From Aquisphaera giovannonii (GTDB taxonomy: Bacteria > Planctomycetota > Planctomycetia > Isosphaerales > Isosphaeraceae): 64,000 nt of DNA. Under the pieces are notes generated by a model. The model was not told where the DNA came from. It ran no database searches and saw only the letters and a list, made by a program, of their open reading frames with translations. Below are positions 1 to 64,000 of this stretch, one piece after another (positions within the stretch are counted from its first letter, which is position 1; the number at the start of each line of letters is the position of its first letter). The position numbers and the translations under genes are program-made. Location of the stretch: positions 2,790,001 to 2,854,000 of the forward strand of contig NZ_CP042997.1 in assembly GCF_008087625.1 (NCBI RefSeq). The letters run 5' to 3'.

Positions 1-1
1 G

Positions 2-805
2 GCCGGCGGCTACGTGTACCTGGCCCTGCGAGCCCCCAATGACGAATGGAACGGCTTCTATGACGACCTGATCGTGCCGATCGTCGAGCGACTGATCCTC
101 CAGTTCGTCCTCTTCGGCGAGGTGGACCCCGATCGAGTCTCGATCCTCGGCGCCTCTCACGGCGGCTACGGGGCATTCGTCATCGGCCCCAAGGCCCCGG
201 ACCGATTCTCGGCCATCCACGCCTCGGCCTCCGCGCCGACCGATGGCGAGACGATGGGCGAGAACCTGAGGGACACCCGCTTCACGTTCATGGTCGGCTC
301 CAAGGACACGGCCCATGGCCGGGCGGACCGGTGCCAGGCGTTCGCGAGGCAGCGCGAAATCTGGAAGGAGAAGTGGGGCGGCTACGAGGGCGGCTTCGAA
401 TGGAAGCCGGACGTCGGCCATTCGGTGCCGGACCGCGACAAGGTCGCTGAGCTGCTCCGGGCCCCGGCTCGCGATGCATGGCCCGATCGGGTCGTCTGGG
501 TGCAGTCGGACGATGTCATCAAGCGATTCTACTGGTTGGACTCGCCGGAGCCGGCGGATGGGACGAGGATCGAGGCCGTGGTGAAGCACAACGCGATCGA
601 GATCACCTCGTCGCGTGCCACGCCGCTGTTCGTCTGGCTCGATGCGCCGCTCGTGGACCTGAACAAGGCGGTGAGCGTGCGGCTCAACGGCGTGGCACCT
701 CGCGTCCTCTCGCCGTCGCCCGAGCTCGAGACGTTCTGCCGGGGGATCGAGCAGCGCGGCGACCCGCATCTCGCCGCACCCGTTCGCATCGAGATCAAGC
801 CCTGA
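2..805 (+). CDS. alpha/beta hydrolase, prolyl-oligopeptidase-like (5' end outside window)
   Basis: The reading frame is open from base 2, so the gene begins upstream of the window; about 267 residues remain. The nucleophile elbow G-A-S-H-G-G-Y-G lies near the start of the visible part, matching the GxSxGG motif of S9 prolyl oligopeptidase and esterase-type hydrolases. A later V-G-H-S segment could supply the catalytic His. A C-terminal stretch of about 85 residues is probably a beta-rich tail. It converges with the TolC-like gene 77 bases away. Hydrolase fold is a confident call; substrate is unknown. Confidence 0.75.
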   Translation, partial: AGGYVYLALRAPNDEWNGFYDDLIVPIVERLILQFVLFGEVDPDRVSILGASHGGYGAFVIGPKAPDRFSAIHASASAPTDGETMGENLRDTRFTFMVGSKDTAHGRADRCQAFARQREIWKEKWGGYEGGFEWKPDVGHSVPDRDKVAELLRAPARDAWPDRVVWVQSDDVIKRFYWLDSPEPADGTRIEAVVKHNAIEITSSRATPLFVWLDAPLVDLNKAVSVRLNGVAPRVLSPSPELETFCRGIEQRGDPHLAAPVRIEIKP

Positions 806-882
806 ACGGGCTCATCGGGAAGTACCGGGGAGGGAGGGACGGGGAACCCCCGCAGGCTCGGCGGTCATGACGGGGCCCCGGG

Positions 883-2655
883 TCATGGCAAGATCCGCAG
901 GCCCACGGCCGAGTTGAGGTCCACCATGCTGCGGCGATGGCGGATCAGGGCCTCCCGGAAGCCGCGGATGGCCTCGGTCTCGTCCTCCAGGTGCGAGAGA
1001 TAATCGTCCTCGTTCAGCTTCCCCTCCGCGAAGGCCTTCGCGTTGCGGACCGTCAGCTTGTGCTGGTTGGCCAGCGTCGTCTTCTCGGTCCGCACCAACA
1101 GGTCGCGGGAGCTGCGGTATTCGCGCTCCGCGAGGCGGACCTCGGAGGCCACTCGTCGCTCCAGCGAGGCCAGCTCGACCTGCGTCTGGCTCAGGTTGCA
1201 ATGGGCGCGGGCGATGTTGCCCTGGTTCCGGTTGTAGATCGGCAGCGGGACCGTGACGGCGACCACCCAGGACGTGGCGCTCTTCAGCTTCTGGGAGCTG
1301 AGGTCCTGATAGGTGAACGGGTCGTAGAAGAGGAAGACGTCGTCGAGCCGGTTCGCCTTCTGGAGCGCCACCTCCGCCTGGGCGCGGCCGATCCCACGCC
1401 TCGCGGCCACGAGGTCGGGGCGATGGGAGAGCGCCAGGCGGGTCAATTCCTCGAGCGCCGGCGCCGTCGGCCCTTTGTCCCGGAGCGAGCCTCGGGGCAT
1501 GATCGTCTCGGTTTCCTCGGGCGGCGCGCCGATCAGGACGGCGAGCGCCTCCTGCGCGTCGTTGAGCGCGTCGCGGGCTTCGATCAGGCTGTCGCGAGCC
1601 TTGTCCAGCGTGACGGCCAGCCGGTCTAGCGACTCCTGCACGGCCTCCTTGCCGCCCCCGGCCGCGCGACGGCGGGCCTGGTCCAGTACCTTCTGCTGCT
1701 CGCGCACGGCCGTCTCGGCCGCCATGGAGTTGATACGGGCCGCCTGGAGCTCGATGAACGCCTTGCAGAGGCTGTTGATCTGGCGTCGGATCACGTCCTG
1801 GAACTGGGCCTCGAGCACCGACTTCGCCGTCCTCGCGACCCGGATCCGGGCTTGCCGCTTGTGGGTCACGTCCACCGGATACGTGATGTTGATGTCGTAT
1901 TGCGTGGGGCCGCCCGGCCGCGAGGGCGAGAACGGGGTATACGGCAGGAACTGGGTGTCGAAGTAGATGAGCGGGTTGGTGCGGAGGCCGGCGGTCAGGA
2001 TGTCGGCGTCCGCCTGGGGGATCTCGTGCCTGAGGGCGATGATGTCGAGGTTCGCCGCCATCATCCGCTCGATCGCGGCGTCCAGGGTGAGGCCGTCGGG
2101 CGGTCCTTCGTCGTCCACCATGGACGTGAGCTCGGCCTCCGTCTGCTCGGGGGCGATCGGCGATATCCCGAAATTGGGGAGTGGGGAGGGGAGCTGCAAG
2201 GCGGACGGCCTCGCAAGCGACGGGGCCGCCGCCACGCGGGCGGGCCTCCTCGTGTGCGGGACCCGGCCGACTCGGCGGGTCCCTCCGATGATCCCGATAT
2301 CCGGGGAGCTGAATCCGCCGTCGAAGGCCCCGGGATTGCCGCCCATTCGGGTGTCGTCCGACCCGGGGACGGGGCCGAAGCTCGGGAACTCCAGCAGCTC
2401 ACCGCCCGATTGCCTCCCCACCGGCGCCTGCGACTGGGCCAACGCGATGCGTTGAGCGTCGTAGAAGCCGGACAGGAGGAGCCAGGTCCCCACCATCCCC
2501 GCGAGGCGACCCATCCTGGCTGACCTCATGTCGCGGTCGTCCCCCACTCGCGGCACGCAAAGCGATCTCCTGCTGGAGAGATCGGACGGGCCGCGGACCG
2601 TGATCCAGGCAATCCCGGAAAGGACGACCGCCATGATCGCTCGGAGGAGCTTCAA
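883..2655 (-). CDS. TolC-family outer membrane efflux protein
   Basis: A 590-residue protein with two alpha-helical outer-membrane-efflux repeats (about residues 185-380 and 395-580), including typical TolC segments such as L-T-L-D-A-A-I-E and long Ala/Arg/Gln-rich coiled coils. It would form the outer membrane channel of a tripartite exporter, possibly for metal or drug efflux. The TTG start used here overlaps the TGA of the upstream TIGR03067 gene (TTGA). A second candidate start is the ATG at 2529, followed by another signal-peptide-like stretch (R-L-A-G-M-V-G-T-W-L-L-L); third-position GC between the two starts does not settle it. No pump or fusion-protein gene is adjacent, but an RND pump without its own TolC sits at 40.6-45.2 kb. 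Confidence 0.8.
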   Translation of the reverse strand: MKLLRAIMAVVLSGIAWITVRGPSDLSSRRSLCVPRVGDDRDMRSARMGRLAGMVGTWLLLSGFYDAQRIALAQSQAPVGRQSGGELLEFPSFGPVPGSDDTRMGGNPGAFDGGFSSPDIGIIGGTRRVGRVPHTRRPARVAAAPSLARPSALQLPSPLPNFGISPIAPEQTEAELTSMVDDEGPPDGLTLDAAIERMMAANLDIIALRHEIPQADADILTAGLRTNPLIYFDTQFLPYTPFSPSRPGGPTQYDINITYPVDVTHKRQARIRVARTAKSVLEAQFQDVIRRQINSLCKAFIELQAARINSMAAETAVREQQKVLDQARRRAAGGGKEAVQESLDRLAVTLDKARDSLIEARDALNDAQEALAVLIGAPPEETETIMPRGSLRDKGPTAPALEELTRLALSHRPDLVAARRGIGRAQAEVALQKANRLDDVFLFYDPFTYQDLSSQKLKSATSWVVAVTVPLPIYNRNQGNIARAHCNLSQTQVELASLERRVASEVRLAEREYRSSRDLLVRTEKTTLANQHKLTVRNAKAFAEGKLNEDDYLSHLEDETEAIRGFREALIRHRRSMVDLNSAVGLRILP

Positions 2656-3146
2656 CGCGTGGCGATCGAGGAATTCTCGCCCGGGGCCGGCGTCGCGGCG
2701 GCCTTGTCGCTCGGGAGGCGGCGGAAGACCACGACGTCGGCGAAGACGCCGTCACCCGGCTTGAATTCGCGCGGACGCTTGCCCAGGAATCCCCCGTTGC
2801 ACACGGTGAAGGTATCGCCCTCAACCTTGTAGACGGCTGCGACCTCCGGCAGAGGCTGCTCGTCGGGGCCGGTGAATTTGGTCCAGTCCAGGCTCCTCGG
2901 CGAGGTGGACTCATCCAGCTTCAGCTCACCGGTCACCTGGATGTCCGTCCCCGTCGGTGTCTTGATCGCCACGGAAACATCCCGGCCCTGGATCGTCATC
3001 ACGACCTGGACTTGCTTCTTGGCCCCGGTCGTGGCGGACCAGCGGCCCTGGAGCTGGGCGAGGTCGCCGCGAATCGCCTCGCCCCCCAAGACGGCCGGCG
3101 AGGTCAGGCCGAGGATGATCGTGATCGACGTGATCGTGGTTCTCAT
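2652..3146 (-). CDS. TIGR03067 domain secreted protein
   Basis: 164 residues starting at an ATG that opens a signal peptide of about 21 residues ending near V-L-G-G-E. The mature part begins with L-Q-G-R-W-S-A, followed by a beta-rich lipocalin-like body; the L-x-G-x-W opening is typical of the planctomycete TIGR03067 family, whose function is unknown. The same frame stays open much further upstream only because it runs antisense through the sulfatase gene. It lies between the sulfatase and TolC genes on one strand and may be co-transcribed with the TolC gene, whose start overlaps its stop. Confidence 0.7.
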   Translation of the reverse strand: MRTTITSITIILGLTSPAVLGGEAIRGDLAQLQGRWSATTGAKKQVQVVMTIQGRDVSVAIKTPTGTDIQVTGELKLDESTSPRSLDWTKFTGPDEQPLPEVAAVYKVEGDTFTVCNGGFLGKRPREFKPGDGVFADVVVFRRLPSDKAAATPAPGENSSIATR

Positions 3147-3256
3147 GTCAAACCCCCTGCGATCCCGGGAATCCCGTCCTTCGATCGGATCGCCGTCTGC
3201 GAAGCCGGTATCCTCCGGCCGTTCGAGATCGATTCGTGTCGCCGTCTCCGGCGAGA

Positions 3257-4612
3257 TCACTCCTTGCCCCGAGCATCCTCGGAGGCGAGCCAGCGTTCGA
3301 GATCGCGTCGCAGGTCCTTGGCGACCTGCGGGTGGATGGCCGCCACGTCCTGCCTCTCGGCCGGATCCGCGGCGACGTTGTACAACTCGGGCTTGCCACC
3401 GCGCTGGATCAGCAGCTTGAAATCGCCCCGCATCGCCGCAACCTGGTCCGCGTTCTCCTGGCGCCACTCCCAGAAGAGCGTCCGGGCGGGCACGTGGCCG
3501 ATCCCGAGCCACGATGGAAGGACGTTCACGCCGTCCACGTGCCAGGACGGGTCGGCGGAGACGCCCGCCGCGGCCAGGAGCGTCGGCATGAGGTCGATCA
3601 GATTGACGACCTCGTCCGATTGCTTCCCCTCGGCGATCCGGCCGGGCCAGCTCACGACGGCCGGGATGCGAATCCCGCCCTCCCAGAGCGTCCTTTTCTG
3701 GCCGCGGAAGGGCCGGTTGCTGTCCAGTGCGACGCTGGTCCCCTGGGCCGCGAACTCGAATGTCGCCCCGTTGTCGCTCACGACGACGACGAGCGTGTTC
3801 GAGGCCAGCCCGCGACGCTCCAGGGCATCGAGCAGCCTGCCGACGTTCCGGTCCAGGCGCGTGACCATGGCCGCGTACGTGGCATTCAGCGGATGGGCGC
3901 GGTCGGTCTCGGGCAGCTTGCCGACGTGGCGGGCCACCTCGTCCTCCGGGGCGGCCACGGTGAAGTGGGGCGCGAGGTACGAGACGTCGAGGAAGAATGG
4001 GCCCGGCCCGGACTGATCCAGGAAACGGATGACACGGTCGGTAATCAGGTCGTCGACGTAACCGGAGACCTCGACACGCTCTCGGCCTTCCCAGAGCTTG
4101 GTCGGGAATTTCTCCATGGCCTCGTACGAATTCGTATAGCCGAAGAATTCGTCGAATCCCTGGTCGAGCGGATGCAACGGCTCCTCGCGACCCGGGCGGG
4201 CCCTGCCTTGCTGCCATTTGCCGGCCAGCAGGCTGCGGTAACCCCGGTGCTTCAGGGCCTCGGCGATCGTCACCTCCTGCCCGGGGAGATCCTGGTCGTT
4301 CCGGATCACCCCGTTGTGGATGGAATACTTCCCGGTCAGGAGGCAGGCCCGGCTCGGCCCGCAGACCGGGGCCGAGGCATAGCAGCGCTTCAAAACCATG
4401 CCCCGGCTCGCGAGGCGATCAAGGCTCGGCGTGGCCCACTCCGCGCGACCGTTGAAGCCGACGTCGGCCCAGCCGAGGTCGTCGGCGACGATGAGCACGA
4501 TGTTCGGCGGGGCGTCCGCCCCCCTCGACGAGCCCGTGCCCGCGGCAAACGCGCAAGCCATGCCCATCGCAACCCGTCTCAGCCACTTCCTGCCGCCTGC
4601 CACTGCCACCAT
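3257..4612 (-). CDS. secreted sulfatase (arylsulfatase family)
   Basis: 451 residues with an N-terminal signal peptide (about residues 10-32). The sulfatase signature C84-G-P-S-R-A-C-L-L-T-G is intact, so Cys84 should be converted to formylglycine. Metal-binding residues are visible at D44-D45 (I-V-A-D-D-L-G-W), and a C-terminal V-V-V-V-S-D-N-G-A segment carries further ligands. It would hydrolyse sulfate esters, probably of polysaccharides, outside the cytoplasm; planctomycetes commonly encode many such enzymes. It heads a minus-strand run with the TIGR03067 and TolC genes and is divergent from the MFS gene. The substrate cannot be read from the sequence. Confidence 0.9.
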   Translation of the reverse strand: MVAVAGGRKWLRRVAMGMACAFAAGTGSSRGADAPPNIVLIVADDLGWADVGFNGRAEWATPSLDRLASRGMVLKRCYASAPVCGPSRACLLTGKYSIHNGVIRNDQDLPGQEVTIAEALKHRGYRSLLAGKWQQGRARPGREEPLHPLDQGFDEFFGYTNSYEAMEKFPTKLWEGRERVEVSGYVDDLITDRVIRFLDQSGPGPFFLDVSYLAPHFTVAAPEDEVARHVGKLPETDRAHPLNATYAAMVTRLDRNVGRLLDALERRGLASNTLVVVVSDNGATFEFAAQGTSVALDSNRPFRGQKRTLWEGGIRIPAVVSWPGRIAEGKQSDEVVNLIDLMPTLLAAAGVSADPSWHVDGVNVLPSWLGIGHVPARTLFWEWRQENADQVAAMRGDFKLLIQRGGKPELYNVAADPAERQDVAAIHPQVAKDLRRDLERWLASEDARGKE

Positions 4613-4905
4613 CGGACCCGACCCCCGCCGTCAAAGTGCACCAGGCCGTGCTGAATGTTATCGGCCCCGCGAGCGAATCCGGGACAACATCCAGAAGTGG
4701 TGCCAACGCCGACCAACCCGGTGCTCATCTCACGCGTCCCTCATTCTACTTCGACCCCGAGGGTGCTCGCAGTCCAGTTAAATCTAACTACACCTACCAA
4801 AATAGTAGGCTATGCCGCAACCGTCGCTTGAAAATCTTGTTAGCCGGGGGAAACCCGTTAGAGTTGACCATTTCCCGAGTCGTGCAGGTTGGTTGGGCCA
4901 TATAA
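4613..4905. promoter_or_regulatory. divergent intergenic region, sulfatase/MFS, with AT-rich core
   Basis: A 293-base spacer between divergent genes. Its 4760-4905 half is clearly less GC-rich than the surroundings. It contains a short inverted repeat (CCTAC at 4793-4797, GTAGG at 4805-4809) and a TATAAAT stretch just before the MFS start. Both promoters should lie here, but no convincing -35/-10 pair can be assigned. Confidence 0.35.
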
Positions 4906-6129
4906 ATGCATGAAACCATGGGTTCGGGGGTCCCCGCACGGAATATATCCTCGCGGACGGTTTCGGTGATGGCGATCGGCTGCGGCCTGTCCGTGGCCAA
5001 CCTTTACTACAGCCAGCCGCTCCTGGCGGACATGGCGCGTGCCATGAGGGTGGGCGATCGGGAAATGGGGGTGGTCTCGATGCTGGGGCAGGCCGGGTAT
5101 GCGCTCGGCCTGCTGCTTTTCGTGCCGGTGGGCGACCTCACGGAGAAGCGGAGCTTCATCGTCGGCATGCTCGGGGCGGTGGCCGTCGCCTGCCTGGCGG
5201 TGACCGCCTCGCCCTCGTACGCGTGGCTGGCGGCCTCGAGCTTCATCCTCGGCGCGGCGACGATCGTACCGCAGCTCATCGTGCCCTTCGCCGCGACGAT
5301 CGCCGCGCCCGGCGAGCGCGGGAAGGTGGTGGGGACGGTGATGAGCGGCCTCCTGGTCGGCATCCTGTCGGCGAGGACGGCGAGCGGGCTGATCGGGCAT
5401 TCGCTGGGCTGGCGGGCGACGTACGGGATCGCCGCCGTTCTCATGGTGGGCCTGATGATCGCAATCCGCTTTACCCTTCCCCGGTCGGTCCCCGACCACG
5501 CGGGGATGTCCTATCCGCTGCTCCTGCATTCGATGTTGGGCCTGATCCGGGACGAGCCGATCTTGCGGCATTCCGCCGTCTTCGGAGCGATGATGTTCGC
5601 GGCGTTCAGCGTCTTCTGGACGACGTTGGCGTTCCACCTCTCGCGGCCGCCCTTCGAGTACTCCAGCGACATCGTCGGGCTCTTCGGGGCGATCGGCGTG
5701 GGAGGTGCGGCCGCCGCCCCGTGGATCGGAGCGTTCGCGGATCGCCGGAGCGCCCGATGGACGATCGGCCTGGGCATGATCCTCACCCTGATGGCGTTCG
5801 TCATCTTCGGAGTCGCCGGCCGGACGATCGTCGGCATGATCGTCGGGGTCATCCTCCTGGACATCGGCGTGCAGTGCAGTCACGTATCGAACCAGACTCG
5901 CATCTTCGCGCTGCGTCCCGAGGCGAGGAGCCGCGTCAACACGGTCTACATGGTGGCCTTCTTCTGCGGCGGCTCGCTCGGCTCGCTCCTGGGGGCGCAG
6001 GCGTGGTCGCTCTGGGGTTGGCCGGGCGTCTCTGCCTGCGGGATCGCTTTCGTCCTGGTCGCCCTCGGGGCGTTCTGGCTCACCGGCCGCGACGGCCGCC
6101 GACCCCCGACCGAGCAAAGGACCACGTGA
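4906..6129 (+). CDS. MFS transporter (drug/metabolite exporter type)
   Basis: 407 residues, twelve predicted hydrophobic segments and no large soluble domain. The N-terminus carries A-N-L-Y-Y-S-Q-P-L-L in the first helix, characteristic of the YnfM/AraJ-like exporter branch, followed by the loop motif P-V-G-D-L-T-E-K-R between helices 2 and 3 (MFS motif A). It is predicted to be an inner-membrane proton-driven exporter of unknown substrate. ATGs at 4906 and 4918 are both possible starts; neither has a clear Shine-Dalgarno. It is a single-gene unit divergent from the sulfatase. Confidence 0.85.
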   Translation: MHETMGSGVPARNISSRTVSVMAIGCGLSVANLYYSQPLLADMARAMRVGDREMGVVSMLGQAGYALGLLLFVPVGDLTEKRSFIVGMLGAVAVACLAVTASPSYAWLAASSFILGAATIVPQLIVPFAATIAAPGERGKVVGTVMSGLLVGILSARTASGLIGHSLGWRATYGIAAVLMVGLMIAIRFTLPRSVPDHAGMSYPLLLHSMLGLIRDEPILRHSAVFGAMMFAAFSVFWTTLAFHLSRPPFEYSSDIVGLFGAIGVGGAAAAPWIGAFADRRSARWTIGLGMILTLMAFVIFGVAGRTIVGMIVGVILLDIGVQCSHVSNQTRIFALRPEARSRVNTVYMVAFFCGGSLGSLLGAQAWSLWGWPGVSACGIAFVLVALGAFWLTGRDGRRPPTEQRTT

Positions 6130-6204
6130 ACGAGGGCGTACTCACCATCCCCCCCGCCTTTCAGTCTCTGTCTCATGAGCCCGGCGTCGTCGAACCCGGC
6201 CCCC

Positions 6205-6234
6205 TCGGCCCTCCCCGTCGCCGGGGAGGGCCGA
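6205..6234. terminator. 12-bp perfect hairpin after the MFS gene
   Basis: TCGGCCCTCCCC (6205-6216) pairs perfectly with 6223-6234 across a 6-base loop, 75 bases after the MFS stop. There is no T-tract. It may end MFS transcription or may be part of the repeat tract that follows. Confidence 0.5.
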
Positions 6235-6380
6235 ACACGATGCCCCCTCACGAAGGGGGGATACAGGGGGGAATTCGACCGCCTGGGCCTCCGCAATCCA
6301 CCCCCTCTAACTTTCCCTTCGTCAGGGGGAGAACCGGACCTTCCGTCCCCGTCACGGAGGCAATCCGAGGGGGCTTGATG
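6235..6380. repeat. dispersed intergenic repeat tract with C/G-run hairpins
   Basis: Noncoding tract in which alternating C-runs and G-runs form small stems, for example CCCCCT (6243-6248) with AGGGGG (6254-6259), repeated in modified form near 6300-6340 (a C-run, then CCCTTCGTCAGGGGG) and 6345-6375. Read on the minus strand it gives the spurious peptide P-L-Y-P-P-F-V-R-G, a pattern familiar from dispersed intergenic repeats in many bacterial genomes (recalled, not searched). No gene is supported here. Confidence 0.5.
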
Positions 6381-6389
6381 GACTGATTC

Positions 6390-6851
6390 TCATCTCGAGG
6401 TCGCGTCCGGTATGGCGAAGCTCAAGTGATGGGCGCAGTGGATGCACTGCAATTGTTCCCACTCGTCGCGCGTGAGGTAGCCGAAGAAACGATGGGGGAC
6501 CTTCGGACCATCGGATGCCTTGAAGTAGGCGAGGGCGGATCGCAGGGCCTCGACGGCCGCGTCCAGATCGACGTCCTTGGGGGGGAGCAAGGCGTCCGGT
6601 GCCGGGAGGCCCTCCGGAATACGGCCCGAGCGGAAGACCTCGGCCTTCTGTTCCGGGGGGACCCACTGGGATCTATCGGGCGTGTCCGTAGCGGGCATGT
6701 CCACGACTCGTCTGGCGACCATGGCCAGGTGCTGACAGATCTGAGCAAGCGACCACGTGCCGACCGTGCGGCAGCCTCTCCTGAGCCGTTCGACCTCCGG
6801 GATGATGTCGTCCATGCTGTCGAACCGCAGCGTCATGCGCCTCGAGTTCAT
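6390..6851 (-). CDS. DUF1569 protein, DinB/YfiT-like fold
   Basis: 153 residues beginning M-N-S-R-R-M-T-L-R-F. The protein fits the DUF1569 family of the DinB/YfiT four-helix superfamily: S-L-A-Q-I-C-Q-H-L-A supplies one His and C-A-H-H-L-S near the C-terminus supplies others, the usual metal-binding pattern. The biochemical role is unknown; relatives are often thiol-dependent or stress-associated proteins. The frame continues upstream only as an antisense shadow of the LRR gene. It is divergent from the LRR gene with a 160-base spacer. Confidence 0.75.
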   Translation of the reverse strand: MNSRRMTLRFDSMDDIIPEVERLRRGCRTVGTWSLAQICQHLAMVARRVVDMPATDTPDRSQWVPPEQKAEVFRSGRIPEGLPAPDALLPPKDVDLDAAVEALRSALAYFKASDGPKVPHRFFGYLTRDEWEQLQCIHCAHHLSFAIPDATSR

Positions 6852-7011
6852 CGCGTCCTCGGAGTTCAGGGAAAGGTGTGCGTGGCTAGGGCACGGCGGG
6901 AATATTATGTCAAAGCCCCGCGCCGGGAGGCGAGGAGGTTTGCTAGGATCCTCCAGCGAATGGAGAATTCCCGGCACAGGGCATCGATGCGGCGTTGACG
7001 GGGCGTTGAGG

Positions 7012-8973
7012 ATGGTATCGAGCGGATTGGCGACGCGGCATCGTCCACGATGGAACTCCCTTGGGACATTCGCGCTGGTCCTGTTGACGGGGCTCCCGTT
7101 CGCCGGGGCCGATGACCTCACGCCGGCGGCCGACAGGGTCGTCGCCGAGATCGAGGACGACGGAGGCGTCGTGGCGCGTGACGAGTCCCTCCCCGGCCGG
7201 CCGGTCGTCTCGATCAGCGTGTCGGGCCCGCGCGTGAACAACGCGTTTCTGATCCGGCTGAGGCATTTCCCGACGCTCCGCGAGCTCAGCTTCTCGTCGC
7301 AGGAGGTCACCGACCTCGGGCTGTCGGCCCTGGGGAGTCTCAGGCAACTCGAGGTGATGCGCCTCCGGTGCGACGCCGTGCTCGGTTGGGGCGTCTCCAG
7401 CCTCGCGAGACTTCCCAGGTTGCGGACGCTCGAGTTGGCGGGCTCCCGGCTCTCCCGGGCCTGCTTCGATTCGATAGGCAAGCTGCCCGGGCTGCGGGAG
7501 CTCACGGTCGAGTTCTCGGAGAATCCCGGCGAATCCCTGTCGAAGTTGGCCGGCCTGGAGCGACTCGAATCGCTGACGCTCCTCAAGGCCCCGGATGCCG
7601 ACCTCGCGAACCTCGGTCGGCTCACGCATCTTCGTTCGCTGACGATCGATTCGCCCGGTCTCAATGACGCGAGCCTCCGGCGGCTCCTCCCCCTCGCCAC
7701 CCTGGAGGACCTCGAGGTTCGCAACGCCAGCCTCGACGGATCGGGGCTCGAATCCCTGTCGCGCATGGAGAATCTCCGCCAGCTCACGATCGGCAGCGAC
7801 TCTCTGACGGACGAGGGATTCCGGCGGATGCCCGAACTTCCTCGACTGCGCTCGTTGAACCTCGTCGTCCCGCCCAGGACGCGCGGCCTGACCGACGCCG
7901 CCATGTCGGTGCTGGGCCGTCTGCCCGGGCTGGAAAGCCTCGACCTCGGCTGGTGGCCGGTGTCCGACGCGGGGATGAACGAGCTCAGGGGACTGAAGCG
8001 TCTCAGCCGCCTCGTCGTGCACAGCCCCAGGCTCGGCGAGGAGGGGATGCGATCCCTGTCCTCCCTGACGGCACTCCGTTCGCTCGACCTCACGGGCGTC
8101 CCGGTGACCGACGCCGGCATGGCGGCACTCGGGCGGCTGGCCGCGCTGGAGGAGCTGCGGCTCGCGGGCGCCAGCATCGGCGACGCGGGGCTGGCGAGCC
8201 TTCGCGGCGCGTCCTCGCTGAGGACCTTGCACATCAACGGGGAGTTCTCCGACCGCGGCCTGGAGGCCCTCGGGGCTCTCACGCACCTCGCGGACCTGGC
8301 CATCGAGGATGACACGCCCGATGCCTCGGGGGACGCGACCGGCTCCGGCCTTGCCGGCCTCGCGGGCATGCCCGACCTGGAGTCGCTCGCCATTTCTGGG
8401 CTGCGACTGAACGATGACGGCCTGAAGTGCCTTTCCGGCCTGTCGCACCTGAGCACGCTGTCCATTCAGGCTCCGGAGCTGACCGACGGCGGCCTCGCGT
8501 TCCTGGATGGGCTGACGGGCCTCCGCTCGCTGTCCCTGACGGTGAACAAGGTCAAGGGGCAGGGCCTCAGCCATCTCCGGGCCCTTACCGAGCTGAGAAG
8601 CCTCAGCGTAGAGGGCGACGCGCTCGAGGACGAGGGGCTCGCCCGGATGGCGGCCCCTGCCGGCCTGCAGTCGTTCCAGCTCGTCGCCCCCGCGATCGAA
8701 GGGGAGGGGCTCTCCTCGCTAAGCAACCTGGTCGGACTTCGATCGCTGAAGCTTCGGGCCCCGAAGGCGAGAGGCGCGTGCCTGGTCCACATCCGCGGCA
8801 TGCCCGAACTGCGGGAGCTCTCGTTGACCGGCCTCCGGGTGGAGGACGAGGATCTGCGGCAGATCGAGCTGATCCGCGGCCTGCGGCGGCTCGAGCTCAA
8901 TGCGATGGACCTGCCCGGCGACGGACTGACCCGCCTGCACCGCGCCCTGCCGCGGCTGATCATCGCCCTCTGA
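7012..8973 (+). CDS. secreted leucine-rich-repeat protein
   Basis: 653 residues from the ATG at 7012, which precedes a signal peptide (hydrophobic core L-G-T-F-A-L-V-L-L-T-G-L-P) ending near F-A-G-A-D-D. The rest is about 22 tandem leucine-rich repeats of about 24 residues with the consensus L-x-x-L-x-x-L-x-L-x-x-x-x-(I/V)-x-D-x-G-(L/M), the F-box/internalin-like class in which each unit ends in a D-x-G turn. The frame is open further upstream but without a secretion signal or coding character. Such proteins are abundant in planctomycetes and presumably bind proteins or glycans; no catalytic domain is present. It is convergent with the sugar permease gene. Confidence 0.8.
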   Translation: MVSSGLATRHRPRWNSLGTFALVLLTGLPFAGADDLTPAADRVVAEIEDDGGVVARDESLPGRPVVSISVSGPRVNNAFLIRLRHFPTLRELSFSSQEVTDLGLSALGSLRQLEVMRLRCDAVLGWGVSSLARLPRLRTLELAGSRLSRACFDSIGKLPGLRELTVEFSENPGESLSKLAGLERLESLTLLKAPDADLANLGRLTHLRSLTIDSPGLNDASLRRLLPLATLEDLEVRNASLDGSGLESLSRMENLRQLTIGSDSLTDEGFRRMPELPRLRSLNLVVPPRTRGLTDAAMSVLGRLPGLESLDLGWWPVSDAGMNELRGLKRLSRLVVHSPRLGEEGMRSLSSLTALRSLDLTGVPVTDAGMAALGRLAALEELRLAGASIGDAGLASLRGASSLRTLHINGEFSDRGLEALGALTHLADLAIEDDTPDASGDATGSGLAGLAGMPDLESLAISGLRLNDDGLKCLSGLSHLSTLSIQAPELTDGGLAFLDGLTGLRSLSLTVNKVKGQGLSHLRALTELRSLSVEGDALEDEGLARMAAPAGLQSFQLVAPAIEGEGLSSLSNLVGLRSLKLRAPKARGACLVHIRGMPELRELSLTGLRVEDEDLRQIELIRGLRRLELNAMDLPGDGLTRLHRALPRLIIAL

Positions 8974-8979
8974 CGCCCC

Positions 8980-10044
8980 TCATGGCCTGGGTGCAGGGCG
9001 AACCTTCCTGGCGAGCGACGCGAGCATCGCGGACCAGCCGGCCCGATGGACGTCGGCCACGACCGCCAGCACGATCACGGCGCCGGTGACCATGCGCTTG
9101 GCCGGCTCCGAGGCCCCGATCTGGGCGAGGCCGGTCTGGAGGGTCGCGATCACCAGGACGCCGAGGAACGTCCGCAGGACCGAGCCGCGGCCCCCCATCA
9201 GGCTGGTGCCGCCGATCACCACGGCCGCGATGGCCCCCAGTTCCATCCCGACGGCCCCGTTCGGATCCGCCGAGGAGACGCGGGCCACCTGGAAAAGCGC
9301 ACCGAGCCCCGCGAGCAGGCCCGAGAGGAGGAAGGGCACCAGCTTCACGGGCCTCGGGTCGATGCCCGAGAGACGCACCGCCTCCTCGTTCGTCCCGACC
9401 GCCACCATGTACCTCCCGAGGACGGTCCGCGTGAGCAGCACGTGGCCGATCACCACGATCGCGACCGCCGCGAGGAATGCCGGCGACACCCCGAGTCCGG
9501 CGATCGGCCGGGCGATCCCCTCGATCCGGGGCCCGACGTATTTGGTCTCCGAGTTCGTGACCAGGTACGCCGCCCCGCGCGCGACCTCCAGCATGCCCAG
9601 GGTGACGATGAAAGATGGGATCCGCGCGAACACCGAGATCGCCCCGTTGATCGCCCCGCAGACCAGCCCCACGCCCAGGCAGACGGGGATTGCCGCGGCG
9701 AGTGGCAGGCCCCAGTCCGTCAGCGAGAGACCGAGCACCGTCCCCGCCAGCGCGAGCACGGAGCCCACGGAGAGGTCGATCCCGCCGATCACCAGGACCA
9801 GCGTCATGCCGACCGCCACCACGGTCAGGTCGGCCGACTGGTTGACGATGATCCGCGCGGTCTGCCCCGTCCAGAAATGCTTGCTCAGGAATCCGAAGAG
9901 CAGGACGAGCGCCGCCAGGACGGCGACCATGCCCAGCACGTCGCCCAGGCCGCCGGCTCGCTTCCCGGACGCCGGCGGCCGCCCCTCGGCGGGCGTCCGA
10001 GGCCCATCGTCGTCGGCCTCCCAGGCCGGGTCACTGGAGCTCAT
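8980..10044 (-). CDS. sugar ABC transporter permease, RbsC family
   Basis: 354 residues: a hydrophilic N-terminus of about 30 residues followed by eight to ten membrane segments. The family segments G-G-I-D-L-S-V-G-S and V-V-I-G-G-T-S-L-M-G-G-R-G-S match the RbsC/XylH-type permease signature. It forms the membrane channel of an importer for ribose or a similar monosaccharide. Its start overlaps the end of the ATPase gene by 14 bases and is preceded by GGAGGGG. It is last in the operon starting with the nucleoside hydrolase. Confidence 0.9.
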   Translation of the reverse strand: MSSSDPAWEADDDGPRTPAEGRPPASGKRAGGLGDVLGMVAVLAALVLLFGFLSKHFWTGQTARIIVNQSADLTVVAVGMTLVLVIGGIDLSVGSVLALAGTVLGLSLTDWGLPLAAAIPVCLGVGLVCGAINGAISVFARIPSFIVTLGMLEVARGAAYLVTNSETKYVGPRIEGIARPIAGLGVSPAFLAAVAIVVIGHVLLTRTVLGRYMVAVGTNEEAVRLSGIDPRPVKLVPFLLSGLLAGLGALFQVARVSSADPNGAVGMELGAIAAVVIGGTSLMGGRGSVLRTFLGVLVIATLQTGLAQIGASEPAKRMVTGAVIVLAVVADVHRAGWSAMLASLARKVRPAPRP

Positions 10045-11608
10045 GACTCAACCCCTCCGGCTTCGGCCGCTTCGCCCCGCCCGCGTAGCCCTCGAAGGCC
10101 GCGGCCAGCAGGCCTTCCTCCGACCATTCCCCCCGGCCGTACGTCCGGACCAGCCGGCCGGCGGAGAGGACGGCGATGCGGTCGCAGATCAGCATGAGCT
10201 CCTCGACCTCGCTCGAGACGACGAGGATCCCCTTGCCGGCCGCGGCCAGCTCGTCGATGAGGCGATAGATCGCGAACTTGGCCGCCACGTCGATGCCCCG
10301 CGTCGGCTCGTCCAGGAGCAACACGTCGGGGTCGCGGAGGAGCCATCGTCCCATCAGCACTTTCTGCTGATTGCCGCCGCTGAGCGTGCCGACCGGCTGC
10401 TCGATCGAGTGGCAATGGACGCGCACGCGTGCCGCCGCCGCACCGGCGGCCTCGTCCTCCCGACGCCCTCGGATCCAGCCGCCCGGGCCGACGAGACGGG
10501 CCATCCGCGCCAGGGTGAGGTTCAGGCGGACGGGGAGCGTGAGCAGGAGCCCCTCGGCCTTGCGGTCTTCGGGCACCATCCCCACGCTCTCGCGGACGGC
10601 CTGGCGGGGGGAGGCGAACCGCCGGGGCCGGGTCGAGCCCCTCAGATACAACTCGCCCGAATCCGCACGATCGGCGCCGAAGATCGCGCGGAGCAGCTCG
10701 GTCCGGCCGGATCCGACGAGGCCGGAGACCCCGAGCACCTCGCCCCGGTGCAGGGTCAGGCTTATGTCCCGGACCCGGTCGCCGCGCGAGAGCCCCTCGA
10801 CCCGGAGGACCTCGTCGCCCCTCGGCCTGGCCTGGGGGCGCAGCTCCTTCTCGGGATTGGTGCCCACCATCAGGCGGACGGCCTCGTCGATCCCGAGGCT
10901 CGCGGCCGGGCGGGTGGCGACGACGCGGCCGTCGCGGAGCACCGTGATCCGGTCGGCGATCCGTCGCAGCTCCTCCAGCCGATGGCTGACGTAGACGATC
11001 GCCACGCCTTCCCCCTTCAGGCGGGCGACGTGATGGAAGAGCTGCTCAACCTGCGGGCCGGACAGCGCCGCGGTCGGCTCGTCCAGGATCAGGACGCGGC
11101 ACGGCCGGGCCAGGGCCCGCGCGATCTCGACGAGCTGCTGCTCCCCCACGCCGAGCCGGGCCGTCGGCGTCTCCGGCTCCAGCCCTCCCAGCCCGACCGC
11201 GTCCAGGGCCCGGAGCGCCTGTCGGCGGAGTCGCCGATAACGGACGACCCCGGCCGCGGACGGCAGCCGGTTGAGGAACAGGTTCTCGGCGACGCTGAGC
11301 GTCGGGATCAGCGTCAGCTCCTGCTGGACGATCTGGATGCCGAGCGCCTCGGCTTGCGCCTTGCTCGACGGCCGGTACGGCTCGCCGTCGAGTGCCATTA
11401 GCCCCTCGTCGCCGCGGACGAGACCGCTGACGATCTTCGCGAGCGTGCTCTTCCCCGCGCCGTTGGCGCCCATCAGCGCGTGGACCTCGCCGGCGAGGAG
11501 GTCGAGGTCCACGTCGCGGAGCACCGGCGCCGCGTAGGCCTTGCAGACCCCGCGCAGGCGGAGCAGGGGGGCGGCGGGCGAAGGCTCGGTGTGCGGGTCC
11601 GGCATCAC
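10031..11608 (-). CDS. sugar ABC transporter ATP-binding protein, RbsA family
   Basis: 525 residues with two fused ABC cassettes. The N-terminal half has Walker A G-A-N-G-A-G-K-S-T-L, signature L-G-V-G-E-Q-Q and Walker B V-L-I-L-D-E-P-T. The C-terminal half has the degenerate Walker A G-L-V-G-S-G-R-T-E-L normal for RbsA/MglA proteins, signature L-S-G-G-N-Q-Q-K and Walker B V-L-L-L-D-E-P-T-R-G. It powers the permease encoded next. GTG (11608) and ATG (11605) are adjacent possible starts. The gap to the upstream binding-protein gene is only 5 bases. Confidence 0.93.
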   Translation of the reverse strand: MMPDPHTEPSPAAPLLRLRGVCKAYAAPVLRDVDLDLLAGEVHALMGANGAGKSTLAKIVSGLVRGDEGLMALDGEPYRPSSKAQAEALGIQIVQQELTLIPTLSVAENLFLNRLPSAAGVVRYRRLRRQALRALDAVGLGGLEPETPTARLGVGEQQLVEIARALARPCRVLILDEPTAALSGPQVEQLFHHVARLKGEGVAIVYVSHRLEELRRIADRITVLRDGRVVATRPAASLGIDEAVRLMVGTNPEKELRPQARPRGDEVLRVEGLSRGDRVRDISLTLHRGEVLGVSGLVGSGRTELLRAIFGADRADSGELYLRGSTRPRRFASPRQAVRESVGMVPEDRKAEGLLLTLPVRLNLTLARMARLVGPGGWIRGRREDEAAGAAAARVRVHCHSIEQPVGTLSGGNQQKVLMGRWLLRDPDVLLLDEPTRGIDVAAKFAIYRLIDELAAAGKGILVVSSEVEELMLICDRIAVLSAGRLVRTYGRGEWSEEGLLAAAFEGYAGGAKRPKPEGLSHELQ

Positions 11609-11613
11609 AGGGC

Positions 11614-12627
11614 TCAGGGTTTCTTCAGGGTTTCGGCCGTGACCAGGTCCACGGGCGTGGTCTTGTCGGCCGGGGCCGCATCGCCCTTGTGCAACAGGAT
11701 CGCGTAGTCGATGCCGAAGACGGCGAGCTGGTCCGCGTGCTGGTCGATCGTGCCCAGGATCGCCCCTTCCCGGATCGCGGCCTCCACGGCCGATATGCCG
11801 TCATAGCCGACGATCTGGACCTGCCCGCCCCGCCCGGCCGCCTTCACGGCGGCGAGCGCACCCAGGGCCATCGAGTCGTTGCAGCAGAGCAGGGCCTTGA
11901 TCTCCGGGTGCTCGCTGAGCATCGCGGAGGCGATCTTGTTCGCGGGCTCGATCTCCCACTGCGCGCTCTGGGAGTCGATGATCTCGAGGCCGGCCTCCTT
12001 CATCGCGTCTTCGAATCCGAGCTTGCGCTGCTGGCCGTTGAACGCGGTCTTGATGCCCTCGAGCATCCCGACCTTGTCCCCCTTCTGGAGCTTCGTCGCC
12101 AGGTAGGCGCCGACCTTCCTCGCCCCCTCGCGGTTGTCCGGGCCCACGAACGGCACCTTGACGTTCTGCTCCTCGAGGATCTGGGCGTCCAGCTTGTTGT
12201 CGATGTTGACGACCGCGATGCCGGCCTCCTGGGCGTGCTTGCAGGCGGAGACGAGGGCCTTGGAGTCGGCCGGCGCGATGACGATGGCGTCGACGCCCTG
12301 GCCGATCATCTCGTCGACGAGCTCGACCTGCCTCTTCAGGTCGCGCTCGTCCTTGATTCCGTTGACGATCAGGTCGTACTCGGACGAGTGGTCGGCCTGG
12401 TGCCGCCGGGCGCCGTCGGCCATCGTCTTGAAGAACTCGTTCGCCAGCGACTTCATGATGAGGGCGATCCGCGGCTTGCCGGACTTTTTCGGGGCGCCGG
12501 GGCCGGCACTCCCGGCGGTGTCGCCGTCGCCCCCGCAACCGCCGAGGGCCATCAGCAGCCCGGCGAGGACGAGAGCCGTCGCGGCGCGGAGGCGGGCCCC
12601 GGGTTGCGTGGATCTTCGGAGTGTCAT
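11614..12627 (-). CDS. sugar-binding lipoprotein of the ABC importer, RbsB family
   Basis: 337 residues. An N-terminal lipoprotein signal ends in L-G-G-C with Cys31 as lipidation site, followed by a low-complexity linker and a periplasmic-binding-protein type I (Peripla_BP_4) body. Typical RbsB segments are I-A-L-I-M-K-S-L-A-N-E-F-F, D-A-I-V-I-A-P-A-D-S and the C-terminal I-V-G-Y-D-G. It should capture ribose or a related sugar at the membrane surface. Its ATG overlaps the stop of the nucleoside hydrolase gene (ATGA), implying translational coupling, and the RbsA-like gene follows. Confidence 0.9.
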   Translation of the reverse strand: MTLRRSTQPGARLRAATALVLAGLLMALGGCGGDGDTAGSAGPGAPKKSGKPRIALIMKSLANEFFKTMADGARRHQADHSSEYDLIVNGIKDERDLKRQVELVDEMIGQGVDAIVIAPADSKALVSACKHAQEAGIAVVNIDNKLDAQILEEQNVKVPFVGPDNREGARKVGAYLATKLQKGDKVGMLEGIKTAFNGQQRKLGFEDAMKEAGLEIIDSQSAQWEIEPANKIASAMLSEHPEIKALLCCNDSMALGALAAVKAAGRGGQVQIVGYDGISAVEAAIREGAILGTIDQHADQLAVFGIDYAILLHKGDAAPADKTTPVDLVTAETLKKP

Positions 12628-13664
12628 GGCCGAGGGCCCTCGAGGACGCGGGGGGGCTGGCTGGAGAGCTGGACGAGGGCCTCGACGACCCGCCCCCGCT
12701 GCTCCGGCTTCAGGATGAGATACCGATGCTTACCGGCCGGGTCCGTGGCGAATCGCGTCTCGGCGGTCTCGGCGACGGTCACCTTGCCGTTCGGCGAGAG
12801 GTCGAAGTAGCCTCGATCCGGCAGCACGGCGTACAGGACCGAGGTCAGGTCCCAGGTCGGCCGGTTGTGCGGCGGGGGGAGGTACAGGATGTACGCCTCG
12901 GGCAGGGGGTGGTGCTTCACGTAGGCGTAGTCGCGCTCGATGCTGACCGCGGGATAGGGCACCGCGATGCCGATTTCGAATCCGCTGAAGACGACCGGCG
13001 AGGGCCAGCCGGCGGCGACCTTGCGGCAGCTCGGGATGTCGCGATGGACGTTGTACTCGCGATAGTTCGCGTTGCCGTCGATCGGCTCGAACGCGCCGGC
13101 CATCAGCGAGAGGAGCTTGACCTTCTTCGCGACGAGCTCTATCCCGGAGAGCGGCGAATCCTCGTCCGGGCCGGTCTCGAGGAGGCGGGCCAGGTTCGTG
13201 GAGAAGCCGACCTGCGCGATCACCACCGACTCATCGGGCTGCGCGGCGAGGACCTTGCGGAGCACGCTGGTCGCGGGCGGCGCATCCTTGCCGGATCGCA
13301 GGTCGTGGGGATATCGATCTCGGCCGCTCTCGTCCTTCGCATCGACGAGCGGCAGGTACTTGCCCTGCTCGACGACGCCTCCCTTGCCTACGACGCCGAT
13401 CGGGATGTCGCCGCGGCCGTAGAAGGTGTTCACGGCGTCCACGAACGGGGCGGCCTTGTCGTTGTCCACGCTCACCGTCACGGCGAGCAGCCGGCAGGCC
13501 CCGCGGGACTGGAGCGAGTGGATCATGCCGAGCGCCAGGACGTCGTCGCAGTCGCCGCAGATGTCCGTGTCGAAGATGAGGCCGGGCGGCTCGGCCGCGG
13601 CGGCAGGGGGCGCCGTCGGCGACGCGAGCGCGAGTGCCGCGACTCCAGCAAGAAACCATCGCAT
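12624..13664 (-). CDS. exported nucleoside hydrolase (IUNH family)
   Basis: 346 residues with a clear signal peptide (A-G-V-A-A-L-A-L-A, cleavage near A-A-A-A-E). The mature protein opens with D32-T-D-I-C-G-D-C-D-D, the Asp-rich calcium site of inosine-uridine nucleoside hydrolases in the variant with two extra residues. The enzyme would split nucleosides into free base and ribose. Because it is exported and is the first gene of an operon with RbsB/RbsA/RbsC-like proteins (4-base overlap with the next gene), the likely scheme is extracytoplasmic nucleoside cleavage followed by ribose import. The exact nucleoside preference is not visible. Confidence 0.85.
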   Translation of the reverse strand: MRWFLAGVAALALASPTAPPAAAAEPPGLIFDTDICGDCDDVLALGMIHSLQSRGACRLLAVTVSVDNDKAAPFVDAVNTFYGRGDIPIGVVGKGGVVEQGKYLPLVDAKDESGRDRYPHDLRSGKDAPPATSVLRKVLAAQPDESVVIAQVGFSTNLARLLETGPDEDSPLSGIELVAKKVKLLSLMAGAFEPIDGNANYREYNVHRDIPSCRKVAAGWPSPVVFSGFEIGIAVPYPAVSIERDYAYVKHHPLPEAYILYLPPPHNRPTWDLTSVLYAVLPDRGYFDLSPNGKVTVAETAETRFATDPAGKHRYLILKPEQRGRVVEALVQLSSQPPRVLEGPRP

Positions 13665-13900
13665 GGGCTCGGAGACCTCGCACGAAGGAGCGTCGGGGAA
13701 GGCCGCTCGAGGCGGCTGGCCGTACTATACGGGACGCGTCGAGGGGCGGGCAACGGCCCGGTGCCGCCCCGCGGACCGGCGCCGGGAGGGCGGTGGCCCC
13801 TCGCGTCGCCCCCGGTCGCGTCGTATCGTGGTCGGCATGCCGCCGGCCCGCGGGAGCCGGCCGCCAGCCCGCATCCGCGCCACTCGAGGGGGAGCCGACG

Positions 13901-14839
13901 ATGAGCCGCCAGGACGACACGCCCGAGGCCCGAGAGGGCACCGACCGACGCAGCCTGCTGATGGGGACCGCGGGGGCCGCGATCCTGGGCCTGTCCGGGG
14001 TCGCCGGGTCGCAGGCCGCGGCCGGCACGGGTGAGCCGGCCGTGAAGAACGGCCGCATCCGCCAGTCCATCGTCCACTGGTGCTACGAGCCCTACTGGCC
14101 GTCGATCGACGCCTACATCAAGAACGTCAAGGCGCTCGGCGTGACGAGCATCGAGCTGCTCCCCGTGAAGTACTTCCCCGCCCTCAAGGAGGCGGGGCTG
14201 ACCTGCGCCATCGGCCAGATCGACATGGCCCCCGATCCGCCCTTCCTGAAGGGCTTCAACAATCCCGCCCACTGGGACCGCGTCATCCAGGCGACCAAGG
14301 ACGCGATCGATGCCTGCGCGGAGTACGGCTACAAGAAGGTCATCTGCTTCACCGGGTACAAGGATGGCATACCCGATGACGTCGGGGCGACGAACTGCGT
14401 GGAGGGCTACAAGAAGGTGATCGGCCACGCGGAGCGGAAGGGGATCACGCTCTGCCTGGAGATGCTCAATTCCCGGGTCTCCAACCACCCCATGAAGGGC
14501 CATCCGGGCTACCAGGGCGACCACTGCGACTATTGCTTCGACATCATCCGCCGGGTCGGGTCGCCCAACCTGAAGCTCCTGTTCGACGTCTACCACGTCC
14601 AGATCATGGACGGGGACGTCATCACCCGCATCCGGGAAAACAGGGAGCTCATCGGCCATGTCCACGTCGCGGGCAACCCGGGGCGGGGCGAGCTCGACGA
14701 GACGCAGGAGATTTACTATCCGCCGATCATGAGCGCCCTGATCGAGGTCGGATACGACGGATTCGTGGGCCAGGAGTTCATCCCCACGCGCGACCCTTAC
14801 CAGGGGCTGCACCAGGCGATCTCGGTCTGCGACGTCTGA
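13901..14839 (+). CDS. TIM-barrel isomerase, hydroxypyruvate isomerase-like, exported
   Basis: 312 residues from an ATG with a strong GAGGGGGAG ribosome site. The N-terminus has a Tat-like signal (T-D-R-R-S-L-L-M-G then a hydrophobic stretch to A-A-A-G-T). The body is an AP-endonuclease-2-type TIM barrel; L-C-L-E-M-L-N, L-L-F-D-V-Y-H-V-Q, G-H-V-H-V-A-G-N-P-G-R and F-V-G-Q-E-F carry the Glu, Asp/His and Glu metal ligands and closely follow the hydroxypyruvate isomerase pattern. The true substrate is probably a sugar or keto acid. It is divergent from the nucleoside hydrolase operon (236-base spacer) and may be functionally linked to it. The longer open frame upstream lacks coding character. 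Confidence 0.8.
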   Translation: MSRQDDTPEAREGTDRRSLLMGTAGAAILGLSGVAGSQAAAGTGEPAVKNGRIRQSIVHWCYEPYWPSIDAYIKNVKALGVTSIELLPVKYFPALKEAGLTCAIGQIDMAPDPPFLKGFNNPAHWDRVIQATKDAIDACAEYGYKKVICFTGYKDGIPDDVGATNCVEGYKKVIGHAERKGITLCLEMLNSRVSNHPMKGHPGYQGDHCDYCFDIIRRVGSPNLKLLFDVYHVQIMDGDVITRIRENRELIGHVHVAGNPGRGELDETQEIYYPPIMSALIEVGYDGFVGQEFIPTRDPYQGLHQAISVCDV

Positions 14840-14993
14840 CGCGGCGACGGCGATGCGACGACCCGACCCTCCCGAATCCCGGCGCAACGGCCGACCCGGC
14901 ATGGGAATTCCTCGCGCCCGCGGGTAACCTTAAGGCCGAGATGATGCGGCCACAACGCGGCCGCGACGGTTCTGGATCGAGAGGACGGGCGGG

Positions 14994-16697
14994 ATGGCTC
15001 AGAGGGCTTCGGCGGCGGCGGTACCTGGTTTCAACTCCCTGGGCCTGGACGACCGCCTGGTGGAAGCCCTCGGGGCGCTCGGCTACGAGGAGCCGACGCC
15101 GATCCAGCGCGAGGCGATACCGCCCCTCCTGGAGAAGAAGGACCTCATCGGCCAGGCGGCGACCGGGACGGGCAAGACGGCGGCGTTCGCGCTCCCCCTG
15201 CTGCACCTCCTGGCCGGTCGCGAGGGCAAGGGCGGAGGCCCGTTCGCCCTCGTCCTCGTGCCCACACGCGAGCTGGCGATGCAGGTCGCCGAGGCGGTCC
15301 ACAAATACGGCCGGGCCCTCCGGGCGAGCGTCCTGCCCATCTATGGCGGCCAGGCCTACGGCCCCCAGCTCAGGGCCCTGCAGCGCGGGGCCGACGTGGT
15401 CATCGCCACCCCGGGGCGGGCCCTCGACCTCGCCAAGGGCGGGAAACTCAAGCTCGATTCCGTCGAGGTCGTCGTCCTCGACGAGGCGGACGAGATGCTC
15501 GACATGGGCTTCGCCGAGGACATCGAGGCGATCCTCCACGAGACGCCCGCGGAGCGCCAGACGGTCCTGTTCTCGGCCACGCTCCCGCCCAGGATCGCCG
15601 CCATCGCGCGGCGGCACCTGACCGACCCGGTCAAGATCAAGATCGCCGCCGAGCAGGCCGTGGCCGGGACGACGGCGAAGGTCCGCCAGACCGCCTACAT
15701 CGTGCCTCGCGGCCACAAGCTGGCCACCCTCGCCCGCGTGCTCGACGTCGAGAATCCGACCTCGGCGATCGTCTTCTGCCGGCGTCGCAACGAGGTGGAC
15801 GAGCTGGCGGAGAGCCTGAGCGTCCGCGGATATCGCGTCGAGGCCCTCCACGGCGGCATGACGCAGGACCAGCGCACCCGGGTGATGAAGAAGTTCCGCG
15901 GCGAGGCATCCGACCTGCTGATCGCCACCGACGTCGCCGCCCGCGGCCTGGACATCCAGCACCTGTCCCACGTGATCAACTACGACGTGCCCGCCGAGCC
16001 CGAGTCGTACGTCCACCGGATCGGCCGCGTCGGCCGGGCAGGGCGGGAGGGCGTGGCCATCACGCTGGCCGAGCCGCGCGAGCATCGCCAGCTCCGCTCG
16101 CTCGAGCACGCCACCGGCCAGAAGATCGAGATTGCCAAGGTCCCCACGATCGCCGACATGCGTGCCCGCCGCCTGGAGCTCACGAGGGCGTCGATCCGCG
16201 AGGCCATCGTGGCCGGCGAGCTGGACCGATATCGCGTCGTCGTCGAGACTCTGGCCGGCGAGTTCGACGTGGTGGACGTCGCCATGGCGGCCGTCAAGCT
16301 CCTGCATCAATCCGACAGCAACGGCGAGCAGGACGCGGACGAGATCCCCGACGTCGAGATCTGGGATCGTCCCCGCCGCGACGACCGCCCCCGCCCGGGC
16401 AATCCGCGCGACGGCAGGGGCCGCCCCGCGCGGGGCGGTGGCGAGGGGCGGGGGGACATGAGCAAGATATACGTCGGAGCCGGCCGCGCCGCCGGCATCC
16501 GGCCCCAGGATCTCGTGGGGGCGATCACCAATGAGGCGGGCCTGACCGGCGGCCAGGTGGGCGGCATCGACATCGCCGACCGCTTCTCGCTCGTCGAGGT
16601 GCCGGAGGACCTCGTCGAATCCGTCATCGCCGCCCTTCGCTCCACCAAGCTAAAGGGCCGCAAGGTGACCGTCCGCCGCGATCGGGCCGCGGAATAA
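14994..16697 (+). CDS. DEAD-box ATP-dependent RNA helicase with DbpA-like RNA-binding tail
   Basis: 567 residues. All core motifs are present in order: A-A-T-G-T-G-K-T (I), P-T-R-E-L-A (Ia), T-P-G-R (Ib), D-E-A-D (II), S-A-T (III), I-V-F-C (IV), A-T-D-V-A-A-R-G-L-D (V) and H-R-I-G-R-V-G-R-A-G (VI). A Gly/Arg-rich linker (about residues 455-485) leads to a 75-residue C-terminal domain starting K-I-Y-V-G-A-G-R, matching the DbpA/DeaD RNA-binding domain. It is a cytoplasmic RNA unwinding enzyme, likely for ribosome assembly or RNA decay. It is monocistronic. Confidence 0.95.
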   Translation: MAQRASAAAVPGFNSLGLDDRLVEALGALGYEEPTPIQREAIPPLLEKKDLIGQAATGTGKTAAFALPLLHLLAGREGKGGGPFALVLVPTRELAMQVAEAVHKYGRALRASVLPIYGGQAYGPQLRALQRGADVVIATPGRALDLAKGGKLKLDSVEVVVLDEADEMLDMGFAEDIEAILHETPAERQTVLFSATLPPRIAAIARRHLTDPVKIKIAAEQAVAGTTAKVRQTAYIVPRGHKLATLARVLDVENPTSAIVFCRRRNEVDELAESLSVRGYRVEALHGGMTQDQRTRVMKKFRGEASDLLIATDVAARGLDIQHLSHVINYDVPAEPESYVHRIGRVGRAGREGVAITLAEPREHRQLRSLEHATGQKIEIAKVPTIADMRARRLELTRASIREAIVAGELDRYRVVVETLAGEFDVVDVAMAAVKLLHQSDSNGEQDADEIPDVEIWDRPRRDDRPRPGNPRDGRGRPARGGGEGRGDMSKIYVGAGRAAGIRPQDLVGAITNEAGLTGGQVGGIDIADRFSLVEVPEDLVESVIAALRSTKLKGRKVTVRRDRAAE

Positions 16698-16700
16698 GAA

Positions 16701-16930
16701 GTTCGAATGGATTAAACCACGGAAAGCACGGAAGAAGACAGGCAGGGATTTGGAAAGAGATTTCGGGGCGAGGATCGTCGCGGCGCCGAGGTCCGGTGAT
16801 GCAGTCGAGGCTCCGTCCGAAGCCGGCAGCCGCCCCTCTGGCCTCGAAATTGCCCGAGATCGGAGGCGGCCCACCCAGCCTGCCTCGCATTCGTCTCGTT
16901 CCGTGTCTTCCGTGGTTGAATGTCTTCCTG
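16701..16930. repeat. intergenic element with inverted terminal sequences
   Basis: The 240-base gap between helicase and DUF1501 genes begins with AACCACGGAAAGCACGGAAG (from 16715) and ends with its near reverse complement (about 16896-16918). The arms match over about 18 bases with a two-base swap. The unit resembles widely dispersed intergenic repeats that give spurious N-H-G-R-H-G-T-type peptides when translated (recalled, not searched). It may fold as one long RNA hairpin. No gene is seen in it. Confidence 0.55.
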
Positions 16931-16937
16931 GGTCCGG

Positions 16938-18407
16938 CTACACAATTTTGTGGATCGGCTCCGCGCCCTCGACGCCGACGAGCTTCTGGTGCAGCCCGCC
17001 GTAGAAATAGGAGAGGGCGTTGGGGTCGAGTCCGAGCTGGTGCAGGACGGTCGCGTGGAGATTCTTCACGTGGCAGCGGTCCTCGACGGCCGCGCCGCCG
17101 ATCTCGTCGGTGGTGCCGACCGATGTGCCGCCCTTGATGCCGCCGCCGGCGAGCCACATGGTGAAGCCGAACGAGTTGTGATCCCTCCCGGTCCCCTTCT
17201 CGTATTCCGCGACGGGCTGGCGGCCGAACTCGCCGCCCCAGACGATCAGCGTCTCGTCGAGGAGGCCGCGACGCTTCAGGTCCTGGATGAGGCCCGCAAT
17301 GGGCTTGTCCGTGGCGCCGGCGTGCTTGGTGTGGTTCTCGACGAGGTCGTTGTGGGCGTCCCAGTTGGCATCCCCGTGGGAGCCCCCGGAGTAGATCTGG
17401 ACGAACCGCACGCCCCGCTCCACCAGGCGTCGGGCGAGCAGGCACTTGCGGCCGAACTCGGCCGTCTGGGGGCGGTCGATGCCGTAGAGGGATCGCGTCT
17501 CCGGCGTCTCGGAGCGGAAGTCGGCCGCCTCCGGGGCGGAGCGCTGCATCTTGAAGGCGAGCTCATAGGAGGCGATCCTCGCGGCCAGCTCGGAGTTGTC
17601 CGCACGGCCGGCGCGATGGTCCTCGTTCTTCTCGCGGAGCCGGTCCAGCAGCCGCCGCCGGGTTACCTCGCTCGTGTCTTTCGGCAGGGCGAGGTCGTGG
17701 ATCGGCACGTCGCTGGCCCGCAGGACGGTGCCCTGATAGGCCGCGGGCATGTAGCCGCTCGACCAGTTCTTGGGGCCGCTGATCGGCCCGCCGGTGTGGT
17801 CTAGCATCACGACGAAGCCGGGCAGGTTCTCGTTCTCGCTGCCGAGGCCGTAGGTGACCCACGAGCCGAGGCACGGGTGGCCGCTGAGGATCCGCCCGGA
17901 GTTCATCATCAGCATGGCCGAGCCGTGGATGGGAGACTCGGCGTACATGGAATGGATGAACGCGATGTCGTCCGCACATCGTCCCAGGTTCGGGAAGAGG
18001 TCGGAGATCCGCTTACCCGACTCGCCATATTGCCTGAAGGCCCACTTCGGGCCCACGACGCGGCCCTCGTTCCGCTTGCCGCCGCGGCCGAACGTCTTCA
18101 CCTGGATGGTCTTCCCGTCCAGCCCGTAGAGTTTCGGCTTGTAATCGAACGTGTCGATATGGCTGGGGCCGCCGTACATGAACAGGAAAATCACGCTCTT
18201 CGCCTTCGCCGGCCGGGACGCGGGATTCGCGGCCATGGGATTGACGAAGGGCGTGACGCCGTCGGCGGCGACGGCCTGGCGGGCCAGGAACCCCTCCTTG
18301 CCCAGGAGGGCCGTGAGCGCGACCGAGGCGAACCCGCCGCCCGCCTCCCAGAGCATCTCCCGCCGCGTCCGCCCGCAGAATGAGCCGCCGGCCTTCCCAT
18401 CGTTCAT
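16938..18407 (-). CDS. DUF1501 domain protein, sulfatase-like fold
   Basis: 489 residues with a Tat-like N-terminus (T-R-R-E-M-L-W-E-A-G-G-G-F-A). The remainder matches DUF1501, an alkaline-phosphatase-superfamily domain very abundant in planctomycetes: F-L-F-M-Y-G-G-P-S-H-I-D near the start, a central I-Y-S-G-G-S-H-G-D-A-N-W and a late V-W-G-G-E-F-G-R-Q-P. A GGAG ribosome site lies just at the end of the upstream PSD1 gene, 13 bases away. The pair is a standard planctomycete operon of unknown, probably periplasmic, function. Confidence 0.9.
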   Translation of the reverse strand: MNDGKAGGSFCGRTRREMLWEAGGGFASVALTALLGKEGFLARQAVAADGVTPFVNPMAANPASRPAKAKSVIFLFMYGGPSHIDTFDYKPKLYGLDGKTIQVKTFGRGGKRNEGRVVGPKWAFRQYGESGKRISDLFPNLGRCADDIAFIHSMYAESPIHGSAMLMMNSGRILSGHPCLGSWVTYGLGSENENLPGFVVMLDHTGGPISGPKNWSSGYMPAAYQGTVLRASDVPIHDLALPKDTSEVTRRRLLDRLREKNEDHRAGRADNSELAARIASYELAFKMQRSAPEAADFRSETPETRSLYGIDRPQTAEFGRKCLLARRLVERGVRFVQIYSGGSHGDANWDAHNDLVENHTKHAGATDKPIAGLIQDLKRRGLLDETLIVWGGEFGRQPVAEYEKGTGRDHNSFGFTMWLAGGGIKGGTSVGTTDEIGGAAVEDRCHVKNLHATVLHQLGLDPNALSYFYGGLHQKLVGVEGAEPIHKIV

Positions 18408-18420
18408 GGATCGATCTCCG

Positions 18421-20682
18421 TCAATCGAGGTACAGGAAGGCGTTGGTGCTCAGGGCGAGCAGGCAGAACTGCCGCATCGCCGAATCCGCGTCCAGATGGG
18501 CATCCCTCTCCAGGTCCCGGATCCACGCCACGTCGCCGCGGACCTCCTCGTCGGGCGGATCGGCGCCCGTGCACAGGCGGATCGCCCTGCGGACCTGCTC
18601 CCGCAGCGAGCCGGGGCGTTCGCGGACGAGCCGCTCCGCCAGCCGCGAGGCCTGCTCGTTGGCGAACTCCCCGTTCAGCAGGCCGAGCGCCTGAGACGGC
18701 ACCGTGGTCGTATAGCGGACCGGACAGCTCGAGTCCGTATCGGGGGCGTCGTGGGTGGCCAGGATCGGCAATTGCAGCGAGCGTTTGACGTGCACATAGA
18801 CGCTCCGCCGGGCGGCCTCATCCGGCGGCGAGACGGCCCAGCCCTGGCCCGGGACCGATTGCCCGGCCAGAACTTCCTGGGGAATCGGCGGGCAGACGCT
18901 CGGCCCGCCCGCCTTCTCATTGAGAGAACCACTGACGGCCAGGATGGAATCCCGGACCTCCTCCCCGGAGAGCCGTCGCATCGGGAACCGCCAGAAGAGG
19001 AGATTGCCGGGGTCCCTTGCGAGGCCGGCCTCCGAGGCCCTCGAGGACATCCGGTACGCGCTGGACAGGAGGATCAGCCGGTGCATCCGCTTGAGGGTCC
19101 AGCCACCGTCCATGAGCTCGGCCGCAAGCCAGTCGAGGAGCTCCGGGTGCGTCGCAGGCTCGCCCAGCGCACCGAAGTCGTTGGGCGTCGGCACGATCCC
19201 CCGGCCGAAATGGAACTGCCAGATCCGATTCGCCATCACCCGCGCGGTCATCGGGTTGCGACGATCCGTCAGCCACTCCGCGAACGCCCGCCGCTTGCCC
19301 GGCCCCCGCGTGAAGGTGGAGTAGCCCTCGCCGAGCATGCCCGGCGTCCCCGGCTCCACGACCGGGCCGAGCAGGTTCGGATTCCCTCGCAGGAGGACGT
19401 GCGTCTCCGCCTGGCCGCGCTCGCGGACGCACATGACCGGCACGCCGGGCGCGGGGCCGACCTTCTTCAGGTCCTTGCCGTCGGGATGAGTCAGGTCGTG
19501 GAAGAAGGCGAGCAGGCGATAGTAATCGGCCTGGGGGATCGGGTCCTTCTTGTGGTCGTGGCAGCGGGCGCAGTTGATGGAGAGGCCAAGGAAGACCTGG
19601 CCGGCCGTGGAGACGATCCCATCGAGGCCATCATATCTGGCCTGTGCCCGGTCGACGGGCTCGTCGTCCCACAGGCCCAGGCGATAGAAGCCGGTCGCCG
19701 TCATCGCGTCCACGGAGGTCGGATCGATCTCGTCGCCGGCGATCTGCTCGTGGAGGAACCGGTCGTAGGGCTTGTCGTCGTTGAAGGAGCGGACCACGTA
19801 GTCGCGGTATCGCCACGCGAAGGGCTTCGGGCCGTCCCGCTCGTAGCCGTTGGTCTCGGCGTAGCGCACCAGGTCCAGCCAGTGCCGTCCCCAGGCTTCG
19901 CCGTACCGCGGGGATGCGAGGAGCCGCTCCACGAGCCTCGCGTCCGCGTCCTGCGAGCCGTCGGCCAGGTACGCATCCACCTCCTCCGGGGTCGGCGGCA
20001 GCCCGGTCAGGTCGTAGGTCACCCGGCGGATCCAGGCCACCCTGTCGGCCGGCGGCCTGGGAGCGAGGCCCTGGGGCTCGAGCTTCGCGAGCAGGAAGGC
20101 GTCGATCGGGTTTCGGACCCAGTCGGAATGGACGACTTCGGGGACCGGAGGGCGTTCCACGGCGTGGAACACGACCTTGGGCCGGGGCCTGGCATTCGGC
20201 CTCGCAGGCGGGGCCTTTGCGGCGTCGAGGCCGGTCGCCTCCTTACCGGGCGTCCAGGCGAGCCCTTCGCGGACCCATCGGTCGAGCGCGGCGATTTCCT
20301 CGTCCGGCAGTCTACCGGCCGGCGGCATCTCCAAGCCCTCATAGCGGACCGCCTGGAGGATCAGGCTCTGGTCCGGCTGATCCAGCGACACGGCGGGCCC
20401 CTGGTCGCCGCCCTCGAGGATCGCGGCCCGGGAGTCGAGACGAAGCCCGCCGCGGACCTTGGGCTCGCCGCCGTGGCACTTCACGCACCGGGCCTTAAGG
20501 ATCGGCTCGACCCTGGATCGGAAGAATTCGATCCTGGCGGGATCGAGGACGCCCTTCGATCCGTCACCCCCCTCCGCGTTGGAGGCGAGAAAACCGAGGA
20601 GCGTGAGCGCGGCGAGGCCGGCCACGTATCGGCGGAGCCCGATCCCTTGCGTTCGCTCCTGGGGCGATCCGAGCTCCGGCAT
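18421..20682 (-). CDS. PSD1 and planctomycete cytochrome C domain protein (DUF1549/DUF1553)
   Basis: 753 residues from the ATG at 20682, which has CGGAG upstream and leads into a signal peptide (V-A-G-L-A-A-L-T-L-L-G-F-L). Domain order: N-terminal planctomycete cytochrome C domain with heme motif C-V-K-C-H, DUF1549 with a second C-A-R-C-H motif, then DUF1553 to the C-terminus. The two CxxCH motifs suggest covalent heme and an extracytoplasmic redox role, though function is unproven. It is transcribed before the DUF1501 gene. A further 26 codons are open upstream but lack a ribosome site. Confidence 0.9.
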   Translation of the reverse strand: MPELGSPQERTQGIGLRRYVAGLAALTLLGFLASNAEGGDGSKGVLDPARIEFFRSRVEPILKARCVKCHGGEPKVRGGLRLDSRAAILEGGDQGPAVSLDQPDQSLILQAVRYEGLEMPPAGRLPDEEIAALDRWVREGLAWTPGKEATGLDAAKAPPARPNARPRPKVVFHAVERPPVPEVVHSDWVRNPIDAFLLAKLEPQGLAPRPPADRVAWIRRVTYDLTGLPPTPEEVDAYLADGSQDADARLVERLLASPRYGEAWGRHWLDLVRYAETNGYERDGPKPFAWRYRDYVVRSFNDDKPYDRFLHEQIAGDEIDPTSVDAMTATGFYRLGLWDDEPVDRAQARYDGLDGIVSTAGQVFLGLSINCARCHDHKKDPIPQADYYRLLAFFHDLTHPDGKDLKKVGPAPGVPVMCVRERGQAETHVLLRGNPNLLGPVVEPGTPGMLGEGYSTFTRGPGKRRAFAEWLTDRRNPMTARVMANRIWQFHFGRGIVPTPNDFGALGEPATHPELLDWLAAELMDGGWTLKRMHRLILLSSAYRMSSRASEAGLARDPGNLLFWRFPMRRLSGEEVRDSILAVSGSLNEKAGGPSVCPPIPQEVLAGQSVPGQGWAVSPPDEAARRSVYVHVKRSLQLPILATHDAPDTDSSCPVRYTTTVPSQALGLLNGEFANEQASRLAERLVRERPGSLREQVRRAIRLCTGADPPDEEVRGDVAWIRDLERDAHLDADSAMRQFCLLALSTNAFLYLD

Positions 20683-20815
20683 GGCGGACTCCGGGTGGGC
20701 CTGGCGGGGTGTGACGTGGGCGGGGGCCGGATTGGTACCGGACGAGACCAAGTTCAACAAAGTTGCAACACGGGGTCAAGGCATGGCGGTTGACCCGGGC
20801 CGGGCCGGATGTCCA

Positions 20816-21283
20816 TCAGCGGGCATTCTCCCGGCCCGTGTAGATGCCGGTCGCACCCAGGTCCGCCATGGCCTTCAGGAACGCATCGCGGTCCACCCGG
20901 ACGACATCATAGCTGGCCTCGCGAGGCACGCGGAACTCGAACGAGCGGCCGTCATGCGAGGGAAGCAGACCGAGCGAGACGGCCGCGCCGTCCCGGGTCC
21001 GGATGACGAGCTCGCCGGTGGACGCGCATTTGTGATCCTGGGACGGTCGATTGTCCCGGAGGACCGCCGCGAGGGCCGCGATCTTGCCTGCGTCCTCGCT
21101 CGTGATCGTGGTCGGCTTCTGGAAGCCCTCGACCGCGTCCAGGCGAATCGAAACCTGCGTGAGGTCGCCGGCCGGGACGATCCGTGCGGGTGCCCAACCG
21201 GCGAGGTAGGCCACGAGGGCCAGGGCTACGACCATCGCACCGGAGGCGATCAGGAATCCGGCAACTCGGACGCGGCTCGTCAT
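20816..21283 (-). CDS. hypothetical single-pass membrane protein
   Basis: 155 residues. One membrane helix near the N-terminus (about residues 7-30, F-L-I-A-S-G-A-M-V-V-A-L) is followed by a soluble beta-rich domain of about 120 residues that includes a lone Cys (H-K-C-A-S-T-G-E-L-V-I). I do not recognise the family. It lies 58 bases after the YqeY-like gene on the same strand and could share its transcript. Confidence 0.55.
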   Translation of the reverse strand: MTSRVRVAGFLIASGAMVVALALVAYLAGWAPARIVPAGDLTQVSIRLDAVEGFQKPTTITSEDAGKIAALAAVLRDNRPSQDHKCASTGELVIRTRDGAAVSLGLLPSHDGRSFEFRVPREASYDVVRVDRDAFLKAMADLGATGIYTGRENAR

Positions 21284-21341
21284 AACGCCATGCTCCAGGC
21301 GATGATCCCGTATCGTCCCAGGCGGAGCGGGCTGAATCCGT

Positions 21342-21740
21342 TCACTGCCGGAACGAGGCGATGACGGCCTTCACCTCGTCGCTCTCCACCGGCTTGCCGG
21401 CCAAAGCCTTCATGGCGATCCCCATGGCCATGCCGTCCTTGGGTGCGGCCTTGATCTGCTCCCGTACATTTGCCAGCGCCTCGGCGATCTGGTCGGCCGT
21501 GAGGGAGGACGGGACCCATTCGCGCAGAAGCCCCAGCTCAGCATCCGAGAAGGTGGTCGGGCCACCCTTCGCCTCCTTCAGGATCCCACGCATCTTCTTG
21601 ATCGCCTCGTCGTCCGAGACTTCCTCGGCGGTTCCGAGGGTGAGCTGGGCGATCCAGTAGCGCAGGAATCCGGTCCGTACCGAATCGCGGGCCTTCATGG
21701 CGTCCTTCAGTTGAGACCGCATGCGCTGGACGATGGTCAT
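21342..21740 (-). CDS. GatB/YqeY domain protein
   Basis: 132 residues beginning M-T-I-V-Q-R-M-R-S-Q-L-K-D-A-M-K-A-R-D, the usual opening of YqeY-type proteins, with the C-terminal G-M-A-M-G-I-A-M-K-A-L-A-G-K segment. The fold is the helical tail of GatB, found alone here; it is thought to bind tRNA or assist aminoacylation, but its role is not settled. The start is placed at the ATG that gives the normal family length; upstream codons are not conserved-looking. Slightly shorter than typical (about 148 residues). Confidence 0.85.
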   Translation of the reverse strand: MTIVQRMRSQLKDAMKARDSVRTGFLRYWIAQLTLGTAEEVSDDEAIKKMRGILKEAKGGPTTFSDAELGLLREWVPSSLTADQIAEALANVREQIKAAPKDGMAMGIAMKALAGKPVESDEVKAVIASFRQ

Positions 21741-21922
21741 GACATTCTGCCTTTCGGGGATCGTGGCGTGCGTCCCGGCGAGCCGGCAAGCGCCGACCCG
21801 GCCCGAGACGTCCACCGCTCCTTGATGGTCGCCCGATTTCGCACCTTTTTTCAAGGCTCCCGATCCCGGGGCCGATGGGAATGGTGGAAGTTCGGATCCC
21901 GCGGCACAAGGAGGTTGAAACG

Positions 21923-22237
21923 GTGAATTCCGCTGACGGCTCGCTCTCGGTCGAGATGATTCGCTGGACGTTCACGGTGGCCCAGGAGCATCGGGTCGAG
22001 ATCGAGACCCACCTCCTGGACCTCGGGCTGGAGATCCAGGCGCGGGGCGACGAGGTCCTCGTGGTGACCTGGGACGAACCCGAAGGCAAGGTTGATGAAC
22101 TGATCGAGGAGCTCTGGGCGATCAACGGCGAGCCGTTCGAGATCACCCACGAGGAGTTCCATCGGGCCAGCCTGCTCGTCTACGGCCCCGAGGACGCCGA
22201 CGAGGGCGACACGGCGTCCGAGAGCGCGGCGGCCTGA
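21923..22237 (+). CDS. hypothetical small acidic cytoplasmic protein
   Basis: 104 residues from a GTG preceded by a near-perfect AAGGAGG at 8-base spacing, which decides this start over the ATG at 21875. The sequence alternates strand-like and helix-like segments (S-V-E-M-I-R-W-T-F-T-V, E-V-L-V-V-T-W-D, K-V-D-E-L-I-E-E-L-W) and ends in an acidic Asp/Glu/Ala tail. It has no signal peptide or membrane helix. I do not recognise the family. It is divergent from the YqeY-like gene with a 182-base spacer. Confidence 0.6.
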   Translation: MNSADGSLSVEMIRWTFTVAQEHRVEIETHLLDLGLEIQARGDEVLVVTWDEPEGKVDELIEELWAINGEPFEITHEEFHRASLLVYGPEDADEGDTASESAAA

Positions 22238-22500
22238 CCGACCTCGGACTGACGGCCGACGCCCTGGTCTGACGCGAGTCGACCGGGTGCGGTTCGCGGG
22301 CCATACCTCGACTCCGGCATGTCAGTCCCCTTGTATGCCCGCGGCGGCTCTGCTGAGATGAGGGGGGCGGCCCGTGCATCGCGGCCCGCCCCATCTTGCG
22401 TCGGCCGTTCCGCCGATCCAGTTCGGGCTTACATTCGCGGGGGCCGCCGTCCGGCCCTCGGTCCGGGCCGTCGGCGCGGCCGCCGATGGGGGCAAGGGCC

Positions 22501-22968
22501 ATGCCGACACCCGACGCCAATGTGGAATCTCTCGTCAACGAAGCCCTCGCCGTCGTCCGCTCCGACCGCTTGCCGTACCTCGCCACGGTGGAGGGCGACC
22601 AGCCCCGGTTGAGGCCCGTCACCCCCGTCAAAACGGACGGCTTCATCGTCTACATCGCGAATCTGCGCACCCACTCGAAGACGGCCGAGATCGAGGCCAA
22701 TCCTCGCGTCGAGCTCTGCTACCTCGATGGCCACAACGACCAGGTCCGGATCACGGGCAGGGCGGAGGCCGTCGATGATCCCGCCCTCCGCGACGAGTTC
22801 GCGGCCTCCGCCCATTTCCTGCCGAGGTCGATCCAGGGACTCACCAGCCCCGACTTCATGCTCTACCGCATCATCCCGACCCGCGTCCGCTTCATGAAAG
22901 GCTGGGCGTTGGCGTACGAAGACGTGCCAATCCCGGGCGGAGCGACCGAATCGGGCACCGGCGACTGA
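22501..22968 (+). CDS. pyridoxamine 5'-phosphate oxidase-like flavoprotein
   Basis: 155 residues. The order of elements fits the PPOX-like split-barrel family: L-P-Y-L-A-T-V-E-G-D-Q-P-R-L-R-P-V near the N-terminus, F-I-V-Y-I-A-N-L, K-T-A-E-I-E-A-N-P-R-V-E-L-C-Y, and Q-V-R-I-T-G-R-A-E-A-V. Such proteins bind FMN, F420 or heme; the cofactor cannot be read here. It is probably a single-gene unit. The ATG chosen follows GGGGGCAAGG; the longer upstream frame is Arg/Pro-rich noise. Confidence 0.8.
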   Translation: MPTPDANVESLVNEALAVVRSDRLPYLATVEGDQPRLRPVTPVKTDGFIVYIANLRTHSKTAEIEANPRVELCYLDGHNDQVRITGRAEAVDDPALRDEFAASAHFLPRSIQGLTSPDFMLYRIIPTRVRFMKGWALAYEDVPIPGGATESGTGD

Positions 22969-23195
22969 CGCAGATGGGACGGCGGTCCCGGGGTAACACG
23001 ATTCACCCTGCGACCCGGGTTCCCCGAGGACGGCGTTGGAGTGACGGGCACTGTCGTCGAACACGGCCCGTGCGGACATGCGCGTCGATTCAGGCTGCGG
23101 TTGACGGGGGGGCTATTTTCTCCTAACGTTCCGCCGCGTCGATGGAGGTACCGATTTCATCGAAGACCCGCTTCGAAGGATGAAGGGAGGGTCCA

Positions 23196-23738
23196 GTGAT
23201 CTCGCGATGGACCGCCAGCCGGGTTCTCATCTCCGCGTTCGTGCTGTTCCACATTACCGGCACGGTGGTCTGGATCGTCCCCGAGTCGCCGATACGGCAG
23301 CAGCTCATCCCTTGCTTCCGCCCGTACATGCTGCCGCTTGGGCTCTGGCAGTCGTGGTGGATGTTCGCCCCCAACCCGATGGGCGCGACTGCGGAGATGG
23401 AGGCCGAGGTGATCGACGCCCAGGGGATGCGCCACCTCTGGGAGTTCCCGAGGGTGGCCGGGATCTCATGGTGGCGGAAGCTGCCGCTCTTCCGACATCC
23501 GAAGTTCACGTGCAACATGATCGAACCGGAGGGCACGACGCAGCGGGAGTTCACCGCCCGCCACGCGGTCCGAAGGCTGAACCTCGGCCCGGAATCCTTC
23601 CCCGTCCACACCACCCTCCTCTGCAGGGTCAAGGAGCCCCCGCCGCCGGGCAAGACTCGGATCGAAGCCCCCCGGCCCACGCAGATCCTGGTCCTCGGCA
23701 CGTACGACTTCGCGTCGTATGAGGAGGTGCATCCGTGA
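23196..23738 (+). CDS. membrane-anchored partner protein of the HTTM gene
   Basis: 180 residues from a GTG with GGGAGG 5 bases upstream. One or two N-terminal hydrophobic segments (F-V-L-F-H-I-T-G-T-V-V-W-I-V) are followed by the motif W-Q-S-W-W-M-F-A-P-N-P, which I associate with proteins encoded beside HTTM proteins, and a C-terminal soluble beta-rich region. Its stop overlaps the start of the HTTM gene (GTGA), so the two are translationally coupled and probably form a complex. The biochemical role is unknown. Confidence 0.7.
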   Translation: MISRWTASRVLISAFVLFHITGTVVWIVPESPIRQQLIPCFRPYMLPLGLWQSWWMFAPNPMGATAEMEAEVIDAQGMRHLWEFPRVAGISWWRKLPLFRHPKFTCNMIEPEGTTQREFTARHAVRRLNLGPESFPVHTTLLCRVKEPPPPGKTRIEAPRPTQILVLGTYDFASYEEVHP

Positions 23739-24745
23739 ACCCCGTCCGCGCCTGGAATCGGTTCTGGTTCGCCCCCATCTCCGCCCGACCGCTGGGGGCC
23801 TACCGCATCATCTTCGGCGTCCTCGTCCTGGCGCACCTGGCGTTCACGTGGATGGACATCGACTACTGGTACACCGACGCCGGACTGCTCCGGGGTAACG
23901 AGGCCCGGATCGTGGCCGGCGACCTGCGCTACTCGCCGCTGCAGTACGTCCAGGATCCGATCGCGGTCCGGCTCATCGTGGCGGGCATCGCGGTCGTCGC
24001 CGCCCTCTTCACCGCGGGGTGGCGGACGCGCGTCATGGGCGTCCTCCTCTACCTCGGGCAGCTTTCGCTCTATCACCGCAACATGTCGTCGGTCTGCGGG
24101 CCCGACACGGTTCGGATGCTCACGAGCTTCTACCTGATGCTCAGCCCCTGCGGGGCCGCATACTCCCTCGACGCCCGCCGGGCGGCACGCCGACGCGGCA
24201 CCGCGGCGGAGCCCCTGATCGTGCCGTGGGCCCAGCGCCTGCTCCAGGTGCAGCTTGCGCTCATCTACTTCGCCACCGCGGCGTTCAAGTGCCATGGCGC
24301 GACGTGGCTGAGCGGGACCGCGGTGCATTTCGTGCTCTTCAATGCCGAGCTCCGCCAGCTCGACATGGAATGGCTGGCGAGCTACCCCGTCCTCCTCTGC
24401 CTGTTCACCTACGGTGCACTCTTCGTCGAATTCGGCCTGGCCTTCCTCCTCTGGTTCCGGCCGACGCGGACGTGGTTCGCGCTCCTCGGCGTGGGGCTTC
24501 ACGCCGGGATCCTGCCCATGGTCAATGTGCCCCTGTTCGGGGAGCAGATGGTCGCCGTCTACCTCGTCTTCCTTGCCCCGGACGAGCTCGCGTCCCTCCT
24601 CCAAGTGCTGGACCCGCGCGCCTGGCTCCGTCGTCGTCGCCAGGAGTGGGACGCCCTATCGGCCCGCCTCGACCCGGCGGGTGCGCTGCCGGGGTGGAGG
24701 CAGCTCGAGCTTTCGTTCGAATCCGCCGAGACGACCGCCGCCTGA
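23735..24745 (+). CDS. HTTM domain membrane protein (vitamin K-dependent gamma-carboxylase-like)
   Basis: 336 residues with about seven membrane segments. It opens with R-P-L-G-A-Y-R-I-I-F-G and carries Q-L-A-L-I-Y-F-A-T-A-A-F-K-C-H-G followed by W-L-S-G, the HTTM/GGCX signature. Lys185 in this segment lines up by pattern with the catalytic Lys of human gamma-glutamyl carboxylase (alignment from memory). H114-R-N-M may be the other conserved polar site. It lacks the large lumenal domain of GGCX. The real reaction of bacterial homologues is unknown. It is coupled to the preceding gene by a 4-base overlap. Confidence 0.8.
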   Translation: MNPVRAWNRFWFAPISARPLGAYRIIFGVLVLAHLAFTWMDIDYWYTDAGLLRGNEARIVAGDLRYSPLQYVQDPIAVRLIVAGIAVVAALFTAGWRTRVMGVLLYLGQLSLYHRNMSSVCGPDTVRMLTSFYLMLSPCGAAYSLDARRAARRRGTAAEPLIVPWAQRLLQVQLALIYFATAAFKCHGATWLSGTAVHFVLFNAELRQLDMEWLASYPVLLCLFTYGALFVEFGLAFLLWFRPTRTWFALLGVGLHAGILPMVNVPLFGEQMVAVYLVFLAPDELASLLQVLDPRAWLRRRRQEWDALSARLDPAGALPGWRQLELSFESAETTAA

Positions 24746-24754
24746 GCCTGGTGC

Positions 24755-25267
24755 TCAGGTCCGCGTGAGCAGGCGGATCAGGCCCGCGTGCTCGGGGTAG
24801 CGGGCCGCGAGGTCCGACGAGGAACCTTGCTCGTAGTCCTCGTAGTCGAAGCCCGGAGCCATGGTGGCGCCGAGCAGGATGAACTCGGCGCCGGGCTCCA
24901 GCCGCGTGCCCTGCCAGACGCCCGGCGGGACGACCACCTGCGGGGATTGACCGCGCAGGACGTCCGGGCCCAGGACCACTTCCCGGCCCTCGCCATCGGG
25001 GAAGAGCCGCAGCATGCGGGCCGGCCCGCCCAGGTAGACGTGGAAGACCTCCTCGGTCGGCAGCCGATGCATCTCGGAGAACGTCCGGGGAGTCAGGAGA
25101 TAGTAGATCGAGGTGCCGAGGCTGCGACGCGCCCCGGCCGGGTATCCCGGGGGCAGGCACGACTCCTCGATGCTCGCCGCGGACCGGTACGTCTCGCGGA
25201 AATAGCCCCCCTCGATCGGGTGGGGCTCAAGTTGGAGTGCCGCGATGATCTCGTCCGCGGTTGGCAT
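24755..25267 (-). CDS. cupin domain protein (DUF985/cupin_5)
   Basis: 170 residues from an ATG with a strong AGGAGG 5 bases upstream. The family pattern is clear: H-P-I-E-G-G-Y-F-R-E-T-Y-R-S near the N-terminus, I-Y-Y-L-L-T-P-R-T-F-S-E-M-H-R-L, E-E-V-F-H-V-Y-L-G-G and W-Q-G-T-R-L. It is a single-domain beta-barrel, probably binding a metal or sugar ligand; relatives have been linked to sugar or nucleotide-sugar metabolism but this is not certain. Convergent with the HTTM gene with only 9 bases between. The longer frame upstream of 25267 is unsupported. Confidence 0.85.
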   Translation of the reverse strand: MPTADEIIAALQLEPHPIEGGYFRETYRSAASIEESCLPPGYPAGARRSLGTSIYYLLTPRTFSEMHRLPTEEVFHVYLGGPARMLRLFPDGEGREVVLGPDVLRGQSPQVVVPPGVWQGTRLEPGAEFILLGATMAPGFDYEDYEQGSSSDLAARYPEHAGLIRLLTRT

Positions 25268-25494
25268 GGTTCCTCCTGGTTCTCGAGCAGGGGCCGGGCC
25301 GAGCTCGACGCCCGGCCTGTGACACTCACGCGAATCGGTCGCCCGCCTCAGGCGTTGGGCAACCGATCGCCCGACTTCGCCCATCGGCAATTTTCGAACT
25401 CCCCGTCTACACTCCGCCCAGAATGACGCAATGTCATCGCGGCGAGAGGTCGATTCTCCATTCAGAGTGTGTCCAGGTCCAAGGGCATGCCGGG

Positions 25495-26379
25495 ATGGAG
25501 ACGGGGACGATGATCACGCGGGGCGGGGCGCGATTCGCGCCGGCCTGGTTCGTCGCGGCCTTGCTGGGGGTTCTCGACCTCGGCGCATCGTCCGCTTCCG
25601 CGCAGGACGGCCCGGAACTCGAGGCGCCGATCGTGCCAGCTCCTCCGGGCACGAGACAGCCGGCGGCGGAGCCCCCAGCGTCGCCCGCGACGCCCGGCGA
25701 TCCTCCCGCGGCTCCTTCCACGTCGTCCGATGCCCATCCGCTGCCGCTGATCCCGGGCGTCACGGCGCCCCTTCCGCCGAGGCCGGAAGGGCGGACCTCA
25801 CGGCCGCAGCGCGAGGCGTCACGGGAGACGCCGGCCCCGGCCCCGGAGCTTACCGGCCCGGCGAGACCTCCGGCCCCCACCGCGGGTCCGGGCCCGATCT
25901 CCTTATCGTTGGAACCGATCGACGACGCGGAGGCGGAGCGACTCCTCAAGCAGGGAGCCTTCGCCAAGGACCGGCCCGCCCGCCCCGCCGCCGACCGGAA
26001 GCCTCGTCCGGATCCCGCGAAGCCCCCCGGCGAGCCGAGCCCGGGCACCGCCGAGCCGCCGATCCGGAGCGGGGGACTGCTCGGCCGCTTCCTGGCCCCA
26101 CCCGCCGGGAGAGAGCGAGGACGCGCTGCCGAGAGCTCGATCACGGTCGAGCCCCTTTCGGATCCGGCCACGGAGACCGCCCTGAAGAGGCGCCTCGAAA
26201 AGCAGATCCAGCAGGAGCTCGGCGATCGGGTGACCTCGGCGGAGGTGCGCGTCGCCGGCCGCGTCGTCTCGATTCGCGTCCGGGTCTCCCGCTTCTGGCT
26301 GCGGCGGGGAGTGCGACGGTCGCTGGAATCCTTCCATGTCCCGCCGGGCTACCGCGTCCGCGTCGATTCGGTCGAGTGA
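25495..26379 (+). CDS. secreted Pro-rich protein with small C-terminal domain
   Basis: 294 residues. A signal peptide (F-V-A-A-L-L-G-V-L-D-L-G ... A-S-A-Q-D) is followed by roughly 190 residues dominated by Pro, Ala, Gly and Arg, certainly disordered. The last 70 residues form a compact-looking alpha/beta unit: K-R-R-L-E-K-Q-I-Q-Q-E-L then V-R-V-A-G-R-V-V-S-I-R-V-R-V, resembling a single BON-type fold in layout (inference). ATG at 25495 or 25510 can start it. No neighbour is clearly linked. Confidence 0.6.
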   Translation: METGTMITRGGARFAPAWFVAALLGVLDLGASSASAQDGPELEAPIVPAPPGTRQPAAEPPASPATPGDPPAAPSTSSDAHPLPLIPGVTAPLPPRPEGRTSRPQREASRETPAPAPELTGPARPPAPTAGPGPISLSLEPIDDAEAERLLKQGAFAKDRPARPAADRKPRPDPAKPPGEPSPGTAEPPIRSGGLLGRFLAPPAGRERGRAAESSITVEPLSDPATETALKRRLEKQIQQELGDRVTSAEVRVAGRVVSIRVRVSRFWLRRGVRRSLESFHVPPGYRVRVDSVE

Positions 26380-26673
26380 CCGATGGCGGATGCGTTTTTG
26401 CCCGAGATGATCCGGCAGCACCCTCCGGCGATGCATCTCCATCTACGATGCGAATAACAATGCATCCGCCGGTCGATCTGCGAATTCAGGGGCGAGCGAG
26501 CGGGTCACGGAACGAGGACGGCAACCCGGTGGCCGTCCTCAGGATGGCAGTCCGAAGAGTCGCCGGTTTCGTCGGCTCGTGTTCCGCGACCCGCGCGGGG
26601 CCGATAGACTGTTGGATCGTTTGCGGCGATACGCCGAGCGGATCCCGACGTCCCGGCCACGGACTGCTACGAA
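26380..26673. other. intergenic region with inverted repeats
   Basis: 294 bases without a gene. GGCGGATGC (26385-26393) is matched by GCATCCGCC (26462-26470), and a stronger hairpin lies at 26514-26540. A promoter for the ATPase gene should lie here but is not recognisable. Confidence 0.4.
26514..26540. terminator. 9-bp perfect hairpin between Pro-rich protein and ATPase genes
   Basis: GAGGACGGC (26514-26522) pairs perfectly with GCCGTCCTC (26532-26540) across a 9-base loop. No T-tract follows, so it may be a terminator of the upstream transcript or a leader structure of the ATPase mRNA. Confidence 0.4.
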
Positions 26674-27642
26674 ATGGAAACCGCGAAGAAGATCGTGGAG
26701 ATCGACGGAGTGGCCCTGCACCTGGGCGACCCGGACGTGACGGACCAGGGATGGATCGGCCAGGACGAGGTCCTCCGCCAACTCCTCGCCTGCTGGCTGG
26801 TCGTCGATCCGCGCGACCGCGCCCTGTCGCCCAGGATCGTCGGGCCGCCGGGGATCGGCAAGACGACCCTGGCGATGGCCGCGGCCCGCACGCGCGAGCA
26901 GCGGCTCTACATCACGCAGTGCACGGCCGATACCCGGCCGGAGGACCTGATCGTCACCCCCGTGCTGGCCGAGAGCGGCCGGATCGCCTACCATGCGTCC
27001 CCGCTGGTCTCCGCGATGATCGTCGGGGGCGTGTGCGTCCTCGACGAAGGCAATCGGATGAACGAGAAGTCGTGGGCCAGCCTCGCCCCGCTCCTGGATC
27101 ACCGCCGCTATGTCGAGAGCATCGTCGCCGGGATCACCATCCGCGCCCATGACGATTTCCGCGTGTGCGTGACGATGAATGAGGACGAGTCCACTTACGA
27201 GGTCCCCGACTACATCCTGTCGAGGCTCCAGCCAACCCTCGCACTCGGCTTCCCCAGCCGGGATGACGAGATGGCGATCCTCGAGTATCACCTGCCCTTC
27301 GCCGAAAGCGATCTGCTGGCCATCACGGTGGACTTCCTCCAGCAGGCCCATGAGCTGAAGCTGGACTTCTCCCCCCGCGATGGCATCAGCATCATCCGTT
27401 ACGCTCTCAAGCGGATGGCCCAGGATCCGACCCATCCTCTCGGTCGCGACGCCGCCTGGCGCGAGGCGCTGGAACGGGTGCTGGGCGACGAGGCCGTGGA
27501 CCTGGAGAGCCTCGCCCGCCGCAAGCGCAGATCACACGGGGGCTCCCACGCCCCCCTGGGCCTGGGAGACCTCTTCTTCGACCCATCCGACCCGCTCCAC
27601 CCCGACGGCCCCGGCGAGACGACCGACGACGAGGAATTCTAG
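26674..27642 (+). CDS. MoxR-like AAA ATPase (AAA_5)
   Basis: 322 residues. Walker A is [11 protein letters not shown] (about residues 56-66), Walker [11 protein letters not shown], and sensor-type segments include V-T-M-N-E-D and S-R-L-Q-P. The D-E-G-N-R-M and [10 protein letters not shown] stretches place it in the CbbQ/NorQ/MoxR group of chaperone-like ATPases that remodel or activate partner proteins, often with a VWA protein. No VWA gene is next to it; the nearest genes are the STAS-FHA-STAS and 627-residue proteins. It ends in a His/Gly/Asp-rich tail. No clear ribosome site. Confidence 0.85.
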
Positions 27643-27674
27643 CCCGCGCTCCGTCGAAGGGAGGGCAGACCGGA

Positions 27675-29282
27675 TCAGGGCCGGGCCGTGGCCCGCTCCT
27701 CGACGCCCGACCAGGCGCAGAGCACGGCCTCGTCCACCGTCGGGAAACAATCGACGAGCATGGTCAGCCGGACCTGGTCCAGGAGGGCGATGATCCGGGC
27801 GTGGGCCTGGCAGATCCGCAGACCGCCGCCTTCCCATTCCAGGCGGACGTGGTGGGCCAGCAGGAAGGCGATCGCCTTCCGGGAAAGGTGATTGACGAAT
27901 TCGAGGTTCACGACCACGCGACGAGCCCCGGGCTCTTCCCGCAGCGACTCGAGCCTCGTCCGCAAGGCCTCGATGGCTTCCTCGCCGTCCAGGTCCGGGA
28001 ACAGGGGGGTGACCACGGTCACCCCGTCGAAGTCCTCGGTCCTGATACGCAACGTCCCGTCCGCGTCGTCGGCGACCGGCATCTCCTCGGTGGGGAGCGG
28101 CTCATTGCCCGCGGGTAGGCTGTGCGGGTGAGCCGTGGCCTGGCGGGCCTCCGGGTGAGCGCCGATCACGACAGTCGCCGGATCCTCCGGCAAGGGTTCC
28201 GAGGAGTGAGAACGGTCGATCGCGACACGGAAGCGGACCGGGCCGATCCGGAACTCGTCCCCGTGGCGTAGCTCGATTTCGGCATCCCGGAGCACCTTGC
28301 CGTTCACGAGCGTGCCGTTGGTGCTCTCTAGGTCTCGCACGAAGATGCGGTCGTCGCGAATCTCGATGGCTGCGTGCTGCTTGCTGACCTGGGCGGAGTT
28401 CAGTCGGATCTTGCACGAACGGTCCCGGCCGATGAGCCAGCGAGGGTGCGTGACCGCGAGCGACCGGCCGTCGCCCGAGTCGGCCGTGAGCTCCAGGCGT
28501 ACGGAGAAGCCCCGGATATTGTTTGGGCGGGCGGGTGCCTTCCCGTCCGCGTCGGGAGGGGGCATGGGCTCGTCGGCCTGGCTCGGAGCTCCGCCGCAGA
28601 TCGGGGGCACCGGCGCGACCGAGCGGAGTGCCTCGAGCAGGTCCACGGGCAGCTGCCTGGGGGCCGAGCAGGCCGGCCAGGGGCTCGAGATCGCCGCGGC
28701 CTCGTCCGGATGCAACTCCAGTTCACGGGCCATGCCGACGATCGCGAAGATCTCGGCGAGCTGGGGATCCAGGCCGCAGATCTTCAGCCTCCCGCCATCG
28801 GCCTCGGCACAGCGGCGATGGGCGTTGCCGACGACGCCGATGATCCAGCTCCCCAGCTTCTCCACGCCGCTGAAGTTGAGGACCATGCGATGATTGCCGA
28901 CGGCGATGAGGTCCATCAGGTCGGCCTCCAGCTCCCGGAGGAGGGAGCGCTGCACGAGCGACTGATCCGCGACGCGTACCATCGTGTAGCCTCGACGGTA
29001 AGCGACGCGGAAATGAGACCATCCGCCCTGGGAGTCCGTGGCCGGCCCAAGGGCAGCACCGCCCTTGCCGTTGGTCCTTGCCCGCGGCCGGAATGCGGGC
29101 AGATTCTTGATCAGTCGGTTCCAGTGGTTCTCCCTGGCCGGGTCGGCCTCCTGGTCCAGGTTCGAGGCGATCCACTCCTCGAGCCTGCGATCGCGGGAGG
29201 GTGCCATCGGCCCGGGACGGAGCAGCGTGGCCGTCGTCTCCAGGCGGCCGATCAGGGGGATCTCCTGTTCTTCGGCGAACAT
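27675..29282 (-). CDS. STAS-FHA-STAS signalling protein
   Basis: 535 residues with no membrane helix. Residues about 92-197 form a STAS-like domain (V-L-N-F-S-G-V-E-K-L-G-S-W-I-I-G at the usual phospho-site region). Residues about 258-353 are an FHA domain with the conserved L-I-G-R, S-K-Q-H and S-T-N-G-T phosphothreonine-binding elements. Residues about 410-523 form a second STAS-like domain (V-V-V-N-L-E-F-V-N-H-L-S-R-K-A). FHA would dock on a phosphorylated protein while STAS domains act as anti-sigma-antagonist-like switches; this combination is unusual. It is convergent with the MoxR-like gene and divergent from the 627-residue protein. Confidence 0.8.
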   Translation of the reverse strand: MFAEEQEIPLIGRLETTATLLRPGPMAPSRDRRLEEWIASNLDQEADPARENHWNRLIKNLPAFRPRARTNGKGGAALGPATDSQGGWSHFRVAYRRGYTMVRVADQSLVQRSLLRELEADLMDLIAVGNHRMVLNFSGVEKLGSWIIGVVGNAHRRCAEADGGRLKICGLDPQLAEIFAIVGMARELELHPDEAAAISSPWPACSAPRQLPVDLLEALRSVAPVPPICGGAPSQADEPMPPPDADGKAPARPNNIRGFSVRLELTADSGDGRSLAVTHPRWLIGRDRSCKIRLNSAQVSKQHAAIEIRDDRIFVRDLESTNGTLVNGKVLRDAEIELRHGDEFRIGPVRFRVAIDRSHSSEPLPEDPATVVIGAHPEARQATAHPHSLPAGNEPLPTEEMPVADDADGTLRIRTEDFDGVTVVTPLFPDLDGEEAIEALRTRLESLREEPGARRVVVNLEFVNHLSRKAIAFLLAHHVRLEWEGGGLRICQAHARIIALLDQVRLTMLVDCFPTVDEAVLCAWSGVEERATARP

Positions 29283-29815
29283 CGATCTCGTCTCCCATCG
29301 ACCTCGGGAATGATCGGGAAGATCCGCTCATGTGATATTGCGTACGCTCGGCAATCCGACCCGCGCGGCGGTACGACCTCGCAGCGAGGGCCATGCGGAT
29401 TCGTCGTCGTGCCCGGACGGACGGATCGTCGGGGCAAACATCGCGGCCAAGGCTGCTGCGCGAGCGCAGGCCGCGAACGTGGAATGGGGATAGCTGGCGA
29501 GGCTGAGAATCGCGAGGGCGGGCAGGAGAGGGCTCCCCGACTTTCATCGGAGCACCTGCCCGCCCTCGTCGATTCCCGTGACTGATGTAGGCGATATCCG
29601 GAAGAGGTCGGTCCCGAATTCCAGAAAAAAGCGGTCCGCCCTTTCGGGCCTCATCCGGGATCTTTGGCCCTGGAGGCTTTGCACCCTGGAAGGGACCATG
29701 AAGAGGGGCGTCCCGGCCGCACGCGTGTCCGGAATGGCGGCCGACGTCGTCGGCCGATAGACTGGCCCCTCGGTCGGTCGCCACGAGACGGTTCCCGTGC
29801 GGTGGGGAGGTTGAT
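29283..29815. other. 533-base divergent intergenic region
   Basis: No convincing gene. A 60-codon frame (29578-29760) lacks a ribosome site and has no family resemblance. The notable content is a long inverted repeat at 29507-29575, listed separately. Promoters for both flanking genes must lie here. A GGGGAGG ribosome site at its right edge fixes the start of the next gene. Confidence 0.5.
29507..29575. repeat. long inverted repeat, 20-bp stem with one bulge
   Basis: 29507-29526 (GAATCGCGAGGGCGGGCAGG) pairs with 29555-29575 except for one unpaired T at 29569; the loop is 28 bases. It sits between two divergent genes, where a terminator is not expected. It could be a regulatory site, a small structured RNA or a remnant repeat. 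Confidence 0.6.
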
Positions 29816-31699
29816 ATGGGCAGCCCGGACTCGAGCGCCGATGGTTTCCTGTCGATCGGGCCCCGGATCCGCGTCCTGCCGATCATCCACGGCTCGGGGG
29901 ACTTCGCCATCCGGGTCCGGGACGAGCTGCTGGAGAGGCCCTACGATTGCCTGGCGGTCCCCCTTCCGCCTTCCTTCCAGGACGAGGTCGAGCGTGCCGT
30001 CGAGGCGCTGCCGACCCCCTCCGTCGTCGTCCAGCCCGATGCCGACGGCGAGGAAGGTGAGCCGAGCTACAGCTTCGTGCCGATCGATCCGTGCCAGGGG
30101 GTGATCGCCGGGCTCCGCACGGCCCTCGGCGAGCGGATTGCGCGGGAGTTCATCGACCTGGAGACCCCCTCGTTCGAGTCGATCGCCGCCTCGTTCCCGG
30201 ACCCGTACGCGCTCAAGCGGGTGTCCCCGGAGAAGTTCGCGGCGGCCGTGCTGCCGGCCATCCCGCCGCCGCAGGGGGCGCAGCACCGGGCTCGACTCGC
30301 GTGGATGGGGGCGAGGCTTCGCGAGATCGAGTCGCGCCGCCGCCTGACCCTCCTCGTCTGCTCGCTGCTGGACTGGCCTTGGATCCGGGACGCGTATCGC
30401 TCGAGGATAGCCCCACCCGAGCCGGAGCCGTTCTTCGCCCCGATCCGCACCCATCGGGTCGATTCGAGGTCGCTGCTCTTCCTCCTCGGCGAGCTTCCCT
30501 TCATCACGGGCCTCTACGAGCGCGGCCGTCGCGAGCTGACCGCGGACGACAACCTCTCGGTGGACGGGGTGAAGGAGCTGATGCTCGAGGCCAGGGAGCG
30601 GCTCCGCCTCGAACGGCCCGACGTGGCCCAGCGGATCACGCCGCAGCTGCTCTCGGTCGCGTTCCGTTACATCCGCAACCTGTCCCTCTTGGAGCGGCGT
30701 CTCACGCCCGATCTCTACACGCTGATCGTCGCGGCCAGGCAGACGGCCGGCGATGATTATGCCCTCGCGCTCGCGGAGACGGCCCGGCAATACCTGGCGC
30801 CGGTCCCTTCAGACGAAGGCCTCACTCCGGAGTTCGACGAGGATCGGCCTCTCCGGATGGGCGTCCACCGGGCCGACGTCCCCGGCTGCGGCCCGGCGAG
30901 GATGACGAGTCGCCTGCCGGGCCAGGCGATCTCGTGGCGGACGTGCAAGCTCCGGCCGAAGCCGAGTCCTCCGGAGCAGCGGCGCTGGAAGCAGAGATGG
31001 GACCCGTTCGGCATGTGCTCGTGGCCCCCCGAGGACGACCGGATCGAGGGGTTCCATCGCCACGTCCGGGACCAGGCCTGCGCCATCCTCGGCGCCGACC
31101 TGGCACGCGTGGAGAAGTTCACGACCAGCGTCCGCGACGGGATCGATATCCGGGAGACGCTCCGCAACTGGCACAAGGGCGAGCTGTATGTCCGGGTCGT
31201 CCCGCCGAGCCGAGGGTCGATCGAGGCCGTGGTCTTCCTTTTCGACGTCCCCGCCGATCCCGACGTGTACACCCACAGGGCGACCTGGTTCGCCGAGCAT
31301 TCGGAGGAATCGACGCTCGCCTTCTACGCAACCGATCCGATGAAGGACCTGGTCGGCCCGGGGATCGCTCGGGCGAAGTACGGCGGGGCCCTCTTCCTCT
31401 TCCCGCCGCGACCGATTCCCGAGATATGGACGGATCCTCAACTGGAATCCGCCGCCACGCCCGAGGAACGATTGCTGGCCGCGGCCTTCCTCCACAGCCG
31501 GGACCGCCACGTCGCCGTCGTCTCGCCGGCCCCGCCGCTCGGCAATTGGAGGCGGATGGCGCGGGCATCCGGCCGGAAGATCGTCCACCTGCCGCTCAAG
31601 AGGTTCGGCGGCCAGATGCTGGATCGCCTGCGGACGTTCCACGTCCTCAACGGCAAGCAGGTCCGCTCCTACGCGGCGGATTACATCCGAGACGCCTGA
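29816..31699 (+). CDS. uncharacterised 627-residue protein
   Basis: Start fixed by GGAGG 5 bases upstream. No signal peptide or membrane helix. The N-terminal half opens V-L-P-I-I-H-G-S-G-D-F and continues with D-C-L-A-V-P-L-P-P-S-F and R-E-F-I-D-L-E, a layout that reminds me of TraB/ChaN/EreA-like folds and DUF5682-type proteins (His early, acidic strand end later); this is low-confidence inference. The C-terminal half starts near P-G-C-G-P-A-R-M and has an unassigned alpha/beta domain with W/C-rich segments. Its last 19 bases overlap the convergent neighbour. It is separated from the MoxR-like gene only by the STAS-FHA-STAS gene. Confidence 0.6.
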   Translation: MGSPDSSADGFLSIGPRIRVLPIIHGSGDFAIRVRDELLERPYDCLAVPLPPSFQDEVERAVEALPTPSVVVQPDADGEEGEPSYSFVPIDPCQGVIAGLRTALGERIAREFIDLETPSFESIAASFPDPYALKRVSPEKFAAAVLPAIPPPQGAQHRARLAWMGARLREIESRRRLTLLVCSLLDWPWIRDAYRSRIAPPEPEPFFAPIRTHRVDSRSLLFLLGELPFITGLYERGRRELTADDNLSVDGVKELMLEARERLRLERPDVAQRITPQLLSVAFRYIRNLSLLERRLTPDLYTLIVAARQTAGDDYALALAETARQYLAPVPSDEGLTPEFDEDRPLRMGVHRADVPGCGPARMTSRLPGQAISWRTCKLRPKPSPPEQRRWKQRWDPFGMCSWPPEDDRIEGFHRHVRDQACAILGADLARVEKFTTSVRDGIDIRETLRNWHKGELYVRVVPPSRGSIEAVVFLFDVPADPDVYTHRATWFAEHSEESTLAFYATDPMKDLVGPGIARAKYGGALFLFPPRPIPEIWTDPQLESAATPEERLLAAAFLHSRDRHVAVVSPAPPLGNWRRMARASGRKIVHLPLKRFGGQMLDRLRTFHVLNGKQVRSYAADYIRDA

Positions 31700-32925
31700 G
31701 ATGTCCGGGGCCGTTCCTGCGTCCGCCGTCGGTCGTCATGACTCCCCGTCCTGATACCAAGCCGGACGAACTGGAAGAGGGCGAAGAGGACGAGGGCCGG
31801 CAGGATGGCATAGGCGAGATAGATGGTGCCCGGGAGGCCGATCGCGGGGCCGGCGAGGGAGACCGGGAGGACGAGGAGCAGGCTCAGGAGCAGCATGCAT
31901 CCCGTCGACGTCATGATCGACTTGAAGACGGCCTCCTCGCTGATCTCCTCGTAGTGCAGGTCGATCGTCCGCCCCTTGCGGAGGCTCCGGACGACGGCCT
32001 CGGAAAGCTCCATGGCGCGCGTGCCGTCGAGGAGGCTCGGGCCCAAGCCGGTCGATCCCCGCTCGACGCCGGGGCCTTCGTTCATGGCCTCCCGCAACGC
32101 GGTCCCGATCGCCTCCTTGGGATCCCAGGGCCCCAGATGTTCGGCCGAATCCATGCCCGGGCAAGCGTCGCGATGGATCAGGGAGGAGGGGCCGCAGAGG
32201 CCGGCACCGAGCTCGAGGGTCACCGAACGGAGCGAGCCGGATAACGTGAGACGGGTCGGTCCCGGCGGGCCGGCGACGAGCCGGACCTCGGCGCGGCGGT
32301 GGGTCGCGTCGCGGAGCTGGACCACCAGCTCCTGGTCGGGGTCGGACCCGGGCGGATCCCCGCTCGCGATCAGCGAGTCGATCGTGCCCAGGAGCGAGCG
32401 GATGACGTCGATCATCGTCGGGAAGACCCGGGTGGCAAGCCGCTCTCCGGGCGGCGTGTTGACCTCAAGCCGGAGGCCGCGGAATTCGCCGAGCTCTCCG
32501 GCCGAGAGCATCCGACGGAGCCGCTCGACGCCGGGATGGCGACGCAAGGGGAGGTCCGGGACGATGACGGCGCCGGTCTCGGCCCGGCTGAGCGCGACCT
32601 GGTAGTACGACTCGGAGTCGTCGCCCGGCGGATGCAGGCAGATGATGGCGAGGCCCTCGGCGGCCGCCCGGCGGAGGACCTCTCCCCTCGACTCGACCGG
32701 GCCGCCGATGATGGCGAGCTCGAGTCCCGCGATGGCCAGCCCTTCGTTGAGGTCGGAGAGGCTTCCCGGCCCGGGGGCGGATCCTTCGACCCTCGGGAGC
32801 ACGGTCGCGATGACCTCGTATTCGGGCCTGCCGGACAGCCAGTCGGCCCAGGCCCGCTCCTCCTCGCCGTCTCCCACGATCAGGACGTCCATCGGCCTGG
32901 CAATCTCCGGTGCGGCCGGTCCCAC
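31681..32925 (-). CDS. membrane-anchored Gfo/Idh/MocA-like protein, catalytic motif lost
   Basis: 414 residues from a GTG; the ATG at 32892 (M-D-V-L-I-V-G-D-G) is an equally good start and gives the normal Rossmann opening. The N-terminal half has the strand order of Gfo/Idh/MocA proteins, but the nucleotide loop is G-D-G-E-E-E rather than GxGxxG and the position of the usual E-K-P catalytic motif reads C-L-H-P-P-G. Two hydrophobic helices near the C-terminus (L-L-L-S-L-L-L-V-L-P and L-A-Y-A-I-L-P-A-L-V) anchor it. It is likely a non-enzymatic relative. Tail-to-tail overlap of 19 bases with the 627-residue gene; divergent from ribF. Confidence 0.65.
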   Translation of the reverse strand: MGPAAPEIARPMDVLIVGDGEEERAWADWLSGRPEYEVIATVLPRVEGSAPGPGSLSDLNEGLAIAGLELAIIGGPVESRGEVLRRAAAEGLAIICLHPPGDDSESYYQVALSRAETGAVIVPDLPLRRHPGVERLRRMLSAGELGEFRGLRLEVNTPPGERLATRVFPTMIDVIRSLLGTIDSLIASGDPPGSDPDQELVVQLRDATHRRAEVRLVAGPPGPTRLTLSGSLRSVTLELGAGLCGPSSLIHRDACPGMDSAEHLGPWDPKEAIGTALREAMNEGPGVERGSTGLGPSLLDGTRAMELSEAVVRSLRKGRTIDLHYEEISEEAVFKSIMTSTGCMLLLSLLLVLPVSLAGPAIGLPGTIYLAYAILPALVLFALFQFVRLGIRTGSHDDRRRTQERPRTSQASRM

Positions 32926-32978
32926 GCGGTTCGCAGCGAGCCCGGGTGGATTGACCGATTTCCTGCACCCTAGCGATA

Positions 32979-33998
32979 ATGACCGGGTCGGGCAACGGTC
33001 CGACCCGGCGAACCGGGGCCGGGGGAGGAGACGAGGGCCGGTCGGGGCATGCGTTCGTGATCACGATCGAGAACCTGCATGACTTCCCCGCGGAGGCCCG
33101 CGGCGCGTTCGTGACGGTCGGCAATTTTGACGGCGTCCATCGCGGCCACCAGCGTCTCATCGCTCGGCTCCGCGCCCGTGCGGACGAGGCCGGCGTGCCC
33201 GCCATCGCCATCACGTTCGACCCGCACCCGGCCTCCCTGCTCCGGCCCGACCAGGCCCCCGTGCCGCTGGTCTGGCCCGAACGCGAGGTCCGGCTCCTCC
33301 AGGAGGCCGGCGCCACCCACGTGGCCGTTTTCCGGACCGGGAGCTGGCTGCTCGACCTCTCGGCCCGCGAATTCTACGAACGGGTCATCCGTCGGCAGCT
33401 CGACGCCAGGGGCATGGTGGAGGGCCCGAACTTCGCCTTCGGCCACGACCGCCAGGGGTCCGTCGACCTCCTCGGCCGCTGGTGCGGCGAGGACGGGATC
33501 GTCTTCGAGGTCGCGGAGCCGCTGCGCGACGGCGGAGAGCTCATCTCGTCGTCCCGGATCCGCCGGGAGCTGCGGGAGGGGCACGTCGAGGAGGCCGCCC
33601 GACTTCTGACGAGGCCCCACCGGATCCGCGGGATCGTCACCCACGGCGCCGGCCGGGGCAGGGGCCTGGGAATCCCCACGATCAATCTCGATGAAATCGA
33701 CACCCTCATCCCGCCGGACGGCGTCTACGCCGTCCGCGCCTGCGTCCCGGGCGATGCCCGGCATGGCCAGGGCCTCGTCCGCGCGGCGGCCTGCAACATC
33801 GGCCCCAACCCGACCTTCGGAGAGCAGGCCCGCAAGGTGGAGGCCCATCTCATCGACTTCGAGGGCGACCTGTACGGCCGGATGGTCGAGCTGGACTTCC
33901 TCGCTCGCCTGCGTCCCACGCGTCCATTTGGGGGCATCGAGGACCTGCTCGAGCAGATCCGAGCGGACATCGAGCGCGCGAGGACGATCGCGTCCTGA
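32979..33998 (+). CDS. ribF: bifunctional riboflavin kinase/FAD synthetase
   Basis: 339 residues. The N-terminal FAD synthetase domain has G-N-F-D-G-V-H-R-G-H-Q, F-D-P-H-P, N-F-A-F-G-H-D-R-Q-G and S-S-S-R-I-R. The C-terminal riboflavin kinase domain has G-R-G-R-G-L-G-I-P-T-I-N, P-P-D-G-V-Y-A-V, N-I-G-P-N-P-T-F and E-A-H-L-I-D-F. It converts riboflavin to FMN and then FAD in the cytoplasm. The ATG at 32979 is used; a GTG at 33057, just before I-T-I-E-N-L-H, would give a more typical N-terminus. Family identity is firm. Confidence 0.93.
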   Translation: MTGSGNGPTRRTGAGGGDEGRSGHAFVITIENLHDFPAEARGAFVTVGNFDGVHRGHQRLIARLRARADEAGVPAIAITFDPHPASLLRPDQAPVPLVWPEREVRLLQEAGATHVAVFRTGSWLLDLSAREFYERVIRRQLDARGMVEGPNFAFGHDRQGSVDLLGRWCGEDGIVFEVAEPLRDGGELISSSRIRRELREGHVEEAARLLTRPHRIRGIVTHGAGRGRGLGIPTINLDEIDTLIPPDGVYAVRACVPGDARHGQGLVRAAACNIGPNPTFGEQARKVEAHLIDFEGDLYGRMVELDFLARLRPTRPFGGIEDLLEQIRADIERARTIAS

Positions 33999-34025
33999 GA
34001 CGCGGCCCCAGACTTCCCGGCGGCA

Positions 34026-35852
34026 TCAGACTTCGCGCTGGGACTGCTCGTAGTACCGTCCGAGTGCCAGGATCCTCCGGACCTGGCGGACGACGACGTA
34101 GCCGGTCAGCCAGAGGGCCGCGATGAAGATGTTGGGGTACTGGAGCTCGTCATTCGTCCACATGACGAGCGGCATCGACCAGTCGATCGCCAGGGCCGTG
34201 TAGAGGATGAGATATCCCACGATCGCCATCGCCGTGGTGAACCAGACGAGCCTCACCCGGAACCACAGCCCCGACGCGGCGATGAGCAGCGGATAGCCGA
34301 TGAGCAGGGTGCTCTCGGATTTCCCGAGGAGCAGGAGGCAGGCCGTCAGGCAGATGATGTCGGCGGACGACCAGAGCCTTCGCACGCCATCCGACCGCCA
34401 TCCCCGGCGCCAGAGAAACTGGAAGAGGATCGCGGAGAGGGCCCAGGCCAGCAGGGTGCACTGGATCTTGTAGTGGAGCCTCGCGTCCGGCATGGGAGAG
34501 AGGGCGTGCCGGTTGAACTCCGTGAGGGCGGAGATCACGGCGAGGCCGCCGACGCGGGAGACGAGCTCCGGCTCGCGGCGGGTCCATCGCCGGAGCCGGT
34601 GGAAGATTCCCGTCGCCTCGACGGCCTCGCCGTCCAGGAATCGGCCGAGGTCGTCGGCAAGCTCCCTCGCGGACTCATACCGTTCCTCCGGCAGCTTCTC
34701 GAGGCATTTCAGGCAGATCGTCTCGAGCTGGCGGGGGATCGCGGGGTCGAGCTCCCGGGGCGGCACCGGGTCGCGTTCCAGGACGTGGACGATGGTCTCC
34801 ATCACCGTGGGCGTCCGGAACGGCGGGCGGCCCGTGAGCAGCTCGTAGAGGATCGCGCCGAGGCCGTACACGTCGGTCGCCGGGCCGATCGAGGCGCGCT
34901 GGCCGGAGGCCTGCTCCGGGGCCATGTAGCTGGGCGTGCCGAGGACCGCGCCGGTGGCGGTCAGGGAACTCTCCTCGGTGGATCGACGGGCGAGCCCGAA
35001 GTCGGTGATCTGCGGCTGGCCCTCGGCGTCCAGGAGGATGTTCGAGGGCTTCAGGTCGCAATGGAAGAACCCGCGCTCGTGGGCGTGCTGAACGGCCCTG
35101 GCCAGCACCCCGACGAGCCTCGCCGCGGCGGCCGGATCCCGGGGGCCGTTCGCGATGCGCCGCGACAGGTTCCCGCCCCCCACGAACCTCATCGTGAAGT
35201 ACAGGACGTTGTCGTGTTCCCGGACCTCGTAGATGGGCACGATGTTGGGATGATCCAGGTTGGCCGCCAGCTCGGCCTCCCGGCGGAATCTTGCCCGCTC
35301 GGCGGGGGTGGCCATGGCGCCCGCGAGGATCATCTTCAGGGCGACCGTCCGCTTCAGGCCCTCGTGGCGGGCCTTGTAGACGACGCCCATGCCCCCGCGG
35401 GCGACCTCCTCGAGCAGCACGTAATCGCCGAGCCGCTCCTCGCCCGGTCGGAACGGACGGTCGCCCCCGGCCGCCGGGGGCAGCGCGAAGCCGGGAGACT
35501 CCGCCACGTTCACGGTCTTCCAGCCCTGCGGATCGCCGGGGGCCAGCGCCACCGACACTTCCTGTGCGCCCTGCAACGCCTCGCGGACCGCAGATTCCTT
35601 CCCCGGGAATCTCTGGAGGTAGGAGGCGAAATCCACGGCCTCTCCCGACTCCCGCCGAAGCTCAACCTCCAGCGCGAGGAGCTCGATCAGGAGCGGACGA
35701 CGGTCGCCCTCGGCCGCCGCAGCGAGCTCGTCCTCGATCGCGGGCCTCTCGCCCACCCGCCAGGCGGCCTCGAACCGTTCGCAACGATCGTTGATGCGGG
35801 CGGCGCGGGCCTGCTCCGCGGCAAGGTCCGGGGCGGTGGCGGGCCGGTTCAT
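34026..35852 (-). CDS. Ser/Thr protein kinase with C-terminal membrane domain (non-RD)
   Basis: 608 residues. The kinase domain spans about residues 144-405: glycine loop A-R-G-G-M-G-V-V-Y-K, ATP lysine K173 (V-A-L-K), catalytic loop H264-C-D-L-K-P-S-N, D284-F-G and A-P-E. The Arg that normally precedes the catalytic Asp is Cys265, making it a non-RD kinase. The C-terminal 150 residues hold about four to five membrane helices, with no extracellular repeat domain. Its ATG overlaps the stop of the sigma factor gene (ATGA), so the pair is coupled; sigma factor/kinase pairs are frequent in planctomycetes. The kinase may control that sigma factor. Confidence 0.9.
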   Translation of the reverse strand: MNRPATAPDLAAEQARAARINDRCERFEAAWRVGERPAIEDELAAAAEGDRRPLLIELLALEVELRRESGEAVDFASYLQRFPGKESAVREALQGAQEVSVALAPGDPQGWKTVNVAESPGFALPPAAGGDRPFRPGEERLGDYVLLEEVARGGMGVVYKARHEGLKRTVALKMILAGAMATPAERARFRREAELAANLDHPNIVPIYEVREHDNVLYFTMRFVGGGNLSRRIANGPRDPAAAARLVGVLARAVQHAHERGFFHCDLKPSNILLDAEGQPQITDFGLARRSTEESSLTATGAVLGTPSYMAPEQASGQRASIGPATDVYGLGAILYELLTGRPPFRTPTVMETIVHVLERDPVPPRELDPAIPRQLETICLKCLEKLPEERYESARELADDLGRFLDGEAVEATGIFHRLRRWTRREPELVSRVGGLAVISALTEFNRHALSPMPDARLHYKIQCTLLAWALSAILFQFLWRRGWRSDGVRRLWSSADIICLTACLLLLGKSESTLLIGYPLLIAASGLWFRVRLVWFTTAMAIVGYLILYTALAIDWSMPLVMWTNDELQYPNIFIAALWLTGYVVVRQVRRILALGRYYEQSQREV

Positions 35853-36490
35853 GTCCTTACCTCGCCGACGGCCAGCCAGGTCTTACGGATCAGGTCCAGT
35901 CGGCGGGCGACGGTCCGTCGGGCGCAGCCGAGATGGGCGGCGATCTCGTCCGATGTGTAGCCCTCCATCCGCCGGATCGCGACCTCCCTCAGCGCGTCGT
36001 CTCCGAGCGCATCCAGCAGCCTGCCGCATTCCTCGGCGACCATCGCGGCCAGCTCAGGGGACGGTTCCTCCCCGGCCAGTATGTCCAGGCCGTTCAGGCC
36101 GGCCCCCGCCTCGGCGGCGTCCCCGCCCGCTCCCCGGAGCATCGCCTCCTCCACGACCTTGCCGGCGCCTCGCTTGAGCCGTCGCTGCCTCTGGATCTGG
36201 GCGTAGGCCTTGCGCACGGTGATCGTCATGAGGAGCCGCCACAGGTCCTCTCGATCCGCCAGGTTCGGGAATCGCCCCCCGGCGACGCCGGCGCAGAAGC
36301 TGTTGAACGCGCTCAGCGCGGCGTCTTCCTCGTCCGCCTCCGCCCGGGCGTGTCGCTGCCTGGTCAGCTTACCGCGGGCCAGGGTGACGAGCTTGCCGAA
36401 GTAGCGTTCCCAGAGCGGCTGGGCCGCGGCGAGGTCCCCCCCCCTGAGGTCGCCCAGCCAGTGAGTGACGGATCCGCCCTGTTCGACCAT
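35849..36490 (-). CDS. ECF-type RNA polymerase sigma factor (planctomycete group)
   Basis: 213 residues. Region 2 is the segment with N-L-A-D-R-E-D-L-W-R-L-L-M-T-I-T-V-R-K-A; region 4 ends in M-E-G-Y-T-S-D-E-I-A-A-H-L-G-C-A-R-R-T-V-style helix-turn-helix. No anti-sigma factor is adjacent; the 3' end overlaps the kinase gene by 4 bases, suggesting control by phosphorylation. It would direct RNA polymerase to a specific regulon. It is divergent from the DUF1570 gene across a 197-base spacer. Confidence 0.87.
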   Translation of the reverse strand: MVEQGGSVTHWLGDLRGGDLAAAQPLWERYFGKLVTLARGKLTRQRHARAEADEEDAALSAFNSFCAGVAGGRFPNLADREDLWRLLMTITVRKAYAQIQRQRRLKRGAGKVVEEAMLRGAGGDAAEAGAGLNGLDILAGEEPSPELAAMVAEECGRLLDALGDDALREVAIRRMEGYTSDEIAAHLGCARRTVARRLDLIRKTWLAVGEVRT

Positions 36491-36687
36491 GGTGCCGTCC
36501 CCGCCCGCGGCCCTCCCCCCCGGTGACCGGCCCCGGGCAGGCGCTCTCGGGTCTCGCGCCCCGACATTCTATCATCCCGGTGCGCGGTTGGCGCAGGACG
36601 AGATCCTGCGTTTCCGGCCCTGCGCGCCGCCGCTATGCTGGAATCGAAACGCGGACCTCGATGACGTCGCACCGGCGGAGGGGACTG

Positions 36688-37722
36688 ATGAGCCACGGAA
36701 TCGGGCCGAGCAGGGGAATGACGGCGTTGCCATCGCGTCGAGACCTCCTTCGTCTGGCGACGATAGCCCTGATGGGCGTGCCCCGGGGGCGTGCCTGGGC
36801 CCAGGCCCCGCGCCCGCCACAGGACAACGAAGAGCCGGCCGGGGGCGGGGACCTCGACGTCCCGGCGGTGCGCGATCGGCTGGAGAAGCTCGGCCTCGGG
36901 CCGATCTCGACCGCGCGATCCGCCCACTACGCGGCGATCGGCGACGCCGCCCCGGGCTTCATGAAGGTGATCCTCCAGGACTGCGAGCAATTCGCGCAGG
37001 ACTACGTGATCCACTTCCGCTCGCGCGGGTTCGACATCAAGTTGCCGGCGAAGCCCCTGGTGGTCGTGCTCTACAAGGACGACCGGTCGTTCGGCAAATT
37101 CTTCCACATCCCGAGCCTCCTGGATGCCGCGGCGATGGGGCACCCGGTGCAGCCCGCCGGCGTCTATGACCCGTCATCCAACCTGCTCCACATCTTCGAC
37201 TGGCGCAGCGTGCCCATGATGGCCAGGTCCGGCCACCGCAACACCGAGACCCTCTCGCATGAGGGAACCCATCAGCTGACCTTCAACACCGGCCTGCTCA
37301 AGCGGGGCGGGCATGCGCCCGTCGCCATCGTGGAGGGCCTCGGGGCCTACGGCGAGGCCCGCCGGACCGACGGCCCGAGCGACCTGGGGCGGCTCAACCT
37401 GAAGCGACTGGACGACCTCGCCAAGATCCAGAGACGCGTGCCCTGGATCCCGGTCCGGACGCTCCTCACCGACGACTCGGTCCTCCGCGTCGGGCGGTCG
37501 GACCGCGTCCTCCTGGGCTACGCGCAGAGTTGGCTGCTCATCCACTACCTGCTGAAGGATCCGGGCACCCTGCCGGGCTTCCGGGACTACCTCCGCGTCG
37601 TCGCCTCGCGGGGCGACGCGGGCCACACGCTCGACGACCTCAGGACGCATCTGGGCGACCTCGACGCGCTGGATCGCGAGCTTCGGAAGTACCAGGTGCA
37701 GCTCCAGATGTCCATCCGTTGA
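36688..37722 (+). CDS. DUF1570 secreted metallopeptidase-like protein
   Basis: 344 residues from the ATG at 36688, chosen because GGAGGGG lies 6 bases upstream; ATGs at 36523 and 36661 lack this. A Tat-like signal (S-R-R-D-L-L-R-L-A-T-I-A-L-M) leads the protein. The zinc-site motif H-E-G-T-H-Q-L follows T-L-S, and a downstream V-E-G-L-G-A-Y segment supplies a likely third-ligand Glu, as in DUF1570 and gluzincin-like proteins. The substrate is unknown. Convergent with the HEAT-repeat gene. Confidence 0.75.
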   Translation: MSHGIGPSRGMTALPSRRDLLRLATIALMGVPRGRAWAQAPRPPQDNEEPAGGGDLDVPAVRDRLEKLGLGPISTARSAHYAAIGDAAPGFMKVILQDCEQFAQDYVIHFRSRGFDIKLPAKPLVVVLYKDDRSFGKFFHIPSLLDAAAMGHPVQPAGVYDPSSNLLHIFDWRSVPMMARSGHRNTETLSHEGTHQLTFNTGLLKRGGHAPVAIVEGLGAYGEARRTDGPSDLGRLNLKRLDDLAKIQRRVPWIPVRTLLTDDSVLRVGRSDRVLLGYAQSWLLIHYLLKDPGTLPGFRDYLRVVASRGDAGHTLDDLRTHLGDLDALDRELRKYQVQLQMSIR

Positions 37723-37773
37723 ACGGCCCGGCGGGCCACGCCGTGAGAGCGGGCGCGGGACGGCCAACGAGAC

Positions 37774-37803
37774 GAGGCCGGATGCCCGAGGGCAACCGGC
37801 CTC
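37774..37803. terminator. nested hairpin between convergent genes
   Basis: GAGGCCGG (37774-37781) pairs with CCGGCCTC (37796-37803), and inside it GCCC (37784-37787) pairs with GGGC (37790-37793). It lies in the 123-base gap between the convergent DUF1570 and HEAT genes, where a bidirectional terminator is expected. Confidence 0.6.
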
Positions 37804-37845
37804 CTTGCGGGGATGCCTTGATCATCGCGACGCCCGTCGCCCCGC

Positions 37846-39042
37846 TCAGTTCGCCTTGGGATTGAGGCTGGGGGAGCCGGGGAGCGGCGGGAGCGAGGCG
37901 GTGGTCTCCTCGAGGTCGGGCACGAACTTGCTGGCGGCTTCTCGGACGGACCGGGACTGATCCCGCCGGGCCATCTCGGCGAGCCGCCGCTTGATGGGCA
38001 CGGTGGAGGGCTTGAGGTCGGCCAGGGCCGCCACGGACTGCACCCGGACGGACTCGTCCGCGTCGTGCGAGAGCTGGAGGAGCCAGACCAGCGGGTCGAT
38101 GTCGCCGCGCTCCTTGATGAGGTTGATGACCGAGGCGCGCTGCTGGGGCAGGGGGCTGACCATCAGGCTGCCCAGGTGGATCTGCTCCTGGGTCAAGCCG
38201 CGGGCCTTGAGCATCACCAGCGCGCTGTCCCGGATGGTCTCGTCGTCGTCGTGCAGCCGCTTCAGGAGCAGGTCTTCCGTCAGCAGGGTCGGCCGGTTGG
38301 CGAAGGAGACGAGGGCCTGCCGCCGGACGTCCACGCTCTCCCGATCCTCGAGGTACGGGATCGCCGGGGCGGCCGCCGCATCCATGGGCAGCAGCCCGAG
38401 GCAGGCCACGGCGCCGATCCGCGTCCGCACGTCGGTCCCGGCGAGGCAGCGCAGGACCGGGGCGTGCAGGCCCTCCTTCCAGAGGCCCAGCAGATTCTCC
38501 TCGGACTCGGCCATGGTACGCCCCGGCAGCCACACCCAGAGCTTGCCGACCTCGCCCAGGGCGATATAGCGGACGTTGCTCTCGCCGTCGGTCAGGCAGG
38601 CGGCCAGCACGTCATGGACGGGGGGGAGGGCCATCGACCAGCACGCCGGCGCGGGCTCGACGGCGAACTTCTCCATGACGTTCCCGGCCACGAGGGCGGC
38701 CGTCGCACGCGCGGGCGGGGTGAACTTCTCGATCCCGGCCCGGAGCCCGCCCAGGACCTCGACCCACTCGGCGGCCTCCTGGTCGGTGAGGGCCTTCTTC
38801 GCCTCGTTCTTCTGGGATGCCGAGCGATTGGCCACGATGCCCAGCGCCGCGGGGTCGCTGTTCCGCAGTCCCTCGGCGAGCGTTCCGAGGGGCGAGCCCT
38901 CGCTCCATGAAGGATTGGCGGCGGCCGGCGCCGAGGGCGCCTCGCGGCGGCCGTTGAAGAGTCCGAAGTACGCGGTCGCGGCGACCAGGGCGCCGCCCGC
39001 GATCCCACCCACGATAAGGCCCGCCCGACGTCGCTCTGGCAT
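37846..39042 (-). CDS. membrane-anchored HEAT-repeat protein
   Basis: 398 residues from an ATG with GGGAGG 7 bases upstream. An N-terminal membrane helix (G-L-I-V-G-G-I-A-G-G-A-L-V-A-A) is followed by a Pro/Ala linker and about seven alpha-helical HEAT-like repeats (for example R-R-Q-A-L-V-S-F-A-N and T-I-R-D-S-A-L-V-M-L). It is a scaffold or protein-binding role by inference; no catalytic residues seen. The frame is open further upstream but has no ribosome site. Confidence 0.75.
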   Translation of the reverse strand: MPERRRAGLIVGGIAGGALVAATAYFGLFNGRREAPSAPAAANPSWSEGSPLGTLAEGLRNSDPAALGIVANRSASQKNEAKKALTDQEAAEWVEVLGGLRAGIEKFTPPARATAALVAGNVMEKFAVEPAPACWSMALPPVHDVLAACLTDGESNVRYIALGEVGKLWVWLPGRTMAESEENLLGLWKEGLHAPVLRCLAGTDVRTRIGAVACLGLLPMDAAAAPAIPYLEDRESVDVRRQALVSFANRPTLLTEDLLLKRLHDDDETIRDSALVMLKARGLTQEQIHLGSLMVSPLPQQRASVINLIKERGDIDPLVWLLQLSHDADESVRVQSVAALADLKPSTVPIKRRLAEMARRDQSRSVREAASKFVPDLEETTASLPPLPGSPSLNPKAN

Positions 39043-39639
39043 GCTTGCCTCCCTGCGAAGACCGGAACCGTGTCCCGTCATCCCATTCCGCGCCCGCGGG
39101 GACGACCGACCTCCTGCGTCGACCCCCGCCGCCCCGTCAATCCCTCCGGCCATGGCCTCGGCGGATCGGGGCGATCCTGAGTACCTCCACCCGACCCGCC
39201 TCGATTCGCGAAGGGTCGTTGCCGTTGGGCTGGCGAGGTCCCGGCGCGCCTTGTCCTATGGGCGGGGATCTTAGTCCTTCGATCGAATCGGGCAAGGTCA
39301 TTCGGAAATCGGGCTCAAGATTCGGGCCCCGCCGGCCGAGAGTCGCGCCGCTCCGCATCCCTCGAGCTCGCTACTCACATTGTCCTCCCGTCGGACGACC
39401 GCGAAAACCTCAAAAACCCCGCTGATTTTTGAAGGTCTGATGCCTGCCTCACTCCCGCTATCCCCGAGATCTTCCCCTTTATCCCTGTCTTCCGATCCTG
39501 CGTCCTTTATTGTAAAGGGGAATCAGGAGAGGACGGATTTCGACCGATCTTAGGAGCGTGGGCATGGAGAGGCCGCGGCCCGGGAGAGGAACCCCGTGGC
39601 CGCATGCCCAGGACCGGCTGCGCAGTGACGGAGAAGTCC
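39043..39639. other. 597-base intergenic region with AT-richer core
   Basis: No supported gene. Between about 39390 and 39540 the sequence is less GC-rich and holds two small inverted repeats: CCTCAAAAA/TTTTTGAAGG at 39409-39434 and CCCCTTTA (39474-39481) with TAAAGGGG (39513-39520). These may be promoter-associated or leader structures for the downstream gene. Nothing else recognised. Confidence 0.45.
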
Positions 39640-40494
39640 ATGAGCGGAATACACGATCGCTCGGTCGAGCGTTCAGGAATGAGGCTCGGCCTGGCGATGC
39701 TGACCACGGCGATCCTCGCCGGCATGGCGCCGACGGCCGAATGCGGCATCGGCCGCCACATCGACCCGGCGCAGGTCCTGCCGATGGACCAACTCCAGGC
39801 GCAGCACCGCGAGATCGTGAGCGAGGTGATCCGCGATCACACGTTCCACCGCCAGGGGGAGGCCGAGTCGTTCCCCTGCTCGTCGGGGCTCTACCTGAGC
39901 CTCGTGAACGAGCCCCTCCTCACCCTGGCGCTCTGGAAGGACCTCGCGGACTCCCCCGTCCAGGCCCGCAAGCTCTCGGCGGATCGCTACCAGGGCGACG
40001 ACGGCGCCGGGACGACGGCCACGTGGGATTTCCTCATCCGTACCCCTCGGCTCCACGTCCTCCTCGCATACCTGAATTATGCGGGACCGAAGAGTAACAC
40101 CCGTATCGACGCCCGGGTCGTGCTGGTCCTCCGCTCCGGCTACTACCGCGAAGTGAACAAGGAGCCGTACATCCAGCACAGCGTCGAGATCTTCGTGAAG
40201 GTCGATTCGAAGGGCTGGAAGACGCTGGCGCGGACCGCGAGGCCGCTCGTCGAGAGGATCCTCTCGGACCAGGTCGATGAGGCCGGGAAATTCATCTCGC
40301 TGATGAGCCGCCTGGTGGTCACGTACCCCAACTGGGCCGTCCAGGTGGCGGCCAATCAGCCGGCCATCGACGAGCCGATCCGCGGCCGGTTCCGGGAGAT
40401 CGTGGCCCAGGATCGGCGACCGAACGCGTCGCCCGGGCGGCCGATGGTCATGGCCAACTCAAGTTCGCCCGACGCCGACACCCGGAGGCGATAG
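39640..40494 (+). CDS. secreted hypothetical protein
   Basis: 284 residues from the ATG at 39640, which has GGAG 7 bases upstream. A signal peptide (R-L-G-L-A-M-L-T-T-A-I-L-A-G-M) ends near A-E-C-G. The mature part is soluble with alternating helices and strands (for example L-D-Q-V-like helices and I-D-A-R-V-V-L-V-L-R). Y-Y-R-E-V-N-K-E-P-Y-I-Q-H and W-K-T-L-A-R-T are conserved-looking. I do not recognise the family. It is followed by a strong terminator. Confidence 0.6.
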   Translation: MSGIHDRSVERSGMRLGLAMLTTAILAGMAPTAECGIGRHIDPAQVLPMDQLQAQHREIVSEVIRDHTFHRQGEAESFPCSSGLYLSLVNEPLLTLALWKDLADSPVQARKLSADRYQGDDGAGTTATWDFLIRTPRLHVLLAYLNYAGPKSNTRIDARVVLVLRSGYYREVNKEPYIQHSVEIFVKVDSKGWKTLARTARPLVERILSDQVDEAGKFISLMSRLVVTYPNWAVQVAANQPAIDEPIRGRFREIVAQDRRPNASPGRPMVMANSSSPDADTRRR

Positions 40495-40529
40495 CCGGGT
40501 CGCGGGACGGAGCATCCGGGTCGTTGACG

Positions 40530-40575
40530 AAGAAGGGGCGAGCCGGGCATGCGCCGGCCGCCCCTTCTTTGCTTT
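40530..40575. terminator. bidirectional intrinsic terminator
   Basis: AAGAAGGGGCG (40530-40540) pairs perfectly with CGCCCCTTCTT (40559-40569), followed by TTGCTTT; on the other strand the stem also begins with A-rich bases. It separates the secreted protein gene from the convergent RND gene. The best terminator in the window. Confidence 0.8.
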
Positions 40576-40597
40576 GGAGGCCGGCAGCGTTCGCCGA

Positions 40598-43500
40598 TCA
40601 GCGGCCGTAACCGGCCCCTTCGAGGACGGCGGATCCCGGCGATCCCGCCGGCCCCGGCCCCGATGGGGCGGGCGTCGCGGCGGGGCGTTGCTCGACGGAG
40701 AAGCGGATCCCGAGGCGGCGCGTGAGGTTCACCACCATGTCGAGCAGGGCGTAGAAGACCGGCGTCACCAGCAGGGCCAGCACCAGGGACAGCATCTGGC
40801 CCCCGATGATGACCTTGGCCATGCTGGCACGGGCCCCCGATCCCGGCCCCTGGCCGAAGGCGATCGGGACCATGGCGGCCACCAGCATGACGGTCGTCAT
40901 GAGGATCGGCCGAAGCCTCGTGTGATTCGCCTCGACGATCGCCTCATGCCGGGCATAGCCCTCCCGGCGGAGCTGATTCGTCGCGTCCACCTGGAGGATC
41001 CCGTTCTTCTTCACGATGCCGACGAGCATGAACAGCCCGAACATCGCGTAGAGGTCCATCGGCGTCCGCCAGAGGACGAGCGAGAGCATGCCGAAGGGGA
41101 CCGTGACGGGCAAGGCCATGAGGATCGCGACCGGCTGCATCCAGGACTCGAATTGCGCCGCCAGGATCAGGTACATGAAGGTGATCGACAGCGCGAAGGC
41201 GATCAGGAAGTAATACCCCGTCTCGCCGAGGGTCTTGGCCTGGCCCGTGAAGATGTAGCTGTACTGAGGCGGGAGGTTCATCCCCTTCAGGATCGCCTCC
41301 GCCTTCGAGACGGCATCGCCCAGCGCGATGCCTTCCGGGTTGCCGAGCACCGTGACGATGCGTTCGCGGCCCAGCCGCTCGATCTCCGAGGGCCCGCGTT
41401 CGTCCTTCAGCTTCGCCAGGCTGGCCAGCTTGACGAGTCCGACGGTCGGGGATGGGAAGGTGAGCTGGTAGAGGTCCTGCGAGCTCGCCCGGGCCGACGC
41501 CGCGGCCCTTAGCCAGACGTCGTATTGCTCGTCGCCGTCGCGGAACTTGGAGATCGGCAGCCCGCCGACCAGGACCCGGAGGGTATCGGCGATGGTCCCG
41601 ACCGGCACGCCAAGGTCGCTGGCCGCCTCCCGGTCCACGAGCACCTGGACCTCCGGCTTGCGGAGGGACATCGTCGTGTCCAGGTCCTGGATCGCGCCGT
41701 CCTTCCTGAGCTCGTCGATGAGCTTGTCGCCGTAGGTCGCGAGCTCGTTCAGGTCCGGTCCGGCCAGGTTCACCTGGAACGTCTGCGACCGGCGGCCTCC
41801 CTGGAAGGCGGACACGTCGTTGACGCTGACGCGCAGGTCGGGGTAATCCGTCAACATCTTGCGGGCTTCCTGCTGGATGGCGAACTGGGTGTAGTCCCGC
41901 TCCTCCAGCTCCTCCATCCGGACATAGACCGCCGCCCGTGTGACGTCGCCCTCGCCCTTCACGGTGCGGCCGCTCTCCGTCTGGCCGATGCTCGTGAACA
42001 CGTGTCGCGTGCCCTTCAGCTTCCAGATCCGCTCCTCCAGCTCCGCCACCAGCTTCGAGGTGCGGTCCAGGCTGTATCCCTCCGGCGTGGTGACCGATAC
42101 CTCGTATTCGCTCTGGTCATCCCGGGGGATCAGCGAGAGACCCATGACCCGGCCGATGGGCACCGTGCTGACGATCACGCCGATGGTCATCAGCACCACC
42201 AGGAACTTGAACCGGAGGGCCCCGCGGAGCATCAGGCCGTAGCTGCCGTCCACGATCCGCCACACGAGGCCGGACTTCGACGACGCCTTGTGATGCTTGC
42301 CGTCGCCGGCGTGCTCCAGCTTCAGGAAGCGGCTGCAGAGCATGGGCGTGAGGGTGAAGGAGACGAACAGGCTCATGGCCACGGCGAAGGCGACCGTAAG
42401 CCCGAAGCTCGAGAAGAACCGGCCCACGATGCCGCCCATGAACGCGATCGGCAGGAAGATGACGATCAGCGAGAGGCTCGTCGCCAGGACCGCCAGCGCG
42501 ATCTCGCGCGTGCCCTTCCGGGACGCCTCCATGCCGTCCATGCCGTCCTCTTCCATGTGCCGGAAGATGTTCTCGTGGACGACCACGGCATCGTCGATGA
42601 CGATGCCGATCGCCAGGATCAGCCCCAGCATCGTGATGTTGTTGAGCGTGAATCCCATGTACTTCATGAACATGAAGGTCGGGATGATCGACGTCGGGAT
42701 CGCCATGGTGGCGATCAGCGTGGTCCGCCAGTCGCGGATGAACAGCAGGATGGTCGCGGAGACGAGCACCGCGGCCAGGATGAGGTGGAACTTCACCTCC
42801 TCAATCGACTTCTTGATGAACCGCGACTGGTCGCGGATGACCTCCGTGGAGATGTCCTGCGGGAGCCCGGCGCGGAGCTGCTCGAGCCTGGCCTTGAGGT
42901 CGTCCACGACCTTGACCGTGTTGACGCCCGACTGCTTCTGCACGACGAGGCTCACCGCGCCGTCGCCGTCGAGGCGGGCCAGCGTGCGGGGCTCCTCATT
43001 CGAGTCCTCGGCGCGGCCCACGTCGCGGACGCGGATCGGGTAGCCGTTGCGATTGGCGATGATGAGGTCGTTGAACTCCCGCTCGGTCTTCAGCCGGCCG
43101 AGCGTCCTCAGGACGAGCTCCCGAGGCCCCTGGTCGACGCGCCCGCCGGGCACCTCGAGGTTCTGCCGAGTGAGCGCCTGGCGGACGTCGTCCACCGAGA
43201 GGTCGTAGCCGGCCAGCCGGTCGGTGTCGATGACGACGTTCATCGCCCGGGTGCGGCCTCCCACGAGGTTGATCGCCCCGACGCCCGGCACGGTCTCGAG
43301 GCGCTCCTTGATCTGCTTGCGGGCGATCTCCGTTACCTCGCGGAAGTCGCGGCGGCCCGAGACGGCGATCGTCATGACCGGCATGGAGCCCGTGTCGAAC
43401 TTGTCGATGATCGGCGGGTCCGTGCCGTCCGGCAGGTCGGCGAGGATCGTGTTGACCTTGTCGCGGACCTCCTGAGTCCCCACGTCCCCGTTCTTGGAGA

Positions 43501-43789
43501 GGAGGAACTGGACGGTGACGATCGACACGCCTTCCTGGGTGATCGACCGCAGCTCGTCGATGCCGGACACCGTGTTGATGATGTCCTCGATCGGCTTGGT
43601 GACGGTGGTCTCCATCTCCTCGACGCTCGCGCCGGGCAGGACCGTGGTCACCGTGCAGACGGGGAAGTCCACGTCGGGGAACAGGTCCACGCCGAGCTCG
43701 TTGTAGGAGACGATCCCCATCACGACGGGGATCACCACGAGCACCCAGGTGAAGACCGGGCGATTGATGCACAGGTCGGAGATCGTCAT
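40598..43789 (-). CDS. RND efflux pump inner membrane transporter (HAE1/AcrB-like)
   Basis: 1063 residues from the ATG giving M-T-I-S-D-L-C-I-N-R-P-V-F-T-W-V, the classical RND N-terminus. Twelve membrane helices and two large periplasmic loops are apparent, with I-V-I-D-D-A-V-V-V-H-E-N in helix 4 supplying the proton-relay Asp pair typical of the drug-exporting HAE branch. It forms the proton-driven pump of a tripartite complex with the fusion lipoprotein encoded 35 bases upstream. The open frame extends to 45211 only as a shadow of that gene. No outer membrane channel gene is in the cluster. Confidence 0.95.
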   Translation of the reverse strand: MTISDLCINRPVFTWVLVVIPVVMGIVSYNELGVDLFPDVDFPVCTVTTVLPGASVEEMETTVTKPIEDIINTVSGIDELRSITQEGVSIVTVQFLLSKNGDVGTQEVRDKVNTILADLPDGTDPPIIDKFDTGSMPVMTIAVSGRRDFREVTEIARKQIKERLETVPGVGAINLVGGRTRAMNVVIDTDRLAGYDLSVDDVRQALTRQNLEVPGGRVDQGPRELVLRTLGRLKTEREFNDLIIANRNGYPIRVRDVGRAEDSNEEPRTLARLDGDGAVSLVVQKQSGVNTVKVVDDLKARLEQLRAGLPQDISTEVIRDQSRFIKKSIEEVKFHLILAAVLVSATILLFIRDWRTTLIATMAIPTSIIPTFMFMKYMGFTLNNITMLGLILAIGIVIDDAVVVHENIFRHMEEDGMDGMEASRKGTREIALAVLATSLSLIVIFLPIAFMGGIVGRFFSSFGLTVAFAVAMSLFVSFTLTPMLCSRFLKLEHAGDGKHHKASSKSGLVWRIVDGSYGLMLRGALRFKFLVVLMTIGVIVSTVPIGRVMGLSLIPRDDQSEYEVSVTTPEGYSLDRTSKLVAELEERIWKLKGTRHVFTSIGQTESGRTVKGEGDVTRAAVYVRMEELEERDYTQFAIQQEARKMLTDYPDLRVSVNDVSAFQGGRRSQTFQVNLAGPDLNELATYGDKLIDELRKDGAIQDLDTTMSLRKPEVQVLVDREAASDLGVPVGTIADTLRVLVGGLPISKFRDGDEQYDVWLRAAASARASSQDLYQLTFPSPTVGLVKLASLAKLKDERGPSEIERLGRERIVTVLGNPEGIALGDAVSKAEAILKGMNLPPQYSYIFTGQAKTLGETGYYFLIAFALSITFMYLILAAQFESWMQPVAILMALPVTVPFGMLSLVLWRTPMDLYAMFGLFMLVGIVKKNGILQVDATNQLRREGYARHEAIVEANHTRLRPILMTTVMLVAAMVPIAFGQGPGSGARASMAKVIIGGQMLSLVLALLVTPVFYALLDMVVNLTRRLGIRFSVEQRPAATPAPSGPGPAGSPGSAVLEGAGYGR

Positions 43790-43824
43790 GGTTCTCTCGG
43801 GATGGGACGAGGGATCCGGGGTCC

Positions 43825-45219
43825 TCAGTGCGCCTCGGCCTTCTTCGCCGGCTCCGCGGCGGCCTGCTGCGCGGGCTGATGCGAGCCGGGCGGCGGAGGC
43901 GGCTCCGGCGTGCGGATCACGACGGGGGTTCCGTCGGCGAGCTGCGACTGTCCGGTCGTCACGACGAGGGCCTTCTCCGGGATGCCCTTGCCCGTGATCT
44001 CCACCCAGCCCTGGCCCTCCCAGCCGGTGGTGATGTCGTTGATGGCCCGCGCGGTCCCGCCCTCCACCACGAGGATCTTGGTCACCCCGGCGAACCGGAC
44101 GATCGACTCGATGGGGACGACGGCCGCCTTGGCCTGGCTGTCCGTCACGATCGTGGCCTTCGCGAACCCTCCGGGCCGGAGCAGCCTGCGCTCGTTCGGG
44201 ACCAGGGTCTCGACCTGGAAGGTCCGGCTGGCATTGTCCACGGACGGGTTGATGCGGACGACCTTCCCCTGGAACGCCATGTTGGTGTGCGAGGCCACCG
44301 AGATCCGCACCGGCTGGCCGACCTCGACCTGGTCCGAGTACCGTTCCGGGACGCTCGTCCAGAGCCGGAGGGGGTTCTCGATCACGAGCTCGCAGACCGC
44401 GTCGCCGATCCGGAGCATCTGGCCCTCGGACACGGGCCGCTTGGTGATGGCGTAAATCACGCGGTCCGCCTGGCTCATGCCCGGCGGCTGGACCTTCAGC
44501 GAGGGGACGCGGACGACCATGTCCGCCAGGGCCTGCGCCGCCTGGTCGCGGGCGATCCGGTTGCCGACGGCCGTGGCGATCGCATTCCTCGCGGTGTAGC
44601 GGGCGTTGTCGTAGGCGGCACACTGGGAACGATACTCGTTCTCCATGTCCTCCATCTCCTGCGCCGTGCTCGCCCCCTTCTTGCTCAGGGCCCGCTGGCG
44701 GTTCAGGTTGTGCAGGGCGCGGTCGCGGGCGACCTGGACCTGCACCACGGCGGGCACCCGGTCGATGGCATCCTCCGCGTGCTTGCCGCGGATGAGCTCC
44801 TCCGTGACGCCGAACTTCTCGACCAGCTCGTCGGCCCGGGCCTCGGTGATGCCGAGCTTCATGAGCTCCGCCAGGTATTTCGACTGGGCCTGGTCGTACG
44901 CCAGCTTCGCGTCCACGGGGTCCAGCTCGATGAGCACCTCCCCGGGCTTGACGCGGTCCCCCATGTCGTGGACCACCTTCAGGACGCGACCGCTCTGCTT
45001 CGAGCCGACCGTCACATGCTCCCAGCCCCGCAACGAGCCCACGACCTCGACCGTCCGCTCGACGGTCCGACGCTCCAGCGGGGCCACGGTGACCGGGATC
45101 GTCCGGACGGCCGGCTTCGCCTTGCCCGCGGCCTCCGCTCCGGCGTGGGAGCAGCCCGAGCTTGCCGCGAGGGCCATCGCGAGCGCCGAGGCCGGCGCGA
45201 GCAGGTACCATCGTCTCAT
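43825..45219 (-). CDS. RND efflux membrane fusion lipoprotein (HlyD/AcrA-like)
   Basis: 464 residues. The N-terminus (L-L-A-P-A-S-A-L-A-M-A-L-A-A-S-S-G-C) is a lipoprotein-like signal with Cys23, although the lipobox -3 residue is Ser rather than Leu. Barrel-sandwich segments (S-K-Q-S-G-R-V-L-K-V and G-D-R-V-K-P-G-E-V-L-I-E-L) flank a long coiled-coil hairpin (about residues 85-210), then beta-barrel and membrane-proximal domains; the C-terminus is Pro/Ala/Lys-rich. It links the RND pump to an outer membrane channel. Transcribed just after the TetR gene and before the pump. Confidence 0.92.
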   Translation of the reverse strand: MRRWYLLAPASALAMALAASSGCSHAGAEAAGKAKPAVRTIPVTVAPLERRTVERTVEVVGSLRGWEHVTVGSKQSGRVLKVVHDMGDRVKPGEVLIELDPVDAKLAYDQAQSKYLAELMKLGITEARADELVEKFGVTEELIRGKHAEDAIDRVPAVVQVQVARDRALHNLNRQRALSKKGASTAQEMEDMENEYRSQCAAYDNARYTARNAIATAVGNRIARDQAAQALADMVVRVPSLKVQPPGMSQADRVIYAITKRPVSEGQMLRIGDAVCELVIENPLRLWTSVPERYSDQVEVGQPVRISVASHTNMAFQGKVVRINPSVDNASRTFQVETLVPNERRLLRPGGFAKATIVTDSQAKAAVVPIESIVRFAGVTKILVVEGGTARAINDITTGWEGQGWVEITGKGIPEKALVVTTGQSQLADGTPVVIRTPEPPPPPGSHQPAQQAAAEPAKKAEAH

Positions 45220-45223
45220 CACA

Positions 45224-45868
45224 TCATCTCGTGGGTTCGGGCAATTTTCGCCCGTCGAAGCCGACGAGCAGACCATGGACGAGGGCCCGGGCCAGTCCCG
45301 GGCCGAGCGGCTTGTCGCCATAGAGGAAGCCCAGCATCGGGACCACGATCACCCCTCGGACCATCGCGTTGAAATCGTCGAGGCGGTCGGCGAGCACGAT
45401 GCCCGCCTCGACGAGGCGTCGCGTCGCGGCCTCGGTGAGCCCGCTCAGATCGTGCTTCTCGCACGCCATCAGGTTCGCGGGATTCGATCCCGGAGGCCCG
45501 AAAATGGTGGCATACAGGAACCGTGCGCGGTCCGCGTCCTCGCGGCAGTAAGCATAGTGGGCCTCGATCACCCGCTCCAGGGCGTGGATCGGGTCCGGCT
45601 CCGAGGAGACGATCCGCCGGATCTGCTCCACCAGCAGGCCCAACGGCTCCTGGACGATCGCCCTGGCCAGGCCCTCCTTGCTGCCGAAGTAGTAATAGAG
45701 GGTCGGCTTGGCCACCCCGGCGGCCTCGACGATCTGCCGCACGGACGTCGCGTCGAAGCCCTGGTTGGCGAACAGTCGTGCGGCGGCTTTCGCGAGCGAC
45801 CTGGCCGCCGGCGCCGTCCGCCGGACGGACTCCACACCCAGACTTTCCGCCTCCGCCCTCTCGCTCAT
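45224..45868 (-). CDS. TetR/AcrR family repressor of the RND operon
   Basis: 214 residues. The N-terminal DNA-binding domain (about residues 20-66) has the TetR layout: A-A-A-R-L-F-A-N-Q-G-F, T-S-V-R-Q-I-V-E-A-A-G-V, then P-T-L-Y-Y-Y-F-G-S-K-E. The C-terminal half would bind an inducer. It is the first gene of the operon (TetR, fusion protein, pump), the fusion gene starting 4 bases after its stop. A palindrome 18-34 bases upstream is its likely operator, giving self-repression and control of efflux. Confidence 0.92.
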   Translation of the reverse strand: MSERAEAESLGVESVRRTAPAARSLAKAAARLFANQGFDATSVRQIVEAAGVAKPTLYYYFGSKEGLARAIVQEPLGLLVEQIRRIVSSEPDPIHALERVIEAHYAYCREDADRARFLYATIFGPPGSNPANLMACEKHDLSGLTEAATRRLVEAGIVLADRLDDFNAMVRGVIVVPMLGFLYGDKPLGPGLARALVHGLLVGFDGRKLPEPTR

Positions 45869-45886
45869 CCTCGTACTGACTCCGTT

Positions 45887-45902
45887 CCTACCGACCGGTA
45901 GG
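45887..45902. promoter_or_regulatory. probable TetR operator
   Basis: CCTACCGACCGGTAGG is a perfect 7-bp inverted repeat around AC, centred about 27 bases before the TetR start and about 120 bases before the divergent DUF442 gene. A position and symmetry typical of self-regulated TetR genes. Binding is inferred. Confidence 0.7.
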
Positions 45903-46013
45903 TATCTTCCAACAATGATCCGGATCGGTCAAGATCACCCGATGGGCCGAGGCTGAGAACGCCGGAAGACGCGGCCATCAGGCAGTTGAACGATCCACGG
46001 GAGCATTGCATCC

Positions 46014-46466
46014 ATGAACTTCAAGCACCACGTCACATCCTCGATTACGATCGCCGATCAGCCGACGGCCGAGGACCTGCTGGACTGCAAGTACGAGGGT
46101 TACGTGGGCGTGGTCAATCTCAGGAACGATGGCGAGCCGGAGCAGCCCCTCAGCACGTCGGCCGAGGGTGACCGGGTCCGGGCCGTCGGGCTGGAGTATC
46201 AGCATTACGGCGTCGGTGGCAAGCCGCTTTCCGACCCGGGCGTCGCCGAGGTCTGCGATTTCATCGACCGGCTGGCGGCGGGCGAGGGGAAGGTCCTCGT
46301 CCATTGCCGGAAGGGTCCGCGGGCTGCGGCCCTGGTCCTGATCCAGCAGGCTCGGGCGAACCACTGGACCGCGGCCGAAGCCCTCGAGAAGGGCCCCGCG
46401 ATGGGCCTTCAGGTCGACGGCCCATTGCGGGCCATGGTCGTCGACTACCTGGAAAAGAGACGCTGA
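46014..46466 (+). CDS. DUF442 protein tyrosine phosphatase-like protein
   Basis: 150 residues. The signature H-C-R-K-G-P-R-A-A-A carries the Cys and Arg of the DUF442/Blh phosphatase-like group, which uses a C-x4-R spacing. Upstream, V-G-V-V-N-L-R-N-D-G-E matches the conserved strand-turn of the family. Relatives have been connected with sulfide metabolism or phosphate ester hydrolysis; the reaction here is not known. It is divergent from the TetR gene, and convergent with the old yellow enzyme gene (16 bases apart). Confidence 0.82.
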   Translation: MNFKHHVTSSITIADQPTAEDLLDCKYEGYVGVVNLRNDGEPEQPLSTSAEGDRVRAVGLEYQHYGVGGKPLSDPGVAEVCDFIDRLAAGEGKVLVHCRKGPRAAALVLIQQARANHWTAAEALEKGPAMGLQVDGPLRAMVVDYLEKRR

Positions 46467-46482
46467 AAACCCCCGCCCGCGC

Positions 46483-47895
46483 TCATCGTTTGGCCTGGTC
46501 CCAGATGGGACCATAAACGTCCTTGTCGAACGGCGGGCAGCCGGTGGGGAACTGGCCGGCCTCATTGTGCTTCGACCGCATCAAGGCGGTGCAGTAGCTG
46601 AAGGTGCGGCAGAGCCGCTTCGGGTCGAGCGGCTGCCCGGCGGCGACCCTGCGGCCGAAATCCGGCTGCGACAGGGAGCCCCGGCCGATCCCCACGAACG
46701 TCGCGGCGCCGGCGGCGACGTTCGCGGCGCCTGCCTGGAAGGCGAAGGCCTGGAGCCAGCTGTAGCCGGAGCCGACGACCGGGAGACCCGGATACGCCCG
46801 CTGGATCTCCGCGGTCAGCCGGAAGTGCCGATCGACGCCGATCAGCGGATGCTCGGGCGTCTCATAGCCGTCCGGCGGGGCATACTCGAACGGCCTGACG
46901 AGATGCGGGCTGGCGTACGGGTTCCCCAAGGTGATGTTCAGCAGGTCCAGACCGGCGTCCCTCATGAGGCCGACGAGCGCCTTCGGCTCGGCTAGGTCGG
47001 CCTCGACGGGGGCCTCCGCGTCGGTCCCCCACGCCGAAGCGGCCGGGGCCTGGAAGGTCGCCGGGATACCGGTCCCATCCGGGCCTTTCTGGAAAGGCAC
47101 GCCGTCGAATACGTTGAGGCGGGCGGCGATGATCCCGGTGGGGTAGGCGTCGCGGAGTCTGGCGATGAGCTGGACGACGAACCTCGTCCGATTCTCGAAC
47201 GATCCGCCGTACATCCCGGGTCGGCCCCGCGCGGCGAGCAGCTCATTGAGTAGGTATCGGTGGCATTGCTTGATGTCGATGAAGTCGAAGCCGACCCGGT
47301 AAGCCAGTCCTGCCGCGGCGACGTATGCGTCCTGGAGCCGGTCCAGCTCCGCGTCCGAGATCAACGGAACGGACGGCGATGCCACCGTCCCCTGCGTCCT
47401 GTCCATCACCGTCCTCGGATCGAGGAGCGGATCGTGCTGGGCGAGGATCGGCTTCGCGCAGGAATAGCGACCGGAATGGGTGAGCTGGAGGCCCAGGAGC
47501 AGGTCATCCTCGCCTCGCATCGCCTCGCGGTGGGCCCGGCGACAGGTGTCGACCAGGCGTCCCAGCTCCGCGGCGTTCGCCTCGTTGATGACAAGCTGCC
47601 TGGGATTGGCCCGTCCCTCCGGGACGACGGCGCAGGCCTCCCCCCAAACGAGCTTCGCCCCGCCGTCGCCGAAGCGCTCATATCGGCGGAATGTGAGGTC
47701 GCTCGGCGTTCCGTCGGCGTTGCCGTCGCAGCCTTCCATCGGCTGGATCGCGAGCCGGTTCCCGACGGACCGTCCGCCGACGCGGGCCGGGGCGAGGAGG
47801 GGGGAAAGGTCGGATTGCAGGCGGATCGGCAGGCCGAGCGAGCGGGCGTCGGCGAGGAGCGATTCCGCGTTCTTATATTTGAAGTATCGCGACAT
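46483..47895 (-). CDS. NADH:flavin oxidoreductase (old yellow enzyme family)
   Basis: 470 residues. The TIM-barrel FMN site elements are visible: I-Q-P-M-E-G near residue 50, F-I-D-I-K-Q-C-H-R-Y-L-L then Y-G-G-S-F-E-N-R-T-R-F, and a C-terminal V-G-S-G-Y-S-W and F-V-G-I-G-R-G. It is a single-domain OYE-like enzyme without the iron-sulfur and Rossmann extension of the larger 2,4-dienoyl-CoA reductase type. It reduces an activated alkene or related substrate with NAD(P)H in the cytoplasm; substrate unknown. Divergent from the TPR gene across 206 bases. Confidence 0.87.
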   Translation of the reverse strand: MSRYFKYKNAESLLADARSLGLPIRLQSDLSPLLAPARVGGRSVGNRLAIQPMEGCDGNADGTPSDLTFRRYERFGDGGAKLVWGEACAVVPEGRANPRQLVINEANAAELGRLVDTCRRAHREAMRGEDDLLLGLQLTHSGRYSCAKPILAQHDPLLDPRTVMDRTQGTVASPSVPLISDAELDRLQDAYVAAAGLAYRVGFDFIDIKQCHRYLLNELLAARGRPGMYGGSFENRTRFVVQLIARLRDAYPTGIIAARLNVFDGVPFQKGPDGTGIPATFQAPAASAWGTDAEAPVEADLAEPKALVGLMRDAGLDLLNITLGNPYASPHLVRPFEYAPPDGYETPEHPLIGVDRHFRLTAEIQRAYPGLPVVGSGYSWLQAFAFQAGAANVAAGAATFVGIGRGSLSQPDFGRRVAAGQPLDPKRLCRTFSYCTALMRSKHNEAGQFPTGCPPFDKDVYGPIWDQAKR

Positions 47896-48101
47896 CGTGG
47901 ACCATCATGGGGTAGGAATGGGCACAGGCCCATCCTGTCATCCCCGGGGGCGGCCCGCAAGCCGGGCGGGAAACCGCGGGGCGGGGCCATGGCCGGCCGT
48001 TCGGTTCCTTGACGAAGGCGTTCGGACATACCTAGATTGGAATCGTACTCTTGGATCGCCCGCACCCCACCGCGGCGGGCCAGGCGCCGGAGGTGTCGCT
48101 C

Positions 48102-50882
48102 ATGTCAGATCGAGGCGGATTCCGGGTCGTCGTGGCCGCGATTTCCCTGGTGTCGATCCTCGCCGGCCCCGGGACGCCCCTCGCCCGCGGCGGGGAAGAC
48201 CCCCGGACGGCGACGGCCTTCCTCCAGGCCCTCCGCGATCGGGGGCTCGCCGACCTGGCGATCGATTACATCGACATCCTGCGTCACGACCCGGCCTGCC
48301 CACCGGATCTCAGGGCCTCGCTGGACTACGTCGAGGGCTCCACGCTCATCGACGAGGCGACCCGCATCAACGACGCCACGCGCCAGCAGGAGCTGCTCGA
48401 GCAGGCCCGGGCGAGGCTCGAAGGGTTCCTCAAGGCCCAGCCCGGGCATGCCCTATCCCGCCAGGCGCGGGTGCAGCTCGCCCGCCTCCTGTTCGAGCGG
48501 GGCCGCTCCACGATGCTGATCGCCGAGGAGATCCAGGTGCCCTCCCAGAAGGCAGCGAAGGTCGACGAGGCCCGCGCCCTGTATGCGAAGGCGAGGGATG
48601 CCTACGGCGAGGCCGTGACCGTCTTCGGCAACGCCCTGAAGGCTTATCCCGTCTCCTTGCCGGCCAACGACCCCCGCGTGGCCGAGCGGAACAGCCTGGA
48701 AAACGACCATTTATTCGCGACCCTGAAGAAGGGCATCGCGCAATACGAGCTCGCGGGGACCTATCCGGCCGGCTCGGCGGAGCGGGCCTCAGGGCTCGAG
48801 GCCGCGATGAAGGACTTCCACTCCCTCTGGGAGGGCCATCGCAGCCAGCTCGCCGGCCTCGCGGCCCGGATGTGGGAGGCCAAGTGCTTCGAGGAGCAGG
48901 GCAGGATCGGCGAGGCCGTCGGCATCTACAAGGAGCTCCTGAGCCACACCGACCCGCAGCTCCGCGACCTCCAGAGCAACATCAGCTATTTCCACATCGT
49001 CGCACTCGGCAAGCGGAAGGAGTACGCCCTGGCGGCGGACGAGGCCGTCCGCTGGCTCGAGAAATACAACCGACGCGAGGAGACGAGGTCGGCAACCCGC
49101 CTCGGCGTCCTCCTCGAGCTGGCCAAGGACCTCGACGCCCAGCTCGGGGCGAACGAGGACAAGGCGGAAAAGCAGGCGGCCGCGAAGCGGATCGTCGAGG
49201 CCGTCTCCCAGGTCGTCCGGTTCGCGACGCCGTACAAGAACGAGGCCCTTGCGCTGCTGCGGAAGTACAAGCCGTCCTCCGCCGTGAAGCCGGAGGACCT
49301 CGCCCGGATCAGCGTGGATGACGCCATCGCCCAGGCCGAGGAGGCCATGGCCGCGCGAGACTGGGAACGCGCCATCGCCTTCTACCGCGCGGCGATCCGC
49401 AAGGCCGACGCCCGCAGGGACCTGGACCGCATCAACCAGGCCCGCTACAACCTGTCGTTCTGTTATTACATGAACAAGCAGTTCTACGAGTCGGACGTGC
49501 TGGCGGAGCACCTGGCCCGGCGATACCCGCGCAACCCGCTGGGGCCCCAGGCCGCCGAGCTGGCCATGCAGGACCTGGTCGAGGCCTACAACGTCCACCG
49601 GGAGATCGACCGCGGCAGCGACCTCGCCCGGCTCGTCGGCGTGGCGCGATATGCGGCGGAAACCTTCTCCGACCGCGAGCAGGGGGACGACGCGCGGCTG
49701 AATCTCGGCCAGATCGAGCTGGGCCAGGGGAAGTTCGACGAGGCGATCGCCGACTTCTCGGCGGTCCGCGAGCGGTCGCCCAAGAAGCTCGAGGCCCGGA
49801 CCCGGCTCGGCGGCGCCCTCTGGGCGAAGAGCCGCGCGCTGGACCGGGCCGGCGAGGCCAAGAAGGCCGCCGCCGAGGCAACCGCGGCGATCGACATCCT
49901 CGCGAAGACGCTCCAGGCCCGCCAGGAATCCCAGGCACCGGCCTCCGACCCCGGCACGCTGAACAACGCCGCGGACCTGGCCGTGGCCCTGACAGAGACC
50001 GGGAAGGTCAAGGAGGCCCTGGCGATGCTGGCGCCGATCGTCAAGGCCCAGGCCACGAGGTCCGGCCCCGCCTTCTCCCGGCTCATGGAGGCCAACCTCC
50101 TCGCCCAGATCGCCGACAATCAGGTCGAGCCGGCGATCCAGTCCATGAAGGCCATCGAGCAGGCGGGCAACTCCGCCGGCCTCACCCAGCTGTATCTGAA
50201 GCTGGGGATGCTCTTCGAGAAGACGATGGACCAACTGCGGGCCAGGCAGGACCGGGCGGGGCTGGAGCGGATGCAGCGGGCCTACCGCGCCCTGCTGGGC
50301 ACGCTGGCGGAGAGCCGGTCCGGCCAGAGTTACCAGTCGCTGGACTGGGCCGGGAGGGGGCTCCTCTCCCTCAACGCGGGCGAGGAGGCGGAGAAGGTCT
50401 ATCGCCGGATTCTCTCGGAATCGGTCGCCAATCCCGATTTCCTCAGCCAGGCCGGCTCCTCGGATCGCCTCATGCTGGCCCGGGTGAAGCTCGCGGCCGC
50501 GCTCAGGCTCCAGGGGACGAAGGAGCCCAAGAAGCTCGACGAAGCAGCCTCGCTCGTCGAGGAGATCCTGTCCAAGAACACGAAATATCTGGAGCCGCTC
50601 GTCGAGAAGGGCAACCTCCTGGAGGCCCAGGCTGCGGCCGGGCAGTCCGACTGGAACCAGGCCTTCCGCCACTGGCAGGACCTTGCCCAGAAGCTGGGCA
50701 GGTCGCGGCCCCGGCCCACGAGCTACTTCGAGGCCTGGTACCACGCGGCCGATTGCCTGCGCAATCAGAAGGACTACACCAAAGCCCGCCAGACGCTCAA
50801 CGGCGTCATGCGGCTCAACCCGGGCGTCGGCGGCCCGGAGATGAAGAAGAAGTACGAGGACCTGCTCGCGCGGCTGAAGTGA
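48102..50882 (+). CDS. large secreted TPR-repeat protein
   Basis: 926 residues from an ATG with GGAGG 8 bases upstream; a signal peptide (V-V-V-A-A-I-S-L-V-S-I-L-A-G) ends near A-R-G-G-E-D. The rest is almost entirely helical with tandem TPR-like units (for example A-L-Y-A-K-A-R-D-A-Y-G-E-A and Y-N-L-S-F-C-Y-Y-M-N-K-Q) and Lys/Glu-rich helices. No catalytic domain. It may scaffold an extracytoplasmic complex. A shorter TPR gene follows after 69 bases, so the two may act together. Confidence 0.8.
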   Translation: MSDRGGFRVVVAAISLVSILAGPGTPLARGGEDPRTATAFLQALRDRGLADLAIDYIDILRHDPACPPDLRASLDYVEGSTLIDEATRINDATRQQELLEQARARLEGFLKAQPGHALSRQARVQLARLLFERGRSTMLIAEEIQVPSQKAAKVDEARALYAKARDAYGEAVTVFGNALKAYPVSLPANDPRVAERNSLENDHLFATLKKGIAQYELAGTYPAGSAERASGLEAAMKDFHSLWEGHRSQLAGLAARMWEAKCFEEQGRIGEAVGIYKELLSHTDPQLRDLQSNISYFHIVALGKRKEYALAADEAVRWLEKYNRREETRSATRLGVLLELAKDLDAQLGANEDKAEKQAAAKRIVEAVSQVVRFATPYKNEALALLRKYKPSSAVKPEDLARISVDDAIAQAEEAMAARDWERAIAFYRAAIRKADARRDLDRINQARYNLSFCYYMNKQFYESDVLAEHLARRYPRNPLGPQAAELAMQDLVEAYNVHREIDRGSDLARLVGVARYAAETFSDREQGDDARLNLGQIELGQGKFDEAIADFSAVRERSPKKLEARTRLGGALWAKSRALDRAGEAKKAAAEATAAIDILAKTLQARQESQAPASDPGTLNNAADLAVALTETGKVKEALAMLAPIVKAQATRSGPAFSRLMEANLLAQIADNQVEPAIQSMKAIEQAGNSAGLTQLYLKLGMLFEKTMDQLRARQDRAGLERMQRAYRALLGTLAESRSGQSYQSLDWAGRGLLSLNAGEEAEKVYRRILSESVANPDFLSQAGSSDRLMLARVKLAAALRLQGTKEPKKLDEAASLVEEILSKNTKYLEPLVEKGNLLEAQAAAGQSDWNQAFRHWQDLAQKLGRSRPRPTSYFEAWYHAADCLRNQKDYTKARQTLNGVMRLNPGVGGPEMKKKYEDLLARLK

Positions 50883-50951
50883 GGCCGCGAGCCGCCGGGA
50901 CGGACATCCTTCCAGCTCAACAAGACGGCGCTGTTCCCCGAGGAGCTCTCC

Positions 50952-52022
50952 ATGACCGCATCGAAGCCCCCCCGAATGCGATCCACAGCCCGCAACCGGG
51001 CGTTGGCGACGATGCTGCTGCTGGCATCATCCGTCGCCCCATGCCTCGCGGATGAGGTGCTGCTCACACCCGGCTCCACTCTGAAAGGGTCCTCCGGCGG
51101 CCGGGTGCGCGGCCAGGTCCAATCGGAGGGCCCGACCGAGATCGTCGTGCAACTGGGCAACTCCACGACCACGGTGCCGACGGACCAGATCGCCACGATC
51201 CGCTACGACGGCCAGCCGGCCACGCTCCAACTCGCCGAGTCGCGCGAGAACGGAGGCCAGCTCGCCGAGGCGGCGGAGCTGTACAGGAAGGCCGCCGCCG
51301 AGGCCGCGGATCGGCCGTTCGTCGCCCAGTCGGCCCTCTACCACGAGGCCGCCGCGCTGGCCGACCTGGCCTCGATCGAGCCCGACCGGCTGAAGGACGC
51401 CAAGGACCGTCTCACGCGATTCGTCCAGAAGTATCCGAGCAGTCGCCACATCATCCCGGCCCGCGAGGACCTGGCTCGCATCCAGCTCGCCTCAGGTGAC
51501 CACGCCGGCGCGGAGGCGAACGTCGCCGAGCTGGCCAAGATCCCGAAGGCTTCGGAGAAGGCCGGGGTGCTGCACGCCCGGGTGCTGTCGAATGAGGGGA
51601 AGGACGACGAGGCCATCTCCGAGCTCGATCGCATCCTCGCCTCGGCGGCCGATCATCCGATCACCCAGCGTGAGGCTCGCCTGGCCAAGGCCGAGGCGCT
51701 CGTCAACCGGAAGAAGTACTCGGACGCGGAAACCATTGTCCGGCAGGTGATCGCGGCCAACGGGGCGGAGGACGTGGCGGCCCAGTCCGCCGCCTACAAC
51801 ATCCTGGGCGACTGCCTGCGCGAGGCGAACCGGCCGAAGGACGCCCTGATCGCGTACCTCCACACCGACCTGCTCTACGCCAAGGACAAGCAGGAACATC
51901 CCCGCGCGCTGTACCAGATCGCCAAGCTCTTCCGTGTGCTCAAGCAGGACGGCAAGGCCGACGAGTACTCCCAGCGGCTCCGCCAGGAATACCCGCGGAG
52001 CCCCTGGCTCTCCGCGAAGTGA
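50952..52022 (+). CDS. secreted TPR protein with N-terminal beta domain
   Basis: 356 residues; GAGGAG ribosome site 6 bases before the ATG. A signal peptide (A-L-A-T-M-L-L-L-A-S-S-V-A-P-C-L-A) precedes a small beta domain of about 50 residues (G-R-V-R-G-Q-V ... T-T-T-V-P-T-D-Q-I-A-T-I-R-Y) of a kind common at the start of planctomycete secreted proteins. Five or six TPR units follow (for example A-E-L-Y-R-K-A-A-A-E-A). Probably co-transcribed with the large TPR gene upstream. Confidence 0.78.
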   Translation: MTASKPPRMRSTARNRALATMLLLASSVAPCLADEVLLTPGSTLKGSSGGRVRGQVQSEGPTEIVVQLGNSTTTVPTDQIATIRYDGQPATLQLAESRENGGQLAEAAELYRKAAAEAADRPFVAQSALYHEAAALADLASIEPDRLKDAKDRLTRFVQKYPSSRHIIPAREDLARIQLASGDHAGAEANVAELAKIPKASEKAGVLHARVLSNEGKDDEAISELDRILASAADHPITQREARLAKAEALVNRKKYSDAETIVRQVIAANGAEDVAAQSAAYNILGDCLREANRPKDALIAYLHTDLLYAKDKQEHPRALYQIAKLFRVLKQDGKADEYSQRLRQEYPRSPWLSAK

Positions 52023-52159
52023 CGCGATGCCCGCCCTCCTGACGATCGATCCGAGTCCCGCGCCGTGCCTCGCGAAGTACGCCGATCAGAACGAGCCCGA
52101 GGGGCGCCATGCGGCCCGGATCTCCAACCCGGGAACCGTCCCCCGGCTTCGGCCCGGCC

Positions 52160-52435
52160 TCAGAGGCGAAGCCCGAGGTCTTCGCTGCCCCGGGGCTTGT
52201 CTCCCTGCCTGTCCCGCCCGGCACGGTCGCCGCGTCTCCAGTAGATGACGGCATTCCCGACCGCCCAGACGCCGAATCCCGCGCAGATGATCGCCCAGGC
52301 GACCCTCTGGCTGATTGCCCCGGGCGCCGGGCTGCCGTCCGGGCCGGTCCTCGTCATGGTCAGCAGGGCGAAGACCCCGAGCATCTCGATGAAGATGCCC
52401 GAGAGTCGCAGGATCTGCCCGTGGAGGCGTGTCAT
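52160..52435 (-). CDS. small two-helix membrane protein
   Basis: 91 residues. Two hydrophobic helices (I-F-I-E-M-L-G-V-F-A-L-L-T-M and V-A-W-A-I-I-C-A-G-F-G-V-W-A-V-G) and a charged C-terminal tail rich in Arg, Gly and Asp. No family recognised. It lies 80 bases downstream of the Gfo/Idh/MocA gene, separated by a hairpin, so it probably has its own transcript. The frame is open further upstream without a ribosome site. Confidence 0.5.
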   Translation of the reverse strand: MTRLHGQILRLSGIFIEMLGVFALLTMTRTGPDGSPAPGAISQRVAWAIICAGFGVWAVGNAVIYWRRGDRAGRDRQGDKPRGSEDLGLRL

Positions 52436-52455
52436 CGCCGAGTTCCGGACTGGTG

Positions 52456-52496
52456 GAGTGGAGAGGCGGGCGGCATCTGCCGCCCGCCGGCCACTC
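52456..52496. terminator. strong GC hairpin downstream of Gfo/Idh/MocA gene
   Basis: GGCGGGCGGCA (52465-52475) pairs with TGCCGCCCGCC (52478-52488); outer bases GAGTGG (52456-52461) and CCACTC (52491-52496) extend it. It lies 20 bases after the stop of the minus-strand oxidoreductase gene and likely ends its transcript, although no T-tract is present. Confidence 0.6.
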
Positions 52497-52515
52497 TTGG
52501 ACGGACTTGGTGCGA

Positions 52516-53871
52516 TCAGATGGCGGGGAGCTCGAATCCCTTCCTCGCCTCGCGGGACAGCAGCGCGTTGGCCTCGGGGTCGTTCTTGACGGTCTCGGAT
52601 TCGACGTCCCACTCGAGCTTGCGGCCGACCTTGTACGCGATGTTGCCCAGGTGGCAGGTGTTGGTCGAGCGGTGGGCGATCTCGATGTCGCAGGTCGGCC
52701 TGGCCCGCGACTTCATGCAGTCCAGGAAGTTGCGGACGTGCGGGTTCTGCCCGTCCACGCCCTTCTCCTTCTCCGGCTTGAGGTCGATCTTGCGTGGCTC
52801 GCGGGCGCCGTGCACCAGGCGGATGCCGTACGGGAGGTTGGTCTGGTCCGGGATGACCTCGAAGCCGTTCCGGTCGAGCATCAGGCTGCCGTCGGTGCCG
52901 CAGAAGAGGATGCCGTAGTCCTTGCCGTTGAGCCTAAGGCCGTTCCCCTTGTGCATCGAATACGTGAGCAGGCAGGACGGGAACTCGTAGACGACCTGGA
53001 GGGTGTCCGGCGTGTCCCGATCGTCGTCCGTGGTCATGACGCCGCCCTGGGCGTAAACCGACTTCGGGCCCTTGGCGTCGAGCGCCCAGAGGACGATGTC
53101 GTTGAGGTGGACGCCCCAGTCGCTCATCATGCCGCCGGCATAATCGAAGAACCAGCGGAAGAGCAGGTGGAACCGGTTCGGGTTGAATGCGCGCTTGGGC
53201 GCGGGGCCGAGCCAGCGGTCGTAGTCGACGTACGACGGGGCCTCGCCGTCGGGATACTTGCCCATCCCGGTCGGGCTGATGTTTTCATAGTTCCAGGTCT
53301 GCACCCAGAAGACTTTCCCGAGCTTGCCCGACTTGACGATGTCCACGGCCTTCTGGAAATGGCTGGACGACCTCTGCTGGGTGCCCACGGCCATCACCTT
53401 GTCGTACTTCCGGGCCGCGGCGATCATGGCCCGCCCCTCGGCCACGTTGTGGGCCACGGGCTTCTCGACGTAGACGTCCTTGCCCGCCATGACCGCGTGG
53501 ATCGAGGGCAGCGCGTGCCAGTGGTCGGGAGTGGCGATGATGACGGCGTCCACGTCCTTGTCGTCCAGCATGTACCGGTAGTCGCGCCCGGTTTTGGGAG
53601 TATTCTTCTTCTCCTTCTTCACCCGCTCGGCCGTCTCCCCTGCGTGGTGGTCGTCCACGTCCGCGATGGCCACGAGCTCGACGTCCGGCTGGGGCAGGAA
53701 GGAATCGAGGAGCTGATTCCCGCGGCTGCCGGAGCCGATGATGCCGAGGCGGATCTTCCCGTTGGCCGAACCCGACTTGCCGATGGCGGGCGCCGCGATG
53801 AGCGAGGCCGCCCCGGCGGTCGCCCCGACCGAGCCCACGAAGCCGCGCCGCGTCATACCCTCATTGGACAT
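52516..53871 (-). CDS. secreted Gfo/Idh/MocA family oxidoreductase
   Basis: 451 residues from an ATG with AGGTGA 6 bases upstream (a GTG three codons earlier lacks this). A Tat signal (T-R-R-G-F-V-G-S-V-G-A-T-A-G-A) precedes the Rossmann domain with G-I-I-G-S-G-S-R-G. The catalytic segment V-E-K-P-V-A-H-N-V-A-E-G is intact and the C-terminal domain has the H-L-N-D-I-V-L-W family segment. It is probably an NAD(P)-linked sugar or inositol oxidoreductase. Monocistronic. Confidence 0.9.
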   Translation of the reverse strand: MSNEGMTRRGFVGSVGATAGAASLIAAPAIGKSGSANGKIRLGIIGSGSRGNQLLDSFLPQPDVELVAIADVDDHHAGETAERVKKEKKNTPKTGRDYRYMLDDKDVDAVIIATPDHWHALPSIHAVMAGKDVYVEKPVAHNVAEGRAMIAAARKYDKVMAVGTQQRSSSHFQKAVDIVKSGKLGKVFWVQTWNYENISPTGMGKYPDGEAPSYVDYDRWLGPAPKRAFNPNRFHLLFRWFFDYAGGMMSDWGVHLNDIVLWALDAKGPKSVYAQGGVMTTDDDRDTPDTLQVVYEFPSCLLTYSMHKGNGLRLNGKDYGILFCGTDGSLMLDRNGFEVIPDQTNLPYGIRLVHGAREPRKIDLKPEKEKGVDGQNPHVRNFLDCMKSRARPTCDIEIAHRSTNTCHLGNIAYKVGRKLEWDVESETVKNDPEANALLSREARKGFELPAI

Positions 53872-54080
53872 AATCGTCACCTAATGTTGCCTGGATCAGG
53901 TCGTTGGCGATCCGGCGCTTCGCACGACCGCGCCGGGCAATACCGCTACGATCGTAACGGCACCCGAGGGCCTTCGCCAGGGGCGGGCGCGTTGACGCCT
54001 GTCCCCGGCGGCTTTAGCCTGTGGAGGGGGCCCCTAGCCCCTTTCCTCCCCATCTCCAATCGTGAAGCGCGAGGTGGCCG

Positions 54081-55250
54081 ATGACCTTCCGGGACCTTCT
54101 GCGAGCGGCGTGCCTCGGCTTCGTGACGACCGGGACGGCCTGGTGCCAGGCCCTGCCGACCTCGGCCACGATCGAGTCGATCCCCCTCGAGTTGACGATG
54201 CCGGAGCACTACCGCGTGACGTCCGTCCTCGAGCCGATCCGCCGCGTCCCCATCGTGGCCCCGGCGGACGGCATCGTCCGGGCGCTCCCCGCGCCGCTGG
54301 GCTCGACGGTCCGCGCCGCGCAGGAGGTCGCCCAGCTCGACCGCGGCGCGGCGGCCGCCCGGCTCAAGCTCGCCTCGGCGGAAGTCAAGGAGAAGGACGC
54401 CCTGCTGAAGTCGAACTCGAATTACGCGTCGGTCTACGGGGCCCAGCTCGAAGCAGCCCGAGCCAAGGAGGAGCTCGCCCAGTTGGAGCTCGACGGCCTG
54501 ACGCTCCGCGCCCCCTTCGCGGCACGGATCACTGCACTGCCCGTGGCCGCGGGGCAATTCGTCCTGAAGGGGACGACCATCGCGGAGCTCTCGGACACCT
54601 CCAGTTACACGTCGCTGGTCCCCGTGGACCGAAGGTCGGCCGCCGAGGGAGGCGACCTGAAGGTCTTCGTGGAGGAGCAGGAGCAGGCGGCGAAGGTGCA
54701 ATCGATCCTGCCCCTGCCGGAGTCCTACCAGAGCCTGCGCGAGCTGGCCGCCCCGTTCGCCGCGGCCTGGATCACGGTCCCCAACCCGAGGGGCGACCTC
54801 GCCGCAGGCCTCCGGGTTCGGAGCGCGACCCTCCCTGTCACGCCCCTTGCCACGGTGCCGAAGGACGCCGTCAGGCCGGCCGAGGCCGGCGCGAAGGGGT
54901 CGATGGTGCAGGTCATCCGCAACGAGTACGTCACGAACGTGCCGGTCGAGGTGCTCGGCAAGGTGAGCTCCGAGCGCGTCCAGGTGACGGGGGCTCTCCG
55001 CTCGACCGATGCGCTCATCGTCTCCTCGTCGGTCGCGCTCCTGCCGGGGACGCTCATCCGGTTCTCCCAGGCCCCGCCGCAGGGGGTGGAGGGGACGACG
55101 CCCGACCCGACGAGGCGGGGCGTCCCGGCCGGCGTCGCCCCGCCATCGGCGAGCACGCCTCCGTCCCCCATCCCGCCCAGGACGCCCCCCGCGTCGACGA
55201 ACCGGACGCGTCGTCCCCAGGCCCCCGCCCAGGGCGGCTCCCCCTTCTGA
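54081..55250 (+). CDS. HlyD-family membrane fusion-like protein
   Basis: 389 residues with an N-terminal signal-like stretch (A-A-C-L-G-F-V-T-T-G-T-A-W). A barrel-sandwich pair is visible (R-R-V-P-I-V-A-P-A-D-G-I-V and L-R-A-P-F-A-A-R-I-T-A-L-P) around a short helical hairpin with a lysine-rich segment (K-S-N-S-N-Y-A-S-V-Y), then a beta-barrel. The C-terminal 60 residues are Pro/Thr/Arg-rich and probably disordered. No pump or ABC gene follows directly, so its partner is unknown. Confidence 0.75.
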   Translation: MTFRDLLRAACLGFVTTGTAWCQALPTSATIESIPLELTMPEHYRVTSVLEPIRRVPIVAPADGIVRALPAPLGSTVRAAQEVAQLDRGAAAARLKLASAEVKEKDALLKSNSNYASVYGAQLEAARAKEELAQLELDGLTLRAPFAARITALPVAAGQFVLKGTTIAELSDTSSYTSLVPVDRRSAAEGGDLKVFVEEQEQAAKVQSILPLPESYQSLRELAAPFAAAWITVPNPRGDLAAGLRVRSATLPVTPLATVPKDAVRPAEAGAKGSMVQVIRNEYVTNVPVEVLGKVSSERVQVTGALRSTDALIVSSSVALLPGTLIRFSQAPPQGVEGTTPDPTRRGVPAGVAPPSASTPPSPIPPRTPPASTNRTRRPQAPAQGGSPF

Positions 55251-55442
55251 CTTACCCCCGGGGAGCCTCCTCGCCGGGCTTGAAGCACGTCGTCGGCACC
55301 GCGGGCCCCACCCGGTCACGAGCGATCGACCCGGGCAATAACCGCGTCCTTCCGGCGAATGCTCCGGAGAGGCACCTGGGGAGTGCCGGCGGGCGCCGTG
55401 GCCCGATCCGGACTCCTCGAGCTCCTTACGGGCCCCGTCACC

Positions 55443-56324
55443 ATGGTCAATTACCTGTCCAACCTGCTCTTCTTCGGCCTGCTCATCGTCGGCGCCGGGA
55501 TCACCGTGGCCATCGCGTCGGCGAACGTGGCCTTCGCGGTGATCTTCGCGATCGCCTGGCTCCTCTTCGATTTCATCCTGTCCTCCTCCATCCGCCTGGC
55601 GGCCCAGTGGGAGAAGGCCGTCGTCTTCAGGCTGGGCAGGTACCACGCGATCAAGGGGCCGGGCCTCTTCCTGGTCGCGCCGATTATCGACGAGATCCGC
55701 GTCGTGGACACCCGCGTCCTGGCCGTAAACATCCCCAAGCAGCAGGTGATCACCCGGGACAACGTGCCGGTGACGATCGACGGCGTGCTCTTCTTCCGCG
55801 TCTCCAACGCCGCGGAGGCGATCATCATGGTCCAGGACTACAAGTACGTGATCTCCCAGTACGCCCAGACCTCCCTGCGGGACGTCATCGGCCAGATGTC
55901 GCTGGACCAGCTGCTCACCGAGCGCGAGGAGATCGCCCGCTCCATCGAGAAGCACGTCGAACACGACACGAAGGGCTGGGGCCTCGAGGTCACCGGCCTG
56001 CGGATCCAGGACGTGGACATGCCGGAGGAGCTGAAGAAAATGATGTCCCGCCAGGCCTCCGCCGAGCGCGAGAAACGCGCGACGATCACCAAGGCGGAGG
56101 GCGACAAGGAGGCGGCCGCGAACCTCGCCATCGCCGCCCGGACCATGGCCGAGAGCCCGGGCGCCATGCAATTGCGGACCCTGCAGACGATCGACGGCCT
56201 CGGGCCTACCGCCTCCAACACCGTCGTGCTCGCCCTGCCCGTGGACGTCATCGAGGGCATCGGCTCGCTGAAGACCATGCTCCGCCATCCGTCCGCGGAC
56301 ACGATGCCCGGCCCGCAAGCCTGA
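55443..56324 (+). CDS. SPFH/band 7 slipin-like membrane protein
   Basis: 293 residues from the ATG at 55443. An N-terminal hydrophobic hairpin (about residues 5-45) is followed by the SPFH domain: E-K-A-V-V-F-R-L-G-R-Y, G-P-G-L-F-L-V-A-P-I-I-D, and V-D-T-R-V-L-A-V-N-I-P-K-Q-Q-V-I-T-R-D-N are classical slipin/stomatin segments. The C-terminal helix is rich in Arg, Glu and Ala (A-E-R-E-K-R-A-T). It organises membrane domains or regulates proteolysis; no NfeD partner gene is adjacent. A terminator hairpin follows. Confidence 0.88.
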   Translation: MVNYLSNLLFFGLLIVGAGITVAIASANVAFAVIFAIAWLLFDFILSSSIRLAAQWEKAVVFRLGRYHAIKGPGLFLVAPIIDEIRVVDTRVLAVNIPKQQVITRDNVPVTIDGVLFFRVSNAAEAIIMVQDYKYVISQYAQTSLRDVIGQMSLDQLLTEREEIARSIEKHVEHDTKGWGLEVTGLRIQDVDMPEELKKMMSRQASAEREKRATITKAEGDKEAAANLAIAARTMAESPGAMQLRTLQTIDGLGPTASNTVVLALPVDVIEGIGSLKTMLRHPSADTMPGPQA

Positions 56325-56350
56325 GGGCCGCGACATACCCGCCGCCATCC

Positions 56351-56377
56351 GAAGGGCCGGCCCCTCGCCGGCCTTTC
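56351..56377 (+). terminator. terminator hairpin after slipin gene
   Basis: GAAGGGCCGGC (56351-56361) pairs with GCCGGCCTTTC (56367-56377), with one G-T pair, across a 5-base loop and with a short T run within the descending arm. Located 27 bases after the slipin stop. Confidence 0.6.
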
Positions 56378-56423
56378 GCCATTTCGAACCCGCCTGTTGA
56401 AAACTGTCCGGGGAATTGTATCG

Positions 56424-56437
56424 TTGTATTAGTACAA
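56424..56437. promoter_or_regulatory. probable GntR operator
   Basis: TTGTATTAGTACAA is an inverted repeat (TTGTA, 4-base spacer, TACAA) ending 22 bases before the GTG of the GntR gene, in a locally AT-rich stretch that should contain the promoter. Self-regulation by the GntR protein is inferred. Confidence 0.65.
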
Positions 56438-56459
56438 GAAAGGGCGCGAGGGCCGAGCG

Positions 56460-56861
56460 GTGGAGATCCACATCAGCGCGAGCGACGGCGTCCCGATCTA
56501 CCTGCAGATCGTCAACCAGGTGAAATTCCTGGTCGCGGCGGGGCGGCTGTTGGCCGGCGAGGAGTTGCCGCCGATCCGGGTGCTCGCCGAGCGATTGGTG
56601 ATCAATCCGAATACCGTGGCCCGGGCCTACCGGGAGCTCGAAATTGAGGGGGTCGTGGAGAAGCGGAGGACCGCCGGCACGTTCGTGTCGGAGGGGGCGA
56701 CTCGCCTGGACCGGCGTGAGCGGATCCGGCTCCTCGATGAACGGATCGACGCGCTGCTGGCCGAGTCGCGTCACCTCGGGTTCGGCGTTTCCGAGGTCGT
56801 GGACAGGGTGCGTGAGCGGGACGAGGCCATGCAACGGGGACGCGCGGAGGAGCGATCATGA
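56460..56861 (+). CDS. GntR family regulator, YtrA type
   Basis: 133 residues from a GTG. The N-terminal winged helix-turn-helix is complete: I-Y-L-Q-I-V-N-Q-V-K then L-P-P-I-R-V-L-A-E-R-L-V-I-N-P-N-T-V-A-R-A-Y-R and E-L-E-I-E-G-V. The C-terminus is only a short helical region, so no effector domain, which is the YtrA layout. Its gene overlaps the ABC ATPase gene by 4 bases (ATGA), as in YtrA-type repressors controlling an ABC exporter. A palindrome upstream is the likely operator. Confidence 0.9.
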   Translation: MEIHISASDGVPIYLQIVNQVKFLVAAGRLLAGEELPPIRVLAERLVINPNTVARAYRELEIEGVVEKRRTAGTFVSEGATRLDRRERIRLLDERIDALLAESRHLGFGVSEVVDRVRERDEAMQRGRAEERS

Positions 56862-57766
56862 GCGAGGATCGGGTGGTCAGCATCGCGGGCCTCTCGCGGC
56901 GTTTCGGCCGCAAGCTCGCGCTGGACTCGGTGGACCTGCAGGTGCCCCGGGGGGTGGTCTTCGGGCTCGTCGGCGAGAACGGGGCGGGGAAGACGACGCT
57001 CATCAGGCATATGCTGGGGCTCTACAGGTGCCAGGCCGGCAGCGTCCGGGTCTTCGGCCGGGACCCGGTCGCGGAGCCGGTGGAGGTCCTGCGTCGCGTC
57101 GGCTACCTGAGCGAGGACCGCGACCTGCCCGAGTGGATGACGGTCGCCGAGGTCCTCCGCTACCTCCGCGCCTTCTATCCGAGCTGGGATGACGGATTCG
57201 CGGAGGACCTTCGCCGCCAGTTCGAGCTCGACCCCAAGGCCCGGGTGAAGACCCTCTCCCAGGGCCAGCGCGCTCGCACCGCCCTGCTCGCCGCCATCGC
57301 CTACAGGCCCGAGCTGCTCGTGCTGGACGAGCCGTCCACGGGCCTGGATCCGATCGTCCGCAGGGACATCCTCACGGCGATCGTCCGGACCATCGCGGAG
57401 GAAGGCCGGACCGTCCTCTTCTCGTCCCACCTGCTGGACGAGGTCGAGCGGATGGCCGACTGGATCGCGATGATGGACCGCGGCCGGATCGTACTCCGCG
57501 GGCCGCTCGCCGACGTCAAGGGGGCGCATCGGCGGCTGACGCTCCGCTTCGACGAGCCCCCCCAGCAGCCGCCGAGGCTCGCAGGTTCGCTGTTCAGCGA
57601 GGGCTACGGCCGCGAGTGGACGGCCGTCTGCGAAGGCCCCCCCGACCTGCTGGCCAGGGAGGCGGCCGGGCTCGGCGCCCGGGTTGTCGGAGAGGACGTC
57701 CCGTCACTCGATGAGATCTTCGTGGCCAGGGTCCGCTCTCGCGAACCCGTCGAGTCGGAGGGCTGA
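56858..57766 (+). CDS. ABC transporter ATP-binding protein
   Basis: 302 residues. Walker A G-E-N-G-A-G-K-T-T-L, signature L-S-Q-G-Q-R-A-R, Walker B L-L-V-L-D-E-P-S-T-G-L-D and the H-loop S-S-H-L-L-D-E are all intact. It is an export-type ATPase of the CcmA/YtrB class. The C-terminal 80 residues form a small additional domain. Its start overlaps the GntR gene and the membrane protein gene starts 6 bases after its stop, so the three genes form one operon. Confidence 0.93.
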   Translation: MSEDRVVSIAGLSRRFGRKLALDSVDLQVPRGVVFGLVGENGAGKTTLIRHMLGLYRCQAGSVRVFGRDPVAEPVEVLRRVGYLSEDRDLPEWMTVAEVLRYLRAFYPSWDDGFAEDLRRQFELDPKARVKTLSQGQRARTALLAAIAYRPELLVLDEPSTGLDPIVRRDILTAIVRTIAEEGRTVLFSSHLLDEVERMADWIAMMDRGRIVLRGPLADVKGAHRRLTLRFDEPPQQPPRLAGSLFSEGYGREWTAVCEGPPDLLAREAAGLGARVVGEDVPSLDEIFVARVRSREPVESEG

Positions 57767-57771
57767 ACCCC

Positions 57772-59400
57772 GTGAGATCGCCCGCAATCGCCATCGCATG
57801 GCAAGTCTGGAGCCGGCACAGGCTCGGCTTGCAGGCCTCCCTCGCCGGCCTCGCCGTGATGATCCTCGCGTATCCGCTCATCCTTCCGAGGTTGGACCAC
57901 CAGGTCGGCCTCGTCGCCGGGGCGATCCTCCCCGCGATCCTCTTCTCCTACGTCGGCAACCTGCTCATCTTCTCCGACGAGGTCGGCTCGCTCACGTCGG
58001 GCTACCCCCGTCACATGTTCACGCTGCCGATCCCATCGCGGATGCTCGCCTTCTGGCCCATGTCGCTGGCGGTCGCCACGATGACGGCGATCTGGTGCAT
58101 CGTCTCCCTGCTGGCCTTTCGCCGCTGCGGCTTCGACGCCCCCGTCATCCTGCCCGCGATCGGCGGGGGGCTGCTCATCGCCTGGTTCCAGGTCGTCAGT
58201 TGGCTGCCGGTTGCGGGGGTCGTCACCCCTTATCTCGCGGTCGGGGGGGCCTGGTTGTTCGTCGGCGCCCCGTTCCTGCTTCGCGCCAATGACACGCTCT
58301 CCGATGCGACCGTCTCGGCCCTGGGACTCGCCGCCTTCCCCTTGCTCTACCTGGCCGGCTGCTTCGCCGTCAGGCACGCGCGACGGGGGGACCGCTGGGA
58401 GCTCGGGGTGGACCGGATGGCCGGGGAGCTGATCCGGCTGCGGGAGCGCCATCTCTCCCGATCGCGGGGCTTCGGGTCGCCCCGGGAGGCCCAGCTCTGG
58501 TTCGATGAGAGCTGCCAGTCCGGCTTCGTGCTGGGCCTCCTCACCATCCAGAACCTCATCGTGACCCTGTTCGCACTGTTCTCCGACAGGGGGAATGCCT
58601 TCGCACCGCAGGTCGCCCTGGCGGTCATCCTGTCCGCCCCGATGATCCTCTCCGCGAGCCTGGCCGGGACGATCAGCCGCTGGTCGCCGATCTGGGTGAA
58701 GAGGCGGGATGGGATCGCCTTCCTGGCCGTCCGGCCGATGCCGAGCGAGGTGTTGATCTCCACGAAGTATCGCATCGCCCGGCGGTTGATGTGGAAATCG
58801 TGGGCGATCGCCGCGGTCTTCGCGGCCGCCCTGATCCTGGGCCGCAGGGATGCCGGCCTCGATGCCTCGCTGGCGGCGGCGTTCCAGCGGGCGCTGCCGG
58901 GCTGGAAGGGGTGCGTCGCCGTCGTCCTCGGAGTGCCGCTGGTCCTCGTCGTCCAGTGGAAGTTGATCACCGACAATCTCGTCCCGGCGTTCACCGGCCG
59001 TCGATGGATCGCCGACGGGATGGTCTTCGTCTCCACGGCGCTGATTCTCGGGGCCGTCGCCGTGGCCGTCTGGTGCGCCAAGCGGCCCGAGATCATTCCC
59101 GCCGTCCTGGCGGTCACCGCCTGGGGAGCCTCCGTGCTCGCGGCCATCCGCGTCGCGGTCGCGGCCGTCGCTTTGAGAATCGCCCTCGGCCGAGGATTCC
59201 TCTCGCGTCGCGGGGCGGCCCGCATGACGGTCGCCTGGGCCCTGGCGGCGGCGGCGACCGTCTGCCTCGCGGTCGTGTTCCTCCCGGGCGGGATGCCGTT
59301 CGTGCCCCGCCCGGTGCTGGTCGCGGCGCCGCTCTGCGTGCTCCCGATCGCTCGATTCGGCCTGGCCCCCCTCGCCCTGGATTGGAATCGGCATCGTTGA
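57772..59400 (+). CDS. ABC transporter membrane protein (probable partner of the ATPase)
   Basis: 542 residues with about 12 hydrophobic segments. The GTG start has GGAGGG 9 bases upstream. No recognisable permease signature, but its position next to the ATPase and the multi-span topology make it the likely membrane half of the ABC exporter. The middle (about residues 210-240) is a charged cytoplasmic loop. Substrate unknown; the YtrA-like regulator suggests stress- or antibiotic-linked control. Confidence 0.75.
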   Translation: MRSPAIAIAWQVWSRHRLGLQASLAGLAVMILAYPLILPRLDHQVGLVAGAILPAILFSYVGNLLIFSDEVGSLTSGYPRHMFTLPIPSRMLAFWPMSLAVATMTAIWCIVSLLAFRRCGFDAPVILPAIGGGLLIAWFQVVSWLPVAGVVTPYLAVGGAWLFVGAPFLLRANDTLSDATVSALGLAAFPLLYLAGCFAVRHARRGDRWELGVDRMAGELIRLRERHLSRSRGFGSPREAQLWFDESCQSGFVLGLLTIQNLIVTLFALFSDRGNAFAPQVALAVILSAPMILSASLAGTISRWSPIWVKRRDGIAFLAVRPMPSEVLISTKYRIARRLMWKSWAIAAVFAAALILGRRDAGLDASLAAAFQRALPGWKGCVAVVLGVPLVLVVQWKLITDNLVPAFTGRRWIADGMVFVSTALILGAVAVAVWCAKRPEIIPAVLAVTAWGASVLAAIRVAVAAVALRIALGRGFLSRRGAARMTVAWALAAAATVCLAVVFLPGGMPFVPRPVLVAAPLCVLPIARFGLAPLALDWNRHR

Positions 59401-59491
59401 GCCGACCGGCGTCGCGCGGGGAACCACATGCTTGATTCATCGTCGTCCCACCTCTAGCCTGCAAGTGGCGGCTTGCCGCCGGGAGGTGAGA

Positions 59492-60787
59492 ATGACGAAT
59501 GTGAGGCTCCGTCGCCGCGAGATCCTGCGGCAGGCTGGGTCCGCCGCCCTGTTGGCGGCGGGAGGTACGATCGGCTTCCCCGGCATCGCCCGGGCGGCCA
59601 GGCTCGCGCCGAGCGAGAAGGTCCGCATCGCCGTGATCGGATGCGGAGGGATGGGGACGCGGCACATCGAGGCCCTCGCGGTCAACCCGAATTGCGACCT
59701 GGCGGCGGTCTGCGACTGCTTCACGCCCCGCTATGAGAACGCGGTCGCCGTGGTCAAGAAGCTCTCCGGGAAGGCGCCGGACGGTTATCAGGACTTCCGA
59801 CGCGTCCTCGACCGCGCGGACATCGACGCCGTCTTCGCGCCGCTGCCGGATCACTGGCATCCCCTGATGACGATCCTCGGTTGCGAGGCCGGCAAGGACG
59901 TTTACGTCGAGAAGCCGGCCTCGCCGACCGTGGCCGAGGGCCGCGCGATGGTGGACGCCGCCCGGCGATACGGCCGGGTCGTCCAGCTCGGCACCCAGCA
60001 GCGGTCGATGCCCATCTTCCAGGAGGCCGTCAGGCTGATCCACGAGGGCCGGATCGGCAAGGTGACCTCCGCGACCTGCTGGGTCGGGGTCAACGGCACG
60101 CGGGTCGGCTTCACGACCGGGCCGGTGCCGGCGGGCCTGGACTGGGACCTCTGGCTCGGCCCTGCGCCGTGGGCACCCTACTCGGCCGACCGCCAGTTCG
60201 GGTTCATGGGCTGCCAGGACTACGCCCGCGGCGGCGAGCTCACGAACTGGGGCGTCCACCTCATGGACATCGTCCACTGGGGCATCCGGCAGGACCGGCC
60301 GCTCTCCGTGCAGGCCGTCGGCGGCCTCCATCGCGGCTCCGCCGGCTCAGAGAACTACGAGACCGTCGATGCCGTCTGGGAGTATCCCGGCTGCACCGTC
60401 ACCTGGGAGCAACGCCACAAGAACGAGTACAACGGCCGCAGCTACGGCATCAAGTTCCAGGGCACCGAGGGCGTACTGCTCGTCGATCGCGGCTCGTACG
60501 AGGTCCATCCCGAGAGCCTGGGCATCAAGCGCGTCGAGGGCGAGCCGGAGCGGAGCTGGGCGAACCCGCCCCATCACAACAACTTCTTCGAAAGCGTCAG
60601 GACGCGGAAGCCGCCGGTCGCCGAGATCGAGCAGGGGCACCGATCCACCACGCCACTCCTCATCGCCGGCATCGCTCTCAAGACCCGGCGCAAGCTCAAC
60701 TGGGACGCGGAGACCGAGACCTTCCTCCGCGACGAGGCCGCGAACCGCTACCTCAGCCGAGCCTACCGGGCCCCCTGGCACCTCTGA
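59492..60787 (+). CDS. secreted Gfo/Idh/MocA family oxidoreductase
   Basis: 431 residues from an ATG with GGGAGGTGA 2-9 bases upstream. The N-terminus is Tat-like (R-R-R-E-I-L-R-Q-A-G-S-A-A-L-L). The Rossmann segment I-A-V-I-G-C-G-G-M-G-T-R-H and the catalytic V-E-K-P-A-S-P-T-V-A-E-G are intact; N-W-G-V-H-L-M-D-I-V-H-W lies in the C-terminal domain. Probably acts on a sugar or cyclitol in the periplasm. A HEAT-repeat gene follows after 18 bases and is likely co-transcribed. Confidence 0.9.
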   Translation: MTNVRLRRREILRQAGSAALLAAGGTIGFPGIARAARLAPSEKVRIAVIGCGGMGTRHIEALAVNPNCDLAAVCDCFTPRYENAVAVVKKLSGKAPDGYQDFRRVLDRADIDAVFAPLPDHWHPLMTILGCEAGKDVYVEKPASPTVAEGRAMVDAARRYGRVVQLGTQQRSMPIFQEAVRLIHEGRIGKVTSATCWVGVNGTRVGFTTGPVPAGLDWDLWLGPAPWAPYSADRQFGFMGCQDYARGGELTNWGVHLMDIVHWGIRQDRPLSVQAVGGLHRGSAGSENYETVDAVWEYPGCTVTWEQRHKNEYNGRSYGIKFQGTEGVLLVDRGSYEVHPESLGIKRVEGEPERSWANPPHHNNFFESVRTRKPPVAEIEQGHRSTTPLLIAGIALKTRRKLNWDAETETFLRDEAANRYLSRAYRAPWHL

Positions 60788-60805
60788 TCGTAAGGAGAAT
60801 GACCG

Positions 60806-62626
60806 TTGAACCCCATTCGAACGAGATGCCGGGCCCCCCTTTTTCTGTTCGCCTTGTCCGGCGCGGCGACGCTGGCGCTGGCCGGCGATGAGCGAAAGAA
60901 GGACCTCGTCGCGGACCTGGCGGGGAGCGACGAGCAGGCGCGGGCCGCCGCCCGGCAGCTGCTTCCCCGCCAGGGCATCGAGATCTTGCCGCGCATCCTC
61001 CCCTTGCTGGGCGACGAGACGACGGCCGTGAAGGAGGCCGCCTACCAGGTCCTCCTCGACCTGGCGAACGAGGCGTCCGCCCCGGGCCGCGTGGCGGACC
61101 GCGCGAAGGCCGCCGCCGAGGTGATGGGCCTGCTCGGGGCGGACCGGCCGAAGTACCTCAAGCTCCGCGGCCTCCGCCTCGCCGCGATCGTCCTCCCGGA
61201 CTCATGCGACGTCGGGCCGATCGCCGCCCTGCTGGACGATCCCGAGCTGCGCGAGTACGCCCGAGAGGCCCTCGAGGAGGCCAACACGGCGCCCGGCCGC
61301 TTGGCACTCCGCGGCAGGCTGGGCAAGTCCGATCCCGATTTCACGTGCGCGATCCTTGATTCCCTCGGCCGCATGAGGGACCGCGACGGCCTGGCGAAGA
61401 TCTCGGAGATGACATCGAGCGACGACCCCAGGGTGCGCGCGGCCGCCTCCCGGGCCCTCGCCTGGGCCGGCGACCCGGCCTCCCTGGCGAACTGCCGCGA
61501 GGTCGTCGCGAAGGCCGACGCAGCCACGAAGGCCGACGCCTGGGATGCCGAGCTCCGGCTGCTGAACAAGATGGCCCTTCGCGAGGACTCGCGTCCGGCG
61601 GCCAGGGCGGGATACCGCGAGTTGATCGCCGCGTCCCATGGACAGGTGAAGGACGGGGCCCTCGCCGGGCTCGGCCGGATCGGCACGGTGGCCGACATCC
61701 CGGCGATCGCCTCCGCGATCCGCCATGAGGACGCCCCCACCCTCAACGTCGGCGCGTCGGCGATGGGCTGCATCCCCGGCCGCGAGGCCTCGCAGGGGCT
61801 TGCGAGGATCTATGGAGGCCTCCCGGATCGCGTCAAGCTCGCCCTCCTTCCGGTGATGGGCGCCAGGCCGGATGACTGTGCCCTGCCGCTGATCGCGGAG
61901 GTCGCCCGCGGCGGCGACGCGGCATTCCGCGCGATGGCCCTCCGCGCGCTCGGGGCCTCCAGCGAGCCGAAGGCGCTGGAGATGCTGCGGGCCGAGGCCG
62001 AGAGGGGCGACGCGGCCGACCGGACCCTGGCCAAGGACGTCCTCGCCGCGGCGGAGGCCCGCCTCAACCGGGAGCGGCTGGCGAGGCTCGGGAGCGGCTA
62101 CGGGCACGAGACCGACCTCCTCGCCCTCCACGGTGTCATCGGCAGGTGGCACGTCGTCGGCCCCTTCGACCTGGGCGAGAAGAACGAGGGCTGGGCCAGG
62201 GACTACATCTCCGAGCCGGACGTCAACGTCGTCGCGCGGTACATGGCCGGCAAGGTCCGGCGACAGTGGAAACCGCTGACGACCCAGGACCCACACGGCA
62301 AGATCGACCTCCGCGCCAACCTCGCCGACCGCGACAAGTGCATCGGCTACGCCTACGCCGAGATCGAGGTGGACAGGCCCACCGACGCGGTCCTCCTCCT
62401 CGGCGTGGACGACGGCGAGAAGGTCTGGGTCAACGGCAAGAAGGTCTTCGAGCTCTTCGAGGCCCGCGGCCTGACCGTGGACCAGGACAAGATCCCGATC
62501 CGCCTCATCGCCGGCACCAATAAGATCCTGCTGAAGATCTACCAGAACACCCTCGGCTGGGAATTCTGCGCCAGGGTCGCCACCCCCGACGGCCAGCCCA
62601 TCCCCATCAGGCAGAGGGCCGACTGA
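60806..62626 (+). CDS. secreted HEAT-repeat protein with C-terminal beta domain
   Basis: 606 residues. The TTG start is supported by AAGGAG 8 bases upstream; the nearby ATG is out of frame. A signal peptide (F-L-F-A-L-S-G-A-A-T-L-A-L-A) precedes about ten HEAT repeats (for example A-A-R-Q-L-L-P-R-Q-G and R-A-A-A-S-R-A-L-A-W). The last 150 residues (from about W-H-V-V-G-P-F-D-L-G) form a beta-sandwich with L-G-V-D-D-G-E-K-V-W-V-N-G-K-K-V-F, a pattern seen in carbohydrate-binding or PA14-like domains. It may bind a glycan substrate of the oxidoreductase upstream (inference). Confidence 0.82.
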   Translation: MNPIRTRCRAPLFLFALSGAATLALAGDERKKDLVADLAGSDEQARAAARQLLPRQGIEILPRILPLLGDETTAVKEAAYQVLLDLANEASAPGRVADRAKAAAEVMGLLGADRPKYLKLRGLRLAAIVLPDSCDVGPIAALLDDPELREYAREALEEANTAPGRLALRGRLGKSDPDFTCAILDSLGRMRDRDGLAKISEMTSSDDPRVRAAASRALAWAGDPASLANCREVVAKADAATKADAWDAELRLLNKMALREDSRPAARAGYRELIAASHGQVKDGALAGLGRIGTVADIPAIASAIRHEDAPTLNVGASAMGCIPGREASQGLARIYGGLPDRVKLALLPVMGARPDDCALPLIAEVARGGDAAFRAMALRALGASSEPKALEMLRAEAERGDAADRTLAKDVLAAAEARLNRERLARLGSGYGHETDLLALHGVIGRWHVVGPFDLGEKNEGWARDYISEPDVNVVARYMAGKVRRQWKPLTTQDPHGKIDLRANLADRDKCIGYAYAEIEVDRPTDAVLLLGVDDGEKVWVNGKKVFELFEARGLTVDQDKIPIRLIAGTNKILLKIYQNTLGWEFCARVATPDGQPIPIRQRAD

Positions 62627-62647
62627 ACGAGGCGCCCACACGCCGAG

Positions 62648-62679
62648 GGCGGGGAGCCGCGCCGGAGTCGGCCCCCGCC
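62648..62679 (+). terminator. hairpin after HEAT-repeat gene
   Basis: GGCGGGG (62648-62654) pairs with CCCCGCC (62673-62679) across an 18-base loop, 22 bases after the stop. GC-rich, without a T-tract; a plausible terminator before the BlaI operon. Confidence 0.45.
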
Positions 62680-62697
62680 TTCCTCCTTGCGCCGGCC

Positions 62698-62713
62698 TGC
62701 TAAATTTTCAGCA
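62698..62713. promoter_or_regulatory. BlaI-type operator dyad 1
   Basis: TGCTAAATTTTCAGCA is an inverted repeat (TGCT and AGCA around an AT-rich core) about 100 bases before the BlaI gene. Similar dyads are operators of BlaI/MecI repressors; the exact motif here is inferred. Confidence 0.55.
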
Positions 62714-62741
62714 TAGACCACTTGTGCGCGGAGGCCAGAGT

Positions 62742-62755
62742 GCTAATATTTTAGC
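62742..62755. promoter_or_regulatory. BlaI-type operator dyad 2
   Basis: GCTAATATTTTAGC is a perfect 5-bp inverted repeat with an AT core, its centre about 43 bases from that of the first dyad. It lies in the expected promoter region of the BlaI gene; paired dyads fit cooperative BlaI-family repression. Confidence 0.6.
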
Positions 62756-62809
62756 CGAGTGCAGATTTTTCAACATGCCGCTCGTGCCAGAATTCGGGGG
62801 GATCCGTCG

Positions 62810-63199
62810 ATGTCAAGGCCTGCGGGCGAGGAGCTGAGCCGCCGCGAGCGGCAGATGATGGACGTGGTCTATCGGCTCGGCCGGGCGACGGCGGCGGACG
62901 TTCAGCAGGCCATCCCGGATCCGCCCAGCTATTCTGCGGTGCGGGCCATCCTGCGAATCCTGGAAGAGAAAGGGCACCTGAAGCACGAGCAGGACGGCCC
63001 CCGCTACGTCTTCCTGCCGAAGGTCTCTCGCGAGAGGGCCCGCCGCTCCGCGCTGCGGCAGCTCGTGCAGACTTTCTTCGAGGGCTCGACGGCCCAGGCG
63101 GTGGCCGCACTGCTGGGGGAACCCGACGCGAAGCTGTCCGATGAGGAGATCGGGCGGCTGGCGATACTCATCGCGCAGGCCCGGAAGGAGGATCGTTGA
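62810..63199 (+). CDS. BlaI/MecI/CopY family repressor
   Basis: 129 residues from an ATG with GGGGGGAT upstream. The winged helix opens with L-S-R-R-E-R-Q-M-M-D-V-V-Y and contains A-D-V-Q-Q-A-I then S-Y-S-A-V-R-A-I-L-R-I-L-E-E-K-G and Y-V-F-L-P, all typical of the family. It should repress its own operon through the dyads upstream and be inactivated by proteolysis triggered by the partner M56 peptidase encoded immediately downstream, whose start region overlaps its stop. A role in antibiotic or envelope stress response is inferred. Confidence 0.92.
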   Translation: MSRPAGEELSRRERQMMDVVYRLGRATAADVQQAIPDPPSYSAVRAILRILEEKGHLKHEQDGPRYVFLPKVSRERARRSALRQLVQTFFEGSTAQAVAALLGEPDAKLSDEEIGRLAILIAQARKEDR

Positions 63200-63201
63200 C
63201 G

Positions 63202-64000
63202 ATGGACACTCCCCTCGAACGCATCGCCTCTGCATTGGCGGCCTCCATCTCCGACGCGACCGCGAGGGCGACGGTCGTCTTGCTGATCGCCGGCATCGTC
63301 GCGGCGGTGCTCGGCCGATCCTCGGCCTCCCTCCGCCATGCGATCTGGACGGTGGCGCTGGCCGCCGCCGTCGCGATGCCCGCGCTCCTCGTGTTGCTCC
63401 CGGGATGGCGGATTGGCATCCCGCTCGCCGCTCGGATCCGGGAGGCGGCTTCAACCCCGTCCTCTTCCTTCGCGATTCCTGAGCCTGAACCGGAGAAGGA
63501 CTCGCCGATGGCGGGAGCCATCCGGCCGCATCCGTCACGGCCCGTCTCGGAGGCTCCGATCTCCGCTCCGCCCCCGGTGCCGGGTCGCGGGATCACGGCG
63601 GGCCTGGCGCTGATCGGGGTCTGGATGGCGGGCGCGACGGCGGCCCTACTTCCCACGCTCGCGGCCAGGATGCGGCTGACGCGGATCCGGAGGCATGGCG
63701 CGATCCCGGCGGGGAGCCGCGTCCGCGACATCGCCCAGCATCTCCAGGGGGCCCTGCGTGTCTCCGGCCACGTCACACTCCTCCTCGGCAAGGGGGGCGG
63801 CTCGCCCATGACGTGGGGGATCTTGAGGCCGGTCATCCTCCTGCCCGCGGACTCCTAGGGTTGGCCCGCCGGTCGCCTCCGCCTGGTGCTGCTGCACGAG
63901 CTGGCGCACATCCTCAGGCGAGACTGCCTCACCCAGCTTGTCGGCCGCCTCGCATGTGCCGCCTACTGGTTCCACCCATTGGCCTGGATGGCGGCCCAAC
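63202..64000 (+). pseudogene. BlaR1-type M56 peptidase, interrupted by in-frame TAG (3' end outside window)
   Basis: Begins at ATG 63202 (a TTG at 63196 overlapping the BlaI stop is an alternative) after AAGGAGG. N-terminal membrane segments (T-V-V-L-L-I-A-G-I-V-A-A-V-L and A-A-V-A-M-P-A-L-L) and an L-R-P-V-I-L-L-P stretch are typical of BlaR1/MecR1 sensors. At 63856-63858 a TAG stops the frame, yet the same frame continues without break into L-V-L-L-H-E-L-A-H (63883-63909), the zinc motif of M56 peptidases, then W-F-H-P-L-A-W, to the window edge. One nonsense codon therefore separates sensor and catalytic parts: a recent pseudogene, a sequencing error or stop read-through. Confidence 0.8.

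Follow-up and report, generated by a model that had tools for sequence, protein, structure and literature searches.

Locus and domain architecture

The window is a stretch of 64,000 nucleotides from the 10.5 Mb genome assembly of the planctomycete Aquisphaera giovannonii. On its reverse strand, an open reading frame with exact bounds (from the ATG at 29282 to a stop codon whose last base is 27675) encodes a protein of 535 residues with an FHA domain between two STAS domains, STAS1 and STAS2. The gene, its features and its two neighbours are as follows.

27675-29282 (−): STAS-FHA-STAS protein, 535 aa; exact ORF, Pfam matches and full-length orthologues
29154-29189 (−): N-terminal motif RRLEEWIASNLD (residues 32-43), conserved; Trp37 invariant in 23/23 homologues
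28677-29027 (−): STAS1 (residues ~86-202); 36.0 bits in Pfam when scanned alone; aligns with SpoIIAA and RsbS
28848-28850 (−): Ser145 of STAS1, aligned with RsbS Ser59 and SpoIIAA Ser57
28242-28439 (−): FHA core (residues 282-347); 74 bits in Pfam; pocket residues invariant
28089-28091 (−): Thr398 (P-T-E-E-M), between FHA and STAS2; candidate phospho-Thr that the FHA domain might bind in cis; motif enrichment
27711-28055 (−): STAS2 (residues ~410-524); 33.8 bits in Pfam when scanned alone; aligns with SpoIIAA
27876-27878 (−): Lys469 of STAS2, at the SpoIIAA Ser58 position in the alignment
26674-27642 (+): MoxR/GvpN-type AAA ATPase, encoded convergently next to the gene; synteny limited to some Isosphaeraceae
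29816-31699 (+): conserved orphan protein, 627 aa, encoded divergently next to the gene; synteny limited to some Isosphaeraceae

The whole protein was scanned against Pfam with cut-offs of 22.6 bits for STAS and 20.7 bits for FHA. Residues 282-347 matched FHA with 74 bits, and two stretches matched STAS. Since each flank also exceeded the STAS cut-off when scanned alone (residues 85-205, 36.0 bits; residues 406-526, 33.8 bits), the assignment of both flanks stands, and the architecture proposed in an earlier note on this DNA is real. Both flanks were aligned with SpoIIAA by phmmer, STAS1 additionally with RsbS, and Pfam FHA and STAS were both matched in all 23 aligned homologues. The product is a soluble signalling protein that combines known domains in a new way; a literature search for FHA-STAS proteins returned no paper. 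The protein itself gave no match in PADLOC, and an Rfam scan of positions 26000-31000 of the window gave none either. Outside the domains, the most conserved part is the N-terminal Trp37 motif, which was modelled as a helix in a low-confidence structure model. The mean pLDDT was 42 for the whole protein and 51 for STAS2, and the predicted models were therefore too poor to give any interdomain geometry.

Candidate phosphorylation and binding residues

In the alignment of the 23 homologues, FHA residues G285, R286, R293, S300, H303, N322, G323 and T324 are invariant (23/23). The Arg, Ser, His and Asn conserved in the phospho-Thr pocket of FHA domains are present as R286, S300, H303 and N322. Because this site is intact, the domain is likely to read phosphothreonine, in agreement with the earlier note.

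The canonical phosphorylation site of SpoIIAA is Ser58 (PMC8256260), and RsbS is phosphorylated at Ser59 by RsbT in stressosomes (PMC6760441). The STAS1 motif reads L-G-S145-W146-I-I and the STAS2 motif L-S-R-K-A-I; neither domain has a phosphorylatable Ser in the place of SpoIIAA Ser58, where Trp146 and Lys469 are found. Of the 23 homologues, 22 have Ser at position 145; position 146 is Trp in 14, Gln in six and Leu, Ser and Ala in one each. The equivalent of position 58 in STAS2 is Arg, Lys, Gln or Ala in 22/22 homologues that have this domain, and never Ser or Thr. The phospho-Ser motifs had been described as altered, which is literally correct but incomplete, as Ser145 sits on RsbS Ser59. 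Nor is the alteration a special feature. As a control, Pfam finds 18 STAS domains in the genome, in which (motif positions read by eye) the first position is usually Ser, position 58 is Ser in only about three (loci L101, L108 and L113) and most of the others have Ala, Thr, Glu, Met, Trp, Phe or Lys there. Replacement at position 58 is thus ordinary in this genome and does not distinguish the protein. Ser145 is a possible phosphoacceptor of STAS1; as a Ser at this position is common in the STAS domains of the genome whatever follows it, its conservation may be structural.

The FHA-STAS2 linker is poorly conserved except for a Thr with a hydrophobic residue at +3, which relatives carry as PTENL, ETEDF, ATEEF, PTLTF, DTAVI or PTALL. 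Using about one linker per genus, T-x-x-[FILMV] was found in 14 of 16 genus-level representatives, with 7.5 expected from shuffled linkers and 14 reached in one of 2000 shuffles; these shuffles ignore relatedness, and the pattern was chosen post hoc after viewing the alignment. The Ser version of the pattern is not enriched (6 versus 7.2 expected), and the Asp version is mildly so, partly from a D-E-x-V-x-x-W-L segment. In the STAS1-FHA linker, used as a control, the Thr pattern shows no excess (2/14 versus 3.7 expected). Two of the 16 representatives are without the motif, and L062 carries its match where the linker begins instead of in the usual place. The linker motif is a lead, not a proof.

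Distribution, origin and gene neighbourhood

A profile was built from the 23 homologues and matches were accepted at E <= 1e-40. Within the Isosphaeraceae it matched in 29 of 45 genomes and 14 of 21 genera, mostly at full length; a few matches come from module variants or run off the end of a contig. The full-length relatives share 29-75% identity, and the relative in Aquisphaera insulae 71-75%. The gene is absent from 9 of 26 good-quality Isosphaeraceae genomes and is therefore dispensable to the family. Outside it, no full-length match was found in 390 Planctomycetota genomes (from a phylum sample of 392, with four candidates per genome scored); the best match there (E of 6.5e-35) covers mainly the FHA part. 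Within the sampled Planctomycetota genomes the architecture is restricted to the Isosphaeraceae, and the combination thus appears to be as uncommon as had been supposed.

The module variants are FHA-STAS (L061) and FHA-STAS-FHA-STAS (L059). Given the relatives and variants across 29 of the 45 Isosphaeraceae genomes, the architecture has been inherited by descent and is no isolated fusion. These two variants, together with a similar D-E-A..W end segment in both STAS domains, prompted us to consider a tandem duplication of an FHA-STAS module. It is unsupported: the STAS1 and STAS2 profiles score each other with medians of 41 and 39 bits, less than against the genome's stand-alone STAS proteins, where they reach 81 and 61 bits, and the tree, which is weakly resolved, does not join the two domains. 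An RsbS-like origin of STAS1 was also rejected, the STAS1 profile giving only 7.5 bits against the RsbS of the genome and about 80 bits against other stand-alone planctomycete STAS proteins. Next to an FHA-STAS-FHA-STAS gene lies a reverse transcriptase gene (L059:7677-8996, +; L060:11251-12597, −) that matches PADLOC RT_XIII, a retron type, with 540 bits; the neighbourhood also includes genes for a HEAT-repeat protein and a SWIM/WGR protein.

The ATPase gene and the orphan gene lie near the STAS-FHA-STAS gene in Aquisphaera and three further genera, in most of which RibF and a Ser/Thr kinase gene follow further on. The orphan (29816-31699, +) is 67-80% identical across several Isosphaeraceae genera and has no match in Pfam, NCBIfam, PADLOC or the PDB. 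Elsewhere in the family, in a distinct lineage (L058:6250-10764, scanned, and similarly L054, L055 and L056), the gene is co-directional with preceding pyrR-, pyrB- and pyrC-like genes and stands before yacP and sucCD; L058 shares clusters with L052 and L054-L056. Still other relatives have unrelated neighbours. None of the neighbours scanned, which were part of those in the window and in relatives, codes for an RsbW-like kinase, a phosphatase or a sigma factor, and no constantly linked kinase gene or other constant partner emerged from the compared neighbourhoods. Because the neighbours vary between lineages, they point to neither a particular partner nor a particular sigma factor. Of the suggested connection of Ser/Thr kinase signalling to a partner switch or sigma factor, the domain assignments and the intact FHA site hold, but no sigma-factor or RsbW-like gene was found among the scanned neighbours; control of a sigma factor is no more than possible.

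Pkinase is matched more than 150 times in the same genome, which also encodes SpoIIE phosphatases and HATPase_c_2 proteins. At L147:1851-5400 (+), a Ser/Thr kinase gene is directly followed by a gene for an FHA-GAF-SpoIIE phosphatase, so that FHA input to partner-switching modules does occur in this genome. At L148:4686-7381 (−) there is a stressosome-like cluster consisting of RsbRD_N-STAS, an RsbS-like STAS, an RsbT-like HATPase and a HATPase-SpoIIE fusion. This RsbR-RsbS-RsbT-type cluster sits elsewhere in the genome, away from the STAS-FHA-STAS gene.

Possible mechanism and comparison with known systems

Planctomycetes have very many Ser/Thr kinases, the outputs of which are mostly unknown. 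A conserved phospho-Thr reader joined to STAS would give these kinases a direct route to a partner switch. Judging from sequence, we tentatively favour a reading in which the protein would be a phospho-Thr-reading adaptor that gates the binding of STAS partners, possibly through a cis switch at Thr398. A Hanks-type Ser/Thr kinase, one of many in the genome, would phosphorylate either Thr398 or a Thr of a partner protein. The resulting phospho-Thr would be bound by the FHA domain, in cis, similarly to GarA/OdhI, or in trans, where it would serve for docking, and this binding would alter whether STAS2 is free for its partner. STAS2 would not be switchable by phosphorylation at position 58, and STAS1 with Ser145 may form a second, kinase-sensitive contact. 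The reading names concrete residues (Thr398, Arg286 and Ser145) for predictions with purified proteins.

The invariant FHA binding residues (23/23), the 22/22 STAS2 domains with neither Ser nor Thr at position 58, the Thr-specific enrichment in the FHA-STAS2 linker, seen neither for Ser nor in the other linker, the GarA/OdhI precedent (PMC8546545) and the kinase repertoire, with its kinase/FHA-GAF-SpoIIE gene pair, all argue for such an adaptor. Against it are the post hoc choice of the motif, shuffles that ignore relatedness, the two representatives without the motif and the one in which it is misplaced, the lack of a constantly linked kinase gene and the low confidence of the predicted structure (pLDDT 42/51). 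A constitutive scaffold, which we consider rather unlikely, would share the intact FHA pocket: the domain would dock in trans on an autophosphorylated kinase or another phosphoprotein, and both STAS domains would bind other STAS proteins or kinases whatever the phosphorylation state; the protein would have no switch of its own. The alteration of position 58 in both STAS domains suits this arrangement, as does the fact that the most conserved part outside the domains, the Trp37 motif, is not a phospho-site, but the Thr-specific linker motif is left unexplained. Improbable is a more specific form of the adaptor, a lineage-specific class in which a kinase would write the linker phospho-Thr, the protein's own FHA domain would read it and a conformational change would gate a STAS domain no longer controlled by Ser phosphorylation. 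If true, partner switching would be driven by phosphorylation of Thr instead of a STAS Ser.

Classical partner switching would instead have an RsbW/RsbT-type kinase phosphorylate Ser145 and a SpoIIE-type phosphatase reverse this, with a sigma factor or stressosome under control and the FHA domain only recruiting. The alignment of Ser145 (Ser in 22/23) with RsbS Ser59 points this way, and the genome holds an RsbR-RsbS-RsbT-type module, further HATPase_c_2 proteins and SpoIIE phosphatases. However, most STAS domains of the genome have a Ser there whatever follows, which may be structural, STAS1 is far closer to other stand-alone planctomycete STAS proteins than to the RsbS of the genome (~80 versus 7.5 bits) and no such kinase gene is adjacent; we judge this mechanism quite unlikely. 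Least probable by far is that the protein works locally with the products of its two flanking genes, the MoxR AAA ATPase and the 627-residue orphan: synteny of the trio extends over Aquisphaera and three further genera, but the genes do not all point the same way, and elsewhere the STAS-FHA-STAS gene is found without these neighbours, for example behind pyrR-pyrB-pyrC, so that linkage is lacking.

The favoured adaptor can be set beside several known systems. SpoIIAA and RsbV are stand-alone STAS proteins that act as anti-sigma factor antagonists; the STAS fold is shared by sequence, and both domains align with SpoIIAA, whereas here two STAS domains and an FHA domain form one chain, Trp (STAS1) or Lys (STAS2) replaces Ser58 and no RsbW-type gene is adjacent. 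STAS1 resembles RsbS in having Ser where RsbS has Ser59, with an aromatic residue and then Ile behind it (S-W-I versus S-F-I in RsbS), but profile similarity to the RsbS of the genome is negligible (7.5 bits), and neither a specific sequence relation to RsbS nor an RsbR/RsbT gene cluster was found at this locus. Compared with RsbR, the FHA domain takes the place of the sensory domain and there are two STAS domains per chain. The FHA-GAF-SpoIIE phosphatase of the same genome likewise has FHA fused to a partner-switching module, but its output is a phosphatase, not STAS. In OdhI/GarA, a phosphorylatable ETTSVF segment carries a Thr with Phe at +3, and the FHA domain docks kinases (PMC8546545). 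The protein described here likewise has an FHA domain, and its candidate Thr-x-x-hydrophobic motif (found post hoc) may be a counterpart of that flexible segment; the motif differs in lying C-terminal to the FHA domain and before STAS2, with the STAS domains as additional parts.
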